From IMG/VR virus record IMGVR_UViG_3300037672_001695, positions 1 to 41,173 of that record: a stretch of 41,173 nucleotides of DNA. The stretch is one strand, 5' to 3'. This document shows, in pieces, positions 1-41,173 of the stretch. The stretch's first letter is position 1. The number at the start of each line of letters is the position of its first letter. This DNA is from a virus. The translations under genes were made by a program, and so were the position numbers. The notes under the pieces were generated by a model, which was given only the letters and a program-made list of their open reading frames with translations, was not told the DNA's origin and made no database searches.

Positions 1-1220
1 ACAAAGTTGGAGTTGTAATAAATGTAAGAATCAATTTCGACGAACAAAAATTTGAGGTCAATAAAGGTAGGAACAATTCCAGCAATGGAATAACTCTTCA
101 ATTCATTCAAAAGATTTTTCTTAGTCAAATTTGACAGAAAAGAACCATTTTTAGGTTTGGCAGAAATATAGACCCGACCAAACTGGGGAGGATCTAACTC
201 CTCACCACCATAAGCACTAACAGACTCAATGTTAGGGAAGATTGATGGAAGGATCGCTTCATAGTCATTCGCCGTTACTGCCCTGTATTGGGACGCATAG
301 AGGCGGGGAGCGTAATACTTGACACTCTCCAGGGGTTCAATGCTATCGCCGTTCTGAGACGGTTCTAGAGCAGCTAGAACAGCATTGAATCCAGATTCGG
401 TAGCACCATCTTGATCTTTGAATGTTCCTGCAAAATTGAACTGTTTGACCCCATTACCTGACTTACCATTAGTCTTGATATAACCAATTTCAATGACATT
501 GCCGGAAGACAGTTTCTTACCAAATATACCATCACCAAACAAGACCTCATATTTTTCGTCAGAGGTCTCTTGGATCAAATAAATGTTGGATGTGGAGGTT
601 ATACCAATAATGTTATCAACTAAGTTGTAATCTGTTGTAGTATTATCAGAAGAATTATTTCTAATCTTGACTTTGATTGTAGAAGTATCTACATTGTTAT
701 TAGGGATCACAAACCTTTGATTAGGTTGCGATTGATCTACAACAAATGTATTTTTGATATATTGTCCCTGATAGATCTCAATGTTTGCCCCAGCTTCGGA
801 TTCGACAACTGGGAAAGTAATTTCCTCAGGAATTGAAAATAAAAAACTTGAGTCATTAGTAGAACCATTAGCAATGATTCCTGGTTGAATGCTTACAGTT
901 TCAGTATTAGAATCTAGGTTAGAAACGTCAATAGCAACCAAAGCACGTGCTGCTCTAGATGAACGAGGAACATATCCGATATTACGTGCCAGAGATACAA
1001 CGTTCTCCCTCAACGTTGCAGAATCAATGAAAGTTTCATTGACCGCCATGTTGGTGTTGTAGGCGCTGCTATATGAATTATACGCTAAAATATTGATTAG
1101 AATGGAGAGATTAGACCCCTCAAAATCCATATCTGAGAAGTTGCTGTTCTCCCTCAGATAAGCTTTGATTGAGGTTTTGATGTCCTCAAAATTTAGGTTG
1201 GTAAATTGAGTTAGAGCCAT
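1..1220 (-). CDS. gp6: Baseplate wedge protein gp6 (5' part; C-terminus beyond window edge)
   Basis: I translated this open frame by hand; about 406 residues are visible, starting MALTQFTNLNFEDIKTSIK, with no stop before the window edge. T4 gp6 is about 660 residues, so roughly the last third is missing. gp6 is the dimeric wedge protein that joins neighbouring wedges in the myovirus baseplate. The start is fixed by the ATG at 1220-1218, which shares one base with the gp25 stop codon (TAATG), with AGG a few bases upstream. The gp25-gp6 order matches T4-like phages. The call rests on N-terminal sequence character and this neighbour. It is probably transcribed from the late promoter before gp25. 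Confidence 0.85.
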   Translation of the reverse strand, partial: MALTQFTNLNFEDIKTSIKAYLRENSNFSDMDFEGSNLSILINILAYNSYSSAYNTNMAVNETFIDSATLRENVVSLARNIGYVPRSSRAARALVAIDVSNLDSNTETVSIQPGIIANGSTNDSSFLFSIPEEITFPVVESEAGANIEIYQGQYIKNTFVVDQSQPNQRFVIPNNNVDTSTIKVKIRNNSSDNTTTDYNLVDNIIGITSTSNIYLIQETSDEKYEVLFGDGIFGKKLSSGNVIEIGYIKTNGKSGNGVKQFNFAGTFKDQDGATESGFNAVLAALEPSQNGDSIEPLESVKYYAPRLYASQYRAVTANDYEAILPSIFPNIESVSAYGGEELDPPQFGRVYISAKPKNGSFLSNLTKKNLLNELKSYSIAGIVPTFIDLKFLFVEIDSYIYYNSNF

Positions 1221-1624
1221 TATAGCCTAGTAGGTTCAAGTATGAATGATACTGACTGAGTAGGTCTAGTCAGTCCCACAATGTCGTAACTAATAGTCAC
1301 CGAAAGTGCATTATTATCAGGTGTACTAATAACCTGAATGTCTGTCAGGTCAACTCTTGGTTCAAAGTTGGTTATTGTAGTCTCAATCTCTCCTCGGATG
1401 GGATCAATGTAATCATCGTTCGCTAACTCAAATAACGAAGCGGTAATTCTTGTTCCCAGAAGTGTATTGAAAAATACTTCGCCTAATTGTATACGAACCA
1501 AATTTTGAACGGAACGCTTGATGGCATCTTCGTTCTTCAGAGGGATTATGTCTTTAGTGACAGGATGTAGTTTCATGGATAATGAAATATCCCTGAAACC
1601 TTCCGAGGTTCTCTGAATAGGCAC
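1220..1624 (-). CDS. gp25: Baseplate wedge protein gp25
   Basis: A 134-residue protein of the GPW_gp25 family, the usual full length. gp25 is a small wedge component with a lysozyme-like fold, shared by myophages and related contractile injection systems. The family signature is visible as the segment ending VQNLVRIQLGEVFFNTLLGT followed by FEPRVDLTDIQV. The start codon is GTG (1624-1622), preceded by AGGG about 5 bases upstream, and a GATAAATA late-type box lies about 20 bases upstream. It overlaps gp6 by one base (TAATG), so the two are probably translationally coupled. Confidence 0.95.
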   Translation of the reverse strand: MPIQRTSEGFRDISLSMKLHPVTKDIIPLKNEDAIKRSVQNLVRIQLGEVFFNTLLGTRITASLFELANDDYIDPIRGEIETTITNFEPRVDLTDIQVISTPDNNALSVTISYDIVGLTRPTQSVSFILEPTRL

Positions 1625-1644
1625 AGTGACCCTATTATCTCGTA

Positions 1645-1652
1645 TATTTATC
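1645..1652 (-). promoter_or_regulatory. T4-like late promoter (GATAAATA) before gp25
   Basis: The minus strand reads GATAAATA, matching the NATAAATA late box of T4-like phages, about 20 bases upstream of the gp25 GTG. That distance leaves a short leader with AGGG as ribosome binding site. Confidence 0.7.
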
Positions 1653-1665
1653 TATTTAGAGACAC

Positions 1666-1692
1666 AAAAAAGGAGGTCCCTTTAGACCTCCT
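1666..1692 (-). terminator. Intrinsic terminator containing a stop codon in its loop
   Basis: The minus-strand RNA forms an 8-bp stem AGGAGGTC/GACCTCCT (arms 1692-1685 and 1678-1671) with a six-base loop, then a run of T. The loop carries the TAA stop (1684-1682) of the 54-aa gene. It insulates the late gp25-gp6 operon from upstream transcription. Confidence 0.85.
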
Positions 1693-1846
1693 CATGCCCC
1701 AAGTAACAAATTTCTACATCCTCTGGATGAGGATGACCATTTTTATAGTATTCGTCAGCAAAATCTTGGGAGTATTCCTCCATCTCTGCTTCAGTTATAC
1801 AAGAATATACTTTCGTACCACATACCCAAATATCATAAAGATCCAT
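1682..1846 (-). CDS. Small acidic protein, 54 aa, function unknown
   Basis: I found this frame by translating the gap between gp25 and the glycosyltransferase-like gene. It begins MDLYDIWVCGTKVYSCITE and ends ICYLGHEEV, with many acidic residues and three cysteines. Support for a real gene: it fills the gap, runs in the local direction, and its stop codon falls exactly in the loop of a strong terminator. No clear Shine-Dalgarno sequence is visible. A TATAAT hexamer lies at 1872-1867. I do not recognise the family. Confidence 0.7.
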   Translation of the reverse strand: MDLYDIWVCGTKVYSCITEAEMEEYSQDFADEYYKNGHPHPEDVEICYLGHEEV

Positions 1847-1880
1847 ATGTATTATGGCAACACTACATTATATAGACAAA

Positions 1881-2648
1881 TCAAAGAATTCGAGTTTTTT
1901 CATGTCCAACTCGACATTTTGGATCACACCAAATTTCAAAACCTGCTTTCTGTGCTTCAAGACAGAATGATACGTCTTCACCACACATATCCTGTACTTC
2001 ACCAGATTCAAAAACTTGCATCTGTGGGGCAAACCAAGGATACTTCATCTTCTCGTGCTCGAAGACTCCGTACTTGATAAGCAACCAACCAAACCCTGTA
2101 TAGTCACATGTGAATGGTTTGCGACGTTTTTGGATGCCATCTAGCATCTCATGATTCATCACACCACCATTATTTTTGAAATCATCTTCTTCTAACCAAT
2201 GGGCAACAGATGTTGTTTGACCATCTTCAGTAACATACCATCCACCAGCAATCTCTTTGTCCATCCAGAGGAGACGATAGAACTGCTCTAAACCAAAAAC
2301 AATATCACTATCAATCCATAATTGATAATCGTACTTTAGATTACCTTGCCAAGGTTTCTGATCAGGACCCTGGAGAACATTAGCACCCAAACACTTACAT
2401 CGGGCAAAGTTGACCATGGACGAATAGTCTTGGGAGATCTGCAAAGAACCTCCACGCTGCACAATCTCAAAAGCGAGTTGCACAAAATTCTTCAGGTAGA
2501 TATATGAAACTGTACGACCAGGAAGGCAGAAAACAAACGTTTTTCCTTTTACCAGTTCGCGTGCAGCTTCAATACTAAACTCTTCTGACTTTTGTTTTGC
2601 GTCTTCGCTTTCAGGTGGAGTCGTTACCACCCGGAATCCTTTAGCCAT
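1881..2648 (-). CDS. Glycosyltransferase-like protein (GT-A type, DxD motif)
   Basis: A 255-residue protein with features of a GT-A glycosyltransferase: an N-terminal beta-alpha unit (KTFVFCLPGRTVS), then YDYQLWIDSDIVF, where DSD is a plausible metal/sugar-nucleotide DxD motif at about residue 114, then a distal acidic region (CGEDVSFCLEAQKAGFEIW) typical of these folds. It probably transfers a sugar from a nucleotide sugar; donor and acceptor are unknown. It is followed by the 54-aa gene and preceded by a carbamoyltransferase and sulfotransferases, so it belongs to a surface-glycan-type accessory set. ATG at 2648; the ribosome site is weak, but an extended -10 lies just upstream. The exact family is not certain. 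Confidence 0.7.
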   Translation of the reverse strand: MAKGFRVVTTPPESEDAKQKSEEFSIEAARELVKGKTFVFCLPGRTVSYIYLKNFVQLAFEIVQRGGSLQISQDYSSMVNFARCKCLGANVLQGPDQKPWQGNLKYDYQLWIDSDIVFGLEQFYRLLWMDKEIAGGWYVTEDGQTTSVAHWLEEDDFKNNGGVMNHEMLDGIQKRRKPFTCDYTGFGWLLIKYGVFEHEKMKYPWFAPQMQVFESGEVQDMCGEDVSFCLEAQKAGFEIWCDPKCRVGHEKTRIL

Positions 2649-2671
2649 GAAATAAAACTAGCTTCAAATCA

Positions 2672-2680
2672 ATTATACCA
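2672..2680 (-). promoter_or_regulatory. Extended -10 promoter (TGGTATAAT)
   Basis: TGGTATAAT on the minus strand sits in the 52-nt gap between the carbamoyltransferase stop and the glycosyltransferase-like start, 24 bases before the ATG. No good -35 is visible, which is acceptable for an extended -10 promoter. Confidence 0.5.
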
Positions 2681-2700
2681 CGTTATATAGGTTAGCGCAT

Positions 2701-4086
2701 CTAGAACACTTTTACGTTATATTTTTCTTTGAAATCCAGTGCATCACCCCAATCATTGACCATTGGTTTCCCTTTTATGTTCAATGAAGTATTCAATAAT
2801 ACAGGACAATCGGTAACACGATACCACTCTTCCAATATTGGTCTTAGAATGCTATCAGAAGTCTCAGGCACTGTTTGCACTCTTGCACTATTATCGACGT
2901 GTACAGCAGCAGGAATCTCCTCAGAACGCAGACACTGATAGACATATGACATATACCTAGAGTGGGAATGCTTCATGTCAAAATAATCTTGACAATACTC
3001 CTCTAGGATTGCTGGAGCAAAAGGTCGGAATTGTTGACGTTTTTTGATACGATTTACTATTTCTTTGTTTTCAACTTTCCTAGGATCCGCTAAAAGTGAT
3101 CTATTGCCTAAAGCACGGGGACCATACTCTGCCTTCCCATTTGCAATACCTACAACTCCATTTTCAAGTAAACATTCAACAACTTCTTTAGGATCAACCT
3201 TACGGTCAATATTATGCCCACAGTAAGGCGTCCACTGCACTTTCTTACCAGATACCAACAATGCAGCACCTAATGCTGCTCCAGCGTCTCCTGGGTTAGG
3301 CATAATCCATAAATTACACATTTCCCGCAATTTGGTATTAGCAACACAGTTTAGAGCAACTCCACCACCATAACAAACATTATTACTGTACTCAAGTGCT
3401 ATTTTGAAAATTTTAGATAGTTCTTCTTCTAAAACAACTTGTGCACTCTTTGCTAAGTCAAAAGTTGAATTTGTGAAGTCAATATTGACCCCACGATGAT
3501 TATTCTGAGTTAGAAGTTTTCTAAGTTCAATCTCATGATTATTTTCTCCAAATGCTGCCATACCCATAAAAATATACTCTTCATCCAAAGGACGAAGACC
3601 TGCATACTTTGTTAGAGCAGAATACCAAAGACCAATCGATTTTGGATATTTCTGAGACCAAACTTTTGTATATTTCGCTCTTCCGTCAACCATATTGGCA
3701 ACCCAGACAGAACTACAGTCCCACTCACCAATACTGTCTACAACAACACATGCTGACTGATCAAACACCGAAGTTTGGAAAGCAGCGGCAGCATGAGACA
3801 AATGATGGTTGAAATCTACCGTAGGACGAAATCTCAAGTCTCTAGGTTTATTCCAATGTCTCTGACCTGCAAAAAATTGTCTTACACGCTTCGGAAACCA
3901 TTTTTCATAAAAAGCGTAGACACTATCATAAGTATTCAGTGCCTCTGCCATAAATGCAGCTTCATCACATAATTTTTTGTCATGTTTCTTCTTTGAATAT
4001 CTTTCGCCATGTGTGGCAAAGATAATTCTATCTTCATGAACTACTGCAACTGCTGAGTCATGAAAACCTTCAGAAAACCCAATCAT
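2701..4086 (-). CDS. Carbamoyltransferase, NodU/TobZ/CmcH family
   Basis: A 461-residue protein that probably moves a carbamoyl group from carbamoyl phosphate, via a carbamoyl-adenylate, onto a hydroxyl of a sugar or similar acceptor. Family motifs are clear: HHLSHAAAAF (about 94-103) with the metal-binding histidines of the Kae1-like N-domain, VVVDSIGEWD (about 115-124), CYGGGVALNC (about 238-247), then the C-terminal signature AEYGPRALGNRSLLADPR (about 319-336), FRPFAPAIL and NTSLNIKGKPMV. It is shorter than typical members (about 550-600 aa) and ends soon after the last motif. Its ATG overlaps the stop of the upstream 39-aa gene (ATGA). With the neighbouring sulfotransferases it suggests glycan decoration. 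Confidence 0.93.
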   Translation of the reverse strand: MIGFSEGFHDSAVAVVHEDRIIFATHGERYSKKKHDKKLCDEAAFMAEALNTYDSVYAFYEKWFPKRVRQFFAGQRHWNKPRDLRFRPTVDFNHHLSHAAAAFQTSVFDQSACVVVDSIGEWDCSSVWVANMVDGRAKYTKVWSQKYPKSIGLWYSALTKYAGLRPLDEEYIFMGMAAFGENNHEIELRKLLTQNNHRGVNIDFTNSTFDLAKSAQVVLEEELSKIFKIALEYSNNVCYGGGVALNCVANTKLREMCNLWIMPNPGDAGAALGAALLVSGKKVQWTPYCGHNIDRKVDPKEVVECLLENGVVGIANGKAEYGPRALGNRSLLADPRKVENKEIVNRIKKRQQFRPFAPAILEEYCQDYFDMKHSHSRYMSYVYQCLRSEEIPAAVHVDNSARVQTVPETSDSILRPILEEWYRVTDCPVLLNTSLNIKGKPMVNDWGDALDFKEKYNVKVF

Positions 4087-4202
4087 AAGTCCTGGTCGAA
4101 TTCCTCATCCATATCATCATCATCTTCGTAAACGAACGGGTCCATTCTGCGAATTTGACGTAACCGCCACTGTGTAAGTAACCAAGAAAACGGATTGAAC
4201 AT
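4083..4202 (-). CDS. Small protein, 39 aa, acidic C-terminus
   Basis: I translated this by hand; it begins MFNPFSWLLTQWRLRQIRR and ends with a run of Asp and Glu. The N-terminal third is aromatic, hydrophobic and basic, like a short amphipathic membrane-binding helix; the C-terminal half is strongly acidic. Its TGA overlaps the carbamoyltransferase ATG (ATGA), so it could serve translational coupling, a protein role, or both. No family recognised. The coupling and the biased composition argue for a real gene. Confidence 0.65.
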   Translation of the reverse strand: MFNPFSWLLTQWRLRQIRRMDPFVYEDDDDMDEEFDQDL

Positions 4203-4229
4203 ATAGATGAATAGTGTTTTATATGTATA

Positions 4230-5123
4230 CTAGATTACTTCCCACCTTTGTGGCAAATAACCGAAATACATCTTGAAATTTTCATATATTGGTGCACACA
4301 TCTCTTTTGCATACTCCATCGTCTCTTTTGGCATATGCATTACGTCAGATTCCCACTGATCGTTCAAATACTGTATGTGGGGTGCTGCTGGACCTAAATC
4401 CGGCACATATACGTTTTTATGAACGTCCTTGATTTCATATCCGATAAAATCTGACAATGATTGAGTTTCTCCATTCCAAAAATCTTCCATAATTGTAATA
4501 TGACAATTTTCTGATCCAAATGCCATTGCCCACTTCAAAAACATTTCTGCATAACCAAAATCAACACCAGATTTCATAAAATGGCGAACTGGGTCACGAG
4601 GATTTTGTTTTTGACGCATAGACCATAATCTACGAATCGGATCTCGGAAAACAATACTAATTTTTACGTCAAAGTGTTTTTTTAGATCAGGAGCAATCGA
4701 CATGACAAAATTTTCATCACAATACCCATTTGGGTTACTAAAATCTGCTACTGCCTTATACTCATCTTTGATATTGTCCCAATGCTTTTCATAATACTCA
4801 ATATACTTGTTTAGCGTAAATGGAGGAGACCAAAAATACTTTATTTCTTCCTCAGTCCATTTTCCTGCAACATGAGGGGACTCGTGAGTGAATATTTTTG
4901 GTTTTCTCGTTGATGTTGACTTTTTTGATGGTCCAAAAAACTCTTTGTAAAATTTGACACGATCAAAGGTCTTTTTTTCTTGTGCTAAGTTTATCAACCA
5001 CAAATATCCCTTCTCTTTCCGATGTCCTGTATGACAATACTTGTTATACCAACCTAAAGTATAATATAATGGAGTTGTACCAGACCATCCAGTACCAACA
5101 TTCAAAAATAGGGTGGGTTTCAT
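4230..5123 (-). CDS. Sulfotransferase-like protein, copy 1
   Basis: A 297-residue protein of the PAPS-dependent sulfotransferase fold. The 5'-phosphosulfate-binding loop is seen as GTGWSGTTPL (10-19) and the 3'-phosphate-binding segment as VFRDPIRRLWS (158-168). Predicted reaction: transfer of sulfate from PAPS to a hydroxyl, probably of a glycan; the acceptor is unknown. It is a paralogue of the divergent gene at 5313, sharing the N-terminal loop, the YIEYY..HWDNIK.[DE]Y segment, the FRDP[IV]RR motif and the QDQWGSD/NDQWESD-type C-terminus. The ATG overlaps the TGA of the upstream 52-aa gene. In the K-T-T type P-loops of classic enzymes the lysine is prominent; here Ser/Thr dominate, as in many bacterial homologues. 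Confidence 0.85.
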   Translation of the reverse strand: MKPTLFLNVGTGWSGTTPLYYTLGWYNKYCHTGHRKEKGYLWLINLAQEKKTFDRVKFYKEFFGPSKKSTSTRKPKIFTHESPHVAGKWTEEEIKYFWSPPFTLNKYIEYYEKHWDNIKDEYKAVADFSNPNGYCDENFVMSIAPDLKKHFDVKISIVFRDPIRRLWSMRQKQNPRDPVRHFMKSGVDFGYAEMFLKWAMAFGSENCHITIMEDFWNGETQSLSDFIGYEIKDVHKNVYVPDLGPAAPHIQYLNDQWESDVMHMPKETMEYAKEMCAPIYENFKMYFGYLPQRWEVI

Positions 5124-5278
5124 GATTTGGAAAGTTCAATTCTAATTTGTTCTCTTGTGTAGTCAGTTTTTATCCCCGCCATAATCATTTGTTGCATTGT
5201 AACCTGAATGTCTTCTGCTTGTTCTCTTGTCAATTCTGTGAAGATAATTTTCTTGTCTAGATAGACATCATACGGCAT
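5120..5278 (-). CDS. Small protein, 52 aa, function unknown
   Basis: I translated this from the gap between the two sulfotransferases. It begins MPYDVYLDKKIIFTELTREQ and ends REQIRIELSKS. It has a good ribosome site, GAGGT, 6 bases before the ATG, and its TGA overlaps the start of sulfotransferase 1 (ATGA). It appears helical, with two similar TREQ-containing stretches (TELTREQAEDIQ and DYTREQIRIEL). No family recognised. Translational coupling suggests that it is the leader gene of the sulfotransferase-carbamoyltransferase operon. Confidence 0.72.
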   Translation of the reverse strand: MPYDVYLDKKIIFTELTREQAEDIQVTMQQMIMAGIKTDYTREQIRIELSKS

Positions 5279-5296
5279 ACTTTACCTCGTATTTTG

Positions 5297-5302
5297 TATA
5301 AT
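5297..5302 (+). promoter_or_regulatory. -10 hexamer TATAAT between divergent sulfotransferase units
   Basis: TATAAT lies 5-11 bases before the two possible plus-strand ATGs (5307 and 5313). If used, the transcript of the second sulfotransferase would be nearly leaderless. The same AT-rich 28 nt must also serve the minus-strand unit starting at 5278. Confidence 0.4.
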
Positions 5303-5312
5303 ATATATGATT

Positions 5313-6293
5313 ATGAAACCAACACTACTAATCAACCCTGGCACTGGGTGGTCGGCAACCACACCCATGTTTTACACTCTTGCGTTGGATAATAAGTATG
5401 CTCATCAGGGACATTATAAAGAAAATTGGTTTTTGGTGAAACTACAGAGGAATGACGACTATTTCAATGAGGTTTTCAAAAAAGCAAACTCGAAGGCATT
5501 GGAAGGAGCAAGACCTAAACGCCCACATGACCATCCTTGGGGTAGAATTCTATCATCTCGCAACCAAATTGCCAAGGACACTCCGATAGACATCTTTTTT
5601 CGAGAGAAAATCAGTATTGATGACTACATTGAGTACTATTTGACGCACTGGGACAACATAAAAGGTGATTATGCCGCCGTTTGTGATTTTTGTAACGGAA
5701 ATTGGGGTTTGGATTATGGATTTTTGAAAGAAATTGCACCAAAAATACTTGATCACTTCAATGTCAAGGTTTTGATGGAATTTCGGGACCCAGTAAGACG
5801 TTATTATTCGGAAATTGGAAGTCTTTTTGTCAAAACTCTTGATTTTGGATCAAGAAATCACAACAATTTCAAAGTCCAGTCGCTAGTTCGACAAAAAAAG
5901 CACACAAAACTGTTTTTTTACTATCTTTCGCAAGGTTGGTACTCAAGTAATTCAGATTACCAGGGAGGTTATGCCAAATACGTCGATGTATTTGGTAAAG
6001 AAAACGTTTATACTGTTATAATGGAAGATTTTTGGGATAAAAAACAAGAAAAAAATCAATTACAACAATTATCAGATTTTTTGTCATATAAAGTTGAAAA
6101 AATTCATGAAAATGCCTATGTTCCGTTTATGGGAAAGAATGCTCCACAGTATGAATTTCTCCAAGATCAGTGGGGAAGCGATATTCAAGAATTGAATGAC
6201 GAAGAATATCAACGAGCACTTCATAGTATGTCTAGATACTATGTTGATTTTTACAGCACTTTCGGTTATATCCCAAATTCATGGAAAAAGTAG
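5313..6293 (+). CDS. Sulfotransferase-like protein, copy 2
   Basis: A 326-residue paralogue of the gene at 4230-5123, encoded on the opposite strand. It carries the phosphosulfate loop GTGWSATTPM near the N-terminus and EFRDPVRRYYS at about 157-167. Two in-frame ATGs are possible: 5307 (MIMKPTLL) and 5313 (MKPTLL). I prefer 5313 because it aligns exactly with the start of copy 1 (MKPTLF). The protein has about 30 residues more than copy 1, mostly in the middle. Acceptor unknown. Its base composition is AT-rich, like copy 1. Confidence 0.85.
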   Translation: MKPTLLINPGTGWSATTPMFYTLALDNKYAHQGHYKENWFLVKLQRNDDYFNEVFKKANSKALEGARPKRPHDHPWGRILSSRNQIAKDTPIDIFFREKISIDDYIEYYLTHWDNIKGDYAAVCDFCNGNWGLDYGFLKEIAPKILDHFNVKVLMEFRDPVRRYYSEIGSLFVKTLDFGSRNHNNFKVQSLVRQKKHTKLFFYYLSQGWYSSNSDYQGGYAKYVDVFGKENVYTVIMEDFWDKKQEKNQLQQLSDFLSYKVEKIHENAYVPFMGKNAPQYEFLQDQWGSDIQELNDEEYQRALHSMSRYYVDFYSTFGYIPNSWKK

Positions 6294-6346
6294 TCGCTTA
6301 TCAAACGACTTTGATGTCATTTCTAATGATTAGAAAGTTAGTCTCT

Positions 6347-6354
6347 GATAAATA
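6347..6354 (+). promoter_or_regulatory. T4-like late promoter (GATAAATA) for the SGNH genes
   Basis: GATAAATA on the plus strand, 50 nt before the first SGNH-like gene, in the 110-nt gap after the sulfotransferase. This predicts late expression of the three SGNH paralogues. Confidence 0.65.
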
Positions 6355-6403
6355 CCAGAGGGCATGGAAGATCATGCTTACTATACCATCGCACGAAGTA
6401 TAA

Positions 6404-7222
6404 ATGAAACTCCTTACGTTTGGATCTTCTTGGACCCAAGGCACAGGGGCGGGTTACGTAGATGGCATGACGCTAGAAGAATATAAAACTTCAGTTGGTA
6501 TTGCAGGAGAAACTCCTTACGATAAGGATAAGAACAGCGCCCTAACTTGGAAGAACCTTCTTGCTGAGAAGAATGGTTGGGAACTGACTTCATATGCTCG
6601 TTTAGGTAACAGCAATATGAGAAACTTCCGTAAGATGGCGGAAGTTCTTGACGGCACTGATGCTGCTGAGACTATTGTTTTGATTGGTGTTCCTCACCTT
6701 GCCCGTCATGAAATTTTCATGAACGATGACTCAACAGGAATGAATCCTTCTGGCAAAGGATATGTTGGTGTCCTGTATGCTAATGGATATGGTGACACTG
6801 CTAATAAGTTCAAGGCAAAAGATTTTGACATGTTCAAGTATGTCAAGAATCACTATAACGAAGAGAATGAAACTGAGCAACTGACATATAACATTGCTCA
6901 CTGGAATCGTTATCTGACTAACCTTGGTTATAAGGTCTTCTGGTTTGATGAACTCAACCAGATCAAGTACACCACGGTACCTGACAACTATCTGTTTACT
7001 GATCAGGGCGATCGTTCTTTGTTGACCATGCTTGCTGTAGATGCAGGTTGGACTCCTGAAGAGGATACTGATGCATCCGGTCAGTCCAGTCATCAAGATT
7101 GTAAGCGGACAAAGTATTTGGTAGAGCAGAAGGCAGTCAACCCTCATGCTATCCTACCCACCGCAGCATCTCAAGTAAAGATTGCAGATTGGATGGACGC
7201 TGCAATAAAAGCAAAGATGTAA
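6404..7222 (+). CDS. SGNH-hydrolase-like protein, copy 1 (catalytic His position lost)
   Basis: A 272-residue protein with an SGNH/GDSL-like plan: block I is LTFGSSWTQGTG with the candidate nucleophile Ser9, followed by ARLGNSNMRNFR (candidate Asn of the later blocks). Copies 2 and 3 end with a block NPYS[YL]HP carrying the candidate catalytic His; here the aligned block is NPHAILPTAASQ, with Leu251 at the His position and the second His also absent. It may be inactive, use another His, or bind rather than cleave a glycan. It is the first gene after a late promoter. The three copies share block order and the central HWN/HWQ..Y....G segment. The substrate is unknown; ester-bearing surface glycans are the usual suspects for phage SGNH proteins. 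Confidence 0.65.
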   Translation: MKLLTFGSSWTQGTGAGYVDGMTLEEYKTSVGIAGETPYDKDKNSALTWKNLLAEKNGWELTSYARLGNSNMRNFRKMAEVLDGTDAAETIVLIGVPHLARHEIFMNDDSTGMNPSGKGYVGVLYANGYGDTANKFKAKDFDMFKYVKNHYNEENETEQLTYNIAHWNRYLTNLGYKVFWFDELNQIKYTTVPDNYLFTDQGDRSLLTMLAVDAGWTPEEDTDASGQSSHQDCKRTKYLVEQKAVNPHAILPTAASQVKIADWMDAAIKAKM

Positions 7223-7239
7223 AGTGAATTGATTTTATT

Positions 7240-8031
7240 ATGAAAAAATTAGTTACCTTTGGTTGTTCATGGACCTTTGGGACCGGTTCTGCCTTCGACC
7301 GAGGCATGAGCAAATTGCAGTATAGGAATGTCTCTGCGGATAAAGAACTATGCAGTCAGAATTCTTTCCGTACAATCCTTGCTAAGCACTACAAATATAA
7401 GAATATCAATTTCTCTGCTCAAGGTTCCTCAAACCAGAGACAGTTTCGTCATGCCACAAGATATTTTGCTACAAAGGACCTAACAGAAGATAAAGTGATC
7501 GTGTTATGGTGTATTACCTCCACAGCACGGCATGAAGTTTATTATGCTAATCGTTGGGGGGAAGAGGGCAACGCAGGGTATAGTAACGTCTTGTACGGGC
7601 AGGGAGGGGTCGCTCATCAACATATGATGAACAAGTGTAACTTTGACTCAAGGCAATATGTCAGAGATCATTATAATCATGAAGAAGAGATTAGACGACT
7701 GACAATCAATATGCTTCATTGGAATCGATACTTTGAAGGTCTTGGTATTGAAAACTATTGGATTGATACATTCAATCATCATGACTATGGAGTAGAGATT
7801 CCTCGGTTATTATTTGATAAAGACACACAACGAGACTTATTATTTCAAATGATAAATGCTAGGGGGATCTCTATACAGAATGATTCTTATCATATCTCAC
7901 AATACACAAGAGATTCTAAAAGAATCGACTATGCAATACAATTAGGTCTTGCTAATCCATATTCTTATCATCCAACCCGTGAAGGTCATAAATTGATTGC
8001 AGAACTCATCAATCGTCAAATCTCATTATGA
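7240..8031 (+). CDS. SGNH-hydrolase-like protein, copy 2
   Basis: A 263-residue paralogue of the flanking genes. Block I VTFGCSWTFGTG gives candidate Ser10; the middle block is AQGSSNQRQFR; the C-terminal block NPYSYHPTREGH gives candidate His244. It has the full Ser-Asn-His set expected of an esterase-like SGNH fold, so it is the best candidate for an active enzyme of the three. It starts 17 nt after copy 1 and its stop overlaps the start of copy 3 (ATGA). The substrate cannot be told from sequence. Assignment to SGNH is by motif layout, not by a database match. Confidence 0.7.
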   Translation: MKKLVTFGCSWTFGTGSAFDRGMSKLQYRNVSADKELCSQNSFRTILAKHYKYKNINFSAQGSSNQRQFRHATRYFATKDLTEDKVIVLWCITSTARHEVYYANRWGEEGNAGYSNVLYGQGGVAHQHMMNKCNFDSRQYVRDHYNHEEEIRRLTINMLHWNRYFEGLGIENYWIDTFNHHDYGVEIPRLLFDKDTQRDLLFQMINARGISIQNDSYHISQYTRDSKRIDYAIQLGLANPYSYHPTREGHKLIAELINRQISL

Positions 8032-8810
8032 CAAAATTAGTTACTCTTGGATGCTCATGGGTCAAAGGTGTAGGTGCAAAATATTCCTGCAATAACCCTG
8101 ATGATGAAAATACATACCTCTCTTATAGAAGTATTACTAAACAAAATGCTCCCTATGCTTGGCGAACACTTCTGGCAAACAAATATAACTTAGAACAACA
8201 TAACATTGCTCAAGGTGGTTCAGCAAATCAAACACAGTTCCGCCTCGCACAAGAATACTTCAATACCGTAGAAAATCCAAAAGATATTATCGTCCTATGG
8301 GGTGTTACATCCATCTATCGTGATGAACTTTATTTCAATCAAATAGAAAAATATAAACCATTCATTTTCAATTTTCACACAAAACGTGCTGATGACTTCG
8401 AGAGAAAATCTGGGTTCAATTCTATAAACCATTATCGTAGACACTTCAATGAAAAGAATGAATACCACCAACTCACACAAAACATCAAACACTGGCAACA
8501 GTACTTTGACCTGAGGGGCATCCGCCATAAATGGTTCGATACCCTCAACCAAACTAACACCATACACAATAACGCTATAGTATTCCCTCATGAGGGGATG
8601 CCCGACCTTATGTCTCAAATGACCGCAGAGGTTTCCGGTGCTCCAATTCATCAAGATCGTATGCACCTCTCTAATTGGCTCGTAGACTCTTCAAGAATAC
8701 AAAAACTCCTAGACAATAACGTAGTAAACCCATACTCCCTTCACCCATCTCAAGAAGGTTCTAAAGTAATTGCTAACCTCCTTGACAAACATGTAGCGTC
8801 GATGCTATAA
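8028..8810 (+). CDS. SGNH-hydrolase-like protein, copy 3
   Basis: A 260-residue paralogue: block I VTLGCSWVKGVG (candidate Ser10), middle block AQGGSANQTQFR, C-terminal block NPYSLHPSQEG (candidate His239). It overlaps copy 2 by four bases (ATGA), so the two are translationally coupled. The last codons contain a near-consensus sigma70 promoter for the next genes, so the 3' end is under double constraint. It is more similar in block spelling to copy 2 than to copy 1. Confidence 0.7.
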   Translation: MTKLVTLGCSWVKGVGAKYSCNNPDDENTYLSYRSITKQNAPYAWRTLLANKYNLEQHNIAQGGSANQTQFRLAQEYFNTVENPKDIIVLWGVTSIYRDELYFNQIEKYKPFIFNFHTKRADDFERKSGFNSINHYRRHFNEKNEYHQLTQNIKHWQQYFDLRGIRHKWFDTLNQTNTIHNNAIVFPHEGMPDLMSQMTAEVSGAPIHQDRMHLSNWLVDSSRIQKLLDNNVVNPYSLHPSQEGSKVIANLLDKHVASML

Positions 8811-8812
8811 TT
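8783..8812 (+). promoter_or_regulatory. Near-consensus sigma70 promoter inside the end of SGNH copy 3
   Basis: TTGACA (8783-8788), an 18-nt spacer and TATAAT (8807-8812), the latter also an extended -10 (TGCTATAAT). The predicted start is near 8819, just before the DUF3310 gene at 8833. This is the strongest host-type promoter I see in the window and predicts early expression of the downstream genes. Confidence 0.85.
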
Positions 8813-8832
8813 GTATCACGTCACTGATATCC

Positions 8833-9063
8833 ATGTCTGAAAACACAGAGAGTAAATATAGTCCTGCACACTATCAACAAGGATCTATTCAAGTATGGGA
8901 CTTCATCGCTGATCAAAACTTAGACTTCTTCTGTGGTAATGTCGTAAAATATGTCTGTCGTGCTGGTCATAAACCTCATGAAGACTACCTACACGACCTC
9001 CGTAAAGCACAGGTTTATATTGAAAAAGCATTATTACTTGCATCTCAAGAAAGAAATCGCTAA
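8833..9063 (+). CDS. DUF3310 family protein
   Basis: A 76-residue protein with the DUF3310 signature in order: HYQ near residue 14, a central WDFI, then FFCGNVVKYVCRAGHK and DLRKAQVYIEKAL. This family is common in phages; some annotations call it a nucleotide kinase, but I know of no firm basis for that, so no function is claimed. It has the usual length. It follows a near-consensus sigma70 promoter and is the first of two plus-strand genes expected to be early. Confidence 0.9.
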   Translation: MSENTESKYSPAHYQQGSIQVWDFIADQNLDFFCGNVVKYVCRAGHKPHEDYLHDLRKAQVYIEKALLLASQERNR

Positions 9064-9071
9064 ACTATACT

Positions 9072-9078
9072 CTAAATA
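9072..9078 (+). promoter_or_regulatory. CTAAATA late-like box
   Basis: CTAAATA lies 28 bases before the ATG of the CxxC protein. The same variant occurs before two structural genes (24575-24583 and 39513-39521), so it may be a late box; the isolated match is short. Confidence 0.35.
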
Positions 9079-9105
9079 ATTTGATCAATTACTACTGTTC
9101 TCCCC

Positions 9106-9375
9106 ATGAAAAAATGTGAGAAGTGTGGTGCTACCTGGATGGAAGGAGTACTCTATTGGCAAGGCACCGGCAAACCAGGTAAAGATCTCGATCTTGCTGG
9201 TCTAGTATGCAATAACCTTAGAGATGATGATCCCGATTCCTCACTGTGCATCAACACTTCTAGAGGCAAAACTGGTGGCGATACCTGGGAATATCGTCGT
9301 GGTTTCATAGATGGTGCCTATACATCCCTCAAAAAACAACGTGAAGATATGAGAGATAACTTTTCTGATATTTGA
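9106..9375 (+). CDS. Small CxxC (zinc-ribbon-like) protein, 89 aa
   Basis: It begins MKKCEKCGATWMEG; the CxxC at residues 4-7 and two later cysteines (in LVCNN and SLCIN) could bind one zinc ion. A central W-Y-W cluster and a C-terminal helical, charged stretch (SLKKQREDMRDNF) follow. No family recognised. The function could be nucleic-acid or protein binding, but this is a guess from the metal motif. Its stop codon is embedded in the -35 element (TTGACG) of the next promoter. Confidence 0.7.
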   Translation: MKKCEKCGATWMEGVLYWQGTGKPGKDLDLAGLVCNNLRDDDPDSSLCINTSRGKTGGDTWEYRRGFIDGAYTSLKKQREDMRDNFSDI

Positions 9376-9400
9376 CGAATTTCAAAACCCTTGCTATAAC
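9372..9400 (+). promoter_or_regulatory. Sigma70 promoter leading directly into a terminator
   Basis: TTGACG (9372-9377), 17 nt, TATAAC (9395-9400) with extended -10 TGCTATAAC. The predicted start near 9407 is only about 12 nt before a strong intrinsic terminator, so the product would be an RNA of about 45 nt unless termination is overridden. Confidence 0.65.
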
Positions 9401-9418
9401 TACATAGTTGAACACTTC

Positions 9419-9452
9419 TCCCCCCTCGAAAGGTATGGGGGGGGATTTTTTT
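9419..9452 (+). terminator. Strong intrinsic terminator
   Basis: A C-rich arm at 9419-9427 pairs with a G-rich arm at 9437-9445 (about 9 bp, nearly all G-C) around a nine-base loop, followed by seven T. It ends the DUF3310/CxxC transcript and separates it from the structured region. Confidence 0.9.
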
Positions 9453-9672
9453 ATGGGCAATTTTTTTACCCTGGGCGTTTTGGGTATCTGAAAAAATAAA
9501 TGGATTCGACTTCTAGAGGTCGTCTGGAAACGTTTGTAGGTTAGAAAGAAGGTACTTATTTTGCAACCCGCCCCCCCTTCGCAACACATAAGGGGCATAA
9601 TAACTGTCTCTAAGTGTTATTCACGGTGTGCGGAGTAAGTGTTAGATAGGGGGCATGATTGATGGCAGTTAG

Positions 9673-9686
9673 TGTGAGGAACTGTG
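9673..9686 (+). repeat. 14-nt direct repeat, copy 1
   Basis: TGTGAGGAACTGTG, identical to 9845-9858. Here it fills the terminal part of the large hairpin 9643-9699. Confidence 0.85.
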
Positions 9687-9844
9687 TGCCCCTTATCTAT
9701 CACTGAGTGTTGTGTGATTCCCCCTGTGTTCGTTACAACGAGTATAAGCGATATTCACGGGGTTTGGGTGACTGTCTGGGACACTTTGTGGACTGTCACA
9801 TTCACTTAGTGTTCGCATGTTGGTGAACTTTGGGGGTTGCATTC

Positions 9845-9858
9845 TGTGAGGAACTGTG
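9845..9858 (+). repeat. 14-nt direct repeat, copy 2
   Basis: Second exact copy of TGTGAGGAACTGTG, 172 nt downstream. Again it is mostly in the loop of a hairpin (9840-9866). A related ACTGTGAGG lies at 9876-9884. Confidence 0.85.
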
Positions 9859-9904
9859 ATAGAATGGGCAGAAAAACTGTGAGGGTCTCGATGTTACTTA
9901 GCGG

Positions 9905-9935
9905 GTCTCATAGTGTTTCACTGTGTCTCATAGTG
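9905..9935 (+). repeat. Tandem 11-nt repeat (GTCTCATAGTG) inside the last hairpin
   Basis: GTCTCATAGTG occurs at 9905-9915 and 9925-9935 with a 20-nt period, both inside the long stem-loop 9892-9952. The first copy pairs with CACTGTG at 9919-9925. Confidence 0.8.
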
Positions 9936-10013
9936 CGACCGCTAAGGTAACAACAACCACGAGGATAATGGACGACTAAGTGACATTACCAAACCTTATA
10001 CAAAAAGAACATA

Positions 10014-10021
10014 TATTTATT
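10014..10021 (-). promoter_or_regulatory. Late-type box (AATAAATA) facing the gene-free region
   Basis: The minus strand reads AATAAATA, overlapping the stop codon of the gene at 10021. It would drive transcription leftward through the structured region, giving an antisense RNA; no coding frame follows. Confidence 0.35.
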
Positions 10022-10188
10022 CACACATTTATATAACACTTAGTATTTGCAATAACACCCCACGAAATAGCATCAACGGGGTGCATATTTAGCAAACTAA
10101 TATACACCTCCATTGGGAGCACACTATTAGTTTTACCAATAGATCTTACCCTCTTAGATGACACTAACTCATAGGATGCGCGTTTCAT
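10021..10188 (-). CDS. Small protein, 55 aa, function unknown
   Basis: I translated this by hand; it begins MKRASYELVSSKRVRSIGK and ends ANTKCYINV. The N-terminus is basic (about six Lys/Arg in the first 20 residues), the rest mostly hydrophobic. Its ATG overlaps the TGA of the upstream 57-aa gene (ATGA), the usual coupling in this cluster. It is the last gene of the minus-strand cluster before the gene-free region. No family recognised. Confidence 0.65.
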   Translation of the reverse strand: MKRASYELVSSKRVRSIGKTNSVLPMEVYISLLNMHPVDAISWGVIANTKCYINV

Positions 10189-10358
10189 ACATTCTCCAAC
10201 AATTTTACTGTATAACTATCTAGATTCTCTCTAATGTTATTTTCATCAATAACATCTAGGAAGTGTGGTTCTTTATAATTAGACTGATCATAATTCACAT
10301 CATTCTCATACTCATCCCATGCACTGTTGATGTTAGTTAGTGAGTTGAAGTTGTTCAT
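10185..10358 (-). CDS. Small acidic protein, 57 aa, function unknown
   Basis: I translated this by hand; it begins MNNFNSLTNINSAWDEYEND and ends DSYTVKLLENV. It is Asn- and Asp/Glu-rich with few basic residues. It starts 3 nt after the stop of the upstream gene and couples to the next by ATGA. No ribosome site of its own is evident, so translation probably depends on the upstream gene. No family recognised. Confidence 0.65.
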   Translation of the reverse strand: MNNFNSLTNINSAWDEYENDVNYDQSNYKEPHFLDVIDENNIRENLDSYTVKLLENV

Positions 10359-10361
10359 AGT

Positions 10362-10577
10362 TCAATAGCGAGAAGGGATACGATTGAGGTTGATTGATGA
10401 CACACAGAACCCAGCAGATTCTGTGATCTGGTTGACTACTTCATCTTCATTATCAGCAAAATAAACTGTTGATAATGCGGCATTGATTATACCTTGATGA
10501 AATTGTACTGGCAATTCAAAATCACCATCAACAAAATCAAATTGAATAGAGTCAACAACGTAGCGTGATTGTGTCAT
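10362..10577 (-). CDS. Hypothetical protein, 71 aa
   Basis: It begins MTQSRYVVDSIQFDFVDG and ends SINLNRIPSRY. It is acidic in the middle, with alternating hydrophobic residues (YVVDSIQFDFVDGDFELPVQF) suggesting beta strands. Its ATG overlaps the stop of the 107-aa gene upstream (ATGA), so it belongs to a four-gene chain ending at 10021. No family recognised. Confidence 0.7.
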   Translation of the reverse strand: MTQSRYVVDSIQFDFVDGDFELPVQFHQGIINAALSTVYFADNEDEVVNQITESAGFCVSSINLNRIPSRY

Positions 10578-10897
10578 GAGAATACGTAACCTGAGATGAA
10601 TGGAATTACATTATTGTTATCTCTTATATACCATTTCTTTGCTTTTTGAAATACTCCATTCTTAGTACCATCTTTGAACTCATTGATGATAACATTCAAG
10701 CGAGATTTAGTCACATTAGTATAATAACCTGCATTTGATATTGCGACTGCGTTATTGTTGATAACGGCAATCTTATGACCGTGCAATCTTACAATAGAAT
10801 AATTACCTTCTTCATTGTAATGAACACTAGTATTATCATGTTCCCAATTTTGTTTGTTATTGATGGCGGTGATCATTTGGGTTTCGATCTTACGCAT
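10574..10897 (-). CDS. Hypothetical protein, 107 aa
   Basis: It begins MRKIETQMITAINNKQNW and is rich in Asn and Lys, with a strand-like central part (NYSIVRLHGHKIAVINNNAVAIS) and a basic C-terminal third (FQKAKKWYIRDNN). It has a good ribosome site, AAAGGA, about 9 bases before the ATG, and a leader resembling the cluster motif. It heads the coupled chain 10897-10021. I do not recognise a family; small basic proteins of this kind in T4-like phages are sometimes host-takeover factors, which is only a possibility here. Confidence 0.75.
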   Translation of the reverse strand: MRKIETQMITAINNKQNWEHDNTSVHYNEEGNYSIVRLHGHKIAVINNNAVAISNAGYYTNVTKSRLNVIINEFKDGTKNGVFQKAKKWYIRDNNNVIPFISGYVFS

Positions 10898-10928
10898 GAT
10901 GAATTCCTTTGTTTGTTTGATTGATTGA

Positions 10929-10934
10929 ATCCTA
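10929..10934 (-). promoter_or_regulatory. Weak -10 (TAGGAT) with cluster-type leader
   Basis: TAGGAT is followed, 11 nt from its first base, by CAATCAAAC, resembling the CAGTTCAAAC leader of other genes in this cluster. The hexamer is poor; position and leader are the support. Confidence 0.35.
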
Positions 10935-10939
10935 CTCGG

Positions 10940-11149
10940 TTAGTGTGACATTCTCCGGCGATTTAGGACAGTTCCAAAAGTGGATGCTTGGTCACTATAA
11001 AATCCTTCTACCATGGGATCATGACCCCTCCAAAGTAATTCAACCTTACGACAATCCCTGGCAGCGTATAACAACTCAGCATCGCTCATAGAGGTGGCAA
11101 GTGTTTCCCACTTCTGAAAGTCTGCTGCGGTTGCGTTACGTCTGATCAT
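10940..11149 (-). CDS. Hypothetical protein, 69 aa
   Basis: I place the start at 11149 (MIRRNATAADFQKWE) rather than the longer frame to 11200: AAAGGAAAGCATCATG gives a good ribosome site there, and the upstream codons overlap a leader and a -10-like sequence. The sequence is mixed charged and helical (LYAARDCRKVELLWRGHD) with a basic end (NRRRMSH). The leader GTCAAAGGAAA matches that of the next upstream gene. No family recognised. Confidence 0.7.
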   Translation of the reverse strand: MIRRNATAADFQKWETLATSMSDAELLYAARDCRKVELLWRGHDPMVEGFYSDQASTFGTVLNRRRMSH

Positions 11150-11208
11150 GATGCTTTCCTTTGACTTCTTTATAATCCCATACTCCAAAGGATTATGCAA
11201 GTATCATT

Positions 11209-11223
11209 TGTTACACTGTAACA
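11209..11223 (-). promoter_or_regulatory. Hairpin directly after a stop codon (TGTTAC-AGT-GTAACA)
   Basis: A perfect 6-bp stem with a 3-nt loop, one base after the stop of the 87-aa gene. There is no T-run, so it looks more like an RNA 3'-end stabiliser or processing site than an intrinsic terminator. Confidence 0.5.
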
Positions 11224-11224
11224 T

Positions 11225-11488
11225 TTAGTCTACTGTCTCAATAGTGTAACTAATAGCGACTAAATCATCATAATGATCAAACCAACTCCAAGTATATGAA
11301 CTCGTAAACTTATTATAAAACTCACTACGATATTCAATATTTGATGACATAGGGCAGGAAATACCTCGCTTGATATACTTTGGATCTAGCGTAATCGGTG
11401 CCCTATCTCCAGTAAAAATCAATGTCTCTTGCATCTTATAATCTATTGTCTGTTCAACAAGATTACCTAAGTGAGTTGTTAGTTTCAT
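11225..11488 (-). CDS. Hypothetical protein, 87 aa
   Basis: The start is set at 11488 (MKLTTHLGNLVEQTIDYK), not at 11545, because AAAGGA sits properly before it and a TATTGT -10 with an AGTCAAAGG leader lies between the two candidates. The protein has an N-terminal helical part and an aromatic C-terminus (FTSSYTWSWFDHYDDLV). No family recognised. A hairpin follows the stop immediately. Confidence 0.7.
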   Translation of the reverse strand: MKLTTHLGNLVEQTIDYKMQETLIFTGDRAPITLDPKYIKRGISCPMSSNIEYRSEFYNKFTSSYTWSWFDHYDDLVAISYTIETVD

Positions 11489-11510
11489 GATGATTTCCTT
11501 TGACTCCCTT

Positions 11511-11516
11511 ACAATA
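11511..11516 (-). promoter_or_regulatory. -10 (TATTGT) with AGTCAAAGG leader
   Basis: TATTGT, then AGTCAAAGGAA starting 11 nt from the first base of the hexamer, the second flavour of the cluster leader. It drives the 87-aa gene. Confidence 0.5.
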
Positions 11517-11541
11517 CAGCATTTTGCAGGTCTATCCCATA

Positions 11542-11706
11542 TCATGTGACAGTTTTATAACTGTCTACTAATTCCTCCAATTGACTAATTTTCTGTTCTA
11601 GATTCTCAATCGAAGATTCTAGGATCTTTATGTGATCAACTATAGAATCTTGATGATATTCTCTTGCAGTGAAAATGTCCTTGTATTGCATTAGTTTACT
11701 GATCAT
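11542..11706 (-). CDS. Small coiled-coil protein, 54 aa
   Basis: I translated this by hand; it begins MISKLMQYKDIFTAREYHQD, and its C-terminal 30 residues (IKILESSIENLEQKISQLEE) show a clear heptad pattern of Ile/Leu with Glu/Lys/Gln, so it probably forms a coiled coil and dimerises. The start overlaps the stop of the 65-aa gene upstream (ATGA). A perfect 7-bp hairpin straddles its last codons. Role unknown; an antitoxin-like or adaptor role is possible but unsupported. Confidence 0.7.
   Translation of the reverse strand: MISKLMQYKDIFTAREYHQDSIVDHIKILESSIENLEQKISQLEELVDSYKTVT
11548..11565 (-). promoter_or_regulatory. Perfect hairpin (7-bp stem, 4-nt loop) at a gene end
   Basis: GACAGTT-ATAA-AACTGTC on the minus strand, inside the last codons of the coiled-coil gene and about 60 nt before the next start. 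No T-run follows. It could be an RNA stability hairpin or an operator palindrome. Confidence 0.5.
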
Positions 11707-11900
11707 AATGTTGCCTCGTCATAGATTTCATAAAACATATTCCATGCTTTTAGATCACATACAAACGATGATATATCTGCTTGATCACTCACCCAGTCAT
11801 ATGCCATATCGATATCGGCATTATTATTCAGGATGAATGATTGCAGTCCTTGAAGTGCATCAATGAATCGTGGATTGTTGTACACAGCAGCAATAGACAT
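11703..11900 (-). CDS. Hypothetical acidic protein, 65 aa
   Basis: It begins MSIAAVYNNPRFIDALQGLQ and ends YEIYDEATL. It is predicted helical and strongly acidic in the second half. It couples to the coiled-coil gene by ATGA. The ribosome site is weak. It begins about 50 nt after the stop of the 88-aa gene, across a small hairpin. No family recognised. Confidence 0.7.
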   Translation of the reverse strand: MSIAAVYNNPRFIDALQGLQSFILNNNADIDMAYDWVSDQADISSFVCDLKAWNMFYEIYDEATL

Positions 11901-11938
11901 GATAAGAAAAAATGTTAGATAAGGGTTTACACTAAATG

Positions 11939-11953
11939 AGGGAAATTATCCCT
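11939..11953 (-). promoter_or_regulatory. Hairpin overlapping a stop codon (AGGGA-TAATT-TCCCT)
   Basis: A 5-bp perfect stem beginning inside the TAG of the 88-aa gene. It is another example of the stop-proximal hairpins in this cluster. Confidence 0.4.
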
Positions 11954-12218
11954 AACATGACATTGGAGCATACTCAGAACGAGGCATTTTGTCTGTATTG
12001 TAACCAGTCACCTCGGCACCGTTAGCAATGCGAGAATGCCAATCATACTTTGCCTCAATACCTAAAATTACACTATATGATTTCAAACCATTAGAACGCC
12101 AAGTAACGCGACGGATAAATCTTTTCACAACAACTTTCATTCCTTTCTTTTCACATGCTTCAGCAATAAATGCCTCAGGAAAGTAATCAACAATGGTGAC
12201 GTTGTTAGTGACTTGCAT
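11952..12218 (-). CDS. Hypothetical protein, 88 aa
   Basis: It begins MQVTNNVTIVDYFPEAFIAE, continues with a basic stretch (KKGMKVVVKRFIRRVTWRSN) and ends EYAPMSC. The alternation of charged and hydrophobic residues suggests a small alpha/beta fold. Ribosome site AAAGGA lies 8-9 bases before the ATG. It is driven by one of the three GAGCAC-type promoter modules (12226-12270). No family recognised. Confidence 0.75.
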   Translation of the reverse strand: MQVTNNVTIVDYFPEAFIAEACEKKGMKVVVKRFIRRVTWRSNGLKSYSVILGIEAKYDWHSRIANGAEVTGYNTDKMPRSEYAPMSC

Positions 12219-12225
12219 GGTGTGT

Positions 12226-12270
12226 TCCTTTGACTTGAATGAATAATAGCAAAAATGGACTGCTGTGCTC
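12226..12270 (-). promoter_or_regulatory. GAGCAC-box promoter module, copy 1
   Basis: GAGCAC (12270-12265), then TATTAT (12248-12243) starting exactly 22 nt later with an extended -10 (TGCTATTAT), then leader AGTCAAAGG. A post-stop hairpin lies just upstream. It drives the 88-aa gene. Confidence 0.65.
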
Positions 12271-12275
12271 TTTTA

Positions 12276-12301
12276 TTGTGCCACTAATACTTGTGGCACA
12301 A
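12276..12301 (-). promoter_or_regulatory. Post-stop TGGCAC hairpin, copy 1
   Basis: A 9-bp perfect stem TTGTGCCAC/GTGGCACAA with an 8-nt loop, 11 nt after the stop of the 56-aa gene and just before a GAGCAC-box promoter. No T-run on either side, so simple intrinsic termination is doubtful. Confidence 0.6.
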
Positions 12302-12312
12302 CGATAACATTT

Positions 12313-12483
12313 TTAGCAGGATACTTCCATCCACATCATGTTATTTCGTGCTACAATCATGGTTTTTCCATGCTCTTCACTAGACCAACTGTAAGCAACA
12401 TCAACCGCATGATCTTCGCTGGTGAAATATTCAGCGTCAAACTCTTGTCCTTTCGGATACACGGACCAGGATACAAATGACAT
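12313..12483 (-). CDS. Hypothetical protein, 56 aa
   Basis: I place the start at 12483 (MSFVSWSVYPKGQEFDAEYF) because the longer frame to 12543 would cross the end of the upstream 53-aa gene, and the preferred start suits the short intergenic gap. It has conserved-looking aromatic and acidic residues and ends with four methionines (NNMMWMEVSC). No Shine-Dalgarno sequence is evident. No family recognised. Confidence 0.65.
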   Translation of the reverse strand: MSFVSWSVYPKGQEFDAEYFTSEDHAVDVAYSWSSEEHGKTMIVARNNMMWMEVSC

Positions 12484-12524
12484 GATGATGTTAGATAGTG
12501 AGGGTGAGTTAGTGTTACTTAGGA

Positions 12525-12686
12525 TCAAAAAGGGTTCGACCATGACTCATATTTTGCCATTGTAATCTGACCATCACGGCATAAGAAATCAGTATAATTA
12601 TTCCAATTCTCACGTGTTGCGACAATGTCACCTTTTACAACTTGATCACATTGGCGGAACTCTTTCAGTGCTTGAACTTTAGTCAT
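12525..12686 (-). CDS. Small protein, 53 aa
   Basis: I translated this by hand; it begins MTKVQALKEFRQCDQVVKGD and ends YESWSNPF. Its start is well supported: ribosome site AAAGG, the conserved CAGTTCAAAC leader and a TATTAT -10 precede it at the spacing seen for other genes. The sequence suggests a small mixed fold with two cysteines. No family recognised. Confidence 0.75.
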   Translation of the reverse strand: MTKVQALKEFRQCDQVVKGDIVATRENWNNYTDFLCRDGQITMAKYESWSNPF

Positions 12687-12693
12687 TGCCTTT

Positions 12694-12736
12694 GTTTGAA
12701 CTGTTTATATAATACATGTTTTAGGACACCGTGCTC
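12694..12736 (-). promoter_or_regulatory. GAGCAC-box promoter module, copy 2
   Basis: GAGCACGGTGTCC starting at 12736, TATTAT (12714-12709) exactly 22 nt from the box start, then CAGTTCAAAC beginning 11 nt from the -10 start. It drives the 53-aa gene. Nearly identical to copy 3 across the whole stretch. Confidence 0.7.
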
Positions 12737-12742
12737 ATTTAC

Positions 12743-12766
12743 TGTGACACTAAAACAATTGGCACA
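12743..12766 (-). promoter_or_regulatory. Post-stop TGGCAC hairpin, copy 2 (degenerate)
   Basis: Same position and spelling as copies 1 and 3, but the stem is decayed: 4 pairs, one A-G mismatch, then 2 pairs. It lies 14 nt after the stop of the 66-aa gene. Confidence 0.5.
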
Positions 12767-12779
12767 TCGATATAACTTA

Positions 12780-12980
12780 TCATCCATGAACATCCATAAA
12801 ATCATCCAAACTAAACCCTTCTCCAGTGCATGTCTCTTCGATCAATTCCTCCACTGAATAACATTCTAATTTCAAACGATATTCTTCGGAAGTATCATCA
12901 TCAGGATGATAATCATCGTGGCAAAGATACTCCCACTCACGCACTAATGCATCGATAATTTGTGCTTTAGTGTAGACCAT
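12780..12980 (-). CDS. Hypothetical acidic protein, 66 aa
   Basis: It begins MVYTKAQIIDALVREWEYLC, followed by DDYHPDDDTSEEYRLKLECY and SVEELIEETCTGEGFSLDDF. It has a high Asp/Glu content with predicted helices. The ATG overlaps the stop of the 88-aa gene upstream (TAATG). The acidic, helical character would suit a DNA-mimic or antitoxin-like role, but nothing in the sequence proves it. Confidence 0.72.
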   Translation of the reverse strand: MVYTKAQIIDALVREWEYLCHDDYHPDDDTSEEYRLKLECYSVEELIEETCTGEGFSLDDFMDVHG

Positions 12981-13246
12981 TATACACCTACTGTTTGTGA
13001 TTGTTTGACTGTTGTTATTACAAAGTTATTATTATCACCCATTTCAACTTTCATTGTATCAGGCATAATGCTTTGATCTTCTCTTACTTGCCAAAAACCT
13101 TTGCCATGCACGATAACAGCGAAACCAAAACATCCTGGCGTTGGCATCATAAACAATCCATGCTTTCTTGCATCTTCGATGTTAGCGAAACCACGTGCAT
13201 TTATGCACCAATCGTTACCAAAATAAACACAAACAAAGTCAGTCAT
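12980..13246 (-). CDS. Hypothetical protein, 88 aa
   Basis: I set the start at 13246 (MTDFVCVYFGNDWCINARGF): the longer frame to 13282 would run through the -10 and leader of its own promoter. The protein has a beta-rich look (GCFGFAVIVHGKGFWQV) and ends with a polar strand-like tail (NNNFVITTVKQSQTVGV). It couples to the 66-aa gene by TAATG. No family recognised. Confidence 0.72.
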   Translation of the reverse strand: MTDFVCVYFGNDWCINARGFANIEDARKHGLFMMPTPGCFGFAVIVHGKGFWQVREDQSIMPDTMKVEMGDNNNFVITTVKQSQTVGV

Positions 13247-13258
13247 GATGTTGAATTG

Positions 13259-13301
13259 GTTTGAACTGTTGATAGAATACATGTTTTAGAACACCGTGCT
13301 C
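13259..13301 (-). promoter_or_regulatory. GAGCAC-box promoter module, copy 3
   Basis: GAGCACGGTGTTC starting at 13301, TATTCT (13279-13274) 22 nt from the box start, CAGTTCAAAC 11 nt from the -10 start. It drives the 88-aa gene at 13246. Confidence 0.7.
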
Positions 13302-13305
13302 ATTT

Positions 13306-13333
13306 ATTGTGCCACTAATACTATTGGCACAAT
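13306..13333 (-). promoter_or_regulatory. Post-stop TGGCAC hairpin, copy 3
   Basis: A perfect 9-bp stem ATTGTGCCA/TGGCACAAT with a 10-nt loop, 3 nt after the stop of the 45-aa membrane protein and just upstream of promoter module 3. No T-run. Confidence 0.6.
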
Positions 13334-13335
13334 GT

Positions 13336-13473
13336 TTACTTTTCAACTGTTCTTTCAATGCTTGGATGATAACGATGCATCAATTCTGCATCCCTATGTG
13401 CCAAGAACATCAAATAGACAGATATACCAAAGACGGCAAAGATACCAGTTACTAATAATTGTGCTAGTCGCAT
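13336..13473 (-). CDS. Small single-pass membrane protein, 45 aa
   Basis: I translated this by hand; it begins MRLAQLLVTGIFAVFGISVY and ends YHPSIERTVEK. Residues 3-25 form one hydrophobic segment followed by a charged tail (HRDAELMHRYHP), so it should sit in the inner membrane with the C-terminus probably cytoplasmic by the positive-inside rule. Its ATG overlaps the stop of the upstream gene (TAATG). Small phage membrane proteins of this kind may act in lysis control, superinfection exclusion or takeover; none of these is shown here. Confidence 0.72.
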   Translation of the reverse strand: MRLAQLLVTGIFAVFGISVYLMFLAHRDAELMHRYHPSIERTVEK

Positions 13474-13628
13474 TATGCTGCCTCCGGTAGATCATCAATG
13501 CCTGGATCGTATGGATATAATATTTCATTCTTTAGGTTCTCTAATTCAACCTTACGTCGTTGAAGTTTGTCGATCTCTCTATCAGTAATAGAGAGACGAA
13601 TCATCACTGCTTCAAGTGTCATAAACAT
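13473..13628 (-). CDS. Small coiled-coil protein, 51 aa
   Basis: The start is taken at 13628 (MFMTLEAVMIRLSITDREID); an ATG at 13622 is also possible, while the longer frame to 13682 would run back through the end of the 123-aa gene. The middle (REIDKLQRRKVELENLKNEI) is a strong heptad coiled coil, and the acidic C-terminus ends GIDDLPEAA. It is followed in coupled fashion by the membrane protein (TAATG). Function unknown. Confidence 0.68.
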   Translation of the reverse strand: MFMTLEAVMIRLSITDREIDKLQRRKVELENLKNEILYPYDPGIDDLPEAA

Positions 13629-13633
13629 AACAA

Positions 13634-14005
13634 TCACGCAATGTAAAGATAAGAACCTGCCCAATCTGCACGAGAAAAACATTCCTCACGTGATTCAATC
13701 TCAAGTAAACGATAGCGAACAATCTTTGCAGGTGATTTGAATGATGCTGGTTTGTATACTTCACCAGTCTTCTTATCAACGAAGGCATGAACACTGCGTT
13801 GCTGACTGTTAGTCTCCATCACGACTTTGTGATACTTACGTCCACCTTCCTCGATATAAAACTTATATGGATCAGATTTAGGTTGACGACGACTGAAATC
13901 AAGTTCAAGTGCATCGCATAACATCAACGTAAACTTACGGACGTTGAGTTGAATCGAATTACGTGCATCTTGTGTTGCAACGTAGTCAGCGAAGGCAGTG
14001 GACAT
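13634..14005 (-). CDS. Hypothetical protein, 123 aa
   Basis: It begins MSTAFADYVATQDARNSIQL and contains SVHAFVDKKTGEVYKPASFK, a short strand-turn-strand segment of a type I have seen in small hypothetical proteins of marine T4-like phages. It is basic in the first half. The start is supported by the CAGTTGAGA leader and a TATTGT -10. The function is unknown to me. It ends 5 nt before the coiled-coil gene. Confidence 0.75.
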   Translation of the reverse strand: MSTAFADYVATQDARNSIQLNVRKFTLMLCDALELDFSRRQPKSDPYKFYIEEGGRKYHKVVMETNSQQRSVHAFVDKKTGEVYKPASFKSPAKIVRYRLLEIESREECFSRADWAGSYLYIA

Positions 14006-14009
14006 TTGT

Positions 14010-14032
14010 GTTTCTCAACTGTTGATACAATA
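14010..14032 (-). promoter_or_regulatory. -10 (TATTGT) with CAGTTGAGA leader
   Basis: TATTGT (14032-14027), then CAGTTGAGAAAC beginning 11 nt from the first base, the same geometry as in the other cluster promoters. The GAGCAC box is not present; a hairpin occupies its place. Confidence 0.6.
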
Positions 14033-14040
14033 CATGAAAT

Positions 14041-14070
14041 AACCGCCTATTCCCCCACGGATAGACGGTT
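14041..14070 (-). promoter_or_regulatory. 10-bp hairpin upstream of the 123-aa gene
   Basis: Arms 14070-14061 and 14050-14041 pair over 10 bp with one G-U in the minus-strand RNA (an A-C mismatch on the other strand), around a 10-nt G-rich loop. It lies between the stop of the 45-aa gene and the next -10, and may act as a terminator without a clean T-run. Confidence 0.5.
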
Positions 14071-14082
14071 TCTTGACTGGCA

Positions 14083-14094
14083 CACTAATTAGTG
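14083..14094. promoter_or_regulatory. 12-nt perfect palindrome CACTAATTAGTG at a gene end
   Basis: A perfect palindrome overlapping the stop codon of the 45-aa gene, next to TGTGCCAG on the minus strand. The half-site CACTAAT also occurs in the loops of hairpins 1 and 3, hinting at a shared protein-binding or RNA motif. Confidence 0.4.
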
Positions 14095-14222
14095 ACGTAA
14101 ATGTTCCTCGCTGTAGTATACTTTGCCTCCATCAATTTGATGGCATGGTGGATACTAACAGCAGTGAAACTTTCTTCGATTCGATAACCCTCAACGAGAG
14201 CACTGACGATGAATTGTCTCAT
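14085..14222 (-). CDS. Small protein, 45 aa
   Basis: I translated this by hand; it begins MRQFIVSALVEGYRIEESFT and ends ARNIYVTN. A good ribosome site (AGGAG) lies within the end of the upstream gene, and the start overlaps its stop (ATGA). The pattern strand-helix-strand (QFIVSALVEG...HHAIKLMEAKY...NIYVTN) looks like a tiny alpha/beta domain. No family recognised. Confidence 0.72.
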   Translation of the reverse strand: MRQFIVSALVEGYRIEESFTAVSIHHAIKLMEAKYTTARNIYVTN

Positions 14223-14374
14223 TCTGAATCTCCTGGTAAAAACTCTTGGAACTCGTGAAAATAGTAGTCTTCAGTGATACCTATCTTGTTACAGAAGAAT
14301 TTCACTGAATCATACTCAGTCTGATCCATTTCAACGAGGAAATGTTCAGTTTCAACGGTGATTACATCATTCAT
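14219..14374 (-). CDS. Small acidic protein, 51 aa
   Basis: I translated this by hand; it begins MNDVITVETEHFLVEMDQTE and ends FQEFLPGDSE. It has about 14 Asp/Glu and only two Lys. It couples to the 45-aa gene by ATGA and carries that gene's ribosome site. No family recognised; its charge would suit a DNA-mimic, but size and context alone do not show this. Confidence 0.68.
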   Translation of the reverse strand: MNDVITVETEHFLVEMDQTEYDSVKFFCNKIGITEDYYFHEFQEFLPGDSE

Positions 14375-14410
14375 AGTGAAATTTGGGTACATTGATAATA
14401 TACAAGAGAT

Positions 14411-15034
14411 TTAGACAAATTTGAGAACTCCTGTGACACTTTGTAATGTGGTTGCCTTACTGATGCTCTGCTTTGCTTGTTGATACAATGCAGAGTCACT
14501 TTCACATCCCCAGTATTGACGACCAACCTTTTTTGCACTCACAGCAGTAGAACCATCACCTACAAATATATCCAACACAGTATCACCGGGAACAGTATAT
14601 GCATTGATTAGTAGTTCATCAAGAGATTGACGAGATGTAGATGAATGGACGCAAGTGTAGTTATCACTATCATTTTTGTAAGTGAAATCCTTGCCCTTTG
14701 AATAACACCAAGCATATTGATGTTTATGTGCAAAGTTCTTCTTACTCCGGCGTCCAGTTCTACACTCCCAAACGATCTCATGTTGCTCTGTTAGTTGTTT
14801 ATCACGATTCAGAGCATACTTATACACTAAGAACGATTCATTCTTCAGTGTTCCCCATACAATCATCATCCCATTTGGTTTCAACACACGCACACATTCT
14901 GTGGTCCATTTCATACACCATGAAAGATACTTCTTACCACTACCTGACGGTGGTTCAGTAAGAACTAGATCAACAGAATTGTCTTTCAATTTACTTAGAA
15001 ACTGTAGACAATCCTTGTTCTGTAGTTTATTCAT
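14411..15034 (-). CDS. DNA N4/N6-methyltransferase-like protein, divergent catalytic motif
   Basis: A 207-residue protein with the beta-class order of amino-methyltransferases (motif IV before motif I): a SVDLVLTEPPSGSGK segment at about 20-34, then a C-terminal SAM-binding motif VLDIFVGDGSTAV (153-165) followed by GRQYWGCESD. Motif IV is normally [DNS]PP[YFW]; here it is EPPS (27-30), so both outer positions are changed and activity is doubtful or specificity altered. Motif I also departs from F.G.GT. The start overlaps the stop of the nuclease-like gene (ATGA), so the two are translated together. It may be a maintenance methylase, an inactive DNA-binding relic, or an RNA-directed variant. 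Confidence 0.75.
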   Translation of the reverse strand: MNKLQNKDCLQFLSKLKDNSVDLVLTEPPSGSGKKYLSWCMKWTTECVRVLKPNGMMIVWGTLKNESFLVYKYALNRDKQLTEQHEIVWECRTGRRSKKNFAHKHQYAWCYSKGKDFTYKNDSDNYTCVHSSTSRQSLDELLINAYTVPGDTVLDIFVGDGSTAVSAKKVGRQYWGCESDSALYQQAKQSISKATTLQSVTGVLKFV

Positions 15035-15561
15035 AGATTGGCATACAATGACTTCATAAATGGGAAGTCTTTAGGAAAACCATCAAGGAAAAATGTACCT
15101 GAGTTCACGGTTTTACCACCATGCTGGTTATACTTCCAATGACCATTTGCATCTTGTCTTGTTACATACTCATCAACTATATTTTTAGGTGATGAATACA
15201 TCTCAACACGATCAGGATACATTGCAAGAAAGATAATCACATCATAATCTTGAGCAACACGAATTTGTTGCCATCGGAATTGATCACCTTGTCCCCATAA
15301 CATGGATCCTTTGATCTCACATCGTTGACCATTGATGATGCGATCGTATTCACTTTGCTTTGGACGAGTAACTGCAAACCCAAGATGTTCGCAGTATTCA
15401 CTAACAAGTTTCTCGAAGAACTTTCCCTTCCTTTTACTACTCATTTCTTTGTAGATAAGAAAGGGAGAGTCAATATAGGGATCAACATCACGACCATGCA
15501 ATGCATCATCGTGTGTTTGATAACTTTCAATGAACTTAGCAGGAATCGTGGTGTCAATCAT
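15031..15561 (-). CDS. PD-(D/E)XK endonuclease-like protein
   Basis: A 176-residue protein. The segment GKFFEKLVSEYCEHLGF (46-62) followed by SEYDRIINGQRCEIKGSM (70-87) fits a PD-(D/E)XK core: helix glutamate E50, D73, then E82-x-K84 in a strand. The next strand (YDVIIFLAMY) fits the fold. This is the catalytic layout of many type II restriction enzymes and other nucleases. It lies directly before, and is coupled with, a methyltransferase-like gene, suggesting a small phage restriction-modification-like cassette. The family name is not recognised; the nuclease call rests on motif geometry. Host-DNA degradation is an alternative role. Confidence 0.6.
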   Translation of the reverse strand: MIDTTIPAKFIESYQTHDDALHGRDVDPYIDSPFLIYKEMSSKRKGKFFEKLVSEYCEHLGFAVTRPKQSEYDRIINGQRCEIKGSMLWGQGDQFRWQQIRVAQDYDVIIFLAMYPDRVEMYSSPKNIVDEYVTRQDANGHWKYNQHGGKTVNSGTFFLDGFPKDFPFMKSLYANL

Positions 15562-15580
15562 GATACTTAGTTAGATATGT

Positions 15581-15913
15581 TCAAGACAAATCGATCATAC
15601 CTGTTTTTTCCTCATTTCTAAATGGGAAAGCGACCGTGGCACCCCTACCGGTGAGACCTTGTGAAAATTCTTGTTTATGCAACGGAACCACCACAGTATT
15701 CCATGCTTTTACATGAGAATTTTCTAGTTTCTGCTGCATATAAGCAGCAACACCCTGAACACACATTGCAGCGTTCAAAATTTCATCGGAATCGCATTCA
15801 TGACTCAGTTTACAGTTGAGATCTTCAATCATTTCCTCAATGATTTTCAACTGTTGGATGGATTCCTCCACGTCATTCATTACTTCCCACACGACTTCGT
15901 AATCTAATGACAT
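15581..15913 (-). CDS. Hypothetical helical protein, 110 aa
   Basis: The start is set at 15913 (MSLDYEVVWEVMNDVEESIQ), since the longer frame to 16030 crosses a strong terminator and overlaps the upstream gene. It is largely helical and acidic (EESIQQLKIIEEMIEDLNCK), with a conserved-looking C-terminal loop (GLTGRGATVAFPFRNEEKTG). No Shine-Dalgarno sequence is clear. No family recognised. Confidence 0.68.
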   Translation of the reverse strand: MSLDYEVVWEVMNDVEESIQQLKIIEEMIEDLNCKLSHECDSDEILNAAMCVQGVAAYMQQKLENSHVKAWNTVVVPLHKQEFSQGLTGRGATVAFPFRNEEKTGMIDLS

Positions 15914-15930
15914 GATAATAGTAAAATAGA

Positions 15931-15959
15931 GAAAAAAAATGCCACCGAGGTGGTGGCAT
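15931..15959 (-). terminator. Intrinsic terminator after the KTSC gene
   Basis: The minus strand gives an 8-bp stem ATGCCACC/GGTGGCAT with a 5-nt loop followed by eight T: a canonical intrinsic terminator for the KTSC-domain gene. The arms share the TGCCAC/GTGGCA spelling of the post-stop hairpins in the cluster. Confidence 0.92.
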
Positions 15960-15983
15960 CTTGAACAGTGATAGTCTAGACTA

Positions 15984-16205
15984 TCAGACAGCAACCTGCT
16001 GAAGGTTGCCCTCACGACGGTACTTAGCAATCAGGCGACCAACTGATTCGCCTTTGGCGATAGTGGTCTCAAGGTCAGAGCGAAGGACGGTAGCATCCTT
16101 AGCAATGAAGTCATAAGCGGTGTCCTTAGACGTGAATTGGACGGACACTGCGTTGCTGTCGTTGAAGTCGATAGCAGCGATTGCGGAAGAACCAGTGATG
16201 TTCAT
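15984..16205 (-). CDS. KTSC-domain protein, 73 aa
   Basis: A small protein matching the KTSC layout: SSAIAAIDF at the N-terminus, then a strand-turn-strand (VSVQFTSKDTAYDF) and the C-terminal GESVGRLIAKYRRE segment. KTSC domains occur as short stand-alone phage proteins and at the C-terminus of phage lysyl-tRNA synthetases; their role is unclear, possibly nucleic-acid related. A long leader (about 70 nt) with a small hairpin precedes it, and a strong terminator follows, so it is a single-gene unit. Confidence 0.8.
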   Translation of the reverse strand: MNITGSSAIAAIDFNDSNAVSVQFTSKDTAYDFIAKDATVLRSDLETTIAKGESVGRLIAKYRREGNLQQVAV

Positions 16206-16283
16206 GATAAAAAGAGAATTGAAATGTAAGGTTGGACAGTGACGATCTTTTGTAGAGGCGGCGTCTCTCCTCTTGTTGAACTA

Positions 16284-16292
16284 ATTATAGCA
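16284..16292 (-). promoter_or_regulatory. Extended -10 promoter (TGCTATAAT) for the KTSC gene
   Basis: TGCTATAAT lies right after the stop of the upstream gene; predicted leader about 70 nt containing AGAGG/CCTCT hairpin arms. The same nonamer occurs at 8804-8812 and 40117-40125. Confidence 0.65.
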
Positions 16293-16293
16293 C

Positions 16294-16542
16294 CTAGTCT
16301 GGCAGATGCTCTTGGATGGGTGACAGTTCGTAATCTGGCACATCCTCATTGACTCCGATCATGGATTCATAGTAGATATCATAGTCGATACCGATGTAGC
16401 GAGCAAGTTCTTCGTAGTCAGTGTGACAACGCAGTTCTCGTTCTAATGCAAGGTAATCGGAGAGATCCATGAGAGCACTGAGGCAGACAGTAATCTTAGC
16501 ACAGGTTGAAACATCTCTCAACCTTTGTTCTGTTTGCCTCAT
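16294..16542 (-). CDS. Hypothetical acidic protein, 82 aa
   Basis: It begins MRQTEQRLRDVSTCAKITVC and ends LSPIQEHLPD. The N-terminus is basic, the rest strongly acidic (DYEELARYIGIDYDIYYESM, VNEDVPDYEL). The annotated AUG lies at the edge of a hairpin loop, without a ribosome site; an internal ATG at 16470 (MDLSDYLALERE) is an alternative start giving a 58-aa acidic protein. No family recognised. Confidence 0.6.
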   Translation of the reverse strand: MRQTEQRLRDVSTCAKITVCLSALMDLSDYLALERELRCHTDYEELARYIGIDYDIYYESMIGVNEDVPDYELSPIQEHLPD

Positions 16543-16552
16543 AAACTGAGGC
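16536..16552 (-). promoter_or_regulatory. Hairpin covering the start codon of the 82-aa gene
   Basis: GCCTCA-GTTTA-TGAGGC on the minus strand: 6-bp perfect stem, 5-nt loop. The AUG (16542-16540) begins at the last loop base and continues into the 3' arm. It also lies 15 nt after the AAA+ ATPase stop, so it could be a 3'-end hairpin, a start-codon block, or both. Confidence 0.5.
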
Positions 16553-16557
16553 GTATG

Positions 16558-16565
16558 TTATTTAG
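16558..16565 (-). promoter_or_regulatory. CTAAATAA late-like box after the AAA+ gene
   Basis: CTAAATAA on the minus strand, 16 nt before the ATG of the 82-aa gene. It matches the CTAAATA variant seen before two virion genes. Single short match, low certainty. Confidence 0.35.
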
Positions 16566-16567
16566 TG

Positions 16568-17662
16568 TTACATTGTGGCGATTGACTCCTCTTCAAAGTC
16601 CACGTTCTCATCAAGTTTGGTATACAGTTGCATGAACGACAGTTTAGTATCATCATCGAAACGATTCAAGCACATTTCAATTGCTTTCATCTTATCACCA
16701 AAGATACTATACGCTCGCACAATATGCACCAAACGACGAGTTGAAATAATTTCATCGATGCCACCATCATTGAATGTTTTACGTACAATGTCTGCCCAAT
16801 CTACAAGATGCTTGTAGAAATCAATATGATCTCCAGTAGCAGGGATGTTGAGACTTTCTCCTACATTAGTGAGAATTTGTCTCTCTACTGCTGGTGTTGG
16901 ATAGTTTTGCTCAAAGGTGATAGGGAATCGCTCAAGAAATGCCTCATTGAGAACATTTGTGCCAATGAATCTACCATCATCAGAACCCTTACCCTTTGTG
17001 TTGGCAGTAGCAATGACTGTGAATCCTTTCGCTGGTTGAATGTGAACACCAATCTTCTTCAGGAAGACACCATTACCCTCCAGAATAGATTGCAGGCACA
17101 AAATCTTATTTGATGCCAGGTCAATCTCATCCAACAGTAACACAGCACCACGTTCCATTGCCTCAATGACAGGACCATTATGCCAAACAGTGTTACCATC
17201 AACCAGACGGAAACCACCAATCAAGTCATCTTCATCAGTCTCGATTGTGATGTTGACTCGGATAACATCACGTCCTAATTGTGCACATGCTTGCTCAACA
17301 CCAAATGTCTTACCATTGCCAGACATACCTGTAATGAATACAGGATAGAATTGGTGTGATTGAATTACTTTCTTGAGATCTTTGAATCCACCAAAGGGAA
17401 CAAATGTCTCATCTTTAGTAGGAACTAGTGATTCAATTGCTGTTGGTGTTGCTAGTGGTTCAGCAGATTGTGTGGGTTGAATAGTATCAATGATATTCCA
17501 ATTACCACGTCTTACTTTGTACTGATTGAGATACTTAGTAAGAGTTTGGTAACCAACATTTGCACTACCACAATATGCCTTGACCATGTTTGCATCAATT
17601 TCAGTGCCAAAGGTATCAACCAAGGCATCGATATGTTCTTGAGCGTTGACGGTGCGTGGCAT
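16568..17662 (-). CDS. cobS: CobS/MoxR-type AAA+ ATPase
   Basis: A 364-residue ATPase. From the preferred start 17662 (MPRTVNAQEHIDALV) the Walker A motif is GMSGNGKT (112-119), Walker B LLLDEID (175-181), the sensor-1 region VIATANTKG (216-224) and a candidate arginine finger in LERFPI (about 243-248). These fit the AAA_5/MoxR group that includes CobS of the cobalt chelatase, CbbQ and NorQ. Cyanophages commonly carry a gene called cobS. The longer frame to 17746 would run through its promoter and a hairpin. It follows a vWA-protein gene, the usual partner of MoxR ATPases. A B12 role is uncertain here because no cobN is visible. Confidence 0.88.
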   Translation of the reverse strand: MPRTVNAQEHIDALVDTFGTEIDANMVKAYCGSANVGYQTLTKYLNQYKVRRGNWNIIDTIQPTQSAEPLATPTAIESLVPTKDETFVPFGGFKDLKKVIQSHQFYPVFITGMSGNGKTFGVEQACAQLGRDVIRVNITIETDEDDLIGGFRLVDGNTVWHNGPVIEAMERGAVLLLDEIDLASNKILCLQSILEGNGVFLKKIGVHIQPAKGFTVIATANTKGKGSDDGRFIGTNVLNEAFLERFPITFEQNYPTPAVERQILTNVGESLNIPATGDHIDFYKHLVDWADIVRKTFNDGGIDEIISTRRLVHIVRAYSIFGDKMKAIEMCLNRFDDDTKLSFMQLYTKLDENVDFEEESIATM

Positions 17663-17665
17663 CGG

Positions 17666-17689
17666 TTTGTTTGAACTGAAGTTAGTATA
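17666..17689 (-). promoter_or_regulatory. Promoter-leader of the AAA+ gene
   Basis: TATACT (17689-17684), then CAGTTCAAACAAA starting 11 nt from the first base. It is almost identical to the promoter of the vWA gene (19844-19868), suggesting co-regulation of the two partners from separate promoters. Confidence 0.7.
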
Positions 17690-17710
17690 AGGGATAATAA
17701 GTGGAGAATA

Positions 17711-17729
17711 GAGTGGCAGTGTGCCACTC
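17711..17729 (-). promoter_or_regulatory. Post-stop TGGCAC hairpin after the vWA gene
   Basis: A perfect 8-bp stem GAGTGGCA/TGCCACTC with a 3-nt loop, 9 nt after the vWA stop codon. It resembles the hairpins at 12276, 12743 and 13306 in position and TGGCAC spelling. Confidence 0.65.
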
Positions 17730-17738
17730 ATATAAGTG

Positions 17739-19841
17739 TCATGCAACTTGTTCCATAAACGCTTTTGTGATGTATTTGTTTCCTTTCTTGTTTTTGTACA
17801 TCTTGCGGAATGCCTTGCTCACATCACTCTTTTTATCAGAGTCAACCTCAAATTCAGTATCTGTTGCCAAACTCTTGATTGGGATACCAAACCAGCGATC
17901 GAATCCTTTACCTTTGAATGATACACTACCATGCTTTCTCAATTCATTTTTCATATCATCATACCCTTCATATGCATCGGTTCCATACCATCTGTAGAGT
18001 GAAATCATGTCACTAGACTGAAACACACGGAACGACATTACATTGCAATTTATGTTATCAACCTTTATTGCTCTAACCAAAGCGTCAGTCAGGGATGGTC
18101 CGTTGCTCCCACATTCAAAAGTATGGGATTTATGCCTGATGATAGTTCCAAACCTAATCATGACAGCACATTGTCTCTCAATGTCATCATAACCCGTGCG
18201 AATAACATTTCTTCCAGAATGATTACCCTCACCATCAGTCAAGAACACAATGTTGCATTTCTGTGTGTTAGTTTCCTTCTGAAACTTCTTAGCAATTTTA
18301 CCAGCACAAATGATTGCTTCATTGATAGGTGTGCCTGATAGTGTCATACCATGTGGAGTTGGAATGTTGTATGTAAATGAATGAGCAGTCAACCACAAGT
18401 TCTTGAGTTGATTGTCAAAATCCTTTGACTTCATCTTGCTACTGATGATGTTCACCATTCTAAACTTATTATGAATTGAAAGGTCATTCTTTTTCCACTC
18501 ACAATTCATATGTTTTTCAGGTTGTTCTGTGAATACCCATGCTTCATTGGTGAAGGCATACACTTCAAAGGGAATGTTTACCTTGCGACAGAACCAAACC
18601 AGTTGAAATAGTTGCTTGATGGTATTCATCATTTCATGTGCCATTGAACCACTCCAGTCCAGTACAAACACCAGTGAGTGATTCTTACCATCCGTAGTGG
18701 TTGATACTTTACGGAACACATCTTCGTTATACTTATATGTGTGTAGTTTGGCAGTATCAAGCACACCAGTTCTTGCCACACTAGTGCGAGCATATGCATC
18801 AGCACTCTTCCTCATTTCAAACTCTTTCACAAGAGTATTCACTTCTTTGGATGATGATGTTTTGTATTCCTTGTAGTCATCAATGAACCCTAAGATCCAG
18901 TTAGCAGTAACATCCTCAAGATCAGAAGTGTGATGAGCGAAATGTGACTCTAATCTATCACTAACAACACCAATGGGAACAATAACTTTATCTAGATCTA
19001 TATCAGGCAGTGTGACATAGGTAGGACTAGTAGCATGTTGATTGCGAAGATCCTCTAGATTCCTATCAAAAGAACGCTGAGTTTGTGCATCATCAATATT
19101 ACTATCCGATCCACCCATTTCATCAACATCACCCTCTAATTCGTCTGATTCATCTGATTCATCATCAACGTCAGCATTTTCTTCACCACCAGATTGTTGC
19201 TCATTCTCCTGAGGTTGTTGGGGTGTGTCACTTTGACCATCAGTATTGCCTTCAATGTTTACATCAACAGTTTGAGTTTGTTTCTCCATTTGTTCTTGAT
19301 GTAGTGCATATGCTGCCTTGGCAAGCACTAGAACATCCTCAAATGTCTCAGCATTGCTGATACGAGTGACAATATCATTCTCAGCATCATTGAACTCAAT
19401 ATCATAGAATGAACCGACCTTGAAATATAGATTCACACGGTCAATATATGATAATTCGTTTACATCTTTACCATTCAATTCAAAGAAATCTTTCTCATTC
19501 ATGTCACGATAACCCCGATGAAAGTCTTTTGTTAGACCGGGATAACGTTTCTTCATTAGTTTCTCAATGCGAGCATCCTCTACGATGTTGACATAAGAGA
19601 ATGGTACATCTTTATATTCTTCTTCATTGCTCCACTCACGGAGTTCTGTGAATAATGCGTGTCCCACTTCATGAGCAACCAACATATCATAAACATATTG
19701 TTTCATGCCATCCCAAATAGGTAGAGTCAGCAGGCGACGATCAATATCAAACGATGCAGTTGACACCTGGCGGTGTTCTACGATAAGGTTCTCAGTTGCC
19801 AACAGTTTGGCAAGCATCCCTTGAATCTCAGTGGTCGCCAT
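17739..19841 (-). CDS. vWA-domain protein with N-terminal HExxH metallopeptidase-like motif (CobT-like)
   Basis: A 700-residue protein in three parts. N-terminus: AHEVGHALFTEL with HEVGH at 57-61, then VNIVEDARIEK (84-93) supplying candidate third-ligand acids, a gluzincin-like zinc-peptidase arrangement. Middle: acidic low-complexity linker (about 190-250, Asp/Glu/Gln/Ser-rich). C-terminus: a von Willebrand A domain with MIDAS DWSGS (395-399), Thr504 in LSGTPINEA and TDGEG (535-539). It pairs with the adjacent MoxR/CobS-type ATPase, as vWA proteins usually do. CobT of cobalt chelatase also has an acidic linker and a vWA domain, but I know of no HExxH requirement there, so a chaperone/protease-like role is an alternative. 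Own promoter; hairpin after the stop. Confidence 0.85.
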   Translation of the reverse strand: MATTEIQGMLAKLLATENLIVEHRQVSTASFDIDRRLLTLPIWDGMKQYVYDMLVAHEVGHALFTELREWSNEEEYKDVPFSYVNIVEDARIEKLMKKRYPGLTKDFHRGYRDMNEKDFFELNGKDVNELSYIDRVNLYFKVGSFYDIEFNDAENDIVTRISNAETFEDVLVLAKAAYALHQEQMEKQTQTVDVNIEGNTDGQSDTPQQPQENEQQSGGEENADVDDESDESDELEGDVDEMGGSDSNIDDAQTQRSFDRNLEDLRNQHATSPTYVTLPDIDLDKVIVPIGVVSDRLESHFAHHTSDLEDVTANWILGFIDDYKEYKTSSSKEVNTLVKEFEMRKSADAYARTSVARTGVLDTAKLHTYKYNEDVFRKVSTTTDGKNHSLVFVLDWSGSMAHEMMNTIKQLFQLVWFCRKVNIPFEVYAFTNEAWVFTEQPEKHMNCEWKKNDLSIHNKFRMVNIISSKMKSKDFDNQLKNLWLTAHSFTYNIPTPHGMTLSGTPINEAIICAGKIAKKFQKETNTQKCNIVFLTDGEGNHSGRNVIRTGYDDIERQCAVMIRFGTIIRHKSHTFECGSNGPSLTDALVRAIKVDNINCNVMSFRVFQSSDMISLYRWYGTDAYEGYDDMKNELRKHGSVSFKGKGFDRWFGIPIKSLATDTEFEVDSDKKSDVSKAFRKMYKNKKGNKYITKAFMEQVA

Positions 19842-19843
19842 GT

Positions 19844-19868
19844 CTTTGTCTCAACTGAAGTCAGTATA
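19844..19868 (-). promoter_or_regulatory. Promoter-leader of the vWA gene
   Basis: TATACT (19868-19863), then CAGTTGAGACAAAG starting 11 nt from its first base. The stretch TATACT-x-ACTTCAGTT is identical to that of the AAA+ gene except at one base. Confidence 0.7.
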
Positions 19869-19872
19869 GTCC

Positions 19873-20238
19873 CTAAGGTGTTGGATTATCCCCTGATGAT
19901 GACGCTTCAGATATTGGCACACGTTTGGCAATTTGCTTGCTGATATTGGTATGGGGAATAGGACAAGAAACTTTACAGTTGTTCATCTCAATTCCATGCA
20001 ATGATGGATGCAATTTAGATCCATCATGTGGCACAACTTCACTTCCAGTATTCACTACCATATTTACATCACCTCTCGGCAGGCAGGTTGTGCCACTTCC
20101 ACGACTCACACACACAGTCATGCTATGTGTACAAAAGAAGGATACAATTCCATAGTGTTCACCAAATTGCACTACATCACCAACGCTCCACTCATTTTCC
20201 TCATAGATTTCCTTGGCATCATTCCACTTAGGCATCAT
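19873..20238 (-). CDS. Hypothetical protein, 121 aa
   Basis: It begins MMPKWNDAKEIYEENEWSV. Residues 17-60 (WSVGDVVQFGEHYGIVSFF to DVNMVV) look like a small beta-barrel of the SH3/KOW type; the C-terminal half is rich in Pro, His, Ser and Cys and is probably flexible (SSSGDNPTP at the end). Either of the first two ATG codons could be used; the AAGGAG ribosome site overlaps the end of the upstream glyoxalase-fold gene, which it overlaps by ATGA. No family recognised. Confidence 0.68.
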   Translation of the reverse strand: MMPKWNDAKEIYEENEWSVGDVVQFGEHYGIVSFFCTHSMTVCVSRGSGTTCLPRGDVNMVVNTGSEVVPHDGSKLHPSLHGIEMNNCKVSCPIPHTNISKQIAKRVPISEASSSGDNPTP

Positions 20239-20747
20239 TTTCTCCTTATTTGACCAAGTTTTTGAGCATGAATTTCTTCCTGATAAGAATAGTGTTTGAA
20301 TTCAATCCAATTGTCCCATGGATCTTTTATTGTGGTGCGATGACACCTAACATTTTGTCCATGCAAATGTGCTTCACTTGGATCTATCTTCTTAGGTACC
20401 AAGAAGTTGTACTTACTATCAATTACATTGATCTCAGGATGATCCTTGCAATGATTGACAACCTCAAAGTATTCCTCCTTATCCAAGAAGACAGGACCAT
20501 TATGTCTTGGCAACCTTGAATGTTGTTGAGGTACAGATGTTTCTCCTTGTAGTACACTTATGTGGTGACCAGCAAATGAAAAGATGAAACCAGGATTGTG
20601 TGACCCATCTTCAACATTGATAGCAAACCTTTGACAGAATTTACATCCAAGCACATCACAATACCATCTGATTCCTTCCTCAATGTCAGGAATAGTGAAC
20701 GCCATGTGCCATATCGTTTTGGTATGACTGTCAGCGAGGATTGTCAT
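20235..20747 (-). CDS. VOC-fold (glyoxalase/dioxygenase superfamily) protein
   Basis: A 170-residue protein with vicinal-oxygen-chelate features: WHMAFTIPDIEEGIRWYCDV at the N-terminus (first metal ligand His in HMAF) and KDPWDNWIEFKHY near the end (Glu of NWIEF as last ligand). The fold includes glyoxalase I, ring-cleaving dioxygenases and fosfomycin-resistance enzymes; the substrate cannot be told. A dimer or an internal pair of modules is expected. Transcribed from an extended -10 divergent to kdsB. It lies upstream of, and coupled to, the 121-aa gene. Confidence 0.8.
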   Translation of the reverse strand: MTILADSHTKTIWHMAFTIPDIEEGIRWYCDVLGCKFCQRFAINVEDGSHNPGFIFSFAGHHISVLQGETSVPQQHSRLPRHNGPVFLDKEEYFEVVNHCKDHPEINVIDSKYNFLVPKKIDPSEAHLHGQNVRCHRTTIKDPWDNWIEFKHYSYQEEIHAQKLGQIRRK

Positions 20748-20773
20748 CGACTAACTACATCTGTCACTAATTT

Positions 20774-20782
20774 ATTATATCA
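20774..20782 (-). promoter_or_regulatory. Extended -10 (TGATATAAT) for the VOC gene, overlapping the kdsB start
   Basis: TGATATAAT on the minus strand, 27 nt before the VOC ATG. The same bases read TATTATAT on the plus strand, 4 nt before the kdsB ATG, so the two divergent units share a very compact promoter. Confidence 0.6.
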
Positions 20783-21495
20783 TGTATAAGGGAAAAAGCA
20801 CACTGTGTGTCATTCCAGCACGAATGGCGTCAGGTAGGTTTCCAGGCAAACCGTTAGCACTCATCAATGGCACCCAGATGGTCCTGAGAGTGGCGGAAAT
20901 AGCATCAAGGTCAAAGTATCTTGATAACGTTGTAATCGCCACTGAGGACGATTCTATCGTAGATTTGTGCTGGGATGCAGGTTATGATGCTTTGCTGACA
21001 AGTGTTCACTATACTTGCACACATCGTGTCGCTGAAGTAGCAGCAACACAACCACATGATTACATATTCAATCTACAAGGTGATGAACCACTTACTAAAC
21101 CTGAGTGGATAGACGAAATGATTGCTTATGGTATTGATAATGACTGTGATATGGTGCAGAGTTCACGAAGTCTTGAGGAAGGTGAGTTAGAAGACGAAGA
21201 TGTTGTCAAAATGATTGAAAACAACGGTAAAGTTGTTCACATGCAACGCAAACCTGATGTGGTATGTGACAATATCACTGTGCAACTAGGGTTATACTTT
21301 TATAGACGAAGTGTTATCGTTGATTTCCCTAACTGTGACATGACATTTGTCAAGTATTGGAAAGGACTTGACACAATTGGTTTCATTGGTAAATATAATG
21401 TCATACCATACGATCTAAAGTGTGGTAAGATACGTGCAGTTGACCGTGCATGGCACATTCAAGAGGTAGAATGGTTACTGACCCTACAGAACTAA
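20782..21495 (+). CDS. kdsB: CMP-Kdo synthetase-like cytidylyltransferase (KdsB family)
   Basis: A 237-residue nucleotidyltransferase, close to the usual 245-250. Motifs: IPARMASGRFPGKPL (11-25), the CTP-binding signature of KdsB/NeuA-type enzymes; NLQGDEPL (97-104), the acidic metal site; and HYTCTHRVAEV (76-86), which corresponds to the sugar-site segment usually spelled SGT[DE]R, so it is altered at the acid. Predicted reaction: CTP plus a 3-deoxy-octulosonate-type sugar to the CMP-sugar. It overlaps a SIS-HAD fusion gene by about 25 nt. With that neighbour it forms an activated-acidic-sugar module; the actual sugar might not be Kdo. The start is nearly leaderless if the TATTAT just upstream is the -10. 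Confidence 0.87.
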   Translation: MYKGKSTLCVIPARMASGRFPGKPLALINGTQMVLRVAEIASRSKYLDNVVIATEDDSIVDLCWDAGYDALLTSVHYTCTHRVAEVAATQPHDYIFNLQGDEPLTKPEWIDEMIAYGIDNDCDMVQSSRSLEEGELEDEDVVKMIENNGKVVHMQRKPDVVCDNITVQLGLYFYRRSVIVDFPNCDMTFVKYWKGLDTIGFIGKYNVIPYDLKCGKIRAVDRAWHIQEVEWLLTLQN

Positions 21496-22361
21496 AACAA
21501 GCGGCAAGAATGCTCGATAATGCCTTCAAGGTGGCATTGATGGGCACAGGTGGTAACCTTGCCATCGCACAACATGCAGCAAGTGACATTTACCGTCACA
21601 TGGGCAAGTTTTCTTTTGCTCCCGATAGTGTCAATCAGACTGCACTGGGTGGTGATGGTGACTGGAAGGCACCATGGTTAGATTATGCTATTCCGACAGC
21701 AGATCTTATCATTCTTATCACTTGCAGGATAGACTCACCTGCGGTATATGCTCTTGAGTGTGTAATAGGTGCACCAGCACTTGGTCCTGAACGTGTGCTT
21801 ATCATTGCTCCAGAGAAACACGAATCTATTCATACATTGGTGATTGAATCTGAGTTCTATCACGAATTTGAATGTAAAGCATTGATGGCAATCTATAACA
21901 TGATGGAAGAATGTGGTGTTGAGTTACCACAACTGCCAGGTAAGAAACCTCAACAGGATGTAACCAACAGGTGTGATGTATTTTGTTTTGATATTGATGG
22001 CACACTAACTGAACCCCATGATAATGATCCATGGAATGCTGTGCCACGCATGAATCGCATTGAAAAAATCAATGAGTTATATGATGATGGTTGTACGATA
22101 TATCTACAGACAGCACGTGGATACATCTCAAGTGCAAAGAAATATCCTGATGACCCACAAGCACAACAAACCAATGCAGACTATCTGTGTCGTGGTAAAA
22201 CTGAGAAACAACTAGAAGAATGGGGTGTCAAGTATCATTCATTATACTTTGGCAAACCACGTGCATCAACATATATTGATGATCGTGGATGGAATGATAG
22301 TGAGTTCTTTGCTCTCTTAGAGCAACCTACAAGATATCCATCATCTTGGCACCCTGTGTAG
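21471..22361 (+). CDS. SIS-HAD fusion: sugar-phosphate isomerase-like plus phosphatase-like domain
   Basis: A 296-residue protein. I start it at 21471 (MVTDPTELKQAARML) because AGAGGT lies 4-5 bases upstream; a frame from 21450 is also open. Residues about 15-150 resemble a SIS domain of the GmhA type (VALMGTGGNLAIAQHAASDI). Residues about 168-290 are a HAD phosphatase-like domain: FDIDGTLT (173-180) with nucleophile D174, T214 in YLQTARG, K262 in FGKP, and IDDR (269-272). Such pairs occur in capsule and heptose/Kdo pathways. Fusion next to KdsB suggests linked steps (isomerisation, dephosphorylation, CMP activation). Its end overlaps the convergent gene by 35 nt. Confidence 0.82.
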   Translation: MVTDPTELKQAARMLDNAFKVALMGTGGNLAIAQHAASDIYRHMGKFSFAPDSVNQTALGGDGDWKAPWLDYAIPTADLIILITCRIDSPAVYALECVIGAPALGPERVLIIAPEKHESIHTLVIESEFYHEFECKALMAIYNMMEECGVELPQLPGKKPQQDVTNRCDVFCFDIDGTLTEPHDNDPWNAVPRMNRIEKINELYDDGCTIYLQTARGYISSAKKYPDDPQAQQTNADYLCRGKTEKQLEEWGVKYHSLYFGKPRASTYIDDRGWNDSEFFALLEQPTRYPSSWHPV

Positions 22362-23304
22362 TTAGTTGAGCATCTATTTGTTGACGCTCTATCCATTCAT
22401 AACCTCGTTGGTATGATACATTCGCTCTGAACTGTTGTAGTTCATGTATCATGCCATTTTCTTTCATGTCATCATATAATCTACGTGGACTCTTGAGTGC
22501 ATCAAGACCTAGCATATTATTGATCAACCAAACACGATCATGAAAATCTATATCATTCCATTGTTCAGTCCAGTGGAAGAATGTTTTCTGCTTCTCTGTT
22601 AGATAATCATATCCCCACTTGAGATGTGATAACACACGTTCAGGTTGTCTATCCATCTCCTCTTTTGTTTTAGTTCTATATTTTCTTATATCATCATAGA
22701 TATAAATCTGTTTGCCAAGATATCCAGCATAGTATAAATCAGTGCCGGGCCAAGGAATATAAACTGTCGCGTGTTTTTGAAATAATGTTGACAACTTGAT
22801 CTGACGCGAATCACGATCAGTCAGCGAGACTATCTGGTGGTCATCAGGTAGTTTTAGTTTTGTCCAGTGCTTCCACTTATCACAGTCACGAAATGGAACT
22901 AAAAATGTAATAGGTGTGGGTGCTGAATCAATAGCATCTTGTACAGTGCTATATTCATCATCACGTATAGTTACCTGATCATCACGTGGAAGGAAAAATA
23001 ATGATCCTTTAGGTTCTACATATCGCTGTGTATATACTCTACCCAATTCCCACAAGAATGGACATGTACCATAATAACTGGTAACATCACTAAACTTATA
23101 TTTTGAGATCTTCTCATGATGAAATCTAGACCAGGAATATAATACTTTACTATCAAATACATCAGATTTAGTGTATAACAGATCAGGACGACCTATTGCT
23201 TCTCTACACACACCTGGTTGAATACCAAACATAAAAAAAGTATCTGGGTGTTGACCCAGATACCTTGACATACTATGATGCCACTTATCAGACTGTTGTG
23301 CCAT
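22327..23304 (-). CDS. Protein of unknown function, 325 aa, possibly glycosyltransferase-like
   Basis: It begins MAQQSDKWHHSMSRYLGQH. The part around residues 150-210 (TFLVPFRDCDKWKHW, IVSLTDRDSRQIKLSTLFQK, YIPWPGTDLYYAGYLGKQIY) resembles the C-terminal half of GT-B glycosyltransferases or capsule-export proteins, where a Ser/Asp-rich turn and a PG-containing loop hold a nucleotide sugar; this is a weak resemblance. The C-terminal third is helical and basic. It begins 5 nt after the fibre-associated 134-aa gene and so is co-transcribed with the adhesin-like gene. Function unknown. Confidence 0.5.
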   Translation of the reverse strand: MAQQSDKWHHSMSRYLGQHPDTFFMFGIQPGVCREAIGRPDLLYTKSDVFDSKVLYSWSRFHHEKISKYKFSDVTSYYGTCPFLWELGRVYTQRYVEPKGSLFFLPRDDQVTIRDDEYSTVQDAIDSAPTPITFLVPFRDCDKWKHWTKLKLPDDHQIVSLTDRDSRQIKLSTLFQKHATVYIPWPGTDLYYAGYLGKQIYIYDDIRKYRTKTKEEMDRQPERVLSHLKWGYDYLTEKQKTFFHWTEQWNDIDFHDRVWLINNMLGLDALKSPRRLYDDMKENGMIHELQQFRANVSYQRGYEWIERQQIDAQLTTQGAKMMDIL

Positions 23305-23309
23305 TTAGA

Positions 23310-23714
23310 CTATGCCATGCCACCACCGAACTGTCGGTCAACACCATCTGTTGTGGAACGATAATAACCAACATGCTCACTATTTTCAATTAGAATAGAG
23401 TCAACCTCGTCATCACTCAATACACCTTTTTCAAGCAACAACTGAACAAGACCCTCAGTTGATACTTCAATGGAGTCAGTGAAGTATGGTGACCAAAGTG
23501 TGTGGTGCTCATATTCACCAACGACACCAAATTCTCCAGCAAGTGCACGATTATAGAGAAGACGTGAGTGCTCTACAACATCATCGGGAGAACATGTATA
23601 AGACAACCAGTCCTCATCTAGAGGAGCAAAATCAACCTCAATGTTGATCATGTTTTTTTCTGGATTTGCCCAGGCAGGATTACGTGCTGCTGCGACTTCG
23701 TAATTAGTAGACAT
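23310..23714 (-). CDS. Hypothetical fibre-operon protein, 134 aa
   Basis: It begins MSTNYEVAAARNPAWANPEK; acidic (DFAPLDEDWLSYTCSPDDVV, LSDDEVDSILIENSEH) and ends with a Gly-rich tail (RQFGGGMA). It lies 25 nt after the adhesin-like gene and 5 nt before the 325-aa gene, so it is probably expressed late. The position next to a fibre-tip protein is one where T-even phages keep fibre-assembly chaperones, but I see no sequence support for that. AGGA is present upstream at a loose spacing. Confidence 0.65.
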   Translation of the reverse strand: MSTNYEVAAARNPAWANPEKNMINIEVDFAPLDEDWLSYTCSPDDVVEHSRLLYNRALAGEFGVVGEYEHHTLWSPYFTDSIEVSTEGLVQLLLEKGVLSDDEVDSILIENSEHVGYYRSTTDGVDRQFGGGMA

Positions 23715-23738
23715 TTTTCGTGAATTTCCTATGATTGA

Positions 23739-24548
23739 TCAGGAATAACGCAACCATAGAGTTGCAGAGTATGCAACCGTAGTATTTACGGTCACAGAGT
23801 TTACAGTAACGTTGACAGATGCTGTACCATTGATTGTTAGGTTATCTGTCGGAATGTTACCAGCAACGCTCAAGTTATCCGTAGGAACGTTACCTGCCAC
23901 TCCAGTGTTATCACCACCCACATTGACAGAACCACCAACGCTCAAGTTATCAGTAGGAACACCAGAGTTCACGTTGAACGATCCACCTTTACCACCTTGA
24001 ATATTACCCGAGACGTTGACGTTGGTGTTACCTTGAATGTTACCACTACTCAGGTTACCAGATAGGTTACCCTGAATATTACCACTAGACAATGAAGTAT
24101 TGCCTTGAATGTTACCACTAGAAAGTGACAGGTTACCACTTGGGTTTGCCTGGACATTACCAGAACCACTACCGGAACCAGTACCAGAACCAGAGTTGAC
24201 TAGTGCTGCGCCTGAGTCATAACCCATACATCTCCAGTTTCCTGAAGGTGTTGTGTTAGCTACTCGACCAGTAGCATCTGAATAACGTAACGAAGAACCT
24301 GCTAGAGTTGCGCCAGGTTGATACTGAGTATTACCTGACGACTGCTGCATGAAGGCATATGTACCTACATCACCAACAGAAGCATTAGCGTTGATAGAAG
24401 CAGTTAGAGAAATTGATGCTGTGTTGATAGCACTAATTCTTTTATCTGAGTCAACAGTAATAATGGGTACAGCAGATGCACTGCCATAGTTACCGGCAGA
24501 TACATCTGTTGTCTGATTTACATTTGACCCGGTACCGTATAGAGCCAT
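23739..24548 (-). CDS. Gly/Ser/Asn-rich adhesin-like fibre protein, 269 aa
   Basis: It begins MALYGTGSNVNQTTDVSAGN. The N-terminal part contains SASAVPIITVDSDKRISAIN, similar to a block in the 1149-aa fibre (SSTAIPIITVNAQGQVTS). From about residue 120 come a Gly/Ser stretch (SGSGTGSGSGSGN), several SSGNIQGN-type repeats and then VPTDNLSV[AG]G repeats. Long Gly/Asn/Ser repeats suggest a polyglycine-II or beta-solenoid tip, as in the gp38 adhesins of T-even-like phages. It could be the receptor-binding tip, or a fibre segment of variable length. Preceded by a CCTAAATAA box and AGGAG. Confidence 0.75.
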   Translation of the reverse strand: MALYGTGSNVNQTTDVSAGNYGSASAVPIITVDSDKRISAINTASISLTASINANASVGDVGTYAFMQQSSGNTQYQPGATLAGSSLRYSDATGRVANTTPSGNWRCMGYDSGAALVNSGSGTGSGSGSGNVQANPSGNLSLSSGNIQGNTSLSSGNIQGNLSGNLSSGNIQGNTNVNVSGNIQGGKGGSFNVNSGVPTDNLSVGGSVNVGGDNTGVAGNVPTDNLSVAGNIPTDNLTINGTASVNVTVNSVTVNTTVAYSATLWLRYS

Positions 24549-24574
24549 TGATTTATTAGTCTCCTATCGTAAAG

Positions 24575-24583
24575 TTATTTAGG
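24575..24583 (-). promoter_or_regulatory. Late-type box (CCTAAATAA) before the adhesin-like gene
   Basis: CCTAAATAA on the minus strand about 27 nt before the ATG, with AGGAG between. The same variant precedes the 1818-aa gene. Confidence 0.6.
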
Positions 24584-24608
24584 TGAATAAAGGAATGAGA
24601 GATAAGAA

Positions 24609-27600
24609 TTAGACTTCTTCCATAAGGAATCGGAACTTCTTGCCGCTACGACGATTAGTAATATATAGATGCTCTTCACCCTCTTCAATCAGGTAAGAAC
24701 CCCAAGTACCATCAATGCTGTTAGGACCTTTTGCTTCGTTGCTCAGATCCAAGTCAGAACTGTAAACGTTTGCCCACCTAGTTCCAGATGCACCAAGATC
24801 TCTAGTTCCATTAGCATTAGGAATGATATTGCCAGATACTGTCATAGTACCACTGAATGTATCAGAAGTATCTGATCTCATGAATGAGGCACTACTAATA
24901 CCATCAAGAGTGTCAGCATCTAGACCTGATCCAGAACCATCAACAGTCTTGATCAGATTTAGGATTTCACTTGCTGTTTGATCAGCAGTTGCACCAGACT
25001 CGATACCATCTAGTTTGGAACCATCAGTAGCAACGTCACGACCATCTACAGTGCTACTTACAACAATAGCTCCAGTTACTGTGACACCTGCGCTTGTAGT
25101 TTCAAGTTTTGTATCACCATCATACTGTAGTTTGACTCTAGCATCTCCACCGGAGGTTTCACTTACCAAAATTCCGGTTTGATAACCACCAGAACCTCCA
25201 TTGGTTGAGATGTTTACAGTGGAACCCCGAAGATAAGTTGTTCCAGAAGATCCACCCTGAACGAGGAGATTAGAACCATCAAAATTGATTTTGGAATCAT
25301 TACCAGTACCAAAATATAATATCTTATCATCATTGAAAGTGAGACTGGTGCCGCTGAAGATGTCAGTAGCATCAGATCTCAAGAATGAGGCACTACTGAC
25401 ACCATCAAGAGTATCAGCATCTAGACCTGATCCAGAACCATCAACAGTCTTGATCAGACTTAGGATTTCAGCAGCACTTTGATCAGCAGTTGCACCAGAC
25501 TCAATACCATCTAGTTTTGAACCATCAGTAGAAAGATCCCTTCCATCAACAGTCTCAGAACCAGACATAACGATGTTACCAGTCATCGTACCACCGGCAA
25601 GAGGCAGTTTAGCAGCAATACTGGTAGTTACAGTGCTAGAGAATGAAGCATCGTCACCCAATGCTGCTGCCAATTCATTTAGGGTGTCTAATGCACCAGG
25701 TGAACCATCGACAAGGTTATTGATAGAAGCATCAACGTACGCCTTGACCGACTGTTGAGTAGGAACTTTAGTAGAACTGTTACCAGACATATTGTCTTGA
25801 TCGGTAACAAAACTCATCGCGGAAGTGCTAGAATCGCTGTTCATCACAGCGCCAGCAGCGTTCACATTGGTGGCATCGGTTACATCAGCACTTGCCTCAA
25901 TACCATCTAGTTTAGACCCATCAGTAGCAACATCACGACCATCGACGGTGCCAGTGACTGTGATATTACCTGTTACATCCACACCAGCAGTAACATCAAG
26001 GTTACCGGTAGCAGTGATAGGTCCATCACTTGCTACAGCAACTGATGCTGATCCATTCTCGATGGTTGTACTATCAATAGCAGTGGTAGATGTGCTTGTT
26101 ACCTGACCCTGTGCATTGACAGTTATAATAGGAATTGCAGTTGATGATCCTACTGTTCCAGCCGAAACTCCCGAGTCTGCTAATTTGCTGCTGGCAATTG
26201 AACCTGCTAGTTGAGCATTAGTAATCGTACCAGATAGTGAACTAGTAGGATAGTCAGTAGCATCACTTAGGTCAAATGCTGGAGTTGCGTCAGAACCACC
26301 CAGGGAAAGACTTACGCCACCATAAGATACGGTGCTGTTAGACAGTTTGCCATTTCCAATACTACCAGCAAGTTTAGAAGCAGCAATACTACCTGCTAAC
26401 TGTGCATTAGTAATAGTGCCAACAAGACTGCTAGTGGGGTAATCAGTAGCATCAGATAGGTCAAACGCCGGAGTAGCATCAGCAGCACCCAGTGCTAGAC
26501 TTACACCGCCAAAAGAAATACTGCTATTAGATAGCAAGGAGTTGCCAATACTACCAGCAAGTTTAGAAGCAGCAATACTACCTGCTAACTGTGCATTAGT
26601 AATAGTGCCAACTAGACTACTAGTAGGATAATTGGTTGCATCTGCAAGGTTGAATGCTGGGGTCAGATCAGATGCACCCAGTGCCAGTTCAACACCACCG
26701 TAAGATACGCTATTGTTAGCAAGTTTGCCATTAGCAATAGAACCTGCCAACATAGCATTGGTGATCCCCAGTGCCTTGACCCTGAGTTCATCACTTGAAA
26801 GTTGGATGGAAGAATCATCAACGTTGATGGCAAGAGATACTGAACCACCCAAAGTTCCAGTACCACCACCACTCAAACCATCACCAGCAGTAACACCAAT
26901 GGTGCTGTTTGCTAGATTAGCATTAGCAATTGCTGTACCATTCCATACACCAGAGGCAATCGTGCCAACAGATGTCAAGGAAGAGTTGACAACACCAGAA
27001 CCAAGTGTGGTAGCACTCAGAACAGAAGTATCAGCAATCTGGAATGTTTTCCCACTTACAAGATTGACGTGCTCGGAGAACTCCCACTGATCATTATCAT
27101 TTTGCCACAGAATAGTGTGGTCAGAGTCTCCTTTCAGGATAACACCACCACCGTTGGCAGAACTATCAGTAGGAGAAGCAGTAGCACCCAGTTCGATGTG
27201 CTTGTCATCGACCGAAATTGTCGTCGAGTTGATGGTAGTTGTCGTACCGTTGATTACGAGGTTACCAGTGACGGTAAGACCAGCACCAACTGTCATGCCA
27301 CCACTCAGGGCAACATCATCCATCGTAGCTTGACCAGTTACATTTGGAGTTACAATGGTAGGAGTTGTAAGGGTAGGATTCGTACCAAAGACCACACCAC
27401 CAGAACCAGTCTCACCAGTTACAGCAGCACGAAGGTTGTTGCTGGAAGGTGTACCAAGGAACGAAGCAACGCCAGCACCTAGACCAGAAACACCACTGGA
27501 GATTGGAAGACCACTGGCATCCTCAAGGTTGAACGCTGGAGTTGCGTCAGAGAGACCAAGAGTAACCTCTACACCACCGAAAGAAACACTATCACTTACC

Positions 27601-28058
27601 AACTTAGAATTGGAAATGCTACCTGCTAACTGTTCGTTAGTAATAGTACCAGTCAGATCGGTAGTGGGTAGATCGCCACTAAATGTTGTTGCGGTAAGTG
27701 TACCGCCACTGAAAGTCAGGGTAGAACTATCTTGAAGTTCTCCACCAGTACCCGCAATCACCACACGACCAGAAGTTAGGTCGCTAATCTGTGCACTAGC
27801 GGCGGTAAGACCCGCTGACACATTTGCAGTGGTTGCTTTGAGGAAGGTCAGAGTAGAGATACCACTGATCTTCTGATTTGATGCAGTTACCTCATCATAA
27901 GAGAGATCCCCAATAACTGCAAGATCACCAGCGACCGAAAGGTCACCACGCATGACCACATTGGCAGCAAACGTAGATATGCCAACGTGAGTTGAAAGAC
28001 CAGCAATTACTTGCTGATTCTTTCCACCAACTTTAGACAGTTCCCTGGCTCTTGACAT
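24609..28058 (-). CDS. Large tail fibre protein, 1149 aa, modular repeats
   Basis: It begins MSRARELSKVGGKNQQVIAG. It is built of repeats: at least five GTITNAQLAGSI-type units, the best conserved about 63 residues long (ASKLAGSIGN, then SFGGV[SE]LALG, then ATPAF[DN]L[SA]DAT.YPTSSL), and later blocks with VDGRD[VL][AS]TDGSKLDGIE and SGSGLDADTLDG. The C-terminal 65 residues (TRDLGASGTRWANVYSSDLD to KKFRFLMEEV) match the end of the 690-aa fibre. The composition (Ala, Gly, Ser, Thr, Asp) and repeats are typical of trimeric beta-structured fibres. Two 68-bp identical DNA copies lie inside, so the repeat number may vary by recombination. A GATAAATA late box precedes it. Confidence 0.88.
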   Translation of the reverse strand: MSRARELSKVGGKNQQVIAGLSTHVGISTFAANVVMRGDLSVAGDLAVIGDLSYDEVTASNQKISGISTLTFLKATTANVSAGLTAASAQISDLTSGRVVIAGTGGELQDSSTLTFSGGTLTATTFSGDLPTTDLTGTITNEQLAGSISNSKLVSDSVSFGGVEVTLGLSDATPAFNLEDASGLPISSGVSGLGAGVASFLGTPSSNNLRAAVTGETGSGGVVFGTNPTLTTPTIVTPNVTGQATMDDVALSGGMTVGAGLTVTGNLVINGTTTTINSTTISVDDKHIELGATASPTDSSANGGGVILKGDSDHTILWQNDNDQWEFSEHVNLVSGKTFQIADTSVLSATTLGSGVVNSSLTSVGTIASGVWNGTAIANANLANSTIGVTAGDGLSGGGTGTLGGSVSLAINVDDSSIQLSSDELRVKALGITNAMLAGSIANGKLANNSVSYGGVELALGASDLTPAFNLADATNYPTSSLVGTITNAQLAGSIAASKLAGSIGNSLLSNSSISFGGVSLALGAADATPAFDLSDATDYPTSSLVGTITNAQLAGSIAASKLAGSIGNGKLSNSTVSYGGVSLSLGGSDATPAFDLSDATDYPTSSLSGTITNAQLAGSIASSKLADSGVSAGTVGSSTAIPIITVNAQGQVTSTSTTAIDSTTIENGSASVAVASDGPITATGNLDVTAGVDVTGNITVTGTVDGRDVATDGSKLDGIEASADVTDATNVNAAGAVMNSDSSTSAMSFVTDQDNMSGNSSTKVPTQQSVKAYVDASINNLVDGSPGALDTLNELAAALGDDASFSSTVTTSIAAKLPLAGGTMTGNIVMSGSETVDGRDLSTDGSKLDGIESGATADQSAAEILSLIKTVDGSGSGLDADTLDGVSSASFLRSDATDIFSGTSLTFNDDKILYFGTGNDSKINFDGSNLLVQGGSSGTTYLRGSTVNISTNGGSGGYQTGILVSETSGGDARVKLQYDGDTKLETTSAGVTVTGAIVVSSTVDGRDVATDGSKLDGIESGATADQTASEILNLIKTVDGSGSGLDADTLDGISSASFMRSDTSDTFSGTMTVSGNIIPNANGTRDLGASGTRWANVYSSDLDLSNEAKGPNSIDGTWGSYLIEEGEEHLYITNRRSGKKFRFLMEEV
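26356..26423. repeat. 68-bp exact DNA repeat in the fibre gene, copy 1
   Basis: Identical to 26545-26612, spacing 189 bp (63 codons), encoding the TNAQLAGSIAASKLAGSIGN core. Identity at synonymous positions points to recent duplication or gene conversion. Confidence 0.9.
26545..26612. repeat. 68-bp exact DNA repeat in the fibre gene, copy 2
   Basis: Second exact copy; flanking bases differ immediately on both sides. The in-frame period would allow loss or gain of a 63-aa unit without a frameshift. Confidence 0.9.
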
Positions 28059-28090
28059 GGCGTATTATTATACAAATAATTCTGTATTAG

Positions 28091-28098
28091 TATTTATC
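28091..28098 (-). promoter_or_regulatory. T4-like late promoter (GATAAATA) before the 1149-aa fibre
   Basis: GATAAATA on the minus strand, 33 nt before the ATG and directly after the oxygenase stop codon. A TATAAT (28072-28067) lies closer to the start. Confidence 0.65.
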
Positions 28099-28100
28099 TT

Positions 28101-28916
28101 CTATTTTATCCTAACTCTAAACGCTACCCTTTGACTCATTTCAGGAGCAGATTGTTTAGGTGGATTTGTTAGATGAGTCTGATGATGTGGATAAACAATT
28201 ACTCTACCAGGTCTATTACCTATAACTTGACTTGCCCATCCAATATCAAAATCATGTTTCCAATGTTTGGCACCAGTATAATCATCACCATAATATAAAA
28301 AGTCAGCACCCCAATCAGGTTGCCACTCTCTATTTACAACATATAATACTGTGTAGTATCTATCAGACTTGGGATCAACATCTGCACTGGAATCTTTATG
28401 TATTTGCCCAACGCGGTTACCAATAGGAGATCCTGTAATTGACTCAGCACATCGTGCATTGAAATATGCCTTCCACCCAATCTGCTTCTGTTCGAGAGGA
28501 ATATTGTACTTATCACGGAATTGTGTGCCATCCTTGAAGAACTTATGGTAACCAGCTAAACCAGCAATACTTTCAGACAATCCTTCTACTTCAGCACCAC
28601 CATCAAATACTTTATCGTTGATTATAGTCCATAAATCATAGATCATAGAATGCCTTGCCTGTAAGGATTCTTCCCCCCATGCAAATGGATGTCTGTACAT
28701 TGAAAACCTTAGCAGGTTCAATATACCCATTGGTCCTAAATCTTTGTCCAAAAAGTGACGACTGGATGTTTTACCATCTTGCGCTGGTATATACTCAGAC
28801 AAATGCATTTTATTATATCCAATCCACTCTTGATACCAAGATATATTCTGACAATATTCGTAGATATTATCTGCCAGAGTGTTAGGAATTATACCATCAT
28901 AATACTTTACAGTCAT
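28101..28916 (-). CDS. 2-oxoglutarate/Fe(II)-dependent oxygenase-like protein
   Basis: A 271-residue protein with a double-stranded beta-helix oxygenase signature: QIHKDSSADV with HxD at H173/D175, the strand YYTVLYVVNREWQPDWGADF, then GRVIVYPHHQTHLTNPP supplying the distal iron His (probably H248), and QRVAFRVRI with an Arg for 2-oxoglutarate. It should hydroxylate a substrate using O2, iron and 2-oxoglutarate. It lies between two fibre genes, 6 nt from the end of the 690-aa fibre gene, so a virion fibre protein is a plausible substrate, as in prolyl-hydroxylase-like members. Such genes are frequent in marine cyanophages. The true substrate is unknown. Confidence 0.85.
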   Translation of the reverse strand: MTVKYYDGIIPNTLADNIYEYCQNISWYQEWIGYNKMHLSEYIPAQDGKTSSRHFLDKDLGPMGILNLLRFSMYRHPFAWGEESLQARHSMIYDLWTIINDKVFDGGAEVEGLSESIAGLAGYHKFFKDGTQFRDKYNIPLEQKQIGWKAYFNARCAESITGSPIGNRVGQIHKDSSADVDPKSDRYYTVLYVVNREWQPDWGADFLYYGDDYTGAKHWKHDFDIGWASQVIGNRPGRVIVYPHHQTHLTNPPKQSAPEMSQRVAFRVRIK

Positions 28917-28921
28917 TCAAT

Positions 28922-30994
28922 TCATACCTCAGTTAGAGCAATCTTATATTTCTTACCTGTGATATTATTGATCATATAGATGTTATCAGCACCTTCTTGT
29001 AACGTCCAGTTACCCTCTGTACCATCTACATCATTACCACCTGAACCAACATTGCTAAAGTGCATGTCAGAGGTATAGACATTTGCCCATCGGGAACCAA
29101 TTGCACCTAGATCACGTGTATTATTAGCATCTGGCAGCATATTACCATTCAAGGTAATATCAGAAACGCTAATACTGGGGGTGCCAGCCAAACCAGTGGA
29201 GGTACCGGTCAAAGTACCGCTAAAGTTTACTGATGTTAGAAGATTTGTGCCTGGATTGTATTGAAGACTGGTATCGGTTCTAATAGTTTCTAACCCAGTA
29301 TTTGAGTCAACAAAACACATAAAATGCTGAGCATTTGTGGTATTTGTTTCTGTTATGGTAACTGTGTTACCAGCAATATTGGTTAGATTAGAACCATCAC
29401 CATGGAAAAAAGATGCAGTAACAATACCAACGGTATTGACATTCTGACTAATAGCACCTTGGGTATCACCAACAATAATGTCACCATTCTTGGTGGGGAG
29501 GACAGCAGTTACGTTACCACTATACTCAGAGTGTGGTGCTGCCTGTACTCTAGTATAATGAGCGTTGTTTACCTCACAGTAGTAATCAATACGAGCGGGA
29601 GTGCCATCACTACTACGAATCTCAAGCAGATTGGTTACTGTAGAGACACCAGCAGCATTGATTGTTCCAGTAACATTACCAGTTAGAGGACCTTTGAACT
29701 CGGATGCCTCTATATCACCAGTGACTTGAGCACCAGTATTGGTTGTTCTGAGTCTAGAAACGGCATTATAATAAAGGTCTACACCTGCATTCTGTAAGAA
29801 ACTAGCAGCAGTTTCAGTGCCATTTGCATGTATAAAAACACTCTTGCCTTTTATGTAGAGATCCTCATTAGTACCAGCATCAATAAGGCTATCAGATCCA
29901 TCAAAATAGATATCTAAATCATTACTACCAAAGATTAGTTTATTACTACCACTAATTTCAACATTCCCATTATGTGTAGTGACACCACTAACAACCAAGT
30001 TAGTACTATTCAGAGATGTTGCTGTAGAAACACCAGGTGCATTCAGGTTACCATCAAATCCAAATGATCCAGCAGGTGCTACGAAACCTGAGTTTGTGGT
30101 AACAATACCAGTGATCATCAGGGTTGTTCCCATCAACTGGGAAATCGTAGAGACACCACTAGAATTGAGGTTACCATCAATAGATTTTGTGGCAGTAACA
30201 AAACCAGCATTCACATCACCAGTTACGTTACCAGTTACATCACCAACTACATTACCAGTAAGATTACCATATAAGTTAGTGGCAGTTACTGCCGTACCTG
30301 CTAAGTTACCCTTGAACTGTACACCAGCAGTAACAATACCAGCAGCATTTACATTATCAAACTCTCCTGTTACACCAATAGAAGCAATACCAACCGTTAC
30401 CTGACTTACAGTAAGACCAGCACCAATGCGGAAGGTAGAAACATTTCCAAATGCTTCAGTACCATCAGCATTCTGCATGGTAGATGTAGCATCTGCCGCT
30501 GAGAATATAGTTACAACACCGGCTCTACCAGGTTCAGGGAAGAATGATAAACCAGCACCCACCTTGATAGTGGTAATACCAGTTGCACGTACAAATTCGT
30601 CAGCGTCTGCAATACTAAGAGTTGTTTTCTCTACAAATACGGTGGCAACACCAACCTCAATGCCACCAAAAGTTTGTTTGGTTTGTTCAACATTGACACC
30701 ATTACCAATAAAGTTGAATCTAGTAATAGATCCAGCATATCCTGTTGGAGTAATACTCTCATCAGATACTGTCAATCCTGAGGCAGTACCAGAAGGAGAT
30801 CCACTCGGTTCTGCCCAATATCTTTCGCCAGTAACAGTACCATAGAGGACATAGTTATTGTCCGATGGCAAACCGAGGTTAGGTTCCGCTTCATCCACTC
30901 CAAGGAAGGATGGAAACCCAGGAGTTTGTTGACGTTCTGTAGAAAGTCCTGCGTAGGAGGTAACACCTACTCGACCAGACAATAATCTTGGCAT
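28922..30994 (-). CDS. Tail fibre protein, 690 aa
   Basis: It begins MPRLLSGRVGVTSYAGLSTE. The middle has repeated Val/Thr/Gly strands (GNLTGNVVGDVTGNVTGDVN, AAGVSTVTNLLEI, GVSTATSLNSTNLVVSGV), typical of fibrous beta structures, and ends with TRDLGAIGSRWANVYTSDMH to KKYKIALTEV, a C-terminal domain shared with the 1149-aa fibre. It begins just after a 112-aa gene and precedes the oxygenase, so it is one late operon. The shared C-terminal domain probably trimerises the fibre or binds the same partner. Confidence 0.85.
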   Translation of the reverse strand: MPRLLSGRVGVTSYAGLSTERQQTPGFPSFLGVDEAEPNLGLPSDNNYVLYGTVTGERYWAEPSGSPSGTASGLTVSDESITPTGYAGSITRFNFIGNGVNVEQTKQTFGGIEVGVATVFVEKTTLSIADADEFVRATGITTIKVGAGLSFFPEPGRAGVVTIFSAADATSTMQNADGTEAFGNVSTFRIGAGLTVSQVTVGIASIGVTGEFDNVNAAGIVTAGVQFKGNLAGTAVTATNLYGNLTGNVVGDVTGNVTGDVNAGFVTATKSIDGNLNSSGVSTISQLMGTTLMITGIVTTNSGFVAPAGSFGFDGNLNAPGVSTATSLNSTNLVVSGVTTHNGNVEISGSNKLIFGSNDLDIYFDGSDSLIDAGTNEDLYIKGKSVFIHANGTETAASFLQNAGVDLYYNAVSRLRTTNTGAQVTGDIEASEFKGPLTGNVTGTINAAGVSTVTNLLEIRSSDGTPARIDYYCEVNNAHYTRVQAAPHSEYSGNVTAVLPTKNGDIIVGDTQGAISQNVNTVGIVTASFFHGDGSNLTNIAGNTVTITETNTTNAQHFMCFVDSNTGLETIRTDTSLQYNPGTNLLTSVNFSGTLTGTSTGLAGTPSISVSDITLNGNMLPDANNTRDLGAIGSRWANVYTSDMHFSNVGSGGNDVDGTEGNWTLQEGADNIYMINNITGKKYKIALTEV

Positions 30995-30995
30995 C

Positions 30996-31334
30996 TTACT
31001 TGGCGTTTTCTAGAATAGAAATAATACACTTCATAGTGTTATTTTGATCTCCCTCAATTTTGAGGATGTCACCCGTCTCCATGACAAGACGACCGTCAAT
31101 AAATGACATGGCATCTTGATGGGGAACACGTGCAGAACGTACTAGTTCAGTATCAACGGTGTCTCTACTGTGCTTTACAGTAAAAGAAGTTACAGAAGAT
31201 CCTTGACCAACGTTAGAAACGTTGCCATAAATCACCAGAGCAGCAACACCAGGAGGGCAAGTATAAATGCCAACGGCTGCATCAGTGATAGTATGCGTGA
31301 TCGTTCTGAATTTATTGAGTGGAATTGCAGCCAT
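30996..31334 (-). CDS. Small virion-associated protein, 112 aa
   Basis: It begins MAAIPLNKFRTITHTITDAA, with strands CPPGVAALVIYGNVSNVGQG and GRLVMETGDILKIEGDQNNT suggesting a compact beta-sandwich. Conserved spacing: its ribosome site GGAGG lies in the last codons of the 885-aa gene, and it ends directly before the 690-aa fibre gene. It is probably a structural or fibre-attachment protein by position; no family name recognised. Confidence 0.72.
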   Translation of the reverse strand: MAAIPLNKFRTITHTITDAAVGIYTCPPGVAALVIYGNVSNVGQGSSVTSFTVKHSRDTVDTELVRSARVPHQDAMSFIDGRLVMETGDILKIEGDQNNTMKCIISILENAK

Positions 31335-31335
31335 T

Positions 31336-33993
31336 TTACATCTGTCCTCCTAAGGAAATAATCAGCGGCGTGAGTGTTGCTTGGATACTTTTATTGAAAG
31401 CGTCTCCTGTGATGGTACCTGTCTGTTGATTGATAGTAAATCCATCTCCAACTTTTAGGTTACCTCTTTCGTCAGTGGACGTGTAAACAACTCTACCTCC
31501 ACCTTCAGAAACAGTCTCATTTTCTGGGATCGTAACACCACCATTTCTGGGAAGTGCGTTGGCAATGGTAAGACCAGCACCAACAAATTCAAAAGTGTAC
31601 GATGATGCCAGGATCAGTGATTGTCTCTGGAAAGGAACTGCTGATCCAAGACCAACTGTTGCCGGTAGGTTTTGGTCAATAGTAATCGTCGAAACGCCAG
31701 CAGTTACCGGCGTAGCAGTATTTATGGTAAAGTAAGCAGGTCCAATCTCAGAATCAGCAGCAGCAGTCGTTCCTGAGTTAGGAGATGCAATCTGCACTGC
31801 TGGTGCACTGCGATACTGATTACCTGTTGCGAAGATATTGACTTCAGTAACTTTACCAAATCCATTGACAACTGACACACCCTCAGCAGTTGCACCGTTC
31901 GGTCCAGTAGGACCTCCAATGGTAACCTTAGGAGGATTAGAAGAAGTATAACCACTACCAGCGTTGGTTACGTTGATCTTGATAACTTCATTGAACAATT
32001 CTCCTAGGTAAAGCACCTGACCAGAATAAGGACGTTCAGTAAGACCAGATACTACAATAGTATTATCTTCCTCAATCGCATCTTCTGCCAGTGTGCCAGA
32101 GTTTGTGACAGTACCCACACCGGATGCTACAATACCAAAGGTACCGAACGATGCGTTAGAGTTGTTCAGGTCACACTGACCACCACTGACGCAAGAGATA
32201 GCGTACTCATCACACACAGTGAAGATAGACACCAACTGTGCATAACCATCGTTGGAGATCGTAACACCGATACCACCCTGATTATACTGAGTATATGAAT
32301 CAACCACCATGGACTTGGTACCATCAGCATGGTTACCATTGATCCTCATGCCAATGCTGTCAGGAACAAAGTTGGTACAGTTCCTAACATATGGCGACTG
32401 AGTGATGATACCAGCAATTCTTGCATGACTACCAGCATCACCTATATTGATTGTAAAGGTATCAGTGGTAACAGCACTAATTGCAGTCATGATACCCGCA
32501 ACATAATCTGTAGCACGGGGATACTTGTGGTCAGTTGCGAAATTGTCCGCCTCACACTTGAATGTCAGACTAGACGTGACAATACCTACACTGTCACTGA
32601 CGCTGAGACCATGACTTGCTACTGTAACAGTGCTAACACCACTAATAGGATCATACAAGAACCCAGTAGGTGTCAAGGATGAACCAGTGTGCCAGTTAGG
32701 TCCAATCTTGATACTATTGACACTCTTGACAACACCGACGCTCAATGTGATAGTGTCAGTGGTGACCGAATCAATATCTACAAAAGTATTATATGCAGGG
32801 TCACCTGATCTAGGATATGCTACCTGCTTATTATGGTTGTCAGAGTCGCAAGTGAAGGTCAGTGCTCCGTTAGCGATCTTGATCCGATCAGTATCGGCGA
32901 CACCATGACCAGCACTGGTAATGACTAATAAACCAGAAATAGGACTGTATGTAGCGGCAGTTACAGTTTTCTGAGCACTACTAGACTCTACTGTAAATGC
33001 ATTAGAAACAGTGCCACCAACATAGATGTGAGTGCCATTGTCGCGGTTGAATTTATGACGGTTTACTACACCTTCAGGTGGAAACGTAATCATTGCACCA
33101 GTGTTGGCAGCACCAACAAAGGACATGTTTTGAATCAGAGCACCATTGTGAACTTGGAAAAGATCCTGACTTACGTTGTTAGGAATAATCTGGGTGTTAC
33201 GAAGATCATCTCCATCGATTGTAACATTACGAGGAACAAAGATTGGATTGTTCTCACGATAGATACCACCAGCAACCCTAATCACATCACCAGCACCTGC
33301 AATCGCAGTGGTTGCTTTGATAGTACGCTTGGAACTACTTAGAGTTCTACCATCATTAGCATCATCACCGTCTTCAGTAACATAGAATACGTTTAGTGTG
33401 GAAGCACCAGCACCAACCCATTGTAGTTTACCAGAAGAAGTTGCTGCAAGAATAGAAGATGCAGATCCAACAGTACTATTAGAATCCCTCCATACACCAG
33501 AGGCACGAGTCTCTGTAACAATATCTAATGCATATTCAGGTTGTGTGCTACCAACACCAACCCTAGTATTATCTTCTCGATAGGTGAGTTTTGGGGAACC
33601 ACCAAACTTACCATTTGCTTTCTTATATTGTACTTCGTAGGTCTTTCCAGCGGCATCAGTCTCAATCTCAGCAAGATCAGTCCAAGAAACAGCAGTTCCA
33701 ACACTAATCAGTGCTTGACCAGAGGTACCAGCACTTTCATTTACATCATAAAATTTCTTTCTTACGATTAGATCTTTATTGAAATCAACATCTTTACCAG
33801 GTTGAGTTGACCCGATACCAACTTGACCAGCGGCAACAATGCCATCAAAGTTTGCTGTAGGTTGAACATCTAAACCGTAAGCGGGATTGGTTTTACCAAT
33901 ACCCGTACGGTTATTATCAGCATCAACAACTAATGCGCTGTCGCCAACCTCAAGTCCCTTCTCAATGCCAAATTTCTTGTTTACCGCAGCCAT
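31336..33993 (-). CDS. Virion structural protein with beta-helix modules, 885 aa
   Basis: It begins MAAVNKKFGIEKGLEVGDSA, with a repeat-like NNRTGIG.TNP.YGLDV and VGIGSTQP element. Around residues 205-290 comes a right-handed beta-helix-like stretch (VFYVTEDGDDANDGRTLSSS, then GGIYRENNPIFVPRNVTI, GDDLRNTQI). A later block (AQLVSIFTVCDEYAISCVSG, NNSNASFGTFGIV) is paralogous to one in the 1818-aa protein (QLVSTFAVGCGIHFVCDSGS, TNSNSNFGAQALK). Probably part of the baseplate or fibre complex. AAGGAG ribosome site; the late box overlaps the stop of the upstream gene. Confidence 0.8.
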   Translation of the reverse strand: MAAVNKKFGIEKGLEVGDSALVVDADNNRTGIGKTNPAYGLDVQPTANFDGIVAAGQVGIGSTQPGKDVDFNKDLIVRKKFYDVNESAGTSGQALISVGTAVSWTDLAEIETDAAGKTYEVQYKKANGKFGGSPKLTYREDNTRVGVGSTQPEYALDIVTETRASGVWRDSNSTVGSASSILAATSSGKLQWVGAGASTLNVFYVTEDGDDANDGRTLSSSKRTIKATTAIAGAGDVIRVAGGIYRENNPIFVPRNVTIDGDDLRNTQIIPNNVSQDLFQVHNGALIQNMSFVGAANTGAMITFPPEGVVNRHKFNRDNGTHIYVGGTVSNAFTVESSSAQKTVTAATYSPISGLLVITSAGHGVADTDRIKIANGALTFTCDSDNHNKQVAYPRSGDPAYNTFVDIDSVTTDTITLSVGVVKSVNSIKIGPNWHTGSSLTPTGFLYDPISGVSTVTVASHGLSVSDSVGIVTSSLTFKCEADNFATDHKYPRATDYVAGIMTAISAVTTDTFTINIGDAGSHARIAGIITQSPYVRNCTNFVPDSIGMRINGNHADGTKSMVVDSYTQYNQGGIGVTISNDGYAQLVSIFTVCDEYAISCVSGGQCDLNNSNASFGTFGIVASGVGTVTNSGTLAEDAIEEDNTIVVSGLTERPYSGQVLYLGELFNEVIKINVTNAGSGYTSSNPPKVTIGGPTGPNGATAEGVSVVNGFGKVTEVNIFATGNQYRSAPAVQIASPNSGTTAAADSEIGPAYFTINTATPVTAGVSTITIDQNLPATVGLGSAVPFQRQSLILASSYTFEFVGAGLTIANALPRNGGVTIPENETVSEGGGRVVYTSTDERGNLKVGDGFTINQQTGTITGDAFNKSIQATLTPLIISLGGQM

Positions 33994-34018
33994 TTACAAC
34001 AAGACTCCTTTGTAAGAG

Positions 34019-34026
34019 TATTTATC
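34019..34026 (-). promoter_or_regulatory. T4-like late promoter (GATAAATA) before the 885-aa gene
   Basis: GATAAATA overlaps the TGA stop of the 1818-aa gene and lies 26 nt before the ATG at 33993, with AAGGAG between. Confidence 0.65.
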
Positions 34027-37000
34027 AAACAGTACGCATGATGAATGCAAGGACATAATATGGAGGTAAGTTTTTACCCGTACCAGAAACACCTTCGTTA
34101 GCAATCGCAGTGGTTGTAGTAGTAGTGGTTGTGTGGTCGTGTGATGCATCCATAGTCATTATCTGACCATTACTACCTTGATCTTGGTCTTCACCAAAAT
34201 TAGATGCAGTTCGGCTAAACACACCAGTAGGGGCGTAGCTATAAGGCTCACTACCAAATGTACCTGTTATAGTTTCAGTTTGAGTAGTAGAAGTTGATGT
34301 TGATGTTGCGTTGTGATCGTGTTGAACAAGCACAGCATCAGCACTACCACCAGATGAACCAGCAGAGTATGTGTCGCCCGAAGACAACACAAATCGATCT
34401 TTCAAATTAGGAGTATTATTGTTACCATCACAGATTGCCCATCCAGAAGGAACACTACCTCCACTCCACATGATGATACCACCAATAGGAGTAATACCAT
34501 TACCAGAGAATGTGTCAGCAGTACATGTACCACCCACAGTAGCATTATTAGTAACGGAAAGAGTATTGGCAGTTAGAGTGTTACCAGTAAAGGTAAGACC
34601 ACTATTGTCTTCCAGTTCTCCAGATGCACCAACAATAACAATGCGAGATGTCGTCAGGTCGCTGACCTTTGCACTACCAACAACAGCAGTGCTGGATGTA
34701 AATGCACCACTAACTTGCAGATCACCCGTTAGTGAAGAGTCGCCAGTGACTGCCAGAGTGTTAGAACCAGCAGATGCAGCACCCAGAACAAGTTTATCTA
34801 AAGAATAATGATCAGTCTGATCAACACTGATAGGACCAAACTTCTTCCAAGGTTGAGTAGAATCAGTAGTACGAACCCAACCAATATATCCTGCTTTATC
34901 AAATGTAGTGTTCAGAATGATCTGATCAACACTGGTTGTAGGAGCATTTTGATTAGCACCATTGATACCAACAAATACGCTGGTGCCAACATCACCACTA
35001 CGATTACCCTTTAGTTGAATATCAACCAAAGAACTATTACCAAGACTGTAGAAGTTTTGCTTGACAGTCAGGTCATTGAAATCAATCGCAGAAGGAATTT
35101 CTGTAACCCCAGTACTATCAAAAACATTGATAGTAGATTTCTCTTCACCTGTTAGAGCATCAATCTTCTTACGACCGATGAAGTATTCTCCCCGGTCATT
35201 CATACCAGAGTAAACAACACTACCACCGCGAGAGGACACAGACTGAGCAAGCAGTTGCTGCTTATCATCTAAGACACGATCTTGCGTCTGAGGTAAAGCA
35301 GTGCTATAGTTGCCGGGTCCATAACCAACATACTCAAAGGTGTGCCCAGAAGCACGGATCACACTGTGACGACGTTGCTCAACAGGCAGAACTTTGATTC
35401 TGACAGCGGCAGAATACTGAAGGTGTGATGTTTGATTGGTACCAAGACAACCACGGATGATTTGATTTTTCGTATTATTAGAGATACGAACAATCTCATT
35501 CTCAATCTGAAGATAATCGCCGCGACGGATCTTATTGTTATCTTGCAGAGTAATGCTAGTAGAAGCAGTTGTAAGACCAGAACTAATCTCAGTCGTCAGA
35601 CCACCATAGATGGAAATTGTTTGTCCCTTAGAACGATTGCTGATACCAGCACCATGGGCAATACAACTAGGACCATTGAAGTTAGGAGAAGTTGCTGATG
35701 GAATAGAAACGGTCAGTGAAGAACCATAACCAATGCGATCTAGAACAGCAAACTGACCATTGTAAACACTATTAGCACCACTGATGACAATCTCATCACC
35801 ACGACGCAAACCAATGTCACGGTTCATCGTGACAGTTGCAATTCCACTAACAGAATCATGTACAATGTTAGAAACCGCAGTAGCAACACCTACATGGTAA
35901 ACAAAACCATCAGTAGATGCAGTAGATACATTTCCTTCATATACCAGAATCTTAGGATCTGTTACGTTGGTAATTCTCTGTATACCATTGTAGGCAGTGC
36001 TGGTAACACCAACCACTTGAATAATATCACCAACATTATTATCAATTTCAGTGACTGTGACAGTAGCATCAGTTCCAGATGCAGAGAAAGGAACACCTTT
36101 GACTGTCAGAACATCATTGACACTATATCCAGAACCAAAATCAACTATATCAATTCCGCTGATAATACCAGCAGCAGCAACAGTAACATCAGCAGTCGCT
36201 CCACTACCAGTACCACCAGAAAGATTTACACTGAAGTAAAATTCAGCGTTACCTGATCCTGTACCCAGGTTGCTACCACCAGTCAGACTTCCTACAGTTT
36301 TGATACTGTTGAAACCATGATCAACAATAAGATTGGCACTGATGTCAGTACCAGAAACAGTTGCCTCAGTGACACCAATACCGATTCCAGTATCTTCAAT
36401 GATTGCTAAGGTTGACTCACGGGTGATGCTATTAGCATTGTCATTAGATTGTACAAATCCAATGTCATCACGCACAGCATAGGACACTGCGGGTTCTGGA
36501 TCATCAACATAGTTGTCAATATCAATGTTAGGTCTCAAATCATTGATATTTTGTGCAAATCGGTTCTTGCCGATGTCGTATGGAGATACCTCAGGGATAC
36601 TACCATACCCAAGCATAGTCAGGTTATAGATACCATCCTGAACACCTGACTTATAGTCTTGAACAACCTCATGGTTGAATACTTGATAAGCATTACCATA
36701 ATCCTTACGGACAAAGTAAGGTGAGAAGGTACGACCAGATCCAACAACACTCTGATCATGGCGAGTATATGGAGTGCCAGTGGTAATCGTACTAATACCA
36801 CCAGGATTAGTATTCAAACCAACTCTAAAGGTTTTCTTACCATCAATCTGAAGAACTTCAAACAGACCATTGAAACCAGAGTTATCTGCTCCAGAAACAT
36901 TATTAGCAGAACGCAGACGGTTGATCTCAATAACCTGACCACGACGCAAGTTATGGGAGAACTTAGAGGTGATAACACCAACATTAGAAGACCAGGAAGC

Positions 37001-39481
37001 ATCAATAATGCTAGTACCTTGACGTAAATCAATGTCACTGGTTAGGTTAGTATTATCATTCTGGAATTTATCATCATCAATAACACTACTAGTATCTTCT
37101 AAAGAGTATCCGTTTTGCGGAGGTCCAGAAATAGAACTACCATCAGGCAGAACATAACGTAATCGATAGATTTTTTCAACATCTTTACGACCATCACTCT
37201 TTCTTTCAATATAAGACCTAGTAGTCTCAGGTGTGATTGCCGTCTGGTTTGATACAATAGCAGCATGAAGATTGTTACCAGTCTTGACGTTGATATACCA
37301 ACCAGTACTATTATATTGAATAGGATGTCCTGGTTCGCCAGGTTTCTTGATGCGAACATCAGAAACAACTCTAAGATTTCCACCCAGGTTATTGAGACCT
37401 GCAATTGAATTATTTGCAACAGCATTCTCAGGACTTGTAGCAATCTGGATTTGATTGTTATCTAGAGAATCAGTAATAACATAGTAATTGGTATTATACT
37501 CAATACCATCAGGAAGAGAACCACTGTCAGAATAGAATCTTACACTTTCTCCAGGAATGAATGTATGGTTTTCTTGTAGAGTAATAATATTATTAGTAAT
37601 GCTACTAATACCTGCATTAGTACCAACACGGTGCTCTTTCTTACCAGAAGGTCCTGCACCTGATACCACAGTCATCAACACCTCAGCGGAGCGGATGGTG
37701 CCATCAATGTTGACCTTTAGCAGTTCACCAACCTTTTGACCAACAGTGTATGGACCAGTAGTTGCTGGGGGAGCACTATCCTGTTCAGCATAATCTCTTA
37801 GATACAGTTTAGTATCGGAAGCAGCAGCAGTCTTATCAACATCCAGTTTCAACCAGTTGCTGCTAGTCTCTTGAGTAAAGTCCCTTTGTGTAGGAAGAAT
37901 ACCAGTGATGTAACCTTTGTCGTCTTTAGTAAAGGCATTTGCCTTGAACCCATCTGCCTTCAGAGCTTGTGCTCCAAAGTTAGAGTTAGAGTTAGTAATT
38001 GATGCGTCAGAACCAGAGTCACATACAAAATGAATACCACAACCCACCGCAAAAGTGGATACTAACTGAAGTTGTGCGCTGTTCGACGCCTTGATGTGGA
38101 AACTTTCGTAAGTTGGTTTATGACGTGCTTGTCCGTCTGTATGCAGTAGAGTAGTAGAACCCAGTGCTGACTGGTCCTGATATGTGCCAGTTGTGGGATT
38201 GTATTTTACAAATGCTGTATCATCCTTGTTCAAGGAGACCCCAGTAAACTGAGCGATCACCATGGACTTGAATCCACTTGCCTTGGCACCATCAGCATGG
38301 AGACCGTTGACACCAAACACCGACCGCACAGAGCAGTTGAAGATGTATGGGGAGGCACTTGTTACAGTGTCACTCTCAACAGTGACTGTGGGTGACAACC
38401 CTGTAAGGTTAGGAGTAGCAGTAGTAGCAGGTGCAGTAGTAACACTGTAGGTGAACAGCGTGTCACTCAGAACCTGAGACACAATATGGACACCATCATA
38501 CTCGGTGCCATTGACATTAGAACTGCCAGCAACACCAACAATACTAATAGGAGTACCGACAGAGAGACCATGACTGTCATTGGTAACCACAGAAACTACA
38601 GTGGTTGCAGTCGCAGAAGAAGGATTGCCACCAGAATAGATGTCAGCAATCTCAATAGCACCAACCTGAGAGATAGCACCAACAATACGAGATTCGTCAA
38701 TGACCGTCTCAAAGTCGTTATTTGCTGGGTATGATGGGATTGCCCGACCACTATTATTACCATATGCTAGTGTCAACTTAGCATAATACATGTCAAGGTC
38801 AGTATTACCCTTACCACTTACAATGTTCGCACCATCAGCATACTCAAAGCAGGTGAGTTTATGATGGGAGAAGTTTGGAGTATATGTATTTGTAGTATAA
38901 TCTTTGAAAATCCTATCTGCCGGATCACCATCAAATAAAGTGAACTCACGGAAATAACAACCACCAGTTACTCGGAACAGGGCAGTAGCAGGAATGTTAT
39001 TATTGGCAGGATCTGGTACATATTTCGGTCTAATCTTAGTCTTACGCAGGTCTGTACCTACGATAGACGTGCCCCGAGGCATGATGACACCACCATGAAT
39101 CGAGTTGAATGTATAAAGAAGGTTATCAGAACTCTGAATATTGAAGTTAGAACCAACAGAAAATTCGTTGATACTAACACTACCACCACTTACATTAGTA
39201 GTATTGCCAGCAGTGTCAATTTGATAACCAGGACGGTTATCAATATAGTGTACGCCCGGAGATACGACAATAGTTGTCTTATCAAATTTATCGTTATCTT
39301 TACCTAATTGATAGGAGAATCTGGCAGATTCAAGTAATGCTCTTTGAATTGTCCTGAAGGGACGAGTTCTTGAGTTACCCTTATTACTTACGTCATCTGT
39401 TGCATCCAGTTCCTCTGGATTGACATAGATAACATTACCCTGAATGTTCTTCAGGAAATTTTCAAGTCTACTTAGAGGCAT
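34025..39481 (-). CDS. Giant tail-collar/fibre protein, 1818 aa
   Basis: It begins MPLSRLENFLKNIQGNVIYV. The N-terminal part (RPFRTIQRALLESARFSYQL, then GTSIVGTDLRKTKIRPKYVP) is a beta-helix module like that of the 885-aa protein. A DLTTSRIVIVGASGELEDNS block matches DLTSGRVVIAGTGGELQDSS in the 1149-aa fibre. The C-terminus is a phage tail-collar domain: IGGIIMWSGGSVPSGWAICD, TPNLKDRFV (about 1666-1698), then a Ser/Thr-rich region with two HDH motifs (about 1721-1723 and 1781-1783) and KNLPPYYVLAFIM. In T4 gp12, HxH motifs of trimeric chains hold metal; the same is plausible here. It may combine baseplate attachment and short-fibre roles. A CCTAAATAG box precedes it. Confidence 0.88.
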   Translation of the reverse strand: MPLSRLENFLKNIQGNVIYVNPEELDATDDVSNKGNSRTRPFRTIQRALLESARFSYQLGKDNDKFDKTTIVVSPGVHYIDNRPGYQIDTAGNTTNVSGGSVSINEFSVGSNFNIQSSDNLLYTFNSIHGGVIMPRGTSIVGTDLRKTKIRPKYVPDPANNNIPATALFRVTGGCYFREFTLFDGDPADRIFKDYTTNTYTPNFSHHKLTCFEYADGANIVSGKGNTDLDMYYAKLTLAYGNNSGRAIPSYPANNDFETVIDESRIVGAISQVGAIEIADIYSGGNPSSATATTVVSVVTNDSHGLSVGTPISIVGVAGSSNVNGTEYDGVHIVSQVLSDTLFTYSVTTAPATTATPNLTGLSPTVTVESDTVTSASPYIFNCSVRSVFGVNGLHADGAKASGFKSMVIAQFTGVSLNKDDTAFVKYNPTTGTYQDQSALGSTTLLHTDGQARHKPTYESFHIKASNSAQLQLVSTFAVGCGIHFVCDSGSDASITNSNSNFGAQALKADGFKANAFTKDDKGYITGILPTQRDFTQETSSNWLKLDVDKTAAASDTKLYLRDYAEQDSAPPATTGPYTVGQKVGELLKVNIDGTIRSAEVLMTVVSGAGPSGKKEHRVGTNAGISSITNNIITLQENHTFIPGESVRFYSDSGSLPDGIEYNTNYYVITDSLDNNQIQIATSPENAVANNSIAGLNNLGGNLRVVSDVRIKKPGEPGHPIQYNSTGWYINVKTGNNLHAAIVSNQTAITPETTRSYIERKSDGRKDVEKIYRLRYVLPDGSSISGPPQNGYSLEDTSSVIDDDKFQNDNTNLTSDIDLRQGTSIIDASWSSNVGVITSKFSHNLRRGQVIEINRLRSANNVSGADNSGFNGLFEVLQIDGKKTFRVGLNTNPGGISTITTGTPYTRHDQSVVGSGRTFSPYFVRKDYGNAYQVFNHEVVQDYKSGVQDGIYNLTMLGYGSIPEVSPYDIGKNRFAQNINDLRPNIDIDNYVDDPEPAVSYAVRDDIGFVQSNDNANSITRESTLAIIEDTGIGIGVTEATVSGTDISANLIVDHGFNSIKTVGSLTGGSNLGTGSGNAEFYFSVNLSGGTGSGATADVTVAAAGIISGIDIVDFGSGYSVNDVLTVKGVPFSASGTDATVTVTEIDNNVGDIIQVVGVTSTAYNGIQRITNVTDPKILVYEGNVSTASTDGFVYHVGVATAVSNIVHDSVSGIATVTMNRDIGLRRGDEIVISGANSVYNGQFAVLDRIGYGSSLTVSIPSATSPNFNGPSCIAHGAGISNRSKGQTISIYGGLTTEISSGLTTASTSITLQDNNKIRRGDYLQIENEIVRISNNTKNQIIRGCLGTNQTSHLQYSAAVRIKVLPVEQRRHSVIRASGHTFEYVGYGPGNYSTALPQTQDRVLDDKQQLLAQSVSSRGGSVVYSGMNDRGEYFIGRKKIDALTGEEKSTINVFDSTGVTEIPSAIDFNDLTVKQNFYSLGNSSLVDIQLKGNRSGDVGTSVFVGINGANQNAPTTSVDQIILNTTFDKAGYIGWVRTTDSTQPWKKFGPISVDQTDHYSLDKLVLGAASAGSNTLAVTGDSSLTGDLQVSGAFTSSTAVVGSAKVSDLTTSRIVIVGASGELEDNSGLTFTGNTLTANTLSVTNNATVGGTCTADTFSGNGITPIGGIIMWSGGSVPSGWAICDGNNNTPNLKDRFVLSSGDTYSAGSSGGSADAVLVQHDHNATSTSTSTTQTETITGTFGSEPYSYAPTGVFSRTASNFGEDQDQGSNGQIMTMDASHDHTTTTTTTTAIANEGVSGTGKNLPPYYVLAFIMRTV

Positions 39482-39512
39482 TACCTATTAGTCCTGACAC
39501 CATTCCTTCAGA

Positions 39513-39521
39513 CTATTTAGG
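39513..39521 (-). promoter_or_regulatory. Late-type box (CCTAAATAG) before the 1818-aa gene
   Basis: CCTAAATAG overlaps the TAA stop of the 34-aa gene and lies about 32 nt before the ATG at 39481; a GAAGGAATGG stretch follows. It matches the box at 24575-24583. Confidence 0.6.
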
Positions 39522-39621
39522 GAGCGTCATTATTTTGTTTTCTATAAAGAAGATCCCAAATATCAGTGTCCTCATCAGGTGATTCCTTGGGTTTAGGATC
39601 TTCTACTTCTTTTTCTGGCAT
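39517..39621 (-). CDS. Very small charged protein, 34 aa
   Basis: I translated this by hand; it begins MPEKEVEDPKPKESPDEDTD and ends DLLYRKQNNDAP. The first 20 residues are Pro/Glu/Asp/Lys-rich and should be disordered; IWDLLYRK is a short hydrophobic helix. Its ATG overlaps the stop of the 66-aa gene (TAATG). A disordered tail with one binding helix would suit a small baseplate linker or chaperone-like peptide, which is speculation. The stop lies within a late box. Confidence 0.62.
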   Translation of the reverse strand: MPEKEVEDPKPKESPDEDTDIWDLLYRKQNNDAP

Positions 39622-39821
39622 TAGGAATAAACTAATTCAATGTCCTCATCGAATTGGAGTGCAGTGTTGGTGACCGTCCAGACGCTCATAAACTCATCTA
39701 CAGTATTGCATTCAAGTTCTTGCAGTCCACCATCAGAACCATGGATGGCGAAGTAGCGTCCAGGGATGTTGATCTCAACTTTGGTAACGTACTGGTCGTT
39801 TTCCCAAGCGGCGACGGTCAT
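39621..39821 (-). CDS. Hypothetical protein, 66 aa
   Basis: It begins MTVAAWENDQYVTKVEINIP and ends QFDEDIELVYS. Beta-rich pattern (YVTKVEINIPGRYFAIHGSD) with an acidic end. It couples to the 34-aa gene by TAATG. A TATAAT (39848-39843) lies about 22 nt before the ATG. No family recognised; a virion or baseplate accessory role is likely from position only. Confidence 0.7.
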   Translation of the reverse strand: MTVAAWENDQYVTKVEINIPGRYFAIHGSDGGLQELECNTVDEFMSVWTVTNTALQFDEDIELVYS

Positions 39822-39842
39822 GTGTAGGTTGCGGTTGAAACT

Positions 39843-39848
39843 ATTATA
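39843..39848 (-). promoter_or_regulatory. -10 hexamer TATAAT before the 66-aa gene
   Basis: TATAAT in GGGTATAATAG, directly after the stop of the 80-aa gene and 22 nt before the next ATG. No convincing -35. Confidence 0.4.
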
Positions 39849-39850
39849 CC

Positions 39851-40093
39851 CTACTGAGCGTCTGAAGACAACTCCGCTGTGACAGTGAAGAAAGCGTTTA
39901 TGACACCGCCCCCACCGTTACGGATTACAACAGACTTTCCATAAGGCATTTGGTATACAAACAGTTCCTGGAAAACGGTTTTGGGAGTTAGTTGAACGTG
40001 AATAGTATCAACGTCAATCTTGTTTGCCCAGGTTTCAGGAAGTTCAATAATCCCGTCAACGGTTACGGTACCGCGAAATTCAACTGTATTCAT
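39851..40093 (-). CDS. Virion-associated protein, 80 aa, short paralogue of the next gene
   Basis: It begins MNTVEFRGTVTVDGIIELPE. The stretch GIIELPETWANKIDVDTIHVQLTP aligns with EIVLPEYWVNLVYEDSITVSVTP in the 268-aa protein next door, and the following strands correspond as well, so it is a stand-alone copy of that protein's beta-domain. It has its own extended -10 promoter (40117-40125) and ribosome site GGAG. Role unknown; it could be an alternative subunit or decoration in the same complex. Confidence 0.75.
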   Translation of the reverse strand: MNTVEFRGTVTVDGIIELPETWANKIDVDTIHVQLTPKTVFQELFVYQMPYGKSVVIRNGGGGVINAFFTVTAELSSDAQ

Positions 40094-40116
40094 AATAAAA
40101 ACTCCATATACTATGT

Positions 40117-40125
40117 ATTATAGCA
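40117..40125 (-). promoter_or_regulatory. Extended -10 promoter (TGCTATAAT) for the 80-aa gene
   Basis: TGCTATAAT just after the stop of the 268-aa gene, about 24 nt before the ATG with GGAG between. The same nonamer as at 8804-8812 and 16284-16292. Confidence 0.6.
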
Positions 40126-40128
40126 CAA

Positions 40129-40935
40129 TTACTTAGTAATAGTGTTGCGAGGACCCCTATATCTTTCGTCTAGAATATTACGGTCTTCATCATCTGGTGC
40201 CATGAAGACGTTTGGATCAGGATAGTCTTCCCAAGTCTTGCCTTCATAATCAATAATCAAGGGGTTGATATCCTTTCTTTCACCATACACATGGTAGAAG
40301 CAATCGATGTCTGCACTTACAGACTCTAATACAATCTTAGTGTTGTCAAACTCCTTGACAATGATGTCCTGGTGTGCTCCAATAGGAGTGACAGACACAG
40401 TGATGCTGTCCTCATACACCAGGTTTACCCAGTATTCAGGTAGCACAATTTCAGTCTCTCCAGTGAGTCTGCCACGGTGATACACAGCGACTTCCGGTCC
40501 CTCAATACATGCATAGCGCAGTCGATGTCCTTCCTTTGTAGGGTGCTGGATATCGAATGACTTACCCAGAGCATCTGCTGTAGCAAATCTACTAGCAAGT
40601 CTGCCTTTATTCAAGCAGTCAACTTTACCTGTAACATATACGTCACCATCAATGTAGATAGCATTTTCTGCCTCTTCACCAATGACTTCAACATCACCAT
40701 CAACTTGCAATGCCCTGCCTTTGACACCAGACTTGAATTCATCAATGTCTGTACCAATATTGACAGTTGCCTTGGCAAATCCACTATGCTTTCCTGCAAT
40801 AACAGGTCCTGTAGCAACTAATGTGCCATTGAAAGGTTTGTCCCCATCTACAGTCTCTTTAGCGGTGTCCAGTTTTGCTGGTTGTTCTCTACCAATGTAG
40901 ACTTTACCAGTCTCAATGTCCCTAATTCCTGCCAT
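40129..40935 (-). CDS. Virion structural protein, 268 aa
   Basis: It begins MAGIRDIETGKVYIGREQPA. The N-terminal half is made of short beta repeats (NGTLVATGPVIAGKHSGFAK, AIYIDGDVYVTGKVDCLNKG); then comes FDIQHPTKEGHRLRYACIEG, a segment also typical of phage fibre and neck-type proteins, and a C-terminal beta-domain EIVLPEYWVNLVYEDSITVS shared with the 80-aa gene. Its ATG overlaps the stop of the upstream baseplate-type gene (TAATG). Probably a baseplate or fibre component; I cannot assign a T4 number. Confidence 0.75.
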   Translation of the reverse strand: MAGIRDIETGKVYIGREQPAKLDTAKETVDGDKPFNGTLVATGPVIAGKHSGFAKATVNIGTDIDEFKSGVKGRALQVDGDVEVIGEEAENAIYIDGDVYVTGKVDCLNKGRLASRFATADALGKSFDIQHPTKEGHRLRYACIEGPEVAVYHRGRLTGETEIVLPEYWVNLVYEDSITVSVTPIGAHQDIIVKEFDNTKIVLESVSADIDCFYHVYGERKDINPLIIDYEGKTWEDYPDPNVFMAPDDEDRNILDERYRGPRNTITK

Positions 40936-41173
40936 TATTCTACAAGAGAGTTGATGTAATCGCCCAAGGCGGGCGGAATGAGTTTAGATTGTGGTTCATG
41001 AATGCGAACCATGTCACCGATAATGATATTGAATCCTTTTGAATTAGACAATAACTTATCAGAAGCATTTATAGTTACGTTATGTCCTATCATCTTAGCA
41101 AAATTCTTTGCCTCAAAGTGAACATCATGTTCTGCATGTAAGTAGATGTCACCCTCAGTAGGGTCAGTTGCCT
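40935..41173 (-). CDS. C-terminal part of a baseplate hub-like protein (gp5-like?), runs off window
   Basis: Hand translation gives the last 78 residues, including EGDIYLHAEHDVHFEAKNFA and ending LGDYINSLVE. The alternating short-strand pattern (IYLHAEHDVHF, KMIGHNVTINASDKLL) resembles the C-terminal beta-helix spike region of gp5/VgrG-type hub proteins. With only the tail visible this is tentative. The TAA overlaps the start of the 268-aa gene. The start lies beyond position 41173. Confidence 0.5.
   Translation of the reverse strand, partial: ATDPTEGDIYLHAEHDVHFEAKNFAKMIGHNVTINASDKLLSNSKGFNIIIGDMVRIHEPQSKLIPPALGDYINSLVE

Follow-up and report, generated by a model that had tools for sequence, protein, structure and literature searches.

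The window, which is the entire 41,173-nt stretch of DNA that was analysed, is an IMG/VR fragment of a T4-like cyanophage that encodes tail-fibre and porphyrin-biosynthesis-type proteins, and in which no gp25 was identified. The largest gap between its open reading frames (ORFs), exceeded in length only by the left contig end, spans positions 9376 to 10020 (645 nt) and has its closest DNA matches among Synechococcus T4-like phages. The second largest such gap, of 405 nt, lies at positions 14006 to 14410. The 645-nt gap is flanked on the left by a rightward operon ending in a strong terminator and on the right by leftward small ORFs, and it is a conserved, gene-free and hairpin-rich cyanophage region with the following features.

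9419 to 9452, plus strand: intrinsic terminator of the rightward operon, with the stem TCCCCCCT..GGGGGGGGA followed by TTTTTTT, located by a terminator scan and kept in relatives.
9518 to 9557: conserved 40-nt block GGTCGTCTGGAAACGTTTGTAGGTTAGAAAGAAGGTACTT, which isolates from 23 named Kyanoviridae genera share with many IMG/VR contigs.
9534 to 9544: near-invariant core TTGTAGGTTAG inside the conserved block, exact in the window.
9591 to 9611, minus strand: hairpin adjoining the conserved block, AGGGGCA..TGTCTCT as written on the plus strand.
9612 to 9955: lineage-specific, gene-free hairpin array with 81 to 95% identity in L114, L142 and L158 (also in L040, L159 and L160).
9638 to 9704: strongest hairpin of the array, wherein arms 9638 to 9655 and 9687 to 9704 form 16 Watson–Crick pairs, one G-T pair and one mismatch.
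9892 to 9952: terminal hairpin of the array, GTTACTTAGCGG.. with CCGCTAAGGTAAC, whose loop has the direct repeat GTCTCATAGTG.
10021 to 10014, minus strand: predicted T4-type late promoter AATAAATA, pointing leftward into the gap, with an inferred start near 10008.

A preliminary description of this DNA had held that nucleotides 9500 to 9955 lack a plausible gene and are G/T-rich on the plus strand, and both statements are borne out. The ORFs in this interval are short, and no long stop-free frame is common to four relatives, whose reading frames differ by stops and 1-nt indels; across relatives, no long frame stays open in the gap on either strand. The GC skew rises to +0.36 and the AT skew falls to −0.21. 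The same description treated the interval as a single object. Conserved and hairpin-rich it is, but it consists of two different things, namely a family-wide conserved element (9518 to 9611, comprising the 40-nt block and its adjacent hairpin) and the lineage-specific array (9612 to 9955).

In distant blastn searches, only the left part of the gap (approximately 9514 to 9610) has relatives among isolates, wherein it occupies a gap between small genes and is nearly always unannotated. The element is found in S-CAM1/3/4/7, S-WAM1/2, S-RIM8/12/14/32/44, Syn1, Syn9, Syn19, Syn30, Syn33, S-SM1, S-ShM2, P-SSM2, P-SSM5, P-SSM7, P-RSM1/3/6, S-RSM4, Bellamy and others. A single query matched 319 records, nearly all of them cyanophages, and hundreds of records carry the element overall. 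Both the core and its orientation are kept at all 26 isolate loci that we read, which represent the 23 named Kyanoviridae genera, and each of six whole isolate genomes has one strong copy of the core. Variants of the core occur in P-RSM6 and S-CAM7 (TTATAGCTTAG), S-SRM01 (TTATAGTTTAG) and S-T4 (TTATAGATTAG). The orientation of the element is constant, and its position is at the end of a leftward small-gene cluster near gp25/gp6. Minus-strand genes lie to the right of the core in nearly all contigs, including the window, and in the annotated isolates; to its left, both gene orientations occur.

Because these sets of loci had been gathered via the core or its surroundings, an independent test was made in which viral contigs were fetched by their gp25 protein and those with more than 2 kb of upstream sequence were assessed. 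In most of these contigs, the core precedes gp25 by 2 to 3.4 kb, lies on the strand expected and has zero to two mismatches, and this is also true where the gp25 protein is distant (46 to 60% identity). Most gp25 contigs without the core had too little upstream sequence. A longer form of the core has no match in hosts (84,980 bacterial and archaeal species, one genome per species), and the core has no second conserved match elsewhere in the phage genome that would mark it as a target or seed. No description of the element was found in the literature searched.

Several other identities for the element were considered and rejected. The core could be drawn as a hairpin (AAC..GTT), but its sequence changes are uncompensated. 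A small ORF with a Shine–Dalgarno sequence (AGGAGGGACCCATGGAT.., in S-CAM4-type phages) has neither its start codon nor its frame preserved in other groups, wherein 1-nt indels occur. The string GGATTCGAC near 9502 resembles the 5′ end of a tmRNA, but ARAGORN finds no tmRNA and the string is absent from core-bearing relatives. A host origin of the sequence and a coding leader were likewise discarded.

Annotation around the element is uneven. Doubtful small “hypothetical proteins” have been placed over or beside it (L232 2321–2521, L223 2560–2661, L242 1473–1574 and L239 57–218) in the records of Syn1, Syn19, P-SSM7 and S-E7, and in Syn19 an annotated small gene overlies the early promoter. In P-SSM2, a gap of approximately 960 nt without annotated genes contains the element (L225 2414–3371). 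In several phages, the first or second gene to the left of the element belongs to an AbrB/MazE-like DNA-binding family (phrog_661; for example, L224 2044–2214 and L227 2265–2441), and its product is a candidate regulator of the element.

Read 5′ to 3′ on the minus strand, the element comprises in order a sigma-70 promoter (in many lineages), a hairpin such as GGGGGCAG..GCCCCC, T-rich sequence, 25 to 40 variable bases and the 40-nt block. The promoter is present in Syn19, Syn33, S-RIM8, S-H35, P-SSM7, S-SM1, Syn9, S-MbCM6 and Bellamy; the start point expected from it coincides with the hairpin in Syn9 and S-MbCM6. Of 64 nonredundant loci, 10 have a minus-strand sigma-70 site (11 or 12 of 12 matches) 30 to 250 nt to the right of the core, where 0.1 are expected, compared with one plus-strand site on that side. 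To the left of the core, no plus-strand site was found in these 64 loci, and no conserved plus-strand promoter precedes it. The window itself has no sigma-70 promoter on either strand, and many phages, including the S-CAM and S-WAM2 types, have no clear consensus site, so a single mechanism may not cover all members. A separate observation concerns L152 and L153, wherein an extended sigma-70 promoter (TTGACA-17-TATAAC) lies on the plus strand approximately 100 to 115 nt to the right of the core; this promoter is kept between two diverged phages and may start a small RNA.

The hairpin stems of relatives read GGGGGCA/TGCCCCC, GGGGACA/TGTCCCC or AAATCGCA/TGCGATTT and, on the minus strand, frequently precede a T-run, as in an intrinsic terminator. 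Among 71 loci, a T-run (at least five T in the next 8 nt) follows the hairpin on the minus strand in 21 and on the plus strand in one. The last of these stems, found in L113 and L108, is an outright replacement, indicating that having a stem is more important than which sequence forms it. In the window, the minus-strand terminator version of this hairpin (9591 to 9611) is degenerate. Taken together, the minus-strand promoters and minus-strand T-runs indicate an element oriented to the minus strand. Where leftward genes follow, an AT-rich, TATAAT-like box (TAAATATT) lies at fixed spacing past the 40-nt block. This box is missing where the left neighbors are on the plus strand, as in the lineage of the window, and the 40-nt block is still kept there. 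The element resembles the intergenic junctions of T4-like phages in having a terminator-like hairpin and a promoter between gene blocks, but differs from them in its strictly conserved 40-nt block, which outlasts the loss of the adjacent late-promoter-like box.

The late promoter at 10021 to 10014 lies at the right-hand end of the gap. Late promoter motifs have been given as TATAAATA for T4 and NATAAATA for cyanomyoviruses, with ATAAATA as the cyanomyovirus core (PMC2984593), and the AATAAATA sequence fits the cyanomyovirus motif. Six ATAAATA sites are present in the 41 kb; four of these sit 27 to 56 nt before gene starts, as expected of T4-type late promoters, one lies inside an ORF, and the last is the minus-strand site at 10020. 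The last differs from T4 late promoters in that no gene follows on the same strand before the convergent operon is reached. The sequence TGTGAATAAATAT is unchanged in L040, L114, L142, L158 to L160 and L234 though the flanks differ, and L156 also has the promoter. From these data, we predict a late minus-strand RNA of roughly 500 to 600 gene-free nucleotides. Such noncoding transcription would have a counterpart in CfrI, the antisense RNA from the psbA region of the T4-like cyanophage S-PM2 (PMC5931967), which lies at a different locus.

The array between the late promoter and the element is shared only with L040 (identical over the compared stretch), L114/L159, L142/L160, L158 and L128/L234, as well as with L156, which has an insertion. 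Two additional matches to the 3′ hairpin came from unrelated phages and were set aside as chance. In L156, approximately 300 nt are inserted after the position equivalent to 9653, between hairpins that are joined in relatives, and the repeat TGTTAGATARGG is present at both ends of the insert. The insert carries a minus-strand ORF of 66 to 95 amino acids (core+172 to core+460, reverse strand) that matches no PHROG and no known family. We read this position as a likely slot for small genes, wherein gain of the ORF in L156 is favored over parallel loss because it takes fewer steps.

For the interval as a whole, we give about even chances to a regulatory, cis-acting transcription junction that is untranslated and is read late, from the minus strand. 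Its left piece (approximately 9518 to 9611) is a copy of the element at which the leftward small-gene cluster ends in T4-like cyanophages. In relatives, the element combines a terminator-like hairpin and the strictly conserved 40-nt block with a minus-strand promoter, which in some lineages is of the sigma-70 type; the AT-rich late-promoter-like box is added where minus-strand genes follow. Most likely, the element works in cis, as a DNA site or as a leader RNA, and separates transcription of the small-gene cluster from that of the sequence beyond. The right piece (9612 to 9955) would be a lineage-specific untranslated hairpin segment behind the late promoter, and the RNA from this promoter would run toward the convergent plus-strand operon. 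The region is proposed to be transcribed on its minus strand, and the hairpins may guard or process RNA ends. Some observations run counter to this minus-strand junction, in that the array folds better as plus- than as minus-strand RNA, the fixed wobble pairs of its best helices are mostly G-U on the plus strand, and the window has neither a sigma-70 site nor an intact minus-strand terminator beside the core.

Ranked second, and in our judgment unlikely, is a functional structured noncoding RNA of the same strand, made late and approximately 500 to 600 nt long, that would act in trans or as an antisense to the plus-strand operon (8833 to 9375 and leftward). The late promoter, which faces a conserved, gene-free stretch and has no gene downstream on its own strand, is consistent with such an RNA, as is a noncoding identity of at least 81% among relatives. 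Moreover, helix columns are less variable than loop columns in several folds (14% versus 29% in the window plus-strand fold, p 0.0006), although the minus strand and the folds of other relatives show this less clearly. However, the minus strand hardly folds better than its shuffled versions (for 9480 to 9960, −112 kcal/mol versus −103.6 +/− 6.3, z −1.32; for 9446 to 10008, z −1.87), such that a structured trans-acting RNA is possible and not favored. Nor do compensatory changes point to one. The alignment of the array has 511 columns and comprises four distinct, fairly similar sequences. In the RNAalifold structure, 96.4% of cells stay paired, and no significant covariation emerges, as double changes affect two of 145 pairs, a number equalled by 63 of 500 shuffles. 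A lack of compensatory changes among homologues is what the preliminary description had named as refuting its proposal, and this lack is observed for the array, with the low power that four fairly similar sequences afford. Finally, the ORF-bearing insertion in L156 is tolerated in the middle of the array.

The preliminary description had proposed instead a large structured RNA on the plus strand, akin to GOLLD or ROOL, which we consider improbable. Plus-strand folding speaks for it, with −162 kcal/mol for 9480 to 9960 versus −140.8 +/− 6.3 in dinucleotide shuffles (z −3.35), and z −3.37 for 9446 to 10008. The two hairpins named in that description exist (in the terminal one, the confirmed pairing is 9897 to 9904 with 9939 to 9946), but inverted repeats built from Watson–Crick pairs only are at most slightly above expectation. 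Arms of at least 6 nt number 12 versus 6.6 expected, with 11 of 200 shuffles reaching 12, and arms of 7 or 8 nt show no excess over shuffles. The contention that all wobbles are G-U in plus-strand RNA was not fully borne out: where non-Watson–Crick pairs are fixed in the best helices, most are G-U on the plus strand, but relatives change both ways. Paired-site changes in plus-strand folds lean slightly toward that strand (43 G-U versus 29 A-C cells), in counts that come from nonindependent cells of a G/T-rich strand, so that the polarity partly reflects composition. For the class of hairpins adjacent to the core (71 loci), the counts are 20 G-U and 30 A-C, which gives no plus-strand bias. Wobble polarity is thus indecisive as a test of strand. 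The stretch resembles GOLLD and ROOL in being large, gene-free and phage-borne, but differs from them in having no covariance-model match (none for 9350 to 10250 even at E values up to 5, and no Rfam match at gathering threshold anywhere in the window), no plus-strand transcription signal and no covariation. Furthermore, plus-strand transcription should stop at the 9419 to 9452 terminator, just before the region, and family-wide signals, including the T-run of the core-side hairpin, point to the minus strand. Most likely, both the strand and the GOLLD/ROOL analogy were wrong.

We are similarly doubtful of a site acting at the DNA level, either a replication origin or a packaging site, wherein the core would be a protein-binding sequence. 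A single-copy sequence of fixed position and orientation that is conserved without covariation would fit this description, and the element is near gp25 in many phages, much as T4 oriF (ori uvsY) directly adjoins baseplate gene 25. However, in T4 oriF is on the opposite side of gene 25, and an origin finds no support in skew or duplex stability. Specifically, in six genomes there is no clear switch in strand bias at the element and no replication-attributable step at fourfold sites, the cumulative skew maximum is 8 to 15 kb away in five of the six, and AT-rich neighboring DNA is exceptionally unstable in only two. For Syn9, replication from one theta origin has been predicted (PMC2984593). The element lies within 40 to 600 nt of an end of the S-SZBM1 (L005), S-E7 (L239) and WH25-B (L238) records, and just to the left of the point where many metagenome contigs stop; assembly may have broken there at a variable gene cluster, the authors may have chosen these ends, or they may be physical ends. 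A packaging site deduced from record ends (S-SZBM1, S-E7, WH25-B and S-M1) was rejected, as the positions differ and may reflect author choice or assembly breaks. Least probable is ordinary intergenic filler without a specific role, in which modular 3′-end hairpins pile up where gene cassettes turn over, since this would suit a lineage-specific array with a slot filled in L156 and empty in other members, but not the exactly kept late promoter, the high conservation of the array or the family-wide core.

Within the cis-acting junction that we prefer, the general result to retain is the 40-nt block that the whole family shares. A bolder proposal, which we put forward tentatively, is that this block with its TTGTAGGTTAG core may be a new essential control element of cyanomyoviruses, joined here to a late-made structured minus-strand noncoding RNA. 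Such an element could be, for example, a leader RNA or a DNA site through which transcription is switched (or replication initiated) at a gene-block boundary. T4-like cyanophages are among the most abundant marine viruses, and to our knowledge most sequence conserved family-wide is genic. The presence of doubtful small “genes” on the element in several records is an annotation problem that should be flagged. A noncoding site of T4-like cyanophages that is kept in hundreds of isolate records offers a target for studying how these phages switch between gene sets.
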